A DNA stretch of 64,000 bases from Onthophagus taurus (taxonomy: Eukaryota > Arthropoda > Insecta > Coleoptera > Scarabaeidae), in assembly GCF_036711975.1 (NCBI RefSeq), contig NC_091972.1:12281001-12345000 (forward strand), in the 5' to 3' direction. Both the position numbers and the translations under genes were made by a program. Under the pieces are notes generated by a model. That model saw only the letters and a program-made list of their open reading frames with translations. It was not told the DNA's origin and made no database searches. Shown in pieces: positions 1 through 64,000 of this stretch. Each line of letters starts with the position of its first letter. The first letter of the stretch is position 1.

Positions 1-2653
1 TAAAACATGTAAAATTCTAAACCTAAATCGTCATAGAGTCTTACAACATTTATGTCTTAAATTATAGCTAAACTATGATATTTTAAGATAGAGTTTTTTA
101 ATTATATGATTTTACCTGTTGGATAAGTTGAAATAAAAAGATCGTGACGTAAAAGGTTCCTTAAAAAGTCCTCGTTTCTCGAAAACAATAAAGTAACCTT
201 ATACGTAGAATAACCCAAAATTTTATAATAATGTCTTGAAGTACCAAAGTAAAACCTTTTTACGATTCCTTCTGTTTTATAGTCTTCGTTCCACGTATCT
301 ACTCCTTCTATTGTTAACGTGTAAAATAAGGGCCCTCGCACCTTTTTGCAATCATTCAACGAGAGGGACACCTCTAAATTTATATTATCTTGTTGTGTTT
401 GTATCATTGGTAAATCATCTTCTTCGACAGTTTCTAAAAAAAAGTGTTGATTAATGAAAAAATTAAAATAAAAAATTATTAAATACCTTTCGCTAGCATA
501 TCTATAGTATCTTTCACGATAATTCGTTCATTTTCATTTAAAATAGTGAAATTGTAAGTTACGTAAGGTGATAAACCAAATAATGTAGTATAATGTAACG
601 TACCAAAATTACTTGGTATAACAGGATGAATTGTAACGTTAGCTTCGTTAATTTTTTGATTACAACCAACATATTTAACGGGCTAAAATATAAAATTTAT
701 TTTATTAATCACTCTTTTACGTGATATCGAGTTCGTACAAAATACTTTAAAATATAACTTTTATCTTTAATATTTGGAATCCAAATTAAATCCACCACTT
801 CACTACTTTTTACAATAACTGTTCCTTTGTTAACTAAACCTTTTTTCGGTTTTACATTAATTATTGGATATCTCACAGCAACACAAACAGGTAACTCATT
901 CAACATCATTTCCGTTCTATTTAATTCTAAAATTCGATCGTTTTCGTTGCAATCACGCATATCGCTTATAAAAACTTCATTTCCATCGGTTAACACAGAT
1001 ATGTTTAAATATAAATTAACTTTATCGGTTATTTTCGCTTTTAAATGAACTTCCTCCCAAATATTTTCCTCTTCAACCATATAATTAACGAATGCGAAAG
1101 TTTCGTTTTTATGTAAAGATAACGATAAATTAGCTTCAGGAGTTTTTTGGACGAAAATAGCTAAACAAACATTTTCATTTTTGTTTATTTCGTTTAAAGG
1201 AAATTTGAGTTCGTTGGTTTTTTTCGTTGTTACAACATTATCTACAAATAAAAAAATAAAAATTCGATTTCTGTAAGAGTGATTAAAACAAATAAATTAA
1301 TTTATACAGGAATGTATTTTCCATAAAACCATTTTTTCACTGCCAATAAACACGTAATTAGCCATAAAATTTTCGTCGTTAAACTCAGCAACTTTTTCTT
1401 CATCTTCTCGTAAAAATGTAAAAATGTGTTCTTCGTTTATAAATTTGAAATGATACCAAGATGTGGATTTTCCAAAACCTGGCCAAAAAATCCTAGTACT
1501 TGTTATGCATCGAATAGAACTACCCGCTTGGAATATTTTACAAATTGTGTTTCTTCCGTTATCGTTGAAAATAACTTTATAGCATAATCCATCAAAAATA
1601 TTATCTTTTTCGCAAATTTGAACGAATAAATTGTTGACGGCGTTAATTTCTTTTATTGAAAAATTAAATGTTAATGTTTTACCAAGATCATTTTTTCGTT
1701 GAAATTTATGGACTAGTTTTGGTTCACCTGTTCGATAGATTGTTGGTTGGTAATTAATTTTCCATTGAGCAGGTGAATTAGTAAAACTGGCTATAAAAAC
1801 ATAACTAATTGATATATCTTGCTCGGGATCCTTATAGCTTATTATGCTACTGTTGTTGTTTTGAATGTTAATCACAAAATCATTTATTGTTATTACATAT
1901 GTGTTCCAATCATTTATAATATTCTTTCGATCATAATATGCATTATGATAACTATCTTTTCTAAGCATACATTTTCCTTTAGGATAAACCCCTTCGAATT
2001 GGGGAATAGTTCTTTGATCACATTTTCTAATAATACTGTCTTTATGTTCCCAACCGGCTAAAGTAATCCAATAACAATTGCTCTCTGGTGGAAACATTCC
2101 ATCGCAAAGATAAACAAACCCATTTATTTTAGTTTTAAGAGAAATGTGGATTTCTGATTCCGAAGATATCTCTGGAAGATCGATGTGATTGTAATTTATT
2201 TTTGTTGTTTTAATAATATCAAAGTCTAAAAAGATATAAAAATGTATATTAGTTCAAAAAATTGTAAATACTGACTTTCCCATCTACGATCTAAAACTAT
2301 ATCAAAATTATAATTCATTGAGTTATCGAGTTTCCAAAAATCGTTCAATAACTGTTTCGTACAACTTCTGTCTTTACCCATAGCACAATGAAACAGATTG
2401 GGTTTGTATTGTGATATTTCCAAATCATCTAATCGGCTTGTTTCCCATACAATAGCAGTACTAGTTGTATCAGTTTCATTTCTCAATAGGCAGTGTAAAC
2501 GGTTCGTTTGTCGATTTTCCAATAACTCCAAACTTGGTAAACTCAAGTTTACCGAATTGGAATGGATCAAAATTAACAATAAAGTCCTTATAATAGTGGG
2601 ATTAATAATGATAATTTAAACATAAAGGAAAAAACTTACCATTTAACATCCAT
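1..2653 (-). CDS. Secreted or receptor-like protein with FAMeT-like domains (5' part, partial)
   Basis: Six exons join in frame on the minus strand: 2653-2640, 2586-2276, 2225-1308, 1241-721, 682-487 and 433-116, about 759 residues, and the last donor shows the gene continues past the left edge. The start MDVKWTLLLILIHSNS reads as a signal peptide. The 918-nt exon holds a region resembling the farnesoic acid O-methyltransferase (Methyltransf_FA) fold, with CYWITLAGWEHKDSIIRKC followed by WNTYVITINDFVINI and YVFIASF...QWKI. A second, weaker copy follows (SWYHFKF, then YVFIGSEKMVLWKIHSC). Later exons look beta-rich and fibronectin-III-like (LSPYVTYNFTI). FAMeT-like domains in such proteins are usually not known enzymes, so no activity is claimed. 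The exon 2 donor (GTCAGT) is unusual but is the one that keeps frame. The C-terminus, and hence any transmembrane or catalytic part, is outside the window. Confidence 0.72.
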
Positions 2654-5600
2654 TCTTTTATGCGTTACTTTTTAACAATAACGGCACGATGGATTAGAAC
2701 TAACTAAAACCGATTAATCAACAAAGGGGGAATGCTAAATACAATCGAATAAAACGGAAATTAACAAATTATTCACGTTTTTTTATGATAAAAGTTATTA
2801 TCTAAACAAGAAATATTTGTACAAAAAGGAATCTATAAATTATTATCGGAAATTTGCTTTAAGTTTGCTTTTAGTTAAAAATTCCATGAAAAGAAGAGAG
2901 AAGGAAAAGATAAAAAAAATATAATGAGAAACAAGACAGTAGATAGAAAGATGGGTAGAACGAAGCAGAAAGAAGAAAGAAAACTATAGTAGAATACTAT
3001 AGTGGTAAAAATGTCAAAAGTAGAAATAGTTCGTAAAGCAGGAGGATGCCAGAAAAAGGTATTGAAGAAGAAAGCTGAAAAAAGCCAGAAATACAGAAAC
3101 AACACGAAAACTAGAGACATAACACTGAACAACATTAAAACAATGAGAATGAAACCATAAAGAACCTAGAAGACAACAAAACAAGCTAAAATCAATTCAG
3201 AAACTGAGAAAGAAAAATTTCAAAACAAGGATAAAGCAAAACGCAGATATAGTGTAGAAATAAACAACACTGAATCAGACGGAAAGAAAATAACCATAAA
3301 TGTATGAAGGGAATAAGTTTGGAAAACCATATTAAAAAAATAGTTTAATAATGAATAATACACGAGGAAGAAGCCAAATATGGTATAAGTCAGAAATAAT
3401 GAAAACGGAAATACAGAAGAAGCCATAAAGAAAATGAGTAGAAACAACTAGTCGGAAAAGGAACAAACTAGAAATAAGTAGAACACCAGTAATTAGGAGA
3501 ATCCTGAAAATTAAGAATGAACCCATAAAAAGGAAATAGAAAGCAACTAGCAAGAAAAGATGTAGAGAATCCCGAATATAATGAAAAAGCTAAAACGTAA
3601 ATGAAAGAAAATAACGATGAAGCCAGAAAACAGACAGCAAGAAGAAAAAAGTCAAAAACCAAGTTAGAACCAAGACTCCAATAAAGATAAAACCACAAAA
3701 GTTGATAAAATGCTAGAATAACATTTATTTAATTAGATTTTATATCGTAACGTCTTATTTATTAAAAAATCGTTATAAGACAATAATAAATAACGCAATA
3801 AGCTTTAGACACTTTAAGGGACTTTTGAGAGGTCTAGATTTCGCAGTAAGGAGAAATAGTGGAGGGGCCTTAGTAGCAGTCTTCTTCGTCGTCTACAACG
3901 TTGAAAACGTTGCTCTTTAAGAACTTCCGGCATTTTTCTTTTTGTTTATAAGCTAGTTTATGACGACGACCCGGAAAGTTGAACGCGTAAAAGTTTGTCC
4001 AAGTATTCGCTGCCGAGGACGTGGGAGTGCAAGCGGAAGTCCGTCGAACCGTCCCAAACTTGTAAACGCTTTATACCCTCCTACTAAGGAGATTACAATT
4101 ATTAACACGGGCAAGATGCTGGGACGACGGTAATTGCCGCGAGATGGAGAGAACCATTAAGATGGATGGTCTAGTTTTTGTTTGTTGTTTGATCGTTTCA
4201 TGTTATATGTTGTTTTAAAACTTCGTTTTTTTTATGCGAATACATTTTTTAATTACATATCGTGTATTTATGCACTTGGATAGAGTATTGGCAACATCAG
4301 ACTTTCATACAACGCAATAGGAAATGTAATTTTTCAAGTAGGACTGCTCACGCGCCAATGGCTCTCGGATGGAATTAAAACGAACCAGAAGCACGCGCTC
4401 GGGAAGCTTTGAAAAGTTTGCTCATTAATGCTAACAACATCGAGTTAGATGAATGTAGTAGGTATTTTTTTAACCTAGAGATAGGGCTACGAGACCATCC
4501 GGATGCAAGCTCCAGAGTTGATGAGGTCTGGGTGAAAGGTCGAAATAACTAACGCAGTTTGCGATTATGAAGTACCGCGTACACTTTCTGCAAAATTAAT
4601 TTAATTTATGCGAGATTATTTCATGTGATTCGAAAAATATGAGATTGATAAAAATAGAGAAAGAAGCACTGGAATAAATGTCAGAAAGTTTATCCAATAT
4701 ATTCAGAGTATCAGGTACAGAACAGGTCAAGTGCAATACATTGTAACAATATAGTTTCCTTTTTTAAAAACTTTCCAACGTTAAGCATATTTGCGTTAGA
4801 GCTCACGGGAAAACAAGATAAAGTGGCTACCTGAAGCTATTCGTCGTATGTTGTCGACTCAAGACGACCGAATTTATTTCGCAAACTACCTTACTGTCAT
4901 TACCCATAATTTAACTTTGATGACAAATTCTGTTACGTTATGATAAAAGACTTTCAATCAAGATAAACCACTTATCTAGAATCACATATTGTTTGTATTT
5001 ATTTTACTTACGTTAGTTACTTTTTTTAATATTCCATTACAGTGGAGATGAACAATTAATGTTAGATAGGGTTTGGTTGAAAAAATGTAATTGTTTGGAC
5101 TTTACGAGAAGGTTTTTCCCAACCCAACCCAACCTCTGTGTTTATCATTGATTATCGAAGTTCAAATTACGATTGCAATGAAAGCAATTAGGAATGTTCA
5201 AAAATAATAACAGGAGTGACCTACATAGCTCACTCCCTCCCATGTACAAAATTTTCCTACCAAAATTCATTAACGTCATTAACATAAAACAGAATAAAAT
5301 AACATCAAAGAAATATAAGAAACGATGCGTATAACACCAAACTCCAGTGCTTTCTCAATCAACACAGTCATCCTGATGAACACTTCTCTCGCGAAGTGGT
5401 TCCTCCTCAACTCCTACCGGAAAGCAACCTTACTGCTAGCGGGTCAGAAAAAAAAACACTTTTTTTGTCAGCTATCTGAAATACAATATTCCACTGCATG
5501 CCAAGATGCAGCCTTTGATTGAGTGTGGCATGATGGACCCCACTACAAATTAAACAAGCTCTTACTTAGTAATTTGGAAATCGTTCAGCAATTATGCTCG

Positions 5601-8224
5601 CCAGACAGAATGCCAGGAATATAGAAACTCAAAGAAGATATTTCGGAAATAAAGCAAGAAAATACTTTTAATTAAACAACAGTGGTCCAAATTATAGCAA
5701 CTTGATTCTGTTGTAGCCTTCTTCATGTCCACTGCATGATTTAGAAGTGTTATTACTGCTAGTGTAAAAATGATGAATTAAAATCGAGGTATTTTGTATC
5801 CTTAAAAGAATTAACACTTAGACACAAGGTCCACCGTATTCTTTGGATTATTCGTTGAGAATTAGACTTATTCGCAGCTAATGGAAGGATACGTCTATGA
5901 ACATTACAGCATTTTAAAATTTCAATTCTAAACTGGTGGCTTAGTTAGTGTCCATTTCAAAATTAATGGTCGAGTACTTGCCGAATGTGGTACAGCTTTG
6001 ATCTAAATTATAGCCTTCGGCAAATCCGTTGGACTGATTGATTCAAAGAGAATGTAATAGGATTAAGTATAAAGGGCGCAATGGAGATAACGTGCTGTGT
6101 GCATATACACCTGATTTAACTCACATAGTAACCTTCGATTGCTTTTTAAGAGCATTGATATTAACATGAATGTACTTTCGCGTATTTTCAATTTACCGAA
6201 ATCAACCTTTTAAATTTACTTTTGACTACGAAATCTTTTTTCAATTCTAAATCGCCATCATTTACATCAACTAAAAGAGCGATCGCCTTTAGAAATAAGA
6301 AATTCCCATCTCTGGCACAAATCCAACCGGAACGAGAACAAGAAGTATTGATTGAAGTCCGCTAGGTTAAAGTAAAATTTTTGGCCGGGGATGCGTGAAC
6401 TCGAAAACAGAAATGGAAAACGAGACAAAGAGGTCTGCCCTCTGCATCTCTCTTTTCCTGCTGTTCTCCTTTGAGTTTCGACAATTCTCTTCTGCTGGCG
6501 CGATCCTTTCACCAAACAATAAAACGAACAATAAATGCTGGTGCTTTAGGGACACGCGGTGGAAATCGGAACGCGTGTTCGAATACCGGTATTCCCCTAT
6601 TGTTTTTGGCCTCGGGTTGCATGCGCAATCCCAGTTTTCGGTTAAATGGCCTCGAGTTTCATCGGTTTCGACGTTTTTATTAAAAATATTTCTAGCGGAA
6701 AATTCGAACCGATTCTAGATGTTCATATCTCATCTCGACTTTTCCCTGAATATGTCAAGAGTCTCTTTTTACAGATTGAGAGGAAATACATTTCTAAAGT
6801 GCATTGTTATTTTTAGCATGTCACTCCTTCTTCAATTGAATCACTTTATTCACGATGCATATTCCTAATACTTCAAGTAAATATATCATTCGTCAAAGTG
6901 AATTATTTACGGGATAGAAGTGTGTTTCGAGAGACTTCTATAATAGATCTCTTAGTACTGGAATTAGAGCATTGTTTCTCCATCTGGCTGGCTTCCAAAC
7001 CTATAAATCTATCCGTAATTTGAAGTTCGCGCCTTACTGTGTTAAATCATCAACGAATGAAAATCTTGTAAACATCTTCTCAGTAACCGATTTTATCATA
7101 AAGCATTATTTATGAAGTTAAAACAATTTCTTCTCACACATCCTACACCAAGCTGTGTTGGCAAACATTTGCCTTTCTACAGAAAACTGTAAAGAGCTAA
7201 TCGTCGAGTGGCGTGTTGCCAACTTAAGCATTAATAACGGCTACATATTCTCGGCACCATCTCCCATCAGGATGATATTAGATTAGCAAAATGTTATTCA
7301 TAAGAAAACTTTGGCTTTACGTGGTTTAGGGTTGAGTTATTTTCGGCCTCTAATTTAAGTTAGCACTGAGAGTAAGTTTGGTTTAAGCCGAATTATGTCA
7401 GCTATATTATCGAAACCTCGATGCCAATGAATATTAACGACATCGAAAGGGCGCGAATAGGGTGGGCTGTATAGAAGAGGGTTATAACCGCTCCCCGCTA
7501 TTTTGTCGACCTCTGGCACTGCTTACGTGACCCTAATTTAATATTATGTAACAGAAAGGTCGATAGTGCATGAGTTCCAGCTAGGACCGACCAACTGGAA
7601 TATCTCAATTTTCGCAGGTATTTATTAGATAATTATGTTAATTTTTAAATAAGCTAATGAAAGAAAATTCCGCGCAGTTTTCTACATTGTTATAAACTCT
7701 ATCCAACAATCTCAAGGTATACATTCTTTATACAACCCCAAGAGATCTTTAAGAAAATGAGGTATAAATTTTATACCATCATACGTCGACGTTACAACGA
7801 ACATCAATTTATTATCATCCCTCTTTTTCCTCCCGGGGGTAAAAAGAATACTTTATGGTCTTTTGATTAACAACAGATTAAATCCTGCTTTGTGTTCGAA
7901 AGCACAAAGAACCTTCTTTTGCCTCTGTTTCCATTCTAAATTTTCAACGCTCGTTTTCTCTTAACAATAAAAACTTTATAAAATTTTCAAGGCTATATTA
8001 CAAAAGATGTTCGTGCGTCGAAGTAAAAGTAAATTAAGAATGATAAATATACTTGGGTCCAGTTAATTGTTAAATTGCGTTTCAAGATATACCTATAATT
8101 AACACCTCGTTTTAATTTTGCGCCTTAAGCCTGTAATATTGGCAGCTTAAATCTCTGCCTCAACTGAAATGTACATCAAGTATATTCTGTCTTTACTACC
8201 CAAATCATCAAATGTCCTCAACTA
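2654..8224. other. No gene recognised
   Basis: Intergenic or intronic sequence upstream of the FAMeT gene. It holds a purine-rich tract (2875-3720, listed separately) and GC-richer patches near 3800-4150 and 6380-6720. Short open frames here are not supported by splice sites, start context or family resemblance. It may be part of a long upstream intron of the plus-strand Sidestep-like gene, because that gene's first exons were not found. Confidence 0.5.
2875..3720. repeat. Purine-rich, T-poor tract with weak ~100-bp periodicity
   Basis: About 850 bp in which the plus strand is dominated by A and G, so the minus strand shows long but meaningless open frames in several frames. Similar stretches recur around 3157, 3423 and 3522 (cataaagaa-type blocks followed by caactag), the last two about 99 bp apart. 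This suggests a decayed tandem repeat, but the copies are too diverged to be sure by eye. Confidence 0.4.
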
Positions 8225-8389
8225 CTTCCCATCAACATTAATTAATGTACGGTAGACATCTGGAATATCAACTTTTTTAATTTTAATCATTTTCGGTACC
8301 TTACAATTTCTGGAAATATGTCCCAAATTGTTACAAATGGAACTATTCCCTTTCCTTTGTGGTTTTAGACATTTGGTTGAAATATGTCC
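8225..8389 (-). mobile_element. Zinc-knuckle fragment of a retroelement gag/ORF1
   Basis: The minus strand reads GHISTKCLKPQRKGN and then SICNNLGHISRNCKV, the spacing of paired CCHC zinc knuckles of retroelement Gag or LINE ORF1 proteins; the first cysteine of the second knuckle is changed to serine. The frame stops soon after. It abuts the LINE RT tail at 8390. Whether both belong to one element or to two insertions cannot be told here. Confidence 0.5.
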
Positions 8390-9343
8390 CTTCCTATGGT
8401 ACTAGCTCGGGTGCATCATTGGACGCTTTATTTTCCCGGAGTTTTCGAAATCTGCTCACCGTTCTTTTCCCAAGCATTTTGCAGTGAGAATTCTCTTTGG
8501 AAGTCTCCCTACTTCCACTCTACTAACATGTCCTGCAAAATGCAGCCTTTGACGTCTAATAAACTATTCGAGGAAAGCTTCTCAGGCTGGTTGATACAAT
8601 TTGTTATTATATCTGATCCCCCCAGTATTCTTCTTAATAATTTCCTCTCAAATATACTTAGTTCATTGGAACTCAGTTTCTTCTCCAAGTAAACAAATTG
8701 CTTAACCGACTCAACATTATCATCTAGGATCTATGATGCTCGCACCTCTCCTATCTATCATAATGTGGTCCATTTGATTTTCTATTCTTCCATCAGGTGA
8801 TATTTATGTCGATTTGTTGCTGTTTCTGTTGGAGAAACTTGTTGAGAGACTAGTTACAAAGTTTATTTCGAATTCTCCATTAATATTGCTTTCTCCTTGC
8901 AACGAATGTTTTTATATCGTATTTGCAAACTGCGTCTCTTTTCATAGTTTGATTTCAAAGCTCCCAGGATCATTTTGATGCAAAAATGTATATCAACTAT
9001 ATTCTATCTCCACTTCATCTTAGAGTTATATTAAAGAAACAAGTACGAATGCACAACTTAGCTATTCGTTCGTTAATGGCTTGAAATACTGGTTTTAAAC
9101 TTATTGTCTACCAAATTCTTTATTATGTGTCCTGGTTTCTCCAACTCCTTTTTGTAGCCACTTTGTTTCCTGTATTATCATCACCATCATCTTATATTTC
9201 CTAAGTTCGCCGATCAATGCTAGTTGGGCTCCTAGTTTGTTTAAGACTCTCACATTCCATTTTCTGAATACATATTCTACATTTGTTTGCAAGAGTAGTC
9301 TCCGAAAGTTTCCTCCACTCCGAGACTTTTCTTTAGATTTCAT
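8390..9343 (-). mobile_element. Internally deleted non-LTR retrotransposon (EN start joined to RT tail)
   Basis: At the high-coordinate end the minus strand encodes WNVRVLNKLGAQLALI and then ELRKYKMMVMIIQETKW, the opening of the AP-type endonuclease of LINEs (typically WNVRTL...ELkkY...iQETrW). Less than 500 bp further the same strand shows FERKLLRRILGG and, after a frameshift, RRQRLHFAGHVSRV and GRLPKRILTAK, the region after the reverse transcriptase core. The middle of the endonuclease and nearly all of the RT are missing, so this is an inactive, internally deleted copy with frameshifts. The clade cannot be assigned with confidence. Confidence 0.7.
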
Positions 9344-12300
9344 AACAATATGTTTTTACGGTAAAGCGTTGTTAGCCCATTGTATATCAAGTACACTATC
9401 AAGCCACATCATGATACCAAACACTGTTCATTCAGCTAACAATTTCCACCTGGTTGCGAATTAAGCCGTACTAAAATTCCTTAAAAGCAAAACTAAATTA
9501 TGTCAACGTTTATGAAAGCAGCAGATGTTACAACGGAGGACGCATTTATTATTGCCTTTAATATTGCTTGCTCGAGCAAAACGTCCTTTCACTAAAGAAG
9601 AGTTAAAAAAAATATTTTTGATAAAATTTCTCCGTTAGACTGAAAATAAATTTTTTTTTAAATTAATAGGACAAATACCTGCAGCTAGGCATACTATGAA
9701 AAGACGAATTCCTGTTATTTCTGATGACTTCATAAACTAAAAAATTTGATGAACTGTTCAGCACTGAGTTTGGCCATAACTGAATTTACACAGATTAAAC
9801 ATAAACTACAATTGTACCTATTTGTAATAGTTGTAGTTTTAAACTACATTCGTTCAAATGCCAAAATGTATCGATAGTTTAAAGTTTTCTTACAAGAAAT
9901 AGAGAATGAGGAACTACCTGATAATGTATTATGCTAGGGCATGATAGAGAAAGACTATTTATAGACTTTCTTATAAATGATATAGTAAATTGAAAGCATA
10001 AAAATCAGTTTTGAATTGGTTTTATTATAAAATCGTATTTTCGAGGCATTAGTTAAAATTAAAACGAAGTGTTCTTCTGAAACTGGAAACGAAGAGGTAA
10101 AAAGAGAAACAATGAGAGATGAATGGCGGACTTCTAGAATCACGAGAGAACTCGAGGTGGGCTTCCTAATGGTCCGTTGCTTCGTTGCCTTTCTTTATTA
10201 AGCCCCGGTGCCGTGTATCACCTTGAAACACGACCGGCGATTTATTATAAATTAAAAGGCCCGCGAGGAACTGTATTAAGACCGTGTTTGTGAGCCGCCC
10301 TAATAATTTACGATCCCCCAACGAAAAGCACCGGGGGTAATGAAATAAGGTATTTGTTCTTCTTCTGCAGTGCCGTCTAATTTATTATTCTTAAAAGAGG
10401 ATTAGAACCCCGTCAAATATTCAAGATGTATATTTTGTTTTTCGACAAAGATAAATTTCATCTTATTATTATCCGACCCCTAGTTAGATGGTTTGGGGTT
10501 AAAGCAAATCCGTTTTAAGCGTGGAGGGCGACAATAGTTTCAACGTTCATCAAATTAATGTTTAAATTATCTTAAGAATTTCTGTAGAGAATACAAGTTT
10601 CTACAAGACAAATTAATTTGACACGCTGTATATACTGCTCCAAGCGTTCACCATTAAGGAACTTGGTATACAGTTTCAATCGGTACGCGAACCGCGAGTT
10701 CGTGTCTCCTGCTGGTGGCTACCCGTTTCTGCAGCCCCGTTTTGACAACTTCTCTCGCGGCAACAACAAAACTTTTCACTCAAGACAACACGCCATTGTC
10801 ACAACCTCTAAGGAACACAACTTGGAAAATTGCGAAACGCACCCCAACTAATTCGCATAAGGTATAGGTAACATTTATTAACTTTATCTAAAAATATAAA
10901 TTTTCACCTTATAAAATTTCTTTTCTAATTTTCCGTTCACACGCTTCCTACACAAACATTCCCTTACAGATATCTCCCCGAATAATGGCACCTACGCCTC
11001 AACGAAAGCGTTCACACTTGCAGTTCCCTCGTTTCGGCCATTTAGATAGCAACGGAGAACCGTTAGGAACACCTGGTTAAACCCCGGTATTGCAACGATG
11101 ACGACGCCAGGCAACGATGAGATGACGTCGGCGCACATCGTCCACCATTAAAAGAAAATCGGGGATATTAAAACCTTTTGGGGCAAAGTTTCCAAGGCGA
11201 GAAGCGTTTCCTTATCTTAAAATTCAGATTGCACTCAGTATTAGAGGTACTATGCACCCTCGGACCATGCGACCTACAAATCAGTAATTCCTACCAACGC
11301 CTTCACGACGACGCCCTGTCGATCCTATCACCCAGATAAGAACTACCCCCGGGGTAACTAACGCGAAATGAAACTCGTAAATCACTGTTCGGATTATTTC
11401 ACTTTGAAAAGTCAATATCGTTCCTTTCAAAATTGAAACATCGCGTTTTGTTTGAGTTCCAAGAAAAATAGAGAAGTCCGATTAAATCTTCCAGTTCAAC
11501 TTAAGATAACTAAAGTAATTTAAAGCTGGATGATACTAAAAGACATTCAAACGTGTTTAAATCATTTTTCACTCCTCGTAGCTCCATAAAGACTTTCCTG
11601 TCCCATTGGTCTTATTTTGAGCGCAATCCAGGGTGCATTAATTAAGGGGCAATTAACTCAAACTAACAAACTAACTAAAGTAGGTGCACGGGCGATAAAA
11701 TTACGAACTTAAGGAGAGACGCCTCCGGACCAACCCCCGTGACACCAGGGGCCCCTTTCGGCCGACAAAGGCCGTATTAACGGTCTCGACATCGTCGTCG
11801 CTTCCAAAGCCGGGGAGACGCTTAAACGCCCGACTGTGCAATTTAGGGCATCGTCGTCGAACTTGTTCGAACCCCGTAGTACCGGTTTGGACCGGGGTTT
11901 CCTTGCTAGTGTTGACCCTATGCTGCCCACACGGCCGTATGCAATTATCTGGGACTGTATTTGCGTAAACCTCACGGCTCGTTGAACCAGAGCTCAATCT
12001 AAACGTAATTAAGAATGTTAACTAGACCGGAAATCATTTTGATGTTTTAATAAAAATATTTTGAGGTTAACATATTTTTAATAAAATAAAGTTTTCATTA
12101 AATTTATTTCTTTCAGCTATATTTCAACCTAGATCTACACACATTTTATTCACCTAAATCTTATCACTGCTTTTGGTATAAAATCTTTTCTTCTCTATTT
12201 CTTCAACAGAAAATAGATAAACAAAGCTAAAAACAAAAGGCATTTTATTGCAGTTTTGGTTTAAGCTCAAAACTTTAGTTATGAGCGTCTTCATGATGAA

Positions 12301-12430
12301 TTACCACTATTTTTCATAATGTCCAACTTATATATCTCGTCTCAACTGTATCAAGTACATGTTTTAGGAATTATATTGCAATGCTAAAGTATTGCTTAAA
12401 AAATTTAGGACTATCTTAGGTTCAAAACGT
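9344..12430. other. No gene recognised; GC-richer islands
   Basis: No family-level coding resemblance was found. Several islands richer in G and C than their surroundings occur around 10150-10340, 10640-10850, 10980-11400 and 11650-11990. They contain overlapping open frames in more than one frame, the pattern of stop-poor GC-rich DNA rather than of a gene. They could be conserved noncoding or regulatory DNA. Confidence 0.45.
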
Positions 12431-12590
12431 TGCGAAACCTGTTCTAAATGACCAATATATTCAAGAACGCTTACAGCTTGCGGAATAATTCATATTCCGC
12501 AAGCATATTATTATTTGTTTGTTTGTATATATATATACTTGTTTTGGAAATGGAAATAAAGTTTATTATTATTATTATTATTATTCATGG
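12430..12590 (+). mobile_element. Probable LINE 3' tail with (TTA)n microsatellite
   Basis: A short hairpin (12476-12504) is followed by a TA-rich stretch, an AATAAA-like signal in ggaaataaagttta, and a pure TTA repeat of about eight units at about 12563-12585. A signal followed directly by a short tandem tail is typical of the 3' ends of several non-LTR retrotransposons and SINEs. No coding part is recognisable immediately upstream, so this would be a 5'-truncated copy. Confidence 0.4.
12476..12504. repeat. Perfect 12-bp inverted repeat, 5-nt loop
   Basis: GCTTGCGGAATA at 12476-12487 is exactly complementary to TATTCCGCAAGC at 12493-12504. It is next to the probable LINE tail and may be a 3'-end structure of that element. 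Confidence 0.6.
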
Positions 12591-13239
12591 AGAGACGAAC
12601 AATGTTATGTTCAATGACGAAAAAATAATGTAATTTGAATGACCCAGATGGTTAGTCTCATTTTTTGACTAAAACAAAGTTTGGCGTGGATCACGACCCG
12701 AATGAATGCCGTCAATTACATAGAAGTACAACTTTAATATATGGAGCTGAGTAATTTCGTGTTTCAGCATAACATTTCCATGATATTAATCCAAGAAATA
12801 CATTAAACATGAAATGAGATCTAAAACGAAACTTTACGTAAGTTGCTCTGATCTATGACAAAAATGTTTTTAGTATGCATAATTTTAGTATTCATAATAT
12901 TATTGGGCTATTCCTTTTTCTCATATTGTATTTCACATTGTATCACATGAAATGACTTACTAAATTTGCAGGTGTAACGTAACGTAATGCCTGCTTGATT
13001 TTACTTTATGCTTACAAGGTGTCTTGCTTCATTTGCTACCATGTTTATAATATCTGAATTGCTTTATAAACATCCTCCAGTAGCACAACTCCATATAGTT
13101 TCATATGGGATAAGGCATCGTTTGAATGGAATGGTGAACTGTTTCAGTTAGTGATTACTAAAAGTGTGTATGTTATGCTGCGTATCTTCTTCATCAAAGA
13201 AATGGTAAGTTGTTACCTTATAAATGGAGGTTTATTGCC
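12591..13239. other. No gene recognised
   Basis: AT-rich sequence between the LINE-like tail and the Tc1 relic. It could include the 3' flank or terminal repeat of the Tc1 copy, but no clear terminal inverted repeat was found. Confidence 0.4.
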
Positions 13240-13790
13240 CAGATCGATTCGATCTCTCAAAACCACTGTTGCTTCTGATTACTTGAATAGCTTTGGCATT
13301 AAGTCTACATTTTTTTGTTGTTAGCAGTGGTGTAATTCTATTATTTTGATCTAAAAATGCTTATAGATTTTCAATTGAATTCATATCAAGTGCCAGTGAT
13401 TGTGGTGCCATTATCTAAGAACTGTTTCAAATAAGCCACGATAAGTTAATAATAATGTTGTTATCTTGATAAAAACGAAAGCTATTTTGTATGTTGAGAT
13501 TTTCAGTACTTCGAAGCACATCGATAAATACGAAATTCCCGATGACTGACATGCAGATTCAAATCATCATGCTACCTCCACTATGTTGGATTATCGCGTT
13601 TAAAATCTTTTTTTTTAGTCCGGTTTTTGATTTCCGCCATACATAAATCAAACTATGGAAGCCAAAGCTATTAAATTTTGACTTATCCGAAAAAATTACC
13701 TTGTTCTAATCTCACAGCTCTGCGAAATAAGCTTGCTACTCGACATTTGAAATTATGCTGGAGAATTATGCTGTCTGTCACAATCTCATC
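13240..13790 (-). mobile_element. Tc1/mariner-type transposase relic
   Basis: Read on the minus strand the segment follows the Tc1 transposase catalytic region in order: VIFSDKSKFNSFGFHS, YVWRKSKTGLKK, SGGSMMI, GNFVFIDVLRST, FRFYQDNN and MAPQSLALDMNSIENL. These correspond to the family's vlfSDEskF, yVWRkp, HGGGsvMvWG, f.fqqDnapcH and WPpqSPDLNPIEnlW blocks. Stops interrupt it (for example where the tryptophan of MvWG should be), the histidine of DN..H is lost, and conserved D and E positions are damaged. It is therefore dead. The N-terminal DNA-binding part was not recognised. Confidence 0.75.
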
Positions 13791-15299
13791 CATCTGAGTT
13801 GTCTGATCTTATACCCTCCTTCTTACCGTTACACCTCCTATCTTTCGCCATATTCTTAATCCACTCTCCAATCTTCTTCCCATTTAATATTTGCGCCTGT
13901 CCGTCTATCGCATGTCTTCTTAATCTCGCTCTTAGAGTTTTGTTCAACATTCCTTTTCAGGAGATTCTCCAAATTCAGGATTTTCTCTATGCCTCTTGCT
14001 GCAGTTTTCGTGTGTCCTGCACTTTCCTCTTCATCGTCATTAATTTCTTTATCTCCATCTCTTCGTTTCTGTTTACATGTGTCTTCTGTTCGGTGCTTTC
14101 AACCGTACTGTCACCTAACCATGACTAAGTTTTAAGTAAAGGCGGTGTTCCACTTTTTAGGTCATTTAGTCTCGTCATGGTCCATAACTTCATAAGCTCA
14201 GTATTCCCCGAAGGTGTATCTCCTCTGCTTCCATCTCTCCTGAAACTACCGTCCTATTCAGTTCACCATCATCTTCGGACGAATTTTTGGTTTGTGATTG
14301 CCCAACTGCTTCTTTGCTTGGCCATTTCAGATGGTGTTCTGGCCACTAAGGAGCTACGCTGAAAGGCAGACTTCTCTTTTTCTTCAAATTATATGATTCA
14401 CTGAAAAAACCCCAATAATCCTGTTAATTTCTGAATATGGTTATAAGACTTTGATGGACCCAAGATCTGGGCAAATCTTACAGATTTTTTATAGTAATGC
14501 ACTATTTTTACAAGTAATAAATTCATACACTTTTGAGACAAATACTGTATTCAACACTTACTTATTTCCTTCGATAAATTCTCATCTTAGATTCTAATTC
14601 TAATTCCAACATTTCTACCTCCCCGTTTTATTGGTGCGCTACTTGCTGTTCCATAATTTATTAAGTTTATGCTCTAATAATTCTTGGATGGTCTTATACT
14701 TATTAAAATTCGTTCAAATTTGTCGATTAAGTAAGAGAAATAGCTAAGGAAAAAGGAATCGAATCGATAGTATTACCATCCTCCCTTTGTCTTTTATTTA
14801 GTTCATTAGGGATGGAATATTTTGATGCAAATAATTTTAACAAACTTCAGTTTTTTATTAAATAAAAATAAATTTGTAATAAAATTGATATATTATTGTG
14901 GGTTGGATTATTGAAATCATATAAATTAATGATCACGAACCCGATCTGTCTAATTTTATATATCTGTCGAGTCAGATAATAAATGAGGGCAATTTCAGTA
15001 GGTCGAGACTCCCAATATGCCACACTGTATTCATTAGACCGAGTCGTAGCGCGATATTTCACTCCGTATTAATTACTATACGCATTTATTTGTTTGCGCC
15101 GGGCGCGACAAATTAATTGTTGATAAATTTATGGGGCGGCCGGTTTCATGATTTATGGTGGTTGTAGATATTTAATTCCCAGTGCCACGCCACACGAGCC
15201 AGGCAACTAGCGGAGCGATTCACCAATTTATTATGTGTTAACTTTTAGTAATATCAAATATAATTTCTGAAAATAAAATTATATATTTTTTTGTTACAG
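13791..15299. other. No gene recognised; upstream side of a Sidestep-like exon
   Basis: Apart from a lysine-rich broken frame on the minus strand around 13800-14130 that may be a retroelement remnant, nothing is recognised. The last bases before 15300 are a pyrimidine-rich tract ending in ttgttacag, the acceptor of the first Sidestep-like exon in the window. Confidence 0.45.
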
Positions 15300-18200
15300 G
15301 ATGGCGTCTCTTTAGAAGGGGGAGTTATCGAATATAGTACTGATGATAACTCAAGTATAAGCACATTATCGTTTATACCAACAGCAGCTGATCATGGTTT
15401 AATTTTAACTTGTAAAGCTTCTAATCAAAGGATACCACACAGCGAACTCAGAGATACTTGGATGTTAAAAGTTTTTTATCCCCCAAATGTTACTTTGACT
15501 CCTGGACATGCTGTAGATGTTAATGAAATTAAAGAAGGCGATGGAGTTTACTTTGAATGTCACTTAATCGCAAATCCCTGGGTAAGTAAAACTCAAATTT
15601 ATAGTAATTATAGTAAAAGAGAGTTTGTATTTGGAGAGTGAGATAATTTAGTTGGATTTTGTGAAGTTTGCGGGTTTGTTCGGAAATTTCGGGCCCTTTG
15701 GACGTCCGATAAATGTAAAACCGTTGTCCGGGACGGTTTGAGAAATGCCGCGGAGTTTCAAGGGGACACCGGATACAGAACAGAATTCAACCCTTTCTAA
15801 TCCTAAAACCGATTTTGATTGAGTTTGGTCGTTTAGTAGCGAATCCTGATTGTGTGGGCGTAAAAGTTGAGCATCGAAGTGCATATTTGTTACGAGTGGA
15901 AAACCAATTTTGGGTGGCGCAATACTCGCAGGCACAGATGCCTTTGAAACACTTACGTCCCACTCAGATTTATGACCAAATATTTACCATACATTACGCC
16001 GGATGCATTCCAATGCGAAAACCCCTTACCAAAGATAGGCACTGATAAAAATGCACGCGACGTCCATTCAACGAATACACTTTACTAGAAAGGAGATATT
16101 TTCAAATGCGACAGTTTCCTTTTAAAGTACTACACTCCCAGATTTTTAAAATTACTTTACTATTACTTTAAAAAAGCTCACACCCATTCTTTGAAATGTC
16201 TTAAAAAAAGTGAGATCCCTTTAATTTTCGATTTCATCATATTTACAGTAACTAACACATTCTAAACATACTACACATAGAAATTGCAGGAGGTATTGGT
16301 AGTTGCGGTTATATTCGTATTCCCATGGAATAACGTATAACAAGTTCAAACTGGCGGTGGTGTAGCGCTTCTAATGCAAATGAGGGAGACGTATTTAAAC
16401 ATTTCGCAACCGCATCGGTAACCAGTGTTTACCAAGTTCACGTTTGCTCCGATGGTGCGCTAATTAATACATTGCTACGCTCAAAAGGGTAATTATTTTA
16501 GGCCATGCAAAATACAGGGTATTCTAAAAAAATTCTTGATATGTAAATTAGATTGAGACTAACGCGAATCATGGATGTACAAAATTACGATTAATAATCT
16601 AGTTGCTGAAAACCGAAACTTATCAATTAAATTCAATTAAACTTTGAAAGATATCAAAAGCTTTCAGAATATTGAAAAACCACCACGTCGCGTACGATGC
16701 ACTCGGTTCAATCAAATCACCTCCTCAATTTCATCAACGTCCTTGTCGCCAGAGATGATGTCATCAACGTAAATCTCTTTAAGAGGGACTGAAAAACCGA
16801 GTATCGGATTATCTATATACTTTTCAGGAAGCCTACAAAAACAAGGAAAGTATCGCGAGAAAAAGTGCAGTAAATTAAAGTCGTAAGCTCAACTTAATTT
16901 TAAATCTGGTTATTTCTACTAACAAATATTAAAACGATAATTTAAAAAATTCCATTTCTTCTTGAAAAAAGCCAAGCCCAATTACAACCGCTCAAAAAGA
17001 AAAAAAAATAAAGTAAAATAAACAGGAAGTCATCTAAAAGCAACACCGCAACCACAAGCAAAACATCCGCTAGTAGTGATGTTAGTCGTTGAGAAGAGAT
17101 CGAAACGTTACCGGGAAATTATCCACCCCGCTAACATCCCAAAGGGCGTCACGCTAGACCGGTTTTAATTATAGACCTTTCCCGGACCTCCACGTTTCCG
17201 CAAATGACCTTTCCAACAACGTTTATCTAACGCCCGGCCGCAGCGCTAATTCGAAACGTGCTGCTGCGAGCTCTAGCTTGGCTTCGACGAGCTTTTTCAG
17301 GTTCTCGCTCGCAGTCAGCTGTCGCAAGGCTCACGAAACGATAACTTTTGACTCTATCCTATTCGAGAAGGGCGCCCGATCCGCACCGTTGCTCACCAAA
17401 AGGGAAATTACATCGCGCGTCCAAAGCTCCTCCACTCTTATACACACCTCAAAGCATCCAAGAAAGCCTTTTGTTCGTCGCCGACGTCGAACAAACGCCG
17501 TCATCGACGGCGGCTTTTGTACTACGCCAAGTGACAAAACTCTCGAATGAGATTGAATCTTTATCTTTTCTTTTCTCCTAAAGTGAATTTTTTTTAAATT
17601 GATTAGTTACTTACCAGTTTATTATGATATCTAGAAAATAATTATGATTGAATCTTTTTGTTGACTTTTATTGGTGAATTTATATTGAATTTTCTCCGGT
17701 AGTAACTGAGCATCAAATTCAATAATTTTAAAGAACCAGCTGTTATTAGTTACGAAAGAACTACGAGAAAATCGCTCGATGTTGTAATAACGAGCATTGT
17801 CTGTCTGAAAAGTACGTTTTTAATAAACTGGACGTTACACAGCAGTTCACAATTTTTTTGTTCCCTTCATACAGAGCTGAAAAGTATTATTAGTTCTTTC
17901 TTGTACCATTTCTTCGCTCTATTTAAAAGAAAAATGAAATACATGAATAGAACAAAGAACATACTCAAATTTAATATTACATCAAAACAGAAATTTCATT
18001 AAAACATATTCGCACGTGTCCTTTTAGAGAATATAAAAACAAACTTAAAAAGGTTCAATGTAACAGGACGCAATCACAAGTTGCGATGTTATCTACCGCC
18101 AAGCTTATTTAGCTCATTCAATTTGTATCACCCTTATTCTACCAGGAACAAACTCGGTTTTCGGGAGTAGCTGTTTCGACTCGTAAGCGGATTATAGCTT

Positions 18201-21200
18201 TAGAATTGCGTGGGGGCTGAATTTTGCAAGATCAAGGTGGGGAGTTACCGGTGAGCGTTCTCTTAATCCACCCCTACGAGCATATTGATATGACTTCATA
18301 ACATCAAATATAAAAGAAGTCAACAAGTTAACATCTTTTTTAAAATTAATTTAAACTTTAGTTTTGTATACTAATAACAACCTTGGAAAAGAAAATGAGA
18401 AAAAACTGTACTTTTCCACACCAGGCGAGTCTAACAATCGCTTTTTTTACTTTCATAATTTATTATTTACCATCACCCTGAAGCCAAAGAGCTTGACATC
18501 GGAGAATACAACGTAGCAAAAACAACAGTTTAATCGATTTTTCAAATTTCATTTCAATTTCCTTTCATCAAAATTATTCCAATTACGTGTGACAAACAGA
18601 CGGAACTCGTGACTTTGGCCTGAACTCAATCAAGTGGATGCGAATCGATCGCCGATGTATTAACATATATATTAGAATTCAACTATAAACAAGCATCTAA
18701 AAATAATAATCAAAATTTAATTGGTTTTGAAGATAACTTTGCATATGAAAATGACAACTTAATCCCAAATAAATATTAACGTATTCAAACGGTGATGGTT
18801 TTGAATTGAAATGATAGATAAATTGGTTTTCTTGTTTAAACATTTGCTCTATTGAACGTTTTAGGTAAAGTAATCTCCTGCAACAATTAGCACGCAAACG
18901 AGGAACGTGTACGAGGAACAATTCTAGATTCTCATCCATTGTCGACTGGAATTAGTAAGTCTCGGGAAAATCGCGAGAACCCATTGTGAATGTCGTGAGT
19001 AATAACGAGAACCGCGTTCAGAGTCATATAATAGAACGCTAGAGGAAGGTGCTCTCACACTCATAAAGCAAATAACTCCAGGATCAAAAGATGATGTAAC
19101 GAGGACGGTTCATAAAAAATGCATTTATCACCAAAAAGAAATTTAAAAAAAAATAAAACTAAGTCGTTACGAAAGGATTTTTTTTCTTATCAAAGGAAAA
19201 CTTTTGAATCGAGAAACTTATAAAATACTCAAACAAATAAGGATTTGTCTCCAAGAATTCCAGTTATTGGAACATCGGAACCGGGAGAGTTTCATTATTT
19301 AGAACTTGTCAACAACGATGTTTTATTTTTCCGATATTTCAATAACGGAATTGTCGCTCGCCCTTAAGGTAGATAACAAAGAAATTGAAAATCAAGATAA
19401 AACAGAAATTATCTTACTCGTAGTATTCATCACAATTTTTTTAGTTGTTTGTTTCAATACATTCAGACAATTGTACAATCAAAATAAGAATTTCTCAAGA
19501 TGATGTCGTATATTTAGAATTAAATTTATCTTAAAATCTACTCACCAAGTTTTATTTGCGCTATAACTATAAGATATATAATGAATGCTTGTGCTTAAGT
19601 TTAATATCACACCTTATTATTTGGATAGACACCGAAGGCATTTATAGACAAACCACGTGTGAGAGATTTTATTGTGCTCCTGTATCTCATAAATGAATCA
19701 TACGCGAGTGTTCAATGCTAGTTGAATACGACTTTAATTCAATCCGATCAAACACGGGTAAAGTATAGCTTCACTACTATTAGAAATATACGAAGTTCTA
19801 CTGCCATAACATATCTTTAGGGTTGAATACACTTAAACTAGTAAAATTTATAGTTCAAAACTTAATAACATTAACTTATACAATTATGGATAACTCAAAC
19901 AGCACGCGAGACCTAACATTACCAAACACCATAATCGTTGATATAGCTACATTAATACGAAGCCCCAATTGTTTGGGCTTCGTTACTATCGATTAACCAT
20001 ATCATAATTGATTTGTTCGTCATTACAGTTTATGTCATTAAGGTAATATTTGGTTTAACGTTTCCCTATGAAGATGTTCACATGGAACATAAATAAAGAT
20101 ATTGAAAGTTAATTATTAAATGCAAATTCAATTGCAGTGGCACGAAATTATTTCTTAATTTCCTTTCCTATGCAGTAGATAAGTCTGAATATTTTGCTAA
20201 ACTGTTGTGTCTATTTTTAATTAGTGTTACTTTTTGACCTCAATAGCTAATAAAGCTTTATATATGTATACCTTCGCATAAAATTTTCCAAGTTTTCTTG
20301 AATACCTTGTTTAATCAACACTAATAAAGTCCGCACAAACAATTTCGCTCTGGAAAAATCCCCAGTAAAACACACCCAACCCAACTCTTCGTACGACTAC
20401 GCAGCTCCGTCGAATACCTTGATTATGGTCTTCCTATACTTCCAGTTCTTCCAATTCCTTACTAACTTTATTTAATGATCTTGTGTTTTCTAGCCAAATG
20501 CAAATGGGTTCCAAATACGTCTTCGAAAAGTGAAGTAGTTATGGCAAAATCAATGTAACAATGAAATGCTTTTGAGGTAAATAGTTGAGTTGTCTTTACA
20601 ATGCGTTTACTTGGTAAACATTTGTCCAATCTTCAAATTATGTTTTTCATCAATCGTAACCCAAATTCACGATGGCACAGAGCATTAATAACTCTTAATA
20701 AAAGACATGATAAATTAGAAGTAAGGCTTAGTTCGTTACATAGCGTTGTAACAATCATAGGATCTTATAGGATGTTCTGCCTTATTCGGAAACATGTTTT
20801 TATGCAGCCTGCAATTAAGTACTCATGATGCCAGTACCATGTTGATACTTCTATAGTTGGTTGTATCGACCGCTATTTATATGACGAGGAAAACACTTAG
20901 CTAGTGCTAGAGTCGAAATCCTGTTCGCACCACCATGCTGTTGCTGCTAAAATTTTGCTGATGCCAAAAGAATCTACTTTGACAATCTACTGGATATAGT
21001 AGGGGGTATTAGCTACAACGGTCTCCAACAATCATCTTATTTGGACATTTGCGCTTGAATCGAATTTTTTTTATCACTTATCCAAATAATTTACGCCTTG
21101 TAGTGAGTCAACTGATACTAACGTTTCTTTAAATTTCGCCTCTTCTGCGAAGCTATCTTGTTTGAAATGGAAAAATAGCTCCATCAAACAATTCTTAGAG

Positions 21201-24200
21201 CATATTGTTTGAATTTTCATATTTATTAGGCGATGTGGCTACCATATATTAAGCATCTCCGAAGACCAACTCCCAAATTCCGAAACAACACGAACCGTCC
21301 TGAGAAGCTATTTCGTTTGAAATGACTATAAAAATTAAACACGGTTGTCTTCGAAATCTTTGATGTTAGCCGACCCAAGATATCTCAAACACCAAGACTA
21401 TCTGAATTCGAACCTAAAGATCCTGAAGGTTCACCACAGTAAGGGAGTTCATGAAAGTCACATCATGTGACTACTGAAAGATCAAGAAAATAGCGCACTT
21501 TCTCGAGCAACTCGAATTTGTTTATATATAGATTATTGGAGTAGGCCGACACTTCAAAGACACTTCATTTATCGATGCGAATGTTATTAGGTATCTTTGA
21601 AGATCAAATTCTTAGTTTCGAAATAATTTGGACACTAAGTATCACCCCAAACGATATGTTGACTAATTGATATGATATTAATTGTGCTGCATGCAACCTT
21701 GGCTAGTATTAGAATAGAGAGTTTATGACTTCACCTGACTAAGACGAGATTGCTTGCGACCGAGCTGCAACGTGTTGACCAGTTTTGGGTTAATACGATG
21801 TTGATTCAACTTGCAAGAGATGCTCTTTGACTTGGCCTCATTTAGCCAAGGTGGCATGTAGCCGAGGCACTGCAATTAACACCACATCAACTCGAAATAG
21901 ATCAACTCATTGTAGCTCTTTGAGACATGCAAAAGCCTTTGATGAGAGGGAACCGTTTAAACACGTTATTCTACAGCTATTCTATTCTATATTTCAGCAT
22001 TTGAATCGGAAATTATTGTAACTGATACCAATTACATAAAAATTCAAATTAAATCGTTATAAAGTAATAGATATATGCTATTAACTTTTTTAAACACGAT
22101 TTCTAATAAGGATATATTCATTACTAAAAATCTTGTAATTCAAAAAATACCAGTATGTTTGTGTCTGTTGATAACAAACTTAAGGAACTTTTTTGTGAAA
22201 ATACTTTGTAAAACATTTTATTGATAGAAGTCTAATTTATCATTGAAAATAATTATATTGTTTGTTTAGATATGATATCGGTATATAAATTTGTTTACAA
22301 ATCTGTTTATTAATATGTTTATTAATAACATATCTCTGTTTCAGATATTTGGCAATCGTACTAAATAACTAATAATAATAATAATGTCGGATTAAATAGT
22401 AAATAGATAGAGTAACGAATTTGATTTTGATTGTCAAATTTATCAAAAATAATATTGCGTTGGAAATAAAGCTTCATTTGAGTACGATTGCGTTCACTCC
22501 TACTGTTATATTACCTATCCCAGTTCAATATGATTACCATTCCTTTAATTTCCGTCCACGATCGATTTTTCTATTTGCAGAATTGAAAACCGACCGTTTG
22601 ATTGTAAACTACTGCCCCCTGAATGAAAATCGGAACAACCTCGCAAACTGGTAGGATTTAAAACTAATCCCACACCCGATTACTATTGAATTCCTATTTT
22701 TTATACCAACAAAATCGTCGAGAAAGAAAAAGTATAAATGTGAAAAAAAAGATTTTAGTAGATCCTGCATTCAAATCAGAGTTGATTATGAATTTTATAC
22801 TCGCTTTCATCAATGCAATTTAGCCGTTTACTTTGCATGGGAAAATTTTTTTGAATCAACTACCTACGCTATTAATGGATATAAATCGGCTGATTTTTTT
22901 GGGGGATTGAAAAGCTTGGGTACGGATACGAATGAAAAACGACAGGTCAACGACTGAACAATAGATTTCGAGATATTCCTGTGAATGCTTTGTGTCCCCA
23001 TTGTTGGAAAATTCGTTGGAACAAGTGCGGTGTAAACGCGCGTTTTGACGTGTGCCACAACCTCTCATTGTAATTGGCTTATCGAGGTCACGGAATTTCG
23101 ATATCGGGTGATATTTTTTTATTTCGGCGAGATTTTCGGAATTGACTTTGAAAAAAGGGAACTAAAAACGAAAGCGAGCCGGACATGCCTTATTTATTTA
23201 CGATTTAATTCCGTGTAATTTCGGAGGCTCTTTGAGGTTACAATTTTGTTACCCCTTTTTTATTTAATTTGAGGTAAAAAATGTCAACGTTCATTTTCGT
23301 CGCTGGAAAAGTGATATTTTAATTTTTTGAAACTGACATAAAAGGGACGAAATTTTGCATAATGTATTATTAGTTTTTTTATTCATTCTTGTGTAACAGG
23401 GAAGTTTCAAAAATTTAATTTTATATCAGCCCCGTAAAGTTATTAATTTTAATTTTATAGCCAAGGATTACCGGTTTCGGTTGACATATAAAAAAGTCTG
23501 AAATGTCTCGCCGAATAGTCAGCGGATATGAATAATTCATGATGCGAAAAAGCTATATTCAGAAAGTTAGAGTTTCGATTTTTTTTCATAAAATTCTAAA
23601 GTAAACTTTTCGTGTAGAAAAAAAGAAGTGAATAATACGTAATTTTCTGCAATTTGTTTTAGGTTCTTCGTGTATGGTGGTTGAGAGATGGGGAGAGACT
23701 CCAAAGTAATACTACTAATGGAATTATTGTGAGCAATCAAACTTTAGTATTACAGGTAATAAAAAATTAAATTAAACCTCCTTGTCACCTTTTTTTTGTA
23801 ATTTACGTTGCCCACAATACGACTTCGTGCTTTTCAAGAACTTAGACGATCTATACCCAATTTAAGTTTGATGGTGCTACCTCTATTGTTCTCTCGAAAT
23901 ACTGCGTCTTCTATTATAATCCTAAGGAATGAGAAGATCTTCACAAGAACATAATAGCAAGTTCTTCCATCGCATATAACGTGTCTTGACTCCAATCGAT
24001 TAGACCACCTGCTCCATGCTAAGTTGGCGTAGTATGTGTTACCCTTAACTTTCAAAGTAGTTCATCTTGGTTGATACTTAAAAATACTTCGAGTAAAAGT
24101 TTCTAGCGCCAGGGGCGCCGTCTGCAAAATTACCACATGTCACGTCAAGTTGAAATACAACACCCTCCTATAACGCGTTCAATCTTCAAGTCAACTCTTG

Positions 24201-27200
24201 CAAACGTTGGCAGTTCGGAAAAATCCAGTTCTTACACTTCGGGGGACATCGACGAATCCCACGCGATGTTTGTTAAAGGAAAAGTTACCGCCACCGGTGG
24301 CAGTGACACGACCGGAAACTCTCAAAGGAGTTGAGAAAACTTTACAACGACCCCCAATAACTGTTCCCTTTTCAATTCAACAAACGCACTTTCTCATAAA
24401 TTATTAAAGAATTTGATTAAAAATTTCTCGTATCTACTTCGATTAATATTTACGACTAATATTTATTAATATTTGTAACAATCTTTCATTTTTATGACTG
24501 TGGCGATCAACAATAAGAACTCCTTCATTTGAGTAGATATTCTACACTACATATAACTTCTTGCATCGTGTTGAATTCGTCAGCCATGCAGTACAGAGAG
24601 AATAATGAAAACGTTTTCTCATTCTACGTAGTGTGTTACCAGGAGTAGCAGGCACTGCTCCGGCGCACTTAAGCGAATGCATTTTTGAGTAGTCCTTAGT
24701 ATGGCATTCCATTTCATTACAAATAACGTAATGTCTATTACACACTCCGTTTAAAACATAAAAGATCAGATTTTAACATAAATCTCAAGCATATCTTAAA
24801 GTTGCAACCGGACAAAAGTAGAGTGCTGAATATATAGTCTATTAAGACGACTCAAATGAACTCGTTGGGATTGTTGGCTAGATTGGAATATATTTCACAT
24901 TCTAGAACCACAAGAATACGAATCGTTTGTTCGTTCGTCGAGTTAAACCGTAAAACATACATAAGAAAACAAAGTGCATACATTGATAATCAATATATCA
25001 ACCATATGAAGATAGAAGCAGTAGGGAAAAGCCCATGTCAAATTTTAAGAGTTGGCAATGACATGGCTCCAGATGATGCAGCAATGGAGTTGCGGAAAAG
25101 AATAGATAATGACCAACCAAGTTATAGCCCATGCACGACAAATTGTCCATAATATAGTAAAGTATCTATAATATAGGTAATACAGAGAATGATGAAGATA
25201 TTAGATCTAATCGATCTAATACTGGTACTACCCCAAAAATAAAATAATTGTGGACCAAAAAAATTTGCTACATTTCAGGCAGATATTTGAAGTTTTGAAG
25301 ATATTTGAAGTATACCATATGATGCAAAGAAAAGAGATCCAACTAACAGCAATCAGAATTATGTCTAACTACTAAAATACCTAACTCTCCTGATACATTT
25401 AGAACTGACTGGAAAAGCATTCAGATTGACCTAATCAAAATCAACCTAAACATTAGTCTTAGAACGAGAGAACAATTAGAAAAAGAAACTGAACATTTCA
25501 CCTGTCTTACTCAATCAACCGCGTACAGCAACACTAAAAAGATAACACACGTAACCAAGGTGTGAATAATCCACTAGGGAGCATATAACTTGTCAAAGAA
25601 AAACTGAGAGCTGGAAGAAAATGACAGTAGTCAAGGGATATGTTACTCCTAAAGAAAGTTTCAGTTTTCGCTCTCATCACAGAATAAATTGTAAAGCACC
25701 TGCTAATGCAGCCCTTTAGATTAAGACATATATCGGCATGCTGAGAGTTAAATCATGTTGCCAAAGCCAAGAAAACAACAATATTTAGATCTTACAGAGA
25801 AGCTACTGCTTCTGAGTTACTTCCAAATAATTGAGATCAATAATAGAAATTAATATCCCAATCCCAGATTATTTTTTTGGATTCAGGCAAAAACACTAAT
25901 CAATAGACCAAGTACATAGAATAAATGACACCATTGAACGGGATTTGAAAGACAAGAAAGTCTCTTCAATAGTCTTTCTAGATGTCATGTTTCTTTGTCT
26001 TTAGCATAGTTTGGCACGAAAGCTCGATATCCAAACTAACAAAATGCTCCCCAAGAAATACGTGGAGATATTGCAATCACACATCTCAGACAGACTCTTC
26101 AAAGTTAAACTAGAAGATGAACTCGAACTTAATAAGGGATAAAAGCGGGAGTGCTTCATACATCTGTACTAGGTTCTACTCTGCATCAGCTATATATTTG
26201 TAACATATCAGAGTAAAAGGGGACTATGGTGGCTACATATACAGATGACAGAGTAAATCTACTAGAGAATACTACCTAACTACTAATGCTAAGTACTTAA
26301 GCATGACTCTGGACACCAACCTAAGGTGGAAAGAATTAGACCTAAAATACAGACAGATCTAGTAATTTATTATCAGATCCTGAAACAGCTGTGAGGCTGT
26401 ACCAGTAACTTGAACGTCAAGTGTAAGCAAATATTCCAAGATAAAGAGCTACGAAATATCATTAATTCTCTTCATCTGTTGGACCACGTCCGAAGAGTAA
26501 AGAAAATGGAAAGAAAGTGATCTTGTATAGTGTGTTATGTATAAACGCAGGATACAGTGCGTGAGAACAAAATTCGAAGACATTTTTAAAAACAGTTTTA
26601 TGAGTTGATATAAAAAATTAATGGTAGTTTATAAAACTAATTTTAATTGCAGGCACAATAGTGTCATTGAATAAAAAAGATATTTCAACTTATATATAAC
26701 TACGCTTTTTGTTACAGAGAGTGAATAGACTTAGTTCAGGACGATATTGTTGCGAAGCTAGTAACAGTGAAGGATCTGCTAGAAGCAAACCATTTCATTT
26801 AAAAGTTAAATTTGAACCAGTTTGTTCCGATGGTCCAAATAAAAAGCTTTTGGGGGCAGCAAAAGATGAACCTCTTCGTATTGAATGTAAGGTGAGCTAT
26901 TTTGGTAACGTAAAACCATAAATTTACTAAACATAAAGCTAACTATAATTAGATATTATAAATATATACAAAAATATATCATTTTTAAATCTACAGTGAC
27001 CGCCAAAAAGTCAGCAACATCCGTTTTATTTCTGTTCCATTGTATCAATGTTTCTGACATTTAGCTTATATGGGAGGTTCATACGTATTTTCAAGATGGT
27101 GGGCACTTCCGGTCCCCCGGAAGTACTTAACTTCGTTATTTTAAATGGAATGCTATAGTTTTTATTGCACCTTTTAATTGTATGCGAAAAAATATGTTGA

Positions 27201-30200
27201 CTTTGATAAAAGTTTGATTTTGATTTTAAGACCATGCTTTCAAAACCCCATAGCTCAGCCAATATTTATTCAAGAAAGCTCTAACATGGTAAGATTACTC
27301 ATCAAATGATATCAAATAGATTGTCATTTGTTGTATCAGAGTATCTTATACAGGTTGGCCAAAAATTGAATAGTGAAAATTTTAAATGGTACGCCTCATA
27401 TTTTTTTAACCTACCAGAGAGAAAATTAAATTTTTTTTCCAAACCTAATTTTTATTTTCATTAATTCATTTATTTGTTCTTCTATTTGTTATTTTTGGTA
27501 AATAAAAGATATCAATCAAAGTTAATTGTAAAAATAAATTAAACGTAAAACTGTCAAAATATCATGTCTTAATAACAATATATCCGATTTCCGGCATTTC
27601 TCGGCGAATTCCCTTTCTGGTGGGCTAATAAAACATGGGGCTTACCATTTAAAATTTTCACTGTCTTGCTATTGAATGCGGACCATCCTGTACAAGATAC
27701 TGTGATACAGCAAATGACGATCTATTCGACAGCATTTGAGGAGTACTCGTACCAATTTACAACTTTTTTGAATGAACGTTTGCTGAGATATAGAGTTTTA
27801 AGAAGCATGGTGAAATTTGCCAAGAAAAATTTAAAATCAAAATAACTCGAAAATGAAAAGCACTAGGTACCAATACCTTTATCAAAGTCAATTATAATTA
27901 AAAGGTGCAATAAAAACTATCCGGAGGACCGGAAGTGGCCACCATCTTGAAAATACTTTAGATCGAAAGGTCGGTATGAACCTCCCACATAAACTAAATT
28001 TCAGAAATGTAAATGCAGTGGAACAGAAATAAAATGAGTGTTCCTGACTTTTTGGCGGACACTGTATATACACGATAAACAATTTTAAATCGAAATTTCG
28101 TAAATTTAGAATAAATACAAACAGAAGACTCTCTTTGAAGGATTTCCACAAAATATTTCGTAAAGTTGGAAACTTCATCCGGAACTCAATTAATTCACTC
28201 ACCATTGTGCCAGATTCAAAGGGTTTAGTCGTGGTATTGTGGTATTGGCTGAGAAGTTTTCTCGTGAAAACTGCACGCTCACACTAAAAACTTTTCAAAA
28301 TCAATACGAATATCAAACGTAGGTCGGTCGCAAGGTTTTCGCGACACTTTCGACAACCGGAGTTTGACGATTCAATCGATATTGTATGATGGCGATAGGA
28401 AACGAAGGAGGGTTGGTTTCGGATAAAGCTCTTAAGAGAGTTCCTCATGAATAAGTAATAGCTTTTCAAAGAATTTTCAACAATACAAAAGTTTTTGGAA
28501 ATAATAAAATAACCTTTTTTTTTGAATATTCAATTATTTTATTTTTCACCACCTCGTCGTATCGGTCCATTAATGCAATTCGAATACAAATTTTTAAACG
28601 TACTGTTATTACACGATTGTAATTGTTTAAAATATCAATATTGAAGCGTTACAAAATAAATGAACCGAATAATTTCAAAAACGGAATGCGTTCGTAAAAT
28701 AATAAACAATATGCAAAAAACAATTTCAATTTTAATTTTTTCATCATATTTTAAAAACAAAATGAATTACTATTAAACTGAAAGAAAATAATTTCGTTCA
28801 TAAATTTTGGTAAAAAAAATTTAAAAAAAATGGTGTAAAATAAACAACATTTAAATTATTATTGTAAAGAGAACATATTGCTCGTTATTAATATTTAATT
28901 TAATCGAAGCTTATTTTATTTTAAATGAACACAGCTCATAAATTTTATTTGCATTAATAATACATATATAAAAATTTATATTTAATAAAGGATTTAAAGT
29001 TTGGACTTTAACTTTTAATAAAACCAGAAACAAATAAGAGACATTTTTGTAATAAAATAATTGAATTTTAGAAGTAGATAAATGTACTTCTCTTTCTTGA
29101 AAAAGAACTCCATCCTGGTTTTATATAAAATATAACTTCCTACACAGTGTTGGTGAAAAGAAATACACATGAATCGCGTGCGGACGTCAGCACGTCCCTC
29201 CCCCCTAAGAAACACGAACACACATCCTCGACAAGCCCGAGTAAGTCCAAGCATTATCCTCCCGGAACCTTCCGGCAAAAGATTCCACGTCTACTCCGCG
29301 ACCATGTCGCGAGTTCCTTACAATTTATATTTCGCGTTATTGCACCCTATTGTAATGTATTTTTATGCGAGGCCATATTTCGAACCGAGTCACGATCGTG
29401 ACGACAACCCCTGAACTCACCCCCTAGATTCCTTAGACCCACCTCTTTTCTACGTCCACCTTATTTCAACCGCTTCTCCCCCACAAAACCACCACTGTGA
29501 AAAAGAAGAGTCTTTCTATTGTAATCCGTCCAAGATTCCGGGGCCTACGTATCTCGGTTCACCTTTTTGCATTAAAGGGGTGGGTTAAGAAAAGGATGGG
29601 TGGTATTGAATCTTTTCAGACGGTCGAGCACTCCAACCGACGTCGCCTTACATTTTCTTCGTTAAAAGTTATCTACGTTCCGGCCGCGGGCGCGATCTGG
29701 TTTTATACGAAGAAAATATGGACGTGTTCCCTCCTCCAAAAAAACGGACCCCCCACTTTGTACAGCTTATGAAATCTTATTCTCAGGGATAAAAATTCTC
29801 TTTTTGTTATCCTTAACCTGGATACTTTAAAATGATGTTAAGAAAATTACAATTTCTCTTATTCGTATTATGGGAAATTGTATGACTCACAATATTGTAG
29901 GAATATATCTTTATTACGATCATTACATCTTATTACAACCTTAATTTAATGTTCTCGTCTATAGTAAAACTCAATCTTTATTCGTCGTAACCGTTGTACT
30001 AGAAGCTTTTTACCTTTTTATCATTGTAGGCCACATTTAAATCACATACCTATAAAATAATGTCAAGGAAGAACCCCTAATGATATATCTATAGTATTTT
30101 TCAATATTATTTGTAATGTTTGTTTATAGTTATATGTGTATGTTACTTAATTAATTTAGACGCTGTTAGTCCAACCAGCAACTTTTTGGTGTCAAGTCTC

Positions 30201-31596
30201 CAGTTCTGGGATTTCTTATTCTGTATTCATGACCTTTATTATGAAATCATTTGCTTCATAAATCTTTTAGTGTAAATTCAAACAACTCCAGTACAACCAG
30301 TTTGAATTTATCTATACAGGTATTCAAAACCGCTCCGAGCGATTAACATCATGTTCAATTTAAATGCTTCAGTGCGCTTAAACCCTCAAAGCAGTTTACC
30401 ACTGCTTTAGAATTGCCTAATTACCGTAGTTTTAGGGGTTAACCCTAAGAGGCTCAATATCGTACTTCGAAAACACCTACTTATAACGTTTAATTTAATC
30501 TAATCATTCGTCAAAATTATTTTTTTTTAGAAAATCCTTGTACTGAACCAGAAATTAATATTTTCTAGGTTGATGCAGAACCTCCCCCGACATCGTACCG
30601 TTGGAGTTTTAACAGTACCCCCGGGATTTCAAAGGATTTAAACCAGTACGCGTCGGAACCCGGAGGTGGAGTCCTGACGTACGTTCCAAGAACTTTAGCG
30701 GACTACGGAACGTTACAATGTTGGGCAACAAATACCTTGGGTTCCCAAAGGACGCCCTGTATATATCAAATAGTCCGAGCGGGTCCACCGGAACCTCCGA
30801 CAAATTGTGCCCCCGTCAATGTCACCCACCACTCGGTCATTGTTTCTTGTAAAAAAGGTTTCGATGGTGGCTTAAAACAACGATTCGTCATGCAACTGAA
30901 CTTTAGTGATAACATCATAGCGAATCAATCGGGTAATACACCGGAATTTCCCATTAACAGTTTGGAACCATCTCAAGAGTATACTGCTACCGTTTATGCT
31001 ATTAACATCAAAGGAACATCGAAGGGTCCAACGATTTTACAGTTCAAAACGCTTCAAGCACCCGGATTGAAAGAGCCTCGACGTTCTGTTAGTCCGGGTA
31101 TTGAAGAAAAAGCAACGGGACCTTGGTTGTATATTGTTTTAGCAGCGGGATCCACACTAATCGTTGCTGCTGCTATCGGTGCGATTATTTTTGCCGTGAA
31201 AAGATTTAGAGTTGATAGCCCGATCAGAGAAAGACGGAATCAGAGGAGTCCCAAAAGGGATGAAATGCCGCAAAATCCTACTGTGTCCTTCACAGACAAT
31301 CCCACCATAGCAGACGATAAGAATCCAGACTTAATTCCCCCAAGCAACGGTAAAACACGATTCTCTTTATATTTATTTTATTTTAATCGTCTTGAAATAT
31401 CTATTTTTTTATTTTGTGTATAGAAACTCTGTTGGAATGCGCAGCACCGTATACTATAACGGCCAGGCCATCAAGCAAAAGAAACTCTGCGACCCAAATG
31501 CCAGTTAAGCCCTATCACGTGACGTGGGCACCAATTCTTCAATCGCGGAACTGTGCCACCCAAACACCTCCACCGCACAAAGAGAGCTCAGTCTGA
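15300..31596 (+). CDS. Sidestep-family Ig/FN3 transmembrane adhesion protein (3' part)
   Basis: Five exons join in frame: 15300-15581, 23663-23755, 26718-26891, 30569-31349 and 31424-31596, with stop TGA. In order they give the second half of an Ig domain (STLSFIPTAADHGLILTCKA), the linker FYPPNVTLTPGHAVDVNEIK, an Ig domain split over exons (GDGVYFECHLIANPW, WWLRDGERLQ, GRYCCEASNSEG), another Ig (YRWSFN...YGTLQCWATNTLGS), one FN3 domain starting AGPPEPPTNC, a transmembrane segment (WLYIVLAAGSTLIVAAAIGA) followed by KRFR, and a cytoplasmic tail of about 120 residues. The order Ig...Ig-FN3-TM and the phrase EGDGVYFECH are those of insect Sidestep and its paralogs, motoneuron guidance ligands and partners of Beat proteins. 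The particular paralog is not resolved. Signal peptide and first Ig exons were not found in the window. Confidence 0.9.
19318..19503 (+). CDS. Possible 61-residue single-span membrane micropeptide
   Basis: An ATG with A at -3 opens a frame beginning MFYFSDISITEL. An acidic, charged N-terminal half (about 33 residues) is followed by a hydrophobic segment (IILLVVFITIFLVVCF) and a basic tail ending NKNFSR. The layout matches a small tail-anchored or single-pass peptide. No homolog is recognised, no polyadenylation signal is obvious nearby, and it lies in a long intron on the same strand as the host gene, so chance remains a real possibility. Confidence 0.25.
   Translation: MFYFSDISITELSLALKVDNKEIENQDKTEIILLVVFITIFLVVCFNTFRQLYNQNKNFSR
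19957..19983. repeat. Perfect 9-bp inverted repeat, 9-nt loop
   Basis: ACGAAGCCC at 19957-19965 pairs with GGGCTTCGT at 19975-19983. It stands out because the flanks are AT-rich. It may be the core of a short structured element; no longer pairing was seen around it. Confidence 0.5.
23756..25339 (+). other. Intron of the Sidestep-like gene, no other gene recognised
   Basis: Part of the intron from 23756 to 26717. Short open frames at 24137-24334 and 24856-25152 have no recognisable family features. The later part leads into the LINE relic and may include its degraded 5' region. Confidence 0.5.
25340..26540 (+). mobile_element. Jockey-like LINE relic (reverse transcriptase)
   Basis: Broken frames follow a Jockey-clade RT in order: TDWKSIQIDLIKINL before the RT, then SIDQVHRINDTIERDL and VSSIVFLDV, a frameshift to IVWHESSISKL, HISDRLFKVKLEDELEL, GVLHTSVLGSTLHQLY (family: GVPQGSVLGPtLf.lY), ATYTDDRVNL (family: aTfADDtail) and AKYLSMTLDTNLRWK. 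Stops and frameshifts are frequent and the catalytic YADD-type box is altered, so the copy is inactive. It sits inside an intron of the Sidestep-like gene in sense orientation. Confidence 0.75.
26994..28064. mobile_element. Palindromic foldback element flanked by TA
   Basis: The left arm begins CAGTGACCGCCAAAAAGTCA and the right arm ends in its imperfect complement (TGACTTTTTGGCGGACACTG); both ends abut TA. The arms (about 26994-27348 and 27693-28064) are complementary almost throughout, so without the inner insertion the element would be a ~730-bp near-palindrome without a loop. TA flanks suggest mobilisation by Tc1/mariner-type transposases. It lies in a Sidestep-like intron, 100 bp downstream of exon 26718-26891. 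Confidence 0.75.
27351..27690. mobile_element. 340-bp MITE inserted at the centre of the foldback element
   Basis: Ends CAGGTTGGCC and GGACCATCCTG are imperfect complements, with TA on each side. Terminal inverted repeats extend about 80 bp with an internal indel (shared core tgaaaattttaaatggta). Removing the element together with one TA restores the sequence GTATCTTATACAAGATAC at the middle of the outer element, so the insertion is exactly at the palindrome centre. Confidence 0.75.
28065..30568 (+). other. Intron of the Sidestep-like gene, no other gene recognised
   Basis: Contains a GC-rich stretch at about 29160-29770 with overlapping open frames on both strands but no family resemblance; otherwise AT-rich. 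It ends with TTTTCTAG before exon 30569-31349. Confidence 0.5.
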
Positions 31597-31738
31597 GCAC
31601 AGGCCCCTGCACTGGGACCAATACCACCTGTGATACTTGTGAATATCTTAATTTAAGTGACGATTATCATTAAAAAAAAACTACTGTTAAAGCGCTGTTA
31701 CGAATCATTATTACTACTATTATTATCATTTCATTGTG

Positions 31739-31744
31739 AATAAA
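31739..31744 (+). terminator. Polyadenylation signal AATAAA of the Sidestep-like gene
   Basis: Canonical AATAAA about 140 nt after the stop codon at 31596, followed by a GT-rich stretch (tagtgtttgttta), as expected for a cleavage/polyadenylation site. Confidence 0.7.
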
Positions 31745-32536
31745 ATATCAATCTATGTAAAAAATTGTAGTGTTTGTTTATTTCACCCCCCAGGACCTAA
31801 AAGTTTAACAGACAGTGTTGTAAATAAGAGAAATATGTTTAAAAAAGAAAACTAACCTTACATTTTCAAATTCCCTGTCAGTTGTCACTAATTGTCAGTT
31901 TGACAAGTCTACATTTACAATTATAAATCTTTACACCAAAACTCTAAGAATAATATATTGATTAAATCCATAAACTCATCATGAATTTCAAATAATTTAC
32001 CAATATAATTAATCAACTTTATTATAAATTAATGTTTTGATTATAAAAGTTAAAATAAGTTTAGCGCCATCTATACGTGAATATAGTTTATATATAGTTT
32101 TACTTATATCCTAAATAATGTAAGTTAACTAAACGATTCAAAACATAAATTTACTTTAAATTTTTCAAATTCTTTCCAGTTAACTAAATCTTAATTTTAT
32201 ATCATAAAATTATATAACAACAATTTAAATTGCTCAAGTTAATGCGCCATCTATTCTTGAATGCTATAACTATAGATAAAGAATTGTGGATAAATGTTAA
32301 AATATAATATTACTTCAATATTTATAATTTATATATAATCGGTTAATTTAGCTTATAACTTACTGATTATTTATTAACTGAAATTATTATTAAATCAAAA
32401 ATTTTAATTAGTACATCTTATCAAATGTATACATTTTTAATACAAAACACTCACTAGATGGCGTAACCGTCTGCTGTCTACTTTTGACGTTTATACCAAT
32501 TTTAAGAAATTTTAATAAAAAAATAGTATTTAAAAT
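31745..32536. promoter_or_regulatory. Intergenic region upstream of NDUFA8 with GCGCCATCTAT motifs
   Basis: AT-rich spacer between the Sidestep-like polyadenylation signal and the NDUFA8 start. GCGCCATCTAT occurs at 32064-32074 and 32244-32254, and the inverse TAGATGGCG at 32455-32463, about 75 nt before the ATG. The core resembles YY1/Pho-type sites (ATGGC), but the same motif also occurs inside the foldback element at about 45036, so a repeat origin is possible. Confidence 0.45.
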
Positions 32537-33177
32537 ATGGGTATTACCGAACAAACCTATTTACCCACGGAAGAAGAACTAACAGTTCAAGAAGTAAACG
32601 TTTCTGGTCCAGTTTTAAAAGCTGGAGCTCACCACTTAGGAAACGACTGTCTCCACGAAAATAATGTGAGGTTAATTATCTAATACGGTCACTTAAAATC
32701 AAACAAATCCATTTTTTAACAGGAATTTATGTTATGTCGTAATGAAACGAATGATCCCCGTAAGTGTATTGCTGAAGGAAAAGCCGTAACCAACTGTGCT
32801 CTAAATTTCTTCCGAAAAGTTAAGAGTTCTTGTGCTGATGAGTTTATGCAATATGTTAATTGTATAGACAAATCAAGTTCATACCAGTTATTTGCTCCGT
32901 AAATAGTTGTTTTTATTTGTATTGGAATTCTTGTTTTGAGGCAGTTTTTTTTAGATGTCGCAAAACGCAGGGGGTGTTTGATAAATGCATGAAAGATCAA
33001 TTGGGAATGGAAAGACCCCCTTACGATCAATTTGCTAGGGTGCAAGTTCATCATACTGAAAGACCTAAACCGGAAGTTGAACCTCCAGCGGTTTATGCAG
33101 ATGCACCTCAGTTTCTACCTGAAAATGTTGAAAAACCACCAGCGAAATATGGTTCTCGTGTCCACTGGATGTGGTAG
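32537..33177 (+). CDS. NDUFA8: NADH dehydrogenase 1 alpha subcomplex subunit 8 (complex I)
   Basis: Three exons (32537-32665, 32723-32898, 32955-33177) encode 175 residues, close to the 172 of the human protein. Introns are 57 and 56 nt with GT-AG ends. The protein carries the four CX9C pairs of this CHCH-family subunit: C-LHENNEFML-C, C-IAEGKAVTN-C, C-ADEFMQYVN-C and C-RKTQGVFDK-C. Phrases such as VLKAGAHH, EFMLCR and ALNFFRKVK are near-identical to the animal family. The protein is oxidised in the mitochondrial intermembrane space by the Mia40 route and sits on the intermembrane side of the proximal pump module of complex I. The start ATG is the first in frame and gives the expected N-terminus. 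The gene is compact, in contrast to its neighbours. Confidence 0.97.
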
Positions 33178-33598
33178 AAAAATAATACCAAGTCTTTTAG
33201 AATTCTAAAATTGATTCTGAAGACTTTAGTATTGTTGTTGTTTATTTAGTAAAAATGTAAATATAAAATATACAAAACAATTTTTTGTTTATTATTTTTG
33301 TTTAAAAGAAAAAAACATTCTAATAAAAATAATTTATTATTTTAAAATCTTCATTTGAACTTAAAAATATGGACACATACACTAAATAGTTTGTTTTTAA
33401 AATAATTTACTAAAAAATAAGTCTAGATTAACAAATTTAAAACGCGTTAAATTACCATGTTGATCATTTTAAGAACCTTTTATATATTTTATTTAGTACT
33501 AACGAAAAATAAAGAATATAATATATTAAAAAAAATCAATATCTGAATGTAAAGAAGGCTAAGTGCTCCGCTCTTCCTGAAAAACACCTTTTTTTCAG

Positions 33599-33906
33599 AA
33601 AACACGTCTGATGGCACGTTGTGGAGTTTTCTGTCCTACAATTTAATAAGCGTTTCAGATTTGAATCGTTTAGAATCCGAACTTCGCACTAAAGCGTCAC
33701 ACAATGATGATAATTATAAAATGAGTATGCTGATGGTGCAGGCGATATATCTACTAAGCGTTTCGTCAAAACATAAAGAAATATCACATAAGTCCTTAAA
33801 GAAAATTCTTACAAATAACACGAAAGATATTTCATTATTCATAATGATTATAATAAAACAAGTATTTTGTGAAAATACGAAAATCAAACGTAAAACTAAT
33901 AATTAA
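33599..33906 (+). CDS. Possible terminal exon of an unknown gene
   Basis: A strong-looking acceptor (ctttttttcag) at 33598 is followed by about 100 open codons ending at 33906. The translation has balanced composition (DLNRLESELRTKASHNDD, then MSMLMVQAIYLLSVSS) unlike the AT-driven frames nearby. No family is recognised. The only nearby donor (GTAAAG at 33549, giving a 50-nt intron) creates a stop at the junction, so the upstream exon is not established. It may be a decayed gene or a chance frame. Confidence 0.25.
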
Positions 33907-34329
33907 TTATTAAAAATGATAGGTTAAAAAACGTTATGAAGAAACAAATAAGTACGATTAGTTTATCTAAAAGGTTTTTTTTTTTAAATAGCTAATTGTT
34001 TATCACGGAAAGAAAACTCACATTTTTTCTGAGCCAATCTTTTTGTAATAAGTTTTCTCTTGAAATAAACATAGCTTTTTGCAACTTTATTATTATTAAG
34101 TTGATTATAACTTTTTTAAGTCACCTTTACTAACATCATGAGTAGAAACGTAAAGAAAACTAATAGGAAATGTTGAGAAGGATATATTAGGTACATAACG
34201 AGTACAAGTAATGTTAAAATCGATATGTTTCGCACTTTGTACACATAAAGTGAAGAGTAGTATTAAAATTTGATTTGTCAAAAATAAAAATTTCACAATT
34301 ATGTTATAAAGTGCAAAATAATTGAATCA

Positions 34330-34335
34330 TTTATT
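34330..34335 (-). terminator. Polyadenylation signal of the minus-strand GT31 gene
   Basis: AATAAA on the minus strand, about 130 nt after the stop codon at 34465. Confidence 0.55.
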
Positions 34336-34464
34336 ATTTAAGAAAAATACTGAACGATTCAATTACTTTTGAAATCTGGGAAAAGGATGTTTTTTAAAAT
34401 ATAATTCGAAAATGAAAAAACCGACTTTTAAAATACAACGTAGAAAAATCTTTTTTATGGGTGG

Positions 34465-37400
34465 TTAGAAAAATAATTGAAGCCCTAGGAATGTGAAAAA
34501 ATTACGTTTGTTCTGCGGTTTTTTCTTGCAATCCTTTTGCAAATTCGTCCTCCTGAGTAGATCATACAATAATCGCATTTCCGTTTCGTTCACATGGTGA
34601 GCCGTAATTGCCGTCAAATAGATGCACATGTCCATTTCCCGTTTGAGATATGAAAACCCTGGATGATTCTTTGGTTTGAGCTTGGCATTCACCGGTAACA
34701 TACCTTTAAACAAAAGATAGAACAAAATTGTATTCAAGCTTATAAATGAAAAATGGTTTTGTTCCTTACCGGTAATATATACGTCTTCTAAATAATAAAT
34801 AGGTGTGTCGAAAGACGTTTTGTACAGTTTTTGAACTACATCTAAAGACATCACATATCCTGTTCCAGAGAGATAATCTGGATATGCATCTTTATCATAG
34901 AGATAATACGGGGCTTTCCTAAAAATAAAATATACAAAGCAAATACAATCAATTCATAATATACTATTTAGAAAATAAAATGTTTTTATGACATGGCAAA
35001 TTCCATAAAAATAACACTTTATGGTCACGCAGAGTTCTGTAAAACTTAATCGTAGGTACTACAAATATAGGCAAAATTAAAATGTTATGAAAAACTATCT
35101 CCAGACAACTTACTAATAAGATTTTTGAGCTACATTACAACCGAAATTTCTGCATAATATATATTGAGGGTAGTTTGTTTAATAAAGAACATAGTCTCAT
35201 TTTAGAAATAATGAATTCATAAGATATTGTTATTGTGCAAGAAGTCAAAATATACTTACAAAAAATGGATGAACATCGAAATAATCTGCAGAAACGACAC
35301 AACGAATCTGTGTCCTGACAAAACAGGGAAAGAAAAGATATCATGAAAAGTTCATTTTCAGATTTTTCATTCCAGATTAGACGATAAATCATGAGAAATT
35401 GAAAAGAATCAATTTTTATTACTCGAATCTTTAAACGCGATTACTTCAAGACTACGTTTTTGCACCTCTTGGATACAACATCGCAACAACTAGTTGAGTC
35501 AGAGTTAGTCAAGATCTTCCTGACAATTGTTTGCTCAAAAATTTTCACTTATTTTTGTGTTAACCCTTAAGGATCAGTCATCAAATGAAACAATTATCAT
35601 ACAAGATTTAGGGTTGCTCCTATAATAGACCACCAATCCATTCTTATCAATATGTTTTAAAGCTCTAGGATTAAATATTTGATTACAATGAAGTTTAGGT
35701 TGTATTTTCAGAAAAATATTGGATATCAGTTTGAAAGGTAATTCAAATACATATTTGCATAAAGATTCAAAATTCAGCAACAAGCGTACTGAAGAGTCTA
35801 AGGTCAACCTCAGCAAATACCATATGGGACGAAATGAAGAAGTCCAATGACAAAGATCTACAAATTGTCCTTACAAATAACTCGCCCGGAACCAGACCTT
35901 GATGAGATGAGGAGATGGAGAGACAGCTGGGTGTCATTTTCTCAGGAGGTATTTCAGAAGCAAACCTTATCGGGAACAAGAAACCCAGACCATTGGGTCT
36001 GGGTTCAAAAACGTACAGGTTCCTATCATATTGCTCCATCATGAATTTGTTTGGGATAATTGCAAGTCCGATTACAATAAACAAATCAAATATTCAACCA
36101 TATCCTTCCAAGGTACAATAACAAGGCAAATCCATTTTTGACAGATTTAAAGTTATTGGTATTTTCTTGCTCGGAATGAAATTTTGCATCATCCGCTGTA
36201 GCAAGCAGCTAAATGTAGATATTAAGCTGTACATGGTCGAATTGGTGATTATCTACTTGACAACAATTAGCAATAACAAGGCATGTCCATTTTTGAAAAA
36301 TTTTAAGTTGGTATATCATTTCTCACTATCAAATTCAACATCATTTACTGCAGGAAGCAGGTTTAAATGTATATACTAAACTATACATGATCGTATTGAT
36401 GGTTGCCTGCTTTACAAAATTGAATACATAACTTGGCGATGCAAAAAAATGCATATTATGAATATTGGACACATTTAGTTAGGAGAAAAACACCGGAATG
36501 AAAAAGATTTCTAAGAGTGTAATATCTTAAAAAATTCGAATATATTATACATTTTCGAATATATCTAAATCTAAAATTAATCAAGAATGTTTGAACTTTA
36601 ATCAGTTAATTTTGATAAAACTCTTTACTTCCGGTATAAGTTAATATTTAATAGGCAATACTAGTTTTGGTTTATTTATGCATATTATTATATAGTAAAT
36701 ACACATAAATAAACATACGAACAAGGAAACCCGTTAAAATTCACAATGTAAATGTGAAAAATAAGTAATGATACACATTTACGACCGGCAATTTAAAAAA
36801 TTGTATAAATATACTACGTTTATTTTCGTTTAAGTAAACACGGAAATAAAATCTTACATACAAATTTGAGACCTAGTTTACGCTGATAACACTAGTTAAA
36901 TAACAGTGACTAATTCAAATTTGAATTTAAAATAAAATGATATTGTCGTTGAGTCATAAAAGTTTCTTTTCGAGTTATCATTAACAATTAATGATATTTT
37001 AACATGGTGGTTTTACATTAAATATATTTCATAACATTATTTATTGGCAGCAAAATTTGAAATGAAAATAATATTAACTTATATTTAAAATAAACTTACC
37101 ATTTGCTTGATGTTTGTCTTACTGGCGGAGCTTTTTGTATCAGAGATCCAAAGAGATCACTTTTACCCCTCCTCCGTTTCAAATATTTTATTAAAAGCGG
37201 TACATTCACGAACATATCGTCGTCAGTCTTCATAATGTATTTAACACTGTTCGTGCAATGTTTTGTAACAACCTTTAAAGTCATTAGAGATTTTAACGTT
37301 AAATTGTTGTAGGTGTCTAGGAACTGTTCCTGGATTATATCATTATGTTCGTTATACTCGTGCGTTAACTGATCCTAAAGAAAGAAATGTAGTTTTAGTT

Positions 37401-40382
37401 AATGATTAAGATTCAAAAACAATTAAACATTGTTTACTTGTAATGTATCATTGGTAACTTCCCCCAACATAAAATAGTAATCCACATTGAAATTTTGTAT
37501 GATTTTGTCTGAAGCCCATGTTTCCCTGATCACGTTTCGTTCGTCGAAGTTGGTGGGCGTGGACGTGATCATAATCAATAGGTCTGTCTTATTTTTGCAA
37601 AATTTCCCCGGCAACAGGATCGAGGTCAAATTATCCGGTTGTATATACAAGCTGACGTCTCTGGATCTATTATTTTCCCAACCATCAACAGGACCTATAA
37701 TAATCACCAGGTGTGCATCGATGTGTTTAAAATTATTTATTTTATCAACATCTACATTCGATTTGATGAATTTTTTAGTTAAGGTCAAGGATTTAATTTT
37801 TTTATTAATCTTACCAAATTTTTAACGAAAATGTAACTAATTAATTTTTAACAACAGCAAACAACAATAAATATTTTAAGTTGAAATAAGTTTCGTCAAG
37901 GTCTAATATTTGACCTGACAAACAAATTTTCCTGCTACTGTTTGACCTTACAAAGAAATCGCTAATCGATTATTTTTTACAAATTTAACAACCAACAATT
38001 TACAAAGATAGAAATGATTATATGAAACAAGACTGTGTAAATTAACCTTTAATAATTTATGTGAATGTAGGTGTTACTTCTTAAACTTTTTGTAATAAAA
38101 ATTTAATTCTGTTTGTTGTTTAATTGTTTAAAAATAATTCATTTATTTCATGCACAAGTTGAAGACGTTAAAATAAAACTTTGAATATTATTTGCTTTAC
38201 TCCTAACATAATTGATAATTATTATTGTCATAGAATGAATTCAACAAATTTCCTTGTAACCTCTTAACTATAACACTCGGCGATTACCAGGTCGTAATAA
38301 TCCGAAATTTAAGTGCAGTTTTTACCTGAGATTTTACCTGTTACGGTTTGATGACTCATTACTTTCTCTAATTCGAGATTTATCTGTATATTTTTCTCAG
38401 AAAGACAAGGCTAATGATACAATGCACTATATTTAGAATGAAAAATACTTTGCATTTTTGTAAGGTTACAAAATTAACAAAATTTGAACATGTTAGGAAT
38501 AGCAGATTAGAAGACTCTTAGGTCAATCTCAGGAAAGGCCATATGGAATGTCAAATATCAGAGGCCAACGCAGGTTTTAGGATTTTGTGAGATGGAGAAG
38601 AGAGCAAAAAAGATTTTGGCCAAATTTTTTTGCCTTTAAAAGAATTTTACCTTAGTCAGGTGATTAAGTTCTCCACTGGTATCATCACTGCCTTTTCTAT
38701 TTTGAATAGTTTTGTGATCAAACATGATTCGTTTATCTTTATTTAAGTGCAAGTTCAAAGAGTGTTCAGGTAAACTATCATTTCCGATTTTTCACAATTT
38801 CATCGAAATGTTATATCTGTATGTTTCACCATTATATACGAAAATAATGTTATATCGAAAAGTTTTGCATAATCATAAATAAACATACAATATCTTAATC
38901 GTGTATCTTTATTTAAAGACGATTGTAAATATTTGGAAAACATTTATTTGAGCAAAACATGAAACCATGTCTCGTATTTCGCTGTTAAAAAACGTTTCGT
39001 CCTGGCGTTTTCACGAATCACCAAGTATTTATGCTTACACACGTTAATACATGGGAAATTAACACACATTTAACTTTATAATTTAATTTAACTTTCTCAG
39101 TCTATGCCACGGCAGCTTAGACTTTAACTCAACGTTAGTTATGATCACCATTACAGTCAGATTAAAGGAAATATAATAAATAAACACAACATACAAGGCC
39201 GATCGATGATTAATTGCAACATGCGACAAGTTTAAATTTATCAATGTTGACATGGTAAAACCTGTAATAACATCGTCGAACATCCTGCGAGCTTCTTAGG
39301 TCAAATTCTTCCAACAATATTGATTATTTATGGTTTTAATTGAGATCAAAAAAGTGCAATAACATTGAACGTCTAGGGGAATGGTTGATATCGATGATGT
39401 GTGGTATTGATGCCAAATTAAGTTCTGAATACGATTAAAAAAACAGGTTCATGAATTCTATAAATAAATTCGTGATGTATTAAAGTTCGCTTATCAAATT
39501 GTGGTTTTATACTATACAAATCTAAACGTGTTGTTCTCTACAGATTATTTCAATAAACTTGTTGCTTGACACATATTATTTTCATGAGAAAAATTTTTGT
39601 TTTTAGTTTGCTTTCCCAATCTTTTACAACAATTAAAAAAGTAGAATATCTCTAGAGGTCTCGAGACCTCTTACGTAAGAAAAGCCGTAAATATGTTAAA
39701 AGTGTAACAAGTATTTAGTGTTGATAAAAATGGCAAACATATAGGAGTTATTTTGACGTCATTTTTGTTATTTATTTTTAAGATCGTAATTTATAGTAAT
39801 GTGGTGGATTGATTCGTTGTACAATTAATGCAAAAATAATCTATATGAAACTCCAATCATATTGTATTAATTAAAATGAAATTAATAATCGTTGTGTAAC
39901 AATTTTAAAATACTTTGTGCACGAAATGAAATACTACACTATATACAAGGTAAACTGCTATAAATAACCTTGTTCTTTCACCAAATCCAACAATAAAATA
40001 ACTTTCTTTTTTTATTTATATTATCTTCAACAAACAAATCATTTGTGTATTATGTAGTCCTACAAGAAGTAAATCAGGTGTTAACACAAATATTTTCTTA
40101 AGATTATCTAGGCAGAAAGGTAAAATAAACAATTTTAAAATGAATTATTTACTTTTTTGCAGGAATTTGAAATGATTAATGGTACACGCAATAGAAAAAG
40201 TTACATAATAAAAATGAATGTTTTTAGAAACTCTAACAAAGTGTAAAGTTAATTAAGTAACTTGTTAAAAAAAACTTACCTAAATCATATCTATGATTAT
40301 TAACAACCCAACAAAACCAACCAAAATAACCAACAATTGCAATCAAACCTAATATCATAAATGGTTTGGCTTTTTTCTTCAT
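34465..40382 (-). CDS. Beta-1,3-galactosyltransferase-like type II membrane protein (GT31)
   Basis: Five exons join in frame: 40382-40280, 37751-37438, 37374-37100, 34918-34770 and 34703-34465, 359 residues. Exon 1 encodes a basic MKKKAKP start and a membrane anchor (FMILGLIAIVGYFGWFCWVV), as in Golgi type II transferases. The catalytic domain shows the GT31 blocks in order: ERNVIRETWA, DYYFMLGEV, YNNLTLKSLMTLKVV, KYIMKTDDDMFVN with the metal/UDP-binding DDD at residues 190-192, YLSGTGYVMS and YLEDVYITG. Members move galactose or N-acetylhexosamine from UDP-sugar to glycoproteins or glycolipids; the acceptor here is unknown. The exon 1 to exon 2 join rests on matching phase and a weak acceptor (aatgtag), so the stem is the least certain part. 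A divergent GT31 gene starts 1.47 kb away. Confidence 0.85.
34919..37099 (-). other. Intron of the GT31 gene with repeats
   Basis: The 2.2-kb intron between the 275-nt and 149-nt exons. It contains a tandem duplication at 36121-36423 and a stretch near 35783-35830 that recurs near 38503-38560 in another intron of the same gene. No further exon is recognised; the neighbouring gene has only a 52-nt intron at the same position. Confidence 0.6.
36121..36423. repeat. Two diverged tandem copies of a ~155-bp unit
   Basis: Blocks beginning acaaggca, then tccatttttga, recur at 36121 and 36277 and share later landmarks: the gcaagcag/ggaagcag block, a run of aaatgtagatatta/aaatgtatatacta, and tacatggtcg/tacatgatcg. 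This points to a two-copy satellite-like duplication. Confidence 0.6.
37752..40279 (-). other. First intron of the GT31 gene, nothing else recognised
   Basis: AT-rich 2.5-kb intron. A 38503-38560 segment matches 35783-35830 (shared blocks around gaagactct...aggtcaa.ctcag and ccatatgg). A frame at 39083-39283 on the minus strand contains a hydrophobic stretch but has no splice support. Confidence 0.5.
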
Positions 40383-41398
40383 AGTTTTTTGTCTTTAGTT
40401 TAGCTTCTCGTTCTTTCTCGTTTACAGTTTAAAATGACTAATTATTTAAAACGGCATCGCGATATAAAAAGAAAAATTGAGATTCATCGTAATCATCTGA
40501 GAAGAGTCGTCGTTGTGATATGAGATTGTCGGATCCAAGAAACCGAACATATTCTTTTATAATTATGTAAAATAAAACAAACACAGATTATTTACTTATT
40601 ACATTGTTGCGTTTGACCGTTAATGAAATTCCGGCGCGAACTTTCAATGGACTTTTGTTAAATGACTGACTAGAACAGTATTTTTTTGTAAGATACTCAT
40701 TGTCTTGCGGTAGTGGTAGTACTTCGGCTAACACTATGCGACACTGCGATCATCGGGAAATTTAATCCTTACATTTTACCAGTAAAAGAAATTTGATGAC
40801 ATCTTGTTTTCAGGAGTCGACAAAAAATTTAATGGGAGTTTCAGCCCGTGTTAAAAATTCCTTTCGGTTGCTGAATATTTTTAGTTTTGATTCTAAAACA
40901 TAGATGGTAGCTTTATTTTTTGGAAGATCTTATATTAGCTTCTCAACACTAGGTAGCACTTTGAAAATATATAAACGTATTTTCTTGGTTCATTCATATC
41001 TTCACATTTAATTTAATTATGTTAATTTTTTGTTGATATTATATGTACATCAACTAAACATCAATTTAATCTTTACACATTGTCAAACATATTGGGATTT
41101 TTTTTCAATTTACGTCTAATTATCATTGCTATTATTATTGATTTTAATATGATATCAAAATCTGATGGTTAAAACATGAATGAAAAGAATAATAAACATT
41201 TTATGAATGTATGCGTCATGTTGACAAACCGAAAAACAATAAAAACAAATTGAAACTATTTCGAAAAGTTTTTGGAACAATTTTGTATCACATTTTATTA
41301 TCATATCAGGTGTCTGAGAATTTAATTTTTCATTAGTGGCGTATGATATGAGTTATCGACAAGGTGTCGAATCTTTTGACATCTAGTAGTGGTGGAAC

Positions 41399-41470
41399 GG
41401 ATATCCGGCAACTATCCGGTATCCGGCCAATCCGGCTATTTTTTAAAATCCGGTCGAAAACCGGATAGTT
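41399..41470. repeat. Cluster of ATCCGG/CCGGAT motifs, possible hAT terminus
   Basis: Within about 70 bp, ATCCGG, AATCCGG or its inverse occurs six times, preceded by agtggtggaacgg. Some hAT elements have termini starting CAGTGGTGG and subterminal CCGG-type transposase sites. No matching opposite end or transposase was found, so this is at most a terminal fragment. Confidence 0.35.
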
Positions 41471-41483
41471 ACCAAATTACATA

Positions 41484-41558
41484 TCCTTCATCAGGCACTA
41501 ATTAATTACACAATGTACTTTCAGTCGTGCCTGATGAAGGAATAAGTTATTCCGAAAC
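41484..41558 (+). ncRNA. Hairpin with partial hammerhead-ribozyme-like core
   Basis: TCCTTCATCAGGCAC (41484-41498) is the exact complement of GTGCCTGATGAAGGA (41527-41541). The second arm contains CTGATGA (41531-41537), a self-pairing GGAATAA/TTATTCC (41539-41553), then GAAAC (41554-41558), the order of conserved boxes around stem II of a hammerhead ribozyme. Against it: there is an extra A before stem II, and no convincing stem I or cleavage site was found. Such motifs are known from Penelope-like retroelements, which may be the source. Confidence 0.25.
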
Positions 41559-41851
41559 TTGTTGCACTACAGTTTTAATAGTTCTATCAATATTGAACGA
41601 TGAATATTGAATCTACGATTGCTAAACTTCGAGGAACTGTTTTGGAAAAAGAAATTAAAAAAATCTGTACGCAATTTTGTATAAATGGCAGAAAAGACAA
41701 CTCCTTTTGCCAATCTATGTCAATAACCTATAGCAATTAATTAGTAGTTTCTATTTTTTGTTGACATAATTGTCATGAATTTATTCACGTTATAACCTTT
41801 AACTTTTATTATTTCCCCTTATAAATTTAATTAAAGAAATTCAGTTTAAAT

Positions 41852-44094
41852 ATGAGATTTACCATAATAATCTCTTTGCTCATTTTAGTTTCATCTTCCT
41901 GTAAGTGCTTGACTAATTTGTAATAATTTTATTTTATTTTAGATGTTTTATTTATTCATTTGATTATTTAAAGACGGAAAATCTTGTGATAACGAATATG
42001 TAAAAGTAAAAATTTGGAAGTTTAAATCAACAATTCCACCTGCAAAAGATTTGAAACTTGAAGAAAACACAACATTATTATTACCTAATTCATCCTCACC
42101 GATTTTGTGTTGTAACCTTTTAATCTTTATTTTTTCACATCCGGATCATTTTGAACATCGCGAAGCAATTAGAGAATCATGGGGATCTTATGAGAGAGTA
42201 AAAAATAACACTGTTTGTAAGAGATTTTTTGTGGGAATTACAAATAATGAAGACATTCAAGTAATGATCGATTATATACATTTATTTAATTATTTTTTGT
42301 CTCTTTTTAGAGTAAACTCAACGATGAATATTATGAGTATAACGACATTGTTCAAGTGAATTGTACAGAATCAGATGCTACAACAAAATCTCTTCAGATG
42401 TTAAAAGTGATTTATCTCTATTATCAAAATTGTACTGAATTTATTTTGAAAACTATTGACAGTGTTTATATAAATTTGGAACCTATATGGAACATTTTGC
42501 CTAAACTCCCACATTTATTTCTAGCTGGAAATTTACAAGTAGAAGAAATCGCAACGAAATGTACAGAAAAGTGTAGGTAAAGACAATTTCTAACATTAAA
42601 TAAAGTTAATGTATTTAATAATTAATATACTTTAGCGACAAATTCTATCCAAGATACTTATTATCTTCCCTATGGTTAATGTCTCTTGATACGGCTATAA
42701 AGTTGTTTAAAACCGCTGCAACAACACCTTATTTTGAAATTGAAGATGTTTATATTACTGGTTAATACTTATTTATGTATTCATACTACATTTTTTAAAT
42801 TATTTTTTGTTTCTAGGTTATTTAGCGGAAAAATTATCGATAAACAGAACTGATTTTCCTATGTTTACATATATTGAGAACAAAATAAATCCTTGCATTC
42901 TTAAAAAAATTGTTATTTCACAAAACATGACACCAAATGATATAATGATGGTTCACGAAAAACTAACGGACGTAAACTTGAATTGCACAAAGACAATATG
43001 CAATTTACCAAGTTATTAAGATATGATTAACCGTTTTGTTTAAATTAATTTATTTCTTTTAGCCCCTCAAGTAAATCCTAATTTTTCCGACGATGTCAAG
43101 TGTTTTAATTTAGATACTTTTAAAACTTTGATACTCCCAAAAAATTTTTGTCGTAAATCGTCAAATTTATTAATTATAATAGCATCGGCTACCAAAAATA
43201 ATCTTCGTAGAGATGCCATAAGAGAAACATGGGGTAATTTGCGTTCGGAACGAAAAGCACAAAAATATTTTCTTCTAGGAAATGATAATTTTAAAATTCA
43301 GGTTAATCTTAATTTCATGTTTTTAATAATTATGTAAACTCAAAATGTAGGAATTGATATTAAAAGAATCGTACTTCTACCAAGATATTATTCAAGTTGA
43401 CTTTGAAGACACAAAGTACAATTTAACACTTAAATCTATCGTGATGTTAAAATTAGTAACCACGTTTTGTAAGCAAAATGTTACATATCTTGTAAAAACT
43501 GACGATGATAGTTATATTAACGTAAATTATTTGGAATGGGTTTTAATGAAGCGAGAACCAAAAAGAGTACTGGTTGGGATACTTTATAAAAATTCACCTA
43601 GGCGAACGAATACGATAGATAAATGGTACCTTTTCTCCTCTAACTTCAAATTATTGATTAATTTTTAATATTTTAAGGTACATCCCTAAAAATATCTACA
43701 AAAAGAAACACTATCCCAATTATCTTTCCGGGGCAGGATACGTAATGTCGATGGACGTAGCAAATTTGCTTTATCAAAAATCATTTGAAGAAATGCTTTA
43801 TGTCCTAGAAGACGTTTTTATTACAGGTAAAAATCGTTCAACTTTAAATTAAAAATAAATTAATCTTGTGTTATTCTAGGAATGTTAGCAAAGGCTGTTA
43901 ATATAAAACCGTGTACTTTTCATGGATATGAAATGGAGCAACGTCCTAAAAAAATTGATTGGCCGAAATGCAGTTTTAGTAGTTTTGTAATATCTCATCC
44001 TAGAACAAGTATAGATATGAACGATGTCGATGATTTAGTCAAGTTGGCCCAATCGTCTAATTGCAAAAAATGTTATCATTTACCTCAATGTTGA
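41852..44094 (+). CDS. Tandem double-GT31 secretory protein with a degenerate first domain
   Basis: Nine exons join in frame: 41852-41900, 41974-42260, 42311-42576, 42636-42760, 42817-43011, 43063-43301, 43351-43625, 43678-43826 and 43880-44094, 599 residues. The N-terminus (MRFTIIISLLILVSSSC) looks like a signal peptide rather than a basic type II anchor. Domain 1 keeps HREAIRESWGS, KRFFVGIT and EIEDVYITG, but the DDD box is IDS (residues 161-163, in FILKTIDSVYIN) and the G-x-G-Y-V block reads SSLWL. Domain 2 has RRDAIRETWGN, YLVKTDDDSYIN (DDD 438-440), YLSGAGYVMS and LEDVFITG. Domain 1 is therefore probably inactive, while domain 2 could be an active UDP-sugar transferase. The join at 43011/43063 uses a GTTATT donor; an alternative is two separate genes, but domain 2 has no start of its own. 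Confidence 0.82.
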
Positions 44095-44350
44095 ATTTTA
44101 TTATGTGAAAATTCAAAATTAAAAATGCATCCAATTTCAACAATATAATACAAGTCATATCACTCTGTGAATATTAATTTTTGTTACTCTGTGCAACTGT
44201 GGCGGTACTTGTTCTGCCGAATCCTGAATGGAGTCATTAATCCAGAACTTGTCCAGTTTTTAAAAAACAATTGGCAGACTAATATTTGCTTATGCAATGT
44301 GGAAAGTTTAATATGCGAGTGTGCTTATACATTTATTTAGTATTTATGTA

Positions 44351-45710
44351 CAGAGTGGTTCAAATTCGATGTCCGAATAGGCTAACTCGGAAACTATAAG
44401 AGTTAGAAAAAAAGTAGCTTACATGTCATGATCTCGTTTTTCGAGAAATTGCTAATGCCGAAAACCTCATAGCGCTATCGTCTTTTGTTTTTCCCCTAGA
44501 GGCTAAAATTGAAAATATCGTAAAATCAATAAGTGCAATTATCTTGGTTATTATTATAGGTGGAGTATTATAACTACAACATTATATGGACACTTTTATA
44601 CAGAGAATTTCATGACAGTCAAAAAAAATTTTTTGGTTTTAAATTTTGAGATATGAGAATTTTTGTTTTTTTAAGTGGAAACAACCACTGATTATTCGCT
44701 TATTAAATTAGTTATTTTTTTCGGATTACAAAAATGTAGGGTTCGACAGGTCTATTTCTTATTGTTTTAGAATAAAGCTAAAAATAAACTTTTTTTATAA
44801 AATTTCCATCTAGGTTCGTCGAGGAAATTAAATTTACAGTTTCCTGTAAGTTACGGGGCGGTAGGTAAAATCTAAAAAGTTAACAATTAAATACGAAGAT
44901 AACTTCTGGTATTTAAAAACAAATAATTTTTTAATATGTAACATTCTAACAAGTCAAAAAGTTAAAGTGACACTTCAGAAAATTTTTGAATACAAACAAA
45001 TGTTGCTATCTTTATTTGAATTAAAAAAGAACATGAGCGCCATCTATCGATAATTTATTAAGTCATTTAAATATAACATTAAATCGTAATAAAAATTATG
45101 AAATAATGCAATCTATTCCAACTTTTGTGTAAAACATATATAAATTAAACAGTTCAACAAATATATTTGTTTCAAATATCTGAAATATGTTTTTTTAATT
45201 TTTAGTTATAGAACGATAATTTACAGGAAACTGTAAATTTAATTTCTTCGACGACACTATAAGAAAAGTTTATTTTTAGTTTTATTCTAAAACAATAAGA
45301 AATAGACCTGTCAAACCTATATTTTTGTAATCAGAAAAAAATAACGAATTTATTAAGCGAATAATCAGTGGTTGTTTCCATTTAAAAAAACGAAAATTGT
45401 GATAATATCTCAAAATCTAAAACCGACAAAATTTTTTTGACTACGTCATCAAATTCTCTGTAAAAAAGTGTCCATATAATGTCTTAGTTATAAGACTCCA
45501 CCTATAATAATAACCAAGATAATTACATTTGCGTGTTTTACGATATTTTCAATTTTGGTCTCTAGCGGAAAAACAAAAGACGATAGCGCTATGAGGTTTT
45601 CGGCATTAGCAGTTTCTCGAAAAACGAGATCTTGACATGTCAGCTACTTTTCTTCTAACTCTTATAGTTTTCGAGTTAGCCTATACGGACATCGAATTTG
45701 AACCATCCTG
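44351..45710. mobile_element. 1.36-kb foldback element with ~500-bp inverted arms
   Basis: The left end starts CAGAGTGGTTCAAATTCGAT and the right end finishes with its imperfect complement (..CGAATTTGAACCATCCTG); TA flanks both. The arms are about 44351-44858 and 45216-45710, around a ~357-bp AT-rich spacer. The termini resemble those of the small element at 27351-27690 (CAGG.TGG..C), suggesting one TA-targeting family. No transposase frame is present, so it is non-autonomous. It lies 256 bp downstream of the double-GT31 stop codon. Confidence 0.8.
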
Positions 45711-45840
45711 TACAAATAATTGTTGCTTGTATTTTTATCCTGGGTAGTACCGATTTCATAGGTGTTCAAAATCCAGCATAAAATTAAACATTAGTTATTA
45801 AACACACAGTTTAATAAAACTGTTATTAACTGATTAATGT

Positions 45841-46032
45841 TTGCTACTGACTTGTTATTATGATTCTCTAGAAAGCTCGTTTTATCTTTGGTTAGTATAC
45901 GCCTATGCCTACACCTATCTTAAACAGTATGAACAGTTGGCTATTGATTTTCAGAATCTGTTATCACTAATGGTGTTACATATACTTTACTTAATGCAGT
46001 GTGGCCATTATGAGATATGTGAAATATTATAG
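45841..46032 (+). pseudogene. Possible odorant-receptor fragment
   Basis: One short frame reads YYDSLESSFYLWLVYAYAYT and ends IDFQNLLSLMVLHILY, which resembles the segment of insect odorant receptors between an extracellular Y-P-[YF]-D-type loop and the next helix (sp.y...Y..q...D.l...l..H). The frame stops after 63 codons and no other part of a receptor was recognised on either side. The resemblance is weak and could be chance. Confidence 0.22.
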
Positions 46033-47335
46033 TCCAACTCATTGCAAATAATTCTGCCGTTAGATTGAATTGTAATTATCGAGCAACTGCTGGAGAATGA
46101 GTTCACTTGACGGTTATGTTAACCATGCTGACGGCGATAAATATATCCCTACATATATCCTGCAACATATATATTTAACGACCATCCCTGGTCATTATGA
46201 TGAAGGTTATGCGGTCTATATAACGTCATATCAGCGTTGTGGAGAATGATGTGGAATCCTTCACGGATGTTATTATGACAGCAACCGAGAGTACTGTTCA
46301 GTACCCCAAAGGAAAATGTAAATTCTTTGAAAAAATGACAAATGGCAATTTATTTAGGTTATCAAGAACCGAACGTCTTTTGCATACATGTGAGTGTTCA
46401 GTTTAAAACCAAAATATTGGTAAACAGCATTTCTCGAGAGTCTCATCAGTGTGACGTTATATCTGATGGCTCATTATAGCTAATGGATTTTTTACTCAAT
46501 TTAGCCATCTACCATATGGAACCCGATATGAACATGTATTTTGTCAAAGTGTCTCATGGAAGAAATGATTTGGATCAGTAGGTTCTACTGCATATCAATG
46601 TCCACTTTTCCAATAGTTATACATTAGACAAACATCTAAACTGCAAAACTCCGTTTCAAAAATCAAGCCTTTCACAGGTATGAATTCCAACAGTGCTAGA
46701 TCAAATACACCAAAACAGCAGTAAATAACATCATATGTTTGTTTATAAGATAATTAATATTATTTTAAAGACTTTTGGCAACAACAGTTTCAACTGAGGA
46801 TGTCTCCTGAGGTTGTTGAGGTAGCATACTTAAAAATGTAATGGCACATTTTCAAGTGAGGAGCAGAATAATATTAAATCCTCTATCTGGAGCATAGGAC
46901 CTCAAATAAACATCCTCCCCTCTCTTCCGTGCCATCTTTACTTCATCAACAGTAGTATAGCTATGTGACTTCAGGACCAAAATTCCATAAGATTTAACAT
47001 AGGGGTCCGAAATCACATTTTATCCCCACCGCTACCTCCTTTCGAGGTTCTGATCACGCCCACATTTCAAATAAAACATACGTCATTTTACTAAAATAAA
47101 ACGCACTAATCGAATTTCAAAGTTTAACACTTCCTGCAAAAGAATCAGGTGCCCCAAAAATTCCTTATTTATTGTGCCATGAAATATAAATTTAAAAAAA
47201 ATCGTATCTCAAGAACGAATTGAGATATCATCATGAAATAAAGAACATTTTAAAGCAAATTTAATGAAGATTTAATACGCCATATATAATTTCTAATTTT
47301 CTATAAGCATCGTTGTTATGACAACCTTAACGGGA

Positions 47336-47440
47336 TACTTGGTCGTCTAGCCGTCTTTAGAGACGACCGGCTAAACCTAAAACTTTCTAGTTCTAGGTCT
47401 AGTGTTAGTTCTAGTTTTAATTGTTATTTAACTCTTGTAC
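47336..47440. repeat. Segment repeated on the other side of GPATCH4
   Basis: A block around ggctaaacct-aaactttctag followed by aggtctagtgttagttctag occurs here and again at 51955-52035 in the same orientation. Just before it, GGTCGTCT and AGACGACC form an 8-bp inverted repeat. Confidence 0.65.
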
Positions 47441-47456
47441 ATTTTAATTGATCTAA

Positions 47457-48027
47457 AAATATTTTCTTTGGTTAATCCACTTACTTTGCTTATAATTTCA
47501 TCCATTTACCCATTTTTAATTAAATACAACCTTTAAATCCAATTAATTGTTTTTCATTAAAAAACTTCAAAATTCAACGTCAATTTTGACAATCAACTGC
47601 AATATTTGGATCTTAATCACCATGCTAACCGAGTCAAGTTGGATAACCTTAAAATAATAAAATTTTATTCCGATTTTTTATCAATTCTAACCTAACTTTT
47701 ATTAATTTTAAAACAATTCGAATTCTTTACGATTATCTCGCATTCATAACAAATTCGTTAATTGTAATTAATTTAAACCGATTCTAATTAAGAGAAATAA
47801 ATTAAAAAATTTTTTTTTTGATTTAATCCACTTACCTTATTTATAATTCCATAGATAAACCAATTTTGAGTTAAATACAGCCTTTTAAACCAATTAAATA
47901 CGACTTTTTCCTTAAAAAAACTTAAATTCAATTTCATTTTTGACTAGTACCTGCAATATTTGGATCTTAATCACCATGGTAACCGAGTCAAGTTGGATAA
48001 CCTAATAATAATAAAATTATAACCGTT
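47457..48027. repeat. Two direct copies of a ~210-bp unit, ~350 bp apart
   Basis: Copies at about 47457-47668 and 47809-48027 share many blocks in order, including ttaatccactta, aaatacagcctt-like text, and a well-conserved end containing ctgcaatatttggatctta then accgagtcaagttggataac. Their middle (caacgtcaattttgaca) also resembles the unit of the 51298-51560 array. Confidence 0.65.
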
Positions 48028-48916
48028 AATATTTCGTTTTATATTTTAATACTTTTTTTATTTTATTTTATATCTTTTTTAAATATATTTTTGTGTATTG
48101 CTTCTTAAGTGAAATACACTGTATAAATAAAAACTTAGAAATGTAAATTCTTCCAATGACGTCATAGCAGGGCCTTTGCAGGGTATACGTTCATAACAAC
48201 AGCGTTCATATGGAGTTGGATAACCTGATACAGTATGTTTACTTAACGGACCTTGGGTACAATAGAGGCTTGAAACTGTAGCTAAGTTAACTTTTTAAAT
48301 AACGAAAGCTCAAAATTCAGTGTGACATATTTATTTCAAAACATGATAAAACAAAACTCCCTGTTAATTTTCCTAACTTCACAACAATTTGGCAGGTATT
48401 ATAGAAAAAAAATGAACTATATGTACTATTTACTATCATTCTACTTTTTTTTCAGATTGTGATTGATAACTTTAACAATCATTTAATTTTTATTTGAATC
48501 GCAAAATTAATAAGAACAAATACTATTTAGGATTTGACGACATTGAGCTGCACCCTGAATTAGGTTTATTTTGTTCGCTTTAAATTAAATAGAAGTACTA
48601 TAACAAAATGAAAAGCTTCGTAAACAACTTTTAATACATGATGAGTAACTAAAATAAAGAATAAGCAGTTTTAAAAGTGATGATTATCCTGAAGCCTGAC
48701 CTGTATGATGTTATTGTATGGCGGGCTCAGTAACCTCACTACCCAAAACACAATTAAAGCATATTCAAGATTTATTCAACTAGTATTTACACGAAAAAGG
48801 TTTTACGAAATATTTTCTAATCGTTTTGAGTTTCTAAAGCTTCGGAATATTAATGATTTATCGCGAATAATTTTGTTGTGTTGCAAATACCTAGAGCTAA
48901 ATTATACATAAGTAAA

Positions 48917-50484
48917 ATGGATTTTGCTAAAAAACAGCTAGAGAAATACGGCTGGACTGAAGGTAAATATCTTTTTAACGATTACAAAGCTTTAGTTTTG
49001 TGTAACTTAATATAAATGCAAATTGTCATTCTTGTAAGATTATAATTTGAGGTTAGGTTACCTTTTAATATATTTATTCTGTTATTTATAAGGTCAAGGA
49101 TTAGGAAAATCCAACAACGGTATTTCAACTCCATTAAAACCAAAATTGAAATTTGATAATGCTGGAATTGGTCATAATCATGCAAAAGATTTAGTCAATG
49201 ATTGGTGGACAAATGTTTATAAAAGTGCTTCAGATAACATAGAGGTAAATATATCATTAAAAACTTGTACACACATTATTTTTTGGTACTTTTTAGGTCA
49301 CTAATGATAGTAATGATGTTCAAATTGGTATGAAAGGTGATGAATCTATAGATATCTCAACAAAAGGATACACAAAGATTTTAAAAAACAACAATGTTTC
49401 ACTCGAATATGGTTCATTTATTAAAACTGCTCAAATAAATGCATCAGGAACCAAGAAATACGATGTTCCTGAACATTTATGTGTTGACAAACCAAAGATA
49501 AATGTTTTAAGTGATGAAGAATTATTTGCAGCATGCGCAGGACGTACAGCACATAAGTAAGTTCTAATTTTTATTATAAATTAAAGTATTAGTTATGATT
49601 TTCATAAAAATTTGTATAAAAACGTCTAAAATTATGACATTTTTCGATGTCATCAGATAAACAAATTAAATAAAGTCAAATTAATTATAAATAAAATTTT
49701 TAGAGGTGCTAGACATGGTTTAAAACTAAGCGGCAAATTAGATAGATTAGCAAAGCACGAACAAATGTTATTAAAGAAATTCCAAAACGTTTCATTAAAT
49801 GACGAAAAGTGTGAAATTGAAAAGAAAATGAAGAAACTACTTAAAAATAAAAAATGCACCGACGATAATCCCACCATTTTAAATCTAGAAGATCACTCAA
49901 AAACATCGACTGCTTCCACAAAAAAGAAACACAAAGAAAAAAAGAAGAAGAAAGAGCGTAAAAACGTTTCGTTCAACGAAACAGTAACCGTTACTGAGTA
50001 TCTTGCACCGGACTTAGAGTCAAGTCGTTTAAGTAGTGATAGTAATGACAATTCATTTATTGCGTGTTCAGAGCAAAATTTAAACGATGAAGGGATTGAG
50101 CAGGATTTAGATGCGTTTAACAATACGATTGAAGATCAAAATAGTTTTGAAGAACCTCAATGTGTAGAAGAGAAACTTTCCAAGGCGGAACATCGATTGA
50201 AAAAGAAAAATCGCGCTACACATCGATTCTTGCGCAGGCTTCAACTTGAAGATGAAGAAGTTGTTTCCGATTCGAAGGGAATTGAAAACACCGTTCTTTG
50301 TGCTAAAAGAAAATTGGCTGATGGCGAATATTCGGAGGGAAACGTTAGAAAGAAAAAGAAAAAAGTTAAACTTGGTAAGGAAACGAAAGAGGAACGGAAG
50401 AAAAGGAAAGGTGAAAAGAAATCGTTGATAAATTCAATTACGAAATCTTTAGATAGTTTGTGTTATATTTCTGATGATAGTTAA
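48917..50484 (+). CDS. GPATCH4: G-patch domain-containing protein 4
   Basis: Four exons (48917-48962, 49093-49244, 49297-49556, 49704-50484) encode 412 residues. The N-terminus has a complete G-patch split by the first intron: MDFAKKQLEKYGWTEG and then QGLGKSNNGISTPLKP with GIGHNHAKD after it. The central FAACAGRTAHKGARHGLKL matches the conserved patch of this family (ElfeAC.GrTaHkgARhG). The C-terminal half is charged and dominated by lysine runs, typical of a nucleolar protein. Family members bind RNA helicase DHX15-type partners through the G-patch and act in nucleolar ribosome and snRNA maturation. The ATG chosen is the first in frame, with AAA before it. AATAAA follows about 46 nt after the stop. 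Confidence 0.95.
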
Positions 50485-51297
50485 TTATTATGAGGAGTTT
50501 TTTTTTTGATAGAATTTTTGTCTTCACAGTAATAAAATGATAATTTAAAAGAATATTAAAAAATTTATTTGTTGTAGTCAACTTGGCAGAAAAACACAAA
50601 ATAATCTTATTTACTCATTGAAGAAAGGGATTAATTGGACCGCGTTATGCATCACTTGACTAAGCACAAATGCATTTTCGTTTTCATCTCTCTAAAAATA
50701 TAAGACTCTTCAGAATAGACAGGTTCAAACTATTGAAAATTGTATCCATTTTTATCACAGAACACTGATGACAGCTATCACAAGCACAGAGGACATACAG
50801 GATGTTTTTGTAAGTCATGGCATAAATTTAATCACTAAAACTAGAGACAAAATGATGACGAATCGTGTAAAAGTGTTTGAAGAAAATAATCTACAGATTG
50901 ATTTTGTATTTTTAAATTGGTTGTTATTTTATACAGAAATAAGTCTAACCAGTTTCGGCCCTTGGCCATCTTCTCATCTTATCCATTTTACAAACAAGTT
51001 TCGTAATATTTCTTTTTGTTTTGTTAACAAAGATCACATATCAAACTCGAAATTAGATTATTAGTTATTAACTTACAAAATTAAAATTTTAAAAGTTGTA
51101 AAATGAAATTAAGGACGAAGTGTTACAAGTTACAGGTTAAAATTTAAGAACGCCTTTTTTAAGAAACTTGGGAAAAATTCAAGAATCATCATGTACCCAG
51201 AAAACACGTTAAAAATAAAAAGAAAGGCGGAAAAGTGACTAACACTAGATTAACTTCAGTTATAAAACTTCTGTTTTATGATAACTAACTTCAGGTT
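50485..51297. other. Intergenic downstream of GPATCH4, nothing recognised
   Basis: Contains the GPATCH4 polyadenylation signal. A frame at 50768-51064 has no recognised family, splice signals or convincing start context. Confidence 0.5.
50531..50536 (+). terminator. Polyadenylation signal AATAAA of GPATCH4
   Basis: Canonical hexamer 46 nt after the stop codon, followed by a TTTGTTGT-rich stretch. Confidence 0.75.
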
Positions 51298-51950
51298 TAA
51301 AATGTCAACCTCAATTTTGACATATTTGTAATATTCATTAAAAATCCTTTAAAATGAGTACAAACACGACATATTTATCTTCAATATTAATGAAGTTATG
51401 GTCAAGTTCCGGTTGAGAATGTCAACGTCAATTTTGACATATTTGTAATCGTCGTGAAAAATCCTTTAAAATGAGTCCAAACATGATACGTTTAATTCCA
51501 ATATTACTCGAGATATAAGCAACTTCCGGTTTGAAATGTTAATGTCATTTTGACATATTCTTACTTTTTATAAAATGTCTTAATATTTGTAACAAAAACA
51601 AAAATATAACAAAAAAAAAACAAAAAGTTAAGGTTGGTATTAATATTTAAAAATTAAATTGCTATCTTCATTATTGCTAAGTTAGGGTTTTATGTTTTTT
51701 GAGATAAGTGCGTCATCTTTGGATTCATTTTAAAGGTTTTTTAATGAAGATGACAAATATGTCAAAATTGACGTTGACGTTTCAAACCGGAAGTGATTGT
51801 ATTTCCATTAATATTGAAGTTAAATATGTCGAGTTTGGACTCATTTTAAAGGATTTTTTATGAAGCTGACAAATATGTCAAAATTAAAAGTTGAAAGTTC
51901 AAACTTTTTGTTTTTTTGAGGTAAATGCGTCAAGTTTGGACTCACTTAAA
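51298..51950. repeat. Short tandem array and its inverted copy
   Basis: Units of about 117 bp start at 51298, 51413 and 51530, each with atgtcaa(c)gtcaattttga followed by catatttgtaat and, in the first two, aatcctttaaaatgagt and ccaatattaa-like text ending in acttccgg. From about 51700 to 51950 the same blocks appear in inverted orientation (ctcattttaaaggatttttt, gacaaatatgtcaaaattga). The whole would fold back on itself around 51600-51690. Confidence 0.7.
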
Positions 51951-51954
51951 AGTG

Positions 51955-52035
51955 CGTCTCTGAAGAGGCACGGCTAAACCTGAAACTTTCTAGTTGTAGG
52001 TCTAGTGTTAGTTCTAGTTTTAGTGCAATAAAAAT
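51955..52035. repeat. Second copy of the repeat flanking GPATCH4
   Basis: Matches 47336-47440 through ggctaaacct, aaactttctag and aggtctagtgttagttctag. It directly follows the inverted array and precedes a strong hairpin at 52075-52127. Confidence 0.65.
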
Positions 52036-52074
52036 TGTATCTAAGTCGGTTCTTAGACGTATGATGCAAATCGG

Positions 52075-52127
52075 ACTTAAAATCGTCTAACGTGATTGGC
52101 GCTTAATCACGTTATACGATTTTAAGT
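52075..52127. repeat. 23-bp inverted repeat with one mismatch, 7-nt loop
   Basis: Arms at 52075-52097 and 52105-52127 (each containing cttaaaatcgt and aacgtgatt on the left, aatcacgtta and cgattttaag on the right) pair except at one base. The loop is ggcgctt. It could be a MITE core or a small-RNA-like hairpin; nothing here decides. Confidence 0.7.
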
Positions 52128-52149
52128 TTAAAAAAATTTTTGGCAATTT

Positions 52150-52652
52150 CTTTTCATTGTTTGATTTGTTTGCTGAATTTAAAAATAAAGGTTTTTTTTT
52201 GCTACAGTTAGAAAACATGAAATGTATTTCAAAGAAAGAAAGGGAACTTTTTGATGCAGCTTATGATACCAGTTCAAAAATTTCTTTAGTACTATGGAAT
52301 GATAACTCCGTTGTCACTGTAATTAGTAATCATTTGACAATCAGTTAAAAGGTACAATAGAAAGAAAAAACAGGAAACACTAGTGAATCAATCTTATGCG
52401 ATATCAGAATACAATAATTTCATGGGTGGTGTAGATAGAACGAAGAATATTAGGAAAGAACTGGTGGCCACTATTAATTCATTGGATAGTGTCATAATAA
52501 ATGCGTGGAAATTGTACAATTCTGTCAACAATACTAAAATGGCACAATTGGATTTTAAATCATATATTGCAGTTCGACTAATGAAATACGAAAACGCAAC
52601 ACCTAATACTGAACCTAAACGAAATACTATATCAAACTTAGAATTTGAATAG
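52150..52652 (+). mobile_element. piggyBac-like transposase relic (C-terminal part)
   Basis: Two frames separated by stops and a frameshift follow the end of a piggyBac DDE transposase: FDLFAEFKNKGFFLLQLE, then SLVLWNDNSVVTVISNH (family: vvkWkDnk.V.llSn), LKGTIERKNRKH, and YNNFMGGVDRTKNIRKEL (family: YN..MGGVDr.Dq). It ends AWKLYNSVNNTKMAQLDF then YIAVRLMKYE. The N-terminal and most of the catalytic region are absent, as is the aromatic-rich block that normally follows GGVDR. Inactive fragment. Confidence 0.8.
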
Positions 52653-54002
52653 TCCAACGACCATTGTATAAAGACTCACGAGTCTAAAGCTCATAGAAAA
52701 TGCTAAAAAATATCATAAACATGCTATACATATGTGTATGTAGTAAGTGTAGCGTTATTTACATGTAGAGTACTTTGCGAAGTATCACAATAAATGATTA
52801 TACACTGTGTTAATTAATTATCGTACACGACGTCATTATTGCAAGTATGCAACCAATATCACAGTATTGGTATTGCAATACGCCATTTGCATTTGGTATT
52901 GAATAATGACTGTTCACCCCATTGGTGAGTTTTTGCACCAATTTTAGTATAAATATTTTTATGTATTATGTTGTATTAGTATTATTATTTATTATTTATT
53001 TATGACTAATTTATTACTTAGTTATAAATGATAATCAAATTTTTGTTGTGTTGTTCGTTTATCTTACCAGTGGTGCATTTTTGCACCATCTCATATCTCA
53101 AAAACATTTTTTTTTTCAAACGCCTGTGTACATTTTTGTACTTTTCATTCTTAAGGAAAAATTAAAAACATCTTTATTAATATAAAGCAGCGTTGGTGCA
53201 AGCAGTGTTCATCATTGGTTATATGATATTAATTTGTTTATTAGTTTGAGTACGATTAGTCTGTTGGCATTTATGTTAATTGAGGAAGTTTTTGTATTAT
53301 TCATTTGTGTACATCGTGTTTAGTGAAATGTAACTATTTTGCCTTTGGAGTCCACAGAAACCTCTGCAACTAGTTGATTGATGAAACTGTTGGATACTTT
53401 TCCAGAGATAAAATGATTGTTAATTAGAGAATTGACTTTAATACCCAGATATATTGACTAATTTAAGTATAGCTTGACTGCTGGTTAAGGTCAGATGTCC
53501 CCTAGGAAACGGTGCTGAGTACCTACGTTGTATACACTGTCCAAGAAAAGTATTCATTTAAGTATTTTATATGGTATATTACGGAAGACTAAAACAAAGA
53601 AGGAAGGTATTCTGTTCTAGTTGGAAAATATTTACGTTGTAGATTTTTATAAGTTTCTTTAATTAAACGATTATTTTAGTTATAAATATACTTTATTCTA
53701 AAGATCATACGTCCTCATATATTACAAAAAGAATTCATCGCTTAATCATTAAATTACTTATTAATAATAAATCAAATGACACAACCTTTTCGACACCACA
53801 TCTTTTCAAATTTTGTTTCTTTACAAATTTTTTGAAAATAACTTAGTAACCATCCACATTTTGCGGATTTCAATATAAATACGTACATACTTAAGATGGA
53901 TTTCCTTCAAAACGTTATGGCAAATAGCTCTTTTTCATAAAATTTCTTTACCAAAAAAAACTAAAATTATTCTTCACTGTATTTTATTTCTAATTTAAAA
54001 TT
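52653..54002. other. Intergenic, nothing recognised
   Basis: AT-rich DNA between the piggyBac relic and the 3' end of the CPAP1-like gene. Small hairpins such as gtgcatttttgcac near 53080 are seen. Minus-strand AATAAA occurs at 53983-53988, only about 15 nt from the CPAP1 stop, and again at 53693-53698; the farther one is the likelier cleavage signal. Confidence 0.5.
53693..53698 (-). terminator. Probable polyadenylation signal of the CPAP1-like gene
   Basis: Minus-strand AATAAA about 305 nt after the stop. A nearer copy at 53983-53988 lies very close to the stop codon and would leave almost no 3' UTR. Confidence 0.4.
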
Positions 54003-57000
54003 TTAATATCCGGCATAAAATGCTTGTTGTTGTCGGGGTGTTTGCCTAAACGTTTGATAGACAGGGACGTATCTTGGAGATTGAAGCGGTTCAATTCTAT
54101 AAACATAATCCGAACTGGCTTGATTTAGCGTAGGATCAGCTGCTACATAACGATTTCTTTGTACGGCATTGTAATTGTAATCGTTTTGCGAGGAAAATCC
54201 CGTTGGAAAGTTACGTATTGGCAAATTAGGTATGGTTGGATTTAAAGCATCATTCAACGTCACATCATATTCATTTTCATCTAAATCTAACGGATTTTTT
54301 TCAACCGGTTTTTCAGTTGTTGTTGTTGTCGTCGTTATTTTAACTATATTAATACGACTCACCGGTCGGTTTGTGATTGGTTTAAAATCCTCTTCAGATT
54401 TAGTTTTTAATTTTGATAAAGGTTTTGATTTTTGAGTTTCTTCCGGTTGATCTTGTCTAAGATTTTCTTGTTCTTTTAGGGGTGGGTTAAATTTTGTGCT
54501 GACAACTTCTTCAGATTTAAGACCTATCGGATGTAATCCTCTTGCCGAATAAGGATTACCACCCCTACTGGGTAAAAATGGGCGCTTTACAACTTTAATA
54601 ACTGGTTCTTGTTTTTCTTTAATTGTTTCTGGAACGATATCTTTGATGGTTGTTGTTGGTTCTTCTGTAGATTTGCTTAAACTTTCTTCATAATCTGCGT
54701 ATTCTTCAATTACAGGTCGTCTTCTACTTCCGGAACCTAAACGTCTATCTTTAGAGTTTTGTGGCCTTTTTGTTGTTGTTGGTCTCTTATACACCTCTTC
54801 ATCATCATATTCTGACGATTTTGGTTTATTAAAATATGATCTGTTTGGAGGTTTTCTTTCTGGTTTTCTACTTTGAGTTCTTTCTTGGTTCTTATCTTGA
54901 TTCCTATCTTGGTTTCTTTCTTGGTTTCTATCTTGATTTCTATCTTGATTTCTATCTTGGTTTCTATCTTGAGTTTTTTTTGTATCCCTTACAACCTCTT
55001 CTTCTTCATAATCATCATAATATTCGTACTCGATTGGGGAAGAAGTAGTTGTTTTTGGTACATATTTACTTTGCTCATTTAAAGGAATCGGAGGTCTTAT
55101 CTTAGGCGGTCTTTTTCTTTCATAAACCGAAAGCGGGGCTTTTGTTAATGGTGGTTCTTCAGTACTCACATCACTTTTTACTTTAACTTCTGGTTGTTTT
55201 GGTTTGGGTTTATCGTCGTTACTTCGATTTCTTTCTTCGTTTCGATTATTTCTTGGTCTCTCGTCGTTTTTATTCCTTTTGGGTCGATCTTCCATTTCTT
55301 TATCGCCGTCAGAATCTCTATTTCGATTCTTTTTTCGATTTCTTCTCGGTGCTTCGTCATCGTAATCATCATCATCAATTGGTCGTCTAGTCCTTTTTTG
55401 TGGTCGTTCATAGTGTCTATCATAATCTTCATCTTCTGCGGGTCTTCGCTTGTTCGGTCTTCGTTTTCGATTGGGTCTGCGAACTTCTTCTTCATCATCG
55501 CGACTCTCCTCAACATCTTTATCATAATCTTCGTCATCTTCGTAACGACGTCTATCTTCTTTGTTTCTACGATTTTGTCCTCGGCGGTCAGGACGCCTAT
55601 AAAATCAAATAATAAGAAAATTTAATAAATTATAAGAGTAGGATTTATTAATTACCTCCTTGATGGTCTTCTCTTCGAATAAACTTCATCTTCGTACTCT
55701 TCGTAATCGTCTTCATAAACGGGCCGCCTATAATGAGGCCTTTTTTGATATCTCCTTTCTTCGTATTCTTCATCTACGTATTCATCGTCATAGTATTCGT
55801 ATCTTTTGGGCGGTTTTCTGTAACGAAATCCTCTTCCAGGACCAGTGGCTCCGGGTCTTCGATTTAAAATGGGCATTATTGGGACGGGTGTAACTGGAGG
55901 TTGAGTTACAATAACTGTTGGTTTTACTGTTGTTGTCGTTGCTGCTTGATACAAAGCATCGTTTCTATGCCAAAATTTTTTTGAATTCACACAATCGACT
56001 TCAGAAACGAAGTGGCAAATAAACGTTTTTTGGTCGAAAGCTGTGTAATTGGCGCATAAAAAGTCGTAGCGGACTCCGAAAAGACAATGATGATAAACCT
56101 GACGAAAAAATAAAATAAAACTTAGTTTCAAGTAGATTTACCTTGAAATCTTTGCTAAGAACAACATTTCAGATTTCCTCTTCGACCTTTTGAAATCGTT
56201 ACATCATAATACATCAATTACTTTTTTTAATGGCATCGTTAACGATTAACAAATTGAGATTAGCTTTTTAAATACGTAATCTATATATTAGTTTTTTATG
56301 TAAGTTAGCAAAAGTGAACGCGTCCCAAAAAAAAATTTCGCCCCATCATCATCGCTCAATGAACCATGACGCAAAGAAAGTGTAGAGAATTTGATTGGTT
56401 TCGTTTGTCGTCGCTTGCAGGAAGAGGACACATTCACAATGAAAAGACCTTTCATATAGGTGAGTGAGCAAATGAACACGAAGAAATTGAAACTTTATTC
56501 TAAAATCTTTGTAGATCTTAACGAAAGACAGAAAGTGAAAGCAAGGAAGGTTAGGTGAGATTGATTATATGGAGCAAAACTGTCTATTAGTGTCATAAAT
56601 GATATATTTTCTTTTTATTTAATGATATTTTATAGTAAAGGTGAAACATCCAATTAGAAAATGAATTTAAAAATTTAAAAGATCGATGAGATGAAATAAT
56701 AATCATTGTTCTTAATGAAAATGTCAAGCAAACAATTTACGACGTTCATTTCCTTTCTAAATTTAATCAATTATAATTATTTAAATTAGAAAGAAGAATT
56801 TCCTTTGTGCATCTCACCTTTTCATCGGAGCACCTCTTATTGCAAAAATTTCAATTTCATTGCATTTTAATTTTTAAAAACAACCTTGTGGTTATATTTT
56901 CGATTAAAAACCGCGATGATAAGGTATTAAAAAAAATTCTCACCTGACATTTGTGAGGTACGCTTGCATAAAAGCCATCGTGAAGACCGTCACACTTGAA

Positions 57001-60000
57001 AGTAATATCTTCAGGCAATCCATCATAGAATGGATATTCACTCAAGTTGTATCCATTTAATTCTCTTGGAAGATTCGGATCCCAAATATAATCTATTTGG
57101 GGGTTTCCCGTTAAAATGGGTTTTGTAACATTTTGGGTTTCTTCAGAAGCACTAGATTCAGTAATTACCTAAAAAAATCATTTAAAATTCGTTTAAAATT
57201 ATAAAGTAAGAACAACCTGTAAACAACAAGTTCATAAATACCGCAAAGACAATACTATTGAGGCGTGTTAAACCACGCCTTTAAAATTTCGTGTTGGAAT
57301 GGCAGTATATTAATACCGAAATGACATTCTTTAAATGCTTTCGGATTCATTTATGATTAGTTTATAGTTAATGCAACATTAACTAGAAAAACAGTAAAAT
57401 ATTGTATTAGAAACTTAATATAAGCTATTTTTCTCGGTCTAAATACTCACTTTCTAACAATTGCTAAACTAGCAGATGGCTCAGTGAGACGAAAAATTAG
57501 ATTCGTATGTGAGAATGAGTATGAGTGGGTATTAAAGTCAAGGTGATGATCAGTTTTTTTTTATAAGCTTGAGGAAGGTTATAAATTGAAATAAATACAA
57601 TTGACACGTATACGATAATATGTAATTCTGGAGAATGTTTTAGTGAAAGTTAAAAAAATCTGAAGCAGCTTTTCTTGGAAGATTGTGTAAAAAATTAATT
57701 TTTTGTTTAAAATATTTGTGTTTATTTCTTAGAATTTGGGGATTTCCAAATACATCAAGGTTTTCTAAAAAATAGTTGGTGTTTCTTTTCTTTTTGTATA
57801 CCTCCTTTAATAGAAGTCAATCTCAAATAAGCTTTTTTAAGGCAAGTAGGTTAAGTAAAAGTTTAAATTTATGACTGTCTTGACAGGACAATATAATATT
57901 TATAGAGTGGGTAAAAAATAATGGGAAAAATATTAGATGCTTTCATTTTTATAATCTTTAACTAATTTACTACTACGTAGGTATACTTCGATTTTGCTAC
58001 ATTATACTTTAGTATAACTGACTCTACAATACATTTTTAGTTTTATTTTTTCAGAATAACATTTTTCAGTAAATGAACGCCGCCTATACTAACTACTAGG
58101 TAATTAAGTAGCATGGTAACTGTGCGTGGTCCCAAACCCGGGTAAAGGAGGAGACTTCCCAGAACAGGTTAGCTCCTTATCTGGGGAAAAAAGACAACTT
58201 AGTTCATAGAACCAAAGATATGCCTTGGATCTGGACGGATTTAAAGTTGGCGAGAAAAAGGCTACCGAAATGGAAGAAGAACAAAACTTATTGTAACTGA
58301 ATTATGATCTTATAACTGAACAACTATCTAATCGAAAAGGAAACAATCCATACTAAATTACACAAAACATCGCAATGATTGCTAGAAAGAGTTATTCAAA
58401 ACTTCTGATTTGCTGATTTGCTTTGCAACAGTGTTTGGACAAGGATGAGCAACACTTGACCTATATTATCTTTAATACCAGTTGAAGTAAATCTTCCTAT
58501 ATTTCAGTTTAATGATATAAAAATGTTGCTTATTGCATAAACATTGTTTTATTATTTTCAAAACTAGGGAGATAGTTTTGCCACACCTTGTATTATACTG
58601 GACACAATGTCTTGGTGTAATTCGGTCCTTTAGTTTCACTATGCTCCTTTCGACTGATGCTTCGTTTGATGCATGATGATATTGTTTGAATTTTTATTAC
58701 CATAAACAATTTTATTGCTATAACAATCATTTTATGAATAGTTTTCGATGAACAGTTTTATTCTGTGGCAAAAGGAATAGCATTAAAACAGATCGACTGG
58801 CTTTGTGATATCAGGTTGGTACATTTAATTGCTTGAATCTTCATCTACGTCATTTCCAAACTCCCACAAAGATAATCGTCATTACCCAAAAAACAGTTCT
58901 CAGGAATCGATTGTTACATTATTATTACTATTAGACTTTCTTCCATGTTTTAACTTAAATCTGCTTCTCGAAATCATCTTTCCATTCGAAAGAAATATTA
59001 CATCCAGTAAAGTTACGAACCTCAATAAAGCTGATGAAAAGGTAATAAAGTTATAATTCATTGCCTATTATTGTAGCTATTGAGTTTTAAATAAATTATT
59101 CCCACCTGCAGTATTTGTATTACAATCATGTACATTCACCTAAAGATACTGTAGTGTAATGAGTTTGTGAATGTAATGATTCTATTCAGGTGACGCAGTT
59201 TATGCAAATTAACAACTTGTAGTTCAAAGAAATAAATGGTGCATAAATATACATGTACTGAGACGTTAATTAGCTGCAAAAATCTATAGGGTAAGAATTT
59301 GAAGGAAATTTACGGTTTCTCCACTATGCTTCAATGAGTTAATTGATAATTAATAAACAATTGGTGCAAGGTTCTTTTTAATTTACCTCGCTATTTAAAA
59401 TAAGCTTATTTGCATTAAACCAATTTGGAAAAGTTTAATACTTCTTTTGCTCTTCATTTGATTTTATCTATCATTTCCATCTTATACTATACATATCATA
59501 TATTAGAGACTGAGAGAAAATTAATCGCTGGTGGAGCGACCACAAAAGAATTAGTAGCAAAAATAGTCAGATCTTTCAAGTGCCTCTTTAACTGGACAAA
59601 AAATACACCACATAACAAACGCTCTCTGGTTCCCACAGCTGTGGTAAAGCTGCCGAGCAACTTGGATACAAAACATGATACAACATAAGAGCTTCCTCAA
59701 AACCTTCTGCCTTTTGGAGTAAGACATGGAGTAGTTGTCTGTGACAACCTGACAAAACTCGCCAGCGATAATGAAGTTACTCTATGGTGGTCACTATGAT
59801 GGACGCTAGTTGTTAATGTAACTTCACTCACTCAATGAAAACATTGTCTATAAAATATTACACAACCACACTTAAATCACCACTCATCTCTATCAAAACA
59901 GCTCTTATATTATAGTGTAATTGAATATGAAATGACACGACATTTAGGTTGTTTTGCCCAATTATTCTATAATTGTAATGTAGTAATATAGAGCATTTTT

Positions 60001-62124
60001 GTATATTTTGTGACCTGTGCCATAAATAAATAAAAATTTTGTTGTTCTGCTGCACTTCAATGTGTCATGCATATTTTTAACCGTGGCATGGTGGAGAGTA
60101 TTATTCCAGATTGTTGTCCAATCTGTTATAAACATCCTGTGTTTGAACTAAGTAAATCATATTGTCATCCTTCAATCTCATTATTTCTTTTCATTTTATG
60201 TCAATATATCTAACATAAAAACCCTCAAACATCAAAATGTTCTACCACCAGTATAATATTACTGTTTAAAAATGCTTGAAAATTTTCTGTAAAGATTAAA
60301 GTACAGCGACCTTTTAATTAAAAGTGACCTTGTATCGTCTAAAATTAAATACATGTAATTGTTTGTTTTGCTTTTTCTGCACATAAGGTTCCCCACGAAG
60401 AGTTGTCGAAGAGTGGGTGTGTGACATCGATGATCAACAAATAACACTGAAGGTCAACCTGGTTGAAGATATGAACAAACATGCACACCTTTAAGTTGTC
60501 ACGAACATTTAATAACAAGCAAATAAAAATAATATAATAACACTAAGAAATTCAGTTAAAACACATTCGTTTTGATGAATCCTTAATAAATTTAATGGAT
60601 GCAGTTAATAAACGTTTAGAGACCCAACGACTTTCAATAAGAAAGCAATTAAGCGAATTTCTAATCACCGATCTGCGTCCGAAGATACATCGTTAAGACA
60701 TAAGGCTATGTCTTTTACATGCAAACATTTATTGTTAATTATGTAAGCGTTCGAGTGTAAAATTTTACGCGTCGTCGATCTTTACGTTAACCTTGCATTT
60801 CGCTTTTATGACTATATAAGATCATTATACACATTTAAATAATTAAAACTTAAATGATTTAAAATGCTATAAATTACGATCATCTTAATTTGATTTTTAT
60901 GTTATTTTATTTTTCTGACATTTAAGATTCATATCGACCTTCCTTGGATTATTGAAAACATAAACAGCAAGAAATTAACAAGATGGGAGAGGCTATAAAA
61001 AAAGGTAAACGAGAAGATTGTTGTTTAAAAGTTTAAATTTATAGGTACAAGATCTTTTTCTGAACTGAAAATATCATCATTCTCCATTATAAATTACACA
61101 TTTTCTTTTTTTTAAGACAATATCTTTATTCTTGAGTTAGAAAGAAATTTCTAAATATTCAAAGTAGATTAGTTTTAATTTTTATACGATTCAAAAAAAA
61201 TGATATAACAATGTTGTGCAATATGAACCATAAACCACAGTTAAACTTTCTAAACCGGGATTTCCGTTTTAGAAATTATTATATAACCCCAATACGTTTT
61301 ATATGGATTATGTATATCTTGACGTGACATATCATTTAAAACGGTTTCAATTAATTTATTAAATTTCTTATATAATAAATTAATTGATGATTCAAAATGA
61401 ATGTAATTGTTGATATTTTATAATTGAGCATAAAAATAGTCGACTTTTATATAATTTTAAATGGAATTAAGAAGTTATTTTCATGTCACCAAATGAAAGT
61501 TTCGTTTCTTACACGTTCGAGTAAACTTACTTACGCAAAATTGCGTAAGTAGGACATTTATCAAAAGAGTGTAATTGGCTCAGAGTTATGCCTCTACGTT
61601 TTACGCAACTATTAAAGTCTAATAATTAGTATAGAGTTTTCATTTACATTTTTTACTGCACCATTTTAACTTTTTTTTGCTTTGCACAAACTATTAATGT
61701 AAAGTAAATGTTGCAAGAAAATGTTAAAGAATTTCGTATAATTTCGATTGTGAGGGTCGAGAATTGGCACGGTGTCAACGATTGCGTCAGATACACTATA
61801 TGGACCGTTTCATTCACTTTCTCTCTACTCAATTTGTTGCTTAAATACGTTAAAATAAAATTGTTTCTAACTTACTTCTTGGCCATCAATTTCTTGGGGT
61901 GCCTCCGTTGTAGTGGTTGTCGTCGATGGGCTTTTTCCTAATATCAAAGCTGTGGCCCTTAGCGAATTAACATCTTGTATGCACAACCAGAATGTGGCTA
62001 AACACAAAAGAAAAATATAAAAAGAAATACACGATGATTAAAAGTATAAAGGTGATGATCGTTGCGTAACGTTTCTCTTCTTACCTATTATGAGAAGACA
62101 CCAAAGTCCGGGTGGCCTTTTCAT
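54003..62124 (-). CDS. CPAP1-like cuticle protein: one chitin-binding domain and a long charged tail
   Basis: Five exons join in frame: 62124-62085, 61997-61876, 57168-56944, 56098-55656 and 55596-54003, 807 residues. The N-terminus MKRPPGLWCLLIIA then TFWLCIQDVNS is signal-peptide-like and is followed by a TTTTTE linker. One CBM_14 (peritrophin-A) domain is complete, with cysteines spaced C-x14-C-x5-C-x9-C-x12-C-x7-C, starting FKCDGLHDGFY and ending HFVSEVDC; it spans the join of exons 3 and 4. A single CBM_14 with long flanking low-complexity sequence is the CPAP1 layout, secreted proteins that bind chitin in cuticle. The remaining ~600 residues are rich in R, D, E, K and P, with DYEEYEDE-type acidic blocks and about eight RNQD/RNQE repeats. 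The 4.7-kb second intron separates the signal exons from the rest. Confidence 0.92.
57169..61875 (-). other. Long intron of the CPAP1-like gene
   Basis: AT-rich 4.7 kb with no further exon recognised. A GC-richer stretch at about 58130-58270 may be a retroelement fragment but could not be placed. A near-perfect palindrome lies at 61528-61551. A frame at 59425-59688 has no ATG at its start and no family resemblance. Confidence 0.55.
61528..61551. repeat. 11-bp perfect inverted repeat with 2-nt centre
   Basis: TACTTACGCAA (61528-61538) pairs with TTGCGTAAGTA (61541-61551). The arms are 350 bp downstream of exon 61997-61876 in the direction of transcription. The form suits a dimeric DNA-binding site or a MITE remnant. 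Confidence 0.5.
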
Positions 62125-64000
62125 TATCCTGTAAGAAAAGGATACTCAATGAGTTGCAATGTCACGACTTTACGGTACGACAAGCGTTTGAAGGTGTGGA
62201 GTATATCTGTATGCTCTTTGAACCATCACATTAATTCTTAAATTCCATATAATTCTTAAGTTAAACCTTGGCACCGATCTGATCGGCGATTATGTATTAT
62301 CTTATAGGAAAAAAGGTAATTTAACGATGAAGTGGGTTAATAGAATCGGTAAGGAGTTGTATGTATAAGTAATTGAGGAATTGTGTTGTTTTAAGAGGTG
62401 AAACCTTTCACATTTTCTTTAATATTCAACAATGTGATATATTTTCAGATACATACAATTTTTAACTTTCATTTGTGAACTCATTTCTTAGTCTTCATAA
62501 ATAAGATTGCAGTTTCCTGCAACAATTAAGGTGTGAAAATATAGTTTCAGTTTTTATATAAGAAGTACCACATCATACGTCTAATTTTCTGTAATAACAT
62601 TTTTAACTTTTAATACTTGTAGATATTCAAAATTCTATTTTTTTTAAATTTAAGAACTCAAAGTATTTAAGTAGTATTTATTATTTAAAGTTCTTTAGTA
62701 AACCGATGAAGTCTGTTTTGTAAGTGTTTGTTTTTCTGATGGTGTAACATACTTCAAAGTTGTTGATATTTTACTTCTAAAGAACTGATCTTTCAGACGG
62801 TTTTCTATTTGTTCCTGTAAATCTAACATTATATAATCTCCTGTAGCTGGTCAAATTTGTTGACGCCGCTCATTACTTGATTATATTCTGCTATCACTCC
62901 AGCGCAATAAACAGTCTCCTTGTTTCTTTGCAACATAATTGTATCAGTCACAACAAAAATTTCATTTTGAAGTAATAATTGGTCTGGTTCATCAAACTTT
63001 GTGCTTTGTTATATCAAACCGCATTAAGTCCCTGCATTAATTCACACACCTTTTTACAAAATGCTTTCAGGTTTACTTTCACAAGTCCCTTACACATGGT
63101 TTAATCGTTTCCTGCTACGTACTACTACTACGTGTTGCTGCGTTGTTTACATGTTGTTTAGAAATGTGCAGTACACAAAGTTTCAGGTAATACTAATGTA
63201 TTACACATTATATGTTGTCGTAAGTTATAAGCCTAACGAGATTATTCTTGAAAGTTGACATCTAGTAAAATTTTTTGCAAAAATTTCAGTCGGACGGCCA
63301 AAATTCGAGATTAGCTGAAAAGTCGAAAAAATCAGGCAGGACCACAAAGAAATGTTCAAACCTACATGCCCCATAATTGTCATGTCCGGCTTACAGTGAG
63401 TAATAAAAATTTAGTAGTTTATTATTAATTATGTAAATTTTAAATAAGTAATGTAAATGTAAAGAAGTCTTTGTTTTAAGTAATTCTTTGAGAAGCTGTT
63501 TGAAATCTTTTCAAGGCGTATTCTGCCTATTACGTGAAAAATTAGGGAAGGGGAGAACGTTCATAACAACATAGGTGATGACAGAAAGACTAAAATGATT
63601 ACAAATAAACTAGACAAAGTGAAGAGTTCTAAAGGAAAATTTCAAGGAAAAAATACGATTATAGTCAATTGAAACCAAAGAGGTTGTAACTGTATTCTTT
63701 GTTACCTATAAGAAAAATATGTGTAATACAAGCTTTGTTCTATACATTTTAATTTAGGTTTCGCTTCAGCAGCGACTTATGCAGCTATTGCGAGCATTCA
63801 TAAAGTTAAAACTAAACAATTTAACATCTTATAAATGAAACCAAATACCAAAACAAACTTTGATCGACAGCAGATTCAAAATTTAGCCAAATTGGCTTTC
63901 CAAGAAACCACATCACATTACATTTTACTGTTTGTGTGTCATCGATATTGCTACAAAAGATCCGCTTTCTTAAGTGTGAACTAAAGATAATGCAGGTTGT
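62125..64000. other. 5' flank of the CPAP1-like gene, nothing recognised
   Basis: Should contain the CPAP1 promoter and 5' UTR, neither located. A stretch around 63280-63420 (cggacggccaaaattcgaga and following) is GC-richer and looks different from its surroundings, possibly a transposon piece. Open frames here show no family features. Confidence 0.45.

Follow-up and report, generated by a model that had tools for sequence, protein, structure and literature searches.

The locus described here raises the question of whether two neighbouring GT31 glycosyltransferase domains, one degenerate and one bearing the landmarks of an active enzyme, are read as a single protein or as two, and of what part the degenerate domain may play. 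It lies in a window of 64,000 nt from the beetle Onthophagus taurus (the whole stretch analysed, positions 12,281,001 to 12,345,000 of contig NC_091972.1), and all coordinates below are those of the window.

Gene structure and domain content

Exon joining from the DNA of the window led to a forward-strand gene at 41852-44094, in which nine exons form 1800 nt in a single frame, encoding 599 residues and a stop. All eight introns are GT..AG, with lengths of 49-73 nt, which bears out the nine in-frame exons that an earlier, sequence-only reading had proposed. The features are as follows, the N-terminal and C-terminal GT31 domains being called half 1 and half 2.

41852..41900, forward: exon 1, signal-peptide-like start (MRFTIIISLLILVSSS), ending in a phase-1 donor
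41974..42260, forward: exon 2, N-terminal part of half 1, with REAIRESWGS
42311..42576, forward: exon 3, half 1, with IDS where DDD is expected and the uracil Asp absent
42636..42760, forward: exon 4, half 1, with SSLWL where the G-loop is expected and EIEDVYIT retained; it has 24 nt fewer than its counterpart, exon 8
42817..43011, forward: exon 5, end of half 1, with the metal His replaced by Gln
43012..43062, forward: putative joining intron, 51 nt, phase 1, donor CAA/GTTATT and acceptor TTTTAG/CCCC
43017..43019, forward: TAA, which would end half 1 if the joining intron were retained; aligned with the stop of half 2
43063..43301, forward: exon 6, half 2, with RRDAIRETWGN; its frame, followed upstream, reaches a stop without an ATG
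43351..43625, forward: exon 7, half 2, with KTDDDSYIN
43678..43826, forward: exon 8, half 2, with SGAGYVMS and VLEDVFIT
43880..44094, forward: exon 9, half 2, with ISHPR, which includes the metal His, and the stop
44118..44123, forward: ATTAAA, 24 nt past the final stop and the first AATAAA or ATTAAA there (41801-44700 scanned)

Exon 1 was the single first-exon candidate to qualify on the forward strand of 40400-43010, the criteria being a start ATG, a length of 12 codons or more, a hydrophobic segment and a donor of phase 1 with a score of at least 5. Its hydrophobic start is short, unlike the anchor of the neighbouring GT31 gene described below, and inspection by eye together with one hydropathy score supports the signal peptide that the earlier reading had placed there.

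The profile check of each half suggested by that reading was run, with exon 1 prefixed to both queries. Against a curated cut-off of 23 bits, Pfam Galactosyl_T matched half 1 with 78.3 bits (E-value = 8.5e-22) and half 2 with 142 bits (E-value = 2.5e-41). Half 2 also matched the Fringe profile with 31.5 bits, far less than its Galactosyl_T score, while half 1 matched Galactosyl_T only and not Fringe; the GT7 family was absent among the profile matches of both halves up to an E-value of 1. By sequence, the solved structure nearest to half 2 is human B3GALT5 (E-value = 9.1e-36) and the one nearest to half 1 is human B3GNT2 (E-value = 4.7e-14).

A third GT31 gene and the common intron layout

A further GT31 gene, here called M, which the earlier reading did not mention, occupies 40382-34465 on the reverse strand, divergent to the tandem gene.

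40382-40280, reverse: gene M, exon 1
37694-37438, reverse: gene M, exon 2
37374-37100, reverse: gene M, exon 3
34918-34770, reverse: gene M, exon 4
34703-34465, reverse: gene M, exon 5

Its product scores 158.8 bits with Galactosyl_T and has an intact DDD, and its start carries a longer hydrophobic stretch that by eye resembles a membrane anchor. Three internal introns, of phases 0, 2 and 1, are common to half 1, half 2 and M; the first and third fall in identical alignment columns, and in half 1 the second is shifted by one residue, next to a gap. Phase 1 is also common to the intron behind the anchor exon of M, the intron behind exon 1 of the tandem gene and the joining intron. By this common layout, each half is a full copy of the exon set that lies downstream of the first exon in a stand-alone gene.

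Half 2 shares 38% identity with M, 36% with B3GALT5 and 30-31% with half 1. Trees were built from five sequences after removal of exon 1, which is identical in both test sequences and therefore biases the tree. The AU test gave 0.34 for the two halves together, 0.051 for half 2 with M and 0.72 for half 1 with M, none of them rejected at 0.05; RELL and c-ELW exclude half 2 with M, the pair of highest identity. The trees support no single order of duplication, the proposal that the two halves are each other's closest relatives included.

The proposed join between the two halves

Half 1 ends in LPSY followed by the TAA at 43017-43019, and half 2 ends in LPQC followed by the final stop at the aligned position; the TAA therefore looks like the old terminus of a first copy. 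Such an aligned stop is what would be expected of a separate, or once separate, protein. The joining donor, at 43012, sits 5 nt upstream of this TAA and deviates from the donor consensus GTRAGT. It scores 5.29 on a splice matrix derived from the remaining 11 donors in the same genes, which are predicted themselves and range from 0.26 to 10.28 when each is left out, and 5.5% of the 6759 GT in the window outscore it. The objection that this donor is too weak was rejected, since three of the 11 accepted donors score lower (0.26, 4.68 and 4.75). Within exon interiors, exon edges being passed over, no phase-1 GT among 941 positions equals its score, so that by the rule of three a comparable donor within the last ten codons would be an event of about 3% or less; one phase-1 GT on an exon edge, at 42817 where exon 5 starts, reaches 5.48 without serving as a donor in the model. 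The acceptor of exon 6 scores 8.28 and does not discriminate, because every model needs it. With 51 nt, the joining intron compares with 49-73 nt for the seven others.

A start codon belonging to half 2 alone, which the sequence-only reading had named as evidence against a fusion, was not found upstream of exon 6: the frame of this exon runs into a stop after seven codons, none of them ATG, and the first ATG inside half 2 is at 43444, beyond the RETWG motif. A private start of half 2 in the 43 nt following the TAA was ruled out, as an in-frame ATG is absent.

On balance, we lean towards a fusion of a live GT31 half with a dead GT31 half that supports it. One transcription unit would then give a soluble protein of the secretory pathway, whose single chain holds a catalytically dead GT31 fold followed by an active beta-1,3-glycosyltransferase. 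To judge by the gene structure, it looks like an intron that swallows a stop merged two genes: of two adjacent GT31 copies, the first would have acquired a phase-1 donor just before its stop, and this new donor would have been spliced to the acceptor of exon 2 in the second copy, which lacks a signal exon of its own.

Somewhat unlikely, in our judgement, is a locus without any fusion, in which exon 1 is spliced alternatively to exon 2 or to exon 6 and yields separate dead and live GT31 proteins, the dead one ending at the TAA of 43017-43019. Such products would resemble Cosmc in being a pairing of pseudoenzyme and enzyme, here under one promoter. The donor of exon 1 and the acceptor of exon 6 are both phase 1, their direct splice is in frame and encodes 308 aa, the donor of exon 1 scores slightly higher than the joining donor (5.99, leave-one-out, against 5.29), and the aligned stops of both halves point the same way. 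Separate products would require, however, a skip of four exons over introns of 49-73 nt. In Drosophila, as stated in the available part of PMC5762160, intron-spanning recognition is likelier where introns are shorter than the flanking exons, and introns of 40-50 nt are slower than those of 60-70 nt. If short introns are recognised across the intron in this way, removal of the 51-nt intron is favoured over the four-exon skip. A transcript ending at 43019 would, moreover, have no AATAAA or ATTAAA in the next 339 nt (43020-43358, within the scan of 41801-44700), and a phase-1 donor this good near a stop is unlikely to be there by chance.

Less probable still is a regulated 51-nt intron, which would give the dead GT31 when retained and the fusion when spliced, the live GT31 arising from the splice of exon 1 to exon 6. 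If the intron were regulated, splicing at one locus would determine how much pseudoenzyme is made relative to enzyme. As to the fusion that the earlier reading had put forward, the proposed join is in frame, but the fusion is less secure than was implied, given a TAA 5 nt inside the putative intron and an exon 1 to exon 6 splice that is equally in frame; a splice of exon 4 to exon 6 would likewise join phase 1 to phase 1.

Residues lost and kept in the two halves

We mapped the functional sites of B3GNT2 (PMC7948508) and beta3GalT5 (PMC11969544), as given in the available extracts of both papers, onto a five-sequence alignment. This confirmed the motifs earlier read in half 1, namely IDS and SSLWL beside the fold motifs REAIRESWGS and EIEDVYITG, which are present. 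Half 1 has KTIDSVYIN where half 2 has KTDDDSYIN, so that the first residue of its DxD is Ile and the third Ser, and YLLSSLWLMS where half 2 has YLSGAGYVMS, the two invariant Gly of the G-loop being replaced by Ser and Leu. Among the sites described in those extracts, the uracil-contacting Asp falls in a gap of half 1, Gln replaces the metal His, and Cys replaces the acceptor-lid Trp, followed by seven gapped alignment columns; half 1 lacks the residues found at D126, D156, D158 and H285 of beta3GalT5. Kept, on the same basis, are the catalytic-base Asp (beta3GalT5 D243) with the preceding Glu of xED, and the donor-site Lys corresponding to beta3GalT5 K134, K154 and K197. With respect to the signature of active enzymes, xED alone is retained, while IDS, LSSL and Q replace the DxD, the G-loop and the C-His.

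Thirty-nine residues are invariant across the four other GT31 sequences, and half 1 has 25 of them and has lost 14 (36%). Of the 10 that are donor or metal residues 7 are lost, against 7 of the remaining 29 (two-sided Fisher p = 0.019, with a grouping made post hoc). When the catalytic Asp is grouped with the site the counts become 7/11 and 7/28 (p = 0.033), and when the G-loop Gly are placed outside the site group they become 5/8 and 9/31 (p = 0.11), which makes the enrichment weaker. By these substitutions, half 1 appears inactive with respect to both donor and metal.

Half 2 has DDD, SGAG, LEDV and ISH aligned with B3GALT5 and B3GNT2, so that the DxD, G-loop, xED and C-His are all present. 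The position of Tyr128, the general acid of beta3GalT5 according to the extract of its structural description, is Lys in half 2, Tyr in M and Phe in B3GNT2. Because of this Lys the donor sugar of half 2 is not readable from sequence. The description of this domain as intact holds for the four landmark motifs, with this Lys as a qualification.

Probable maintenance of half 1

Half 1 looks like a maintained pseudoenzyme, as far as its coding sequence indicates. Its frame is open across 290 codons in a window of 32% GC, the other two frames having 23 and 29 stops, and its splice sites are preserved. When neutral drift was simulated to 36% changed codons, the share of invariant residues that half 1 has lost (14/39), none of 1000 copies stayed free of stops from either start (half 2 or M); at 10% changed codons about 7% of the copies did. 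N-glycosylation sequons number eight in half 1, where shuffling predicts 3.1 (p = 0.005); the corresponding figures are 3 and 2.5 in half 2, and 6 and 2.6 in M (p = 0.03). These observations, together with a catalytic Asp retained although most donor residues are gone, argue against half 1 being a nonfunctional copy, recently decayed or still decaying and passively transcribed. We think such decay improbable, even though several catalytic motifs have gone from half 1 and its branch is the longest, at 1.74 substitutions per site against 1.05 for half 2 and 0.71 for M (exon 1 removed).

That half 1 is an enzyme still, metal-independent or using another donor in the manner of GT14, which is active without a DxD, seems very unlikely: it keeps the catalytic-base Asp, the xED Glu and three donor-site Lys, and metal-independent GT-A enzymes with basic residues in place of the DxD exist (extracts of PMC7948508 and PMC7185993), but it lacks, all at once, the uracil Asp, the metal His and both invariant Gly of the G-loop, and has Cys for the lid Trp with seven gapped columns behind it.

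Search for relatives and other features of the window

In a search for orthologues, of which none was found, a profile of the three GT31 units of the window gave in viral contigs just one remote GT31-like frame, with the motif MDDDCSVN (L001:4986-5663, an IMG/VR contig). A query with half 2 alone matched no pattern, and one with half 1 alone returned a single stretch that was not confirmed; two scans of genome contigs, with 173 and 4 pattern matches, confirmed no relative. Both collections consist of viruses and prokaryotes and are therefore uninformative on insects. Rfam gave no match in 34000-46500.

Elsewhere in the window, a long near-palindrome at 44347-45714, which begins some 250 nt downstream of the tandem gene's stop, has arms of 287, 92, 82, 60 and 38 nt with 78-95% complementarity and resembles a foldback element or MITE. 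A direct repeat occupies 47455-48000, with a spacing of 351-354 nt and second copies 78-82% identical. On the forward strand, a frame at 30569-31420 matches Ig_3 and fn3 weakly, in each case under the curated cut-off, and has by eye a likely membrane span; it looks like a cell-surface Ig protein. On the reverse strand, 55655-56137 matches chitin-binding CBM_14 (23.7 bits, cut-off 22.1), and 1300-2253 matches Methyltransf_FA (24.6 bits, curated cut-off 24.2). Next to the CBM_14 match, at 54006-55604, is a long frame of highly charged sequence. These domain matches, the short introns and the low GC are in keeping with an insect.

Comparison with known GT31 partners

To our knowledge, dead GT31 partners are few: Cosmc, CHPF/CHPF2 and the N-terminal half of B3GLCT. 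B3GLCT is the beta-1,3-glucosyltransferase of Peters plus syndrome and its domains are Fringe-type, while Cosmc belongs to another GT31 subfamily. Human B3GALT5 and B3GNT2 are single-domain, membrane-anchored proteins, and differ from half 1 in that their donor site is complete.

A tandem of a GT31-like half dispensable for catalysis and a catalytic GT31 half is already known from B3GLCT, a published case (PMC8233153) that was overlooked when the present arrangement was called unrecognised. According to the available text of that paper, B3GLCT is a GT31 protein of two domains, the N-terminal, GT-like one being dispensable for glucose transfer, while expression of the protein requires both halves; a chaperone or substrate-binding role was proposed for the N-terminal half, with a separate enzymatic activity also considered possible. 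The likeness to the tandem gene extends, within that text, to a signal peptide, an N-terminal GT31-like half that is dispensable in B3GLCT, and an active C-terminal GT31 half. The differences are threefold. Both halves of the tandem gene are Galactosyl_T and not Fringe-type, with Galactosyl_T far above Fringe in half 2 and Fringe absent from the matches of half 1. Each tandem half has the intron layout of the neighbouring stand-alone gene M. Finally, the tandem protein ends in CYHLPQC, with neither a KDEL-like end nor the ER-retention REEL by eye. In B3GLCT the two GT domains resemble one another more than they do other GT31 proteins (same extract of PMC8233153); in the tandem gene a tree pairing the halves is not rejected (AU 0.34), and by identity half 2 is nearer to M and B3GALT5 than to half 1.

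Concerning separate partners, most GT31 donor residues are missing from CHPF, to which a stabilising role in CHSY-CHPF complexes is assigned (available part of PMC12748766). CHPF/CHPF2 with CHSY1/CHSY3 thus offer, on that account, a GT31 domain poor in donor residues that stabilises an active GT31 partner, but these are separate proteins, each with a GT31 domain followed by a GT7 domain, that heterodimerise, whereas the tandem gene would place both its GT31 halves in a single polypeptide. Cosmc (C1GALT1C1), the chaperone of C1GALT1, is described in the extracts of PMC7185993 and PMC5493369 as a GT31 relative without DxD and xED. It is similar in that a DxD-less GT31 relative aids an active one, and differs in being a separate protein that has lost the xED kept by half 1.

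By analogy with these systems, the most probable role of the dead half is to help the live half fold, stay stable or bind its acceptor. Half 1, which would be unable to bind a UDP-sugar with metal, may have become a built-in partner of half 2 for folding, stability or acceptor presentation. The earlier reading rightly placed a degenerate domain beside an intact one, and its suggestion of a pseudoenzyme that folds or assists half 2 is the best available; the assisting role is argued by analogy.

The tandem gene looks like an independent origin of the B3GLCT-like design from beta3GalT-like genes. An insect fusion of dead and live GT31 halves was not found in the literature among the matches listed, and the gene may already be in databases. 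It is an incremental case and not a startling one, in which the parent arrangement is still legible, with three GT31 units of the same intron layout and two of them merged over a surviving stop. If transcripts confirm the fusion, the locus would offer a direct test of a dead GT31 half supporting its live neighbour in cis.
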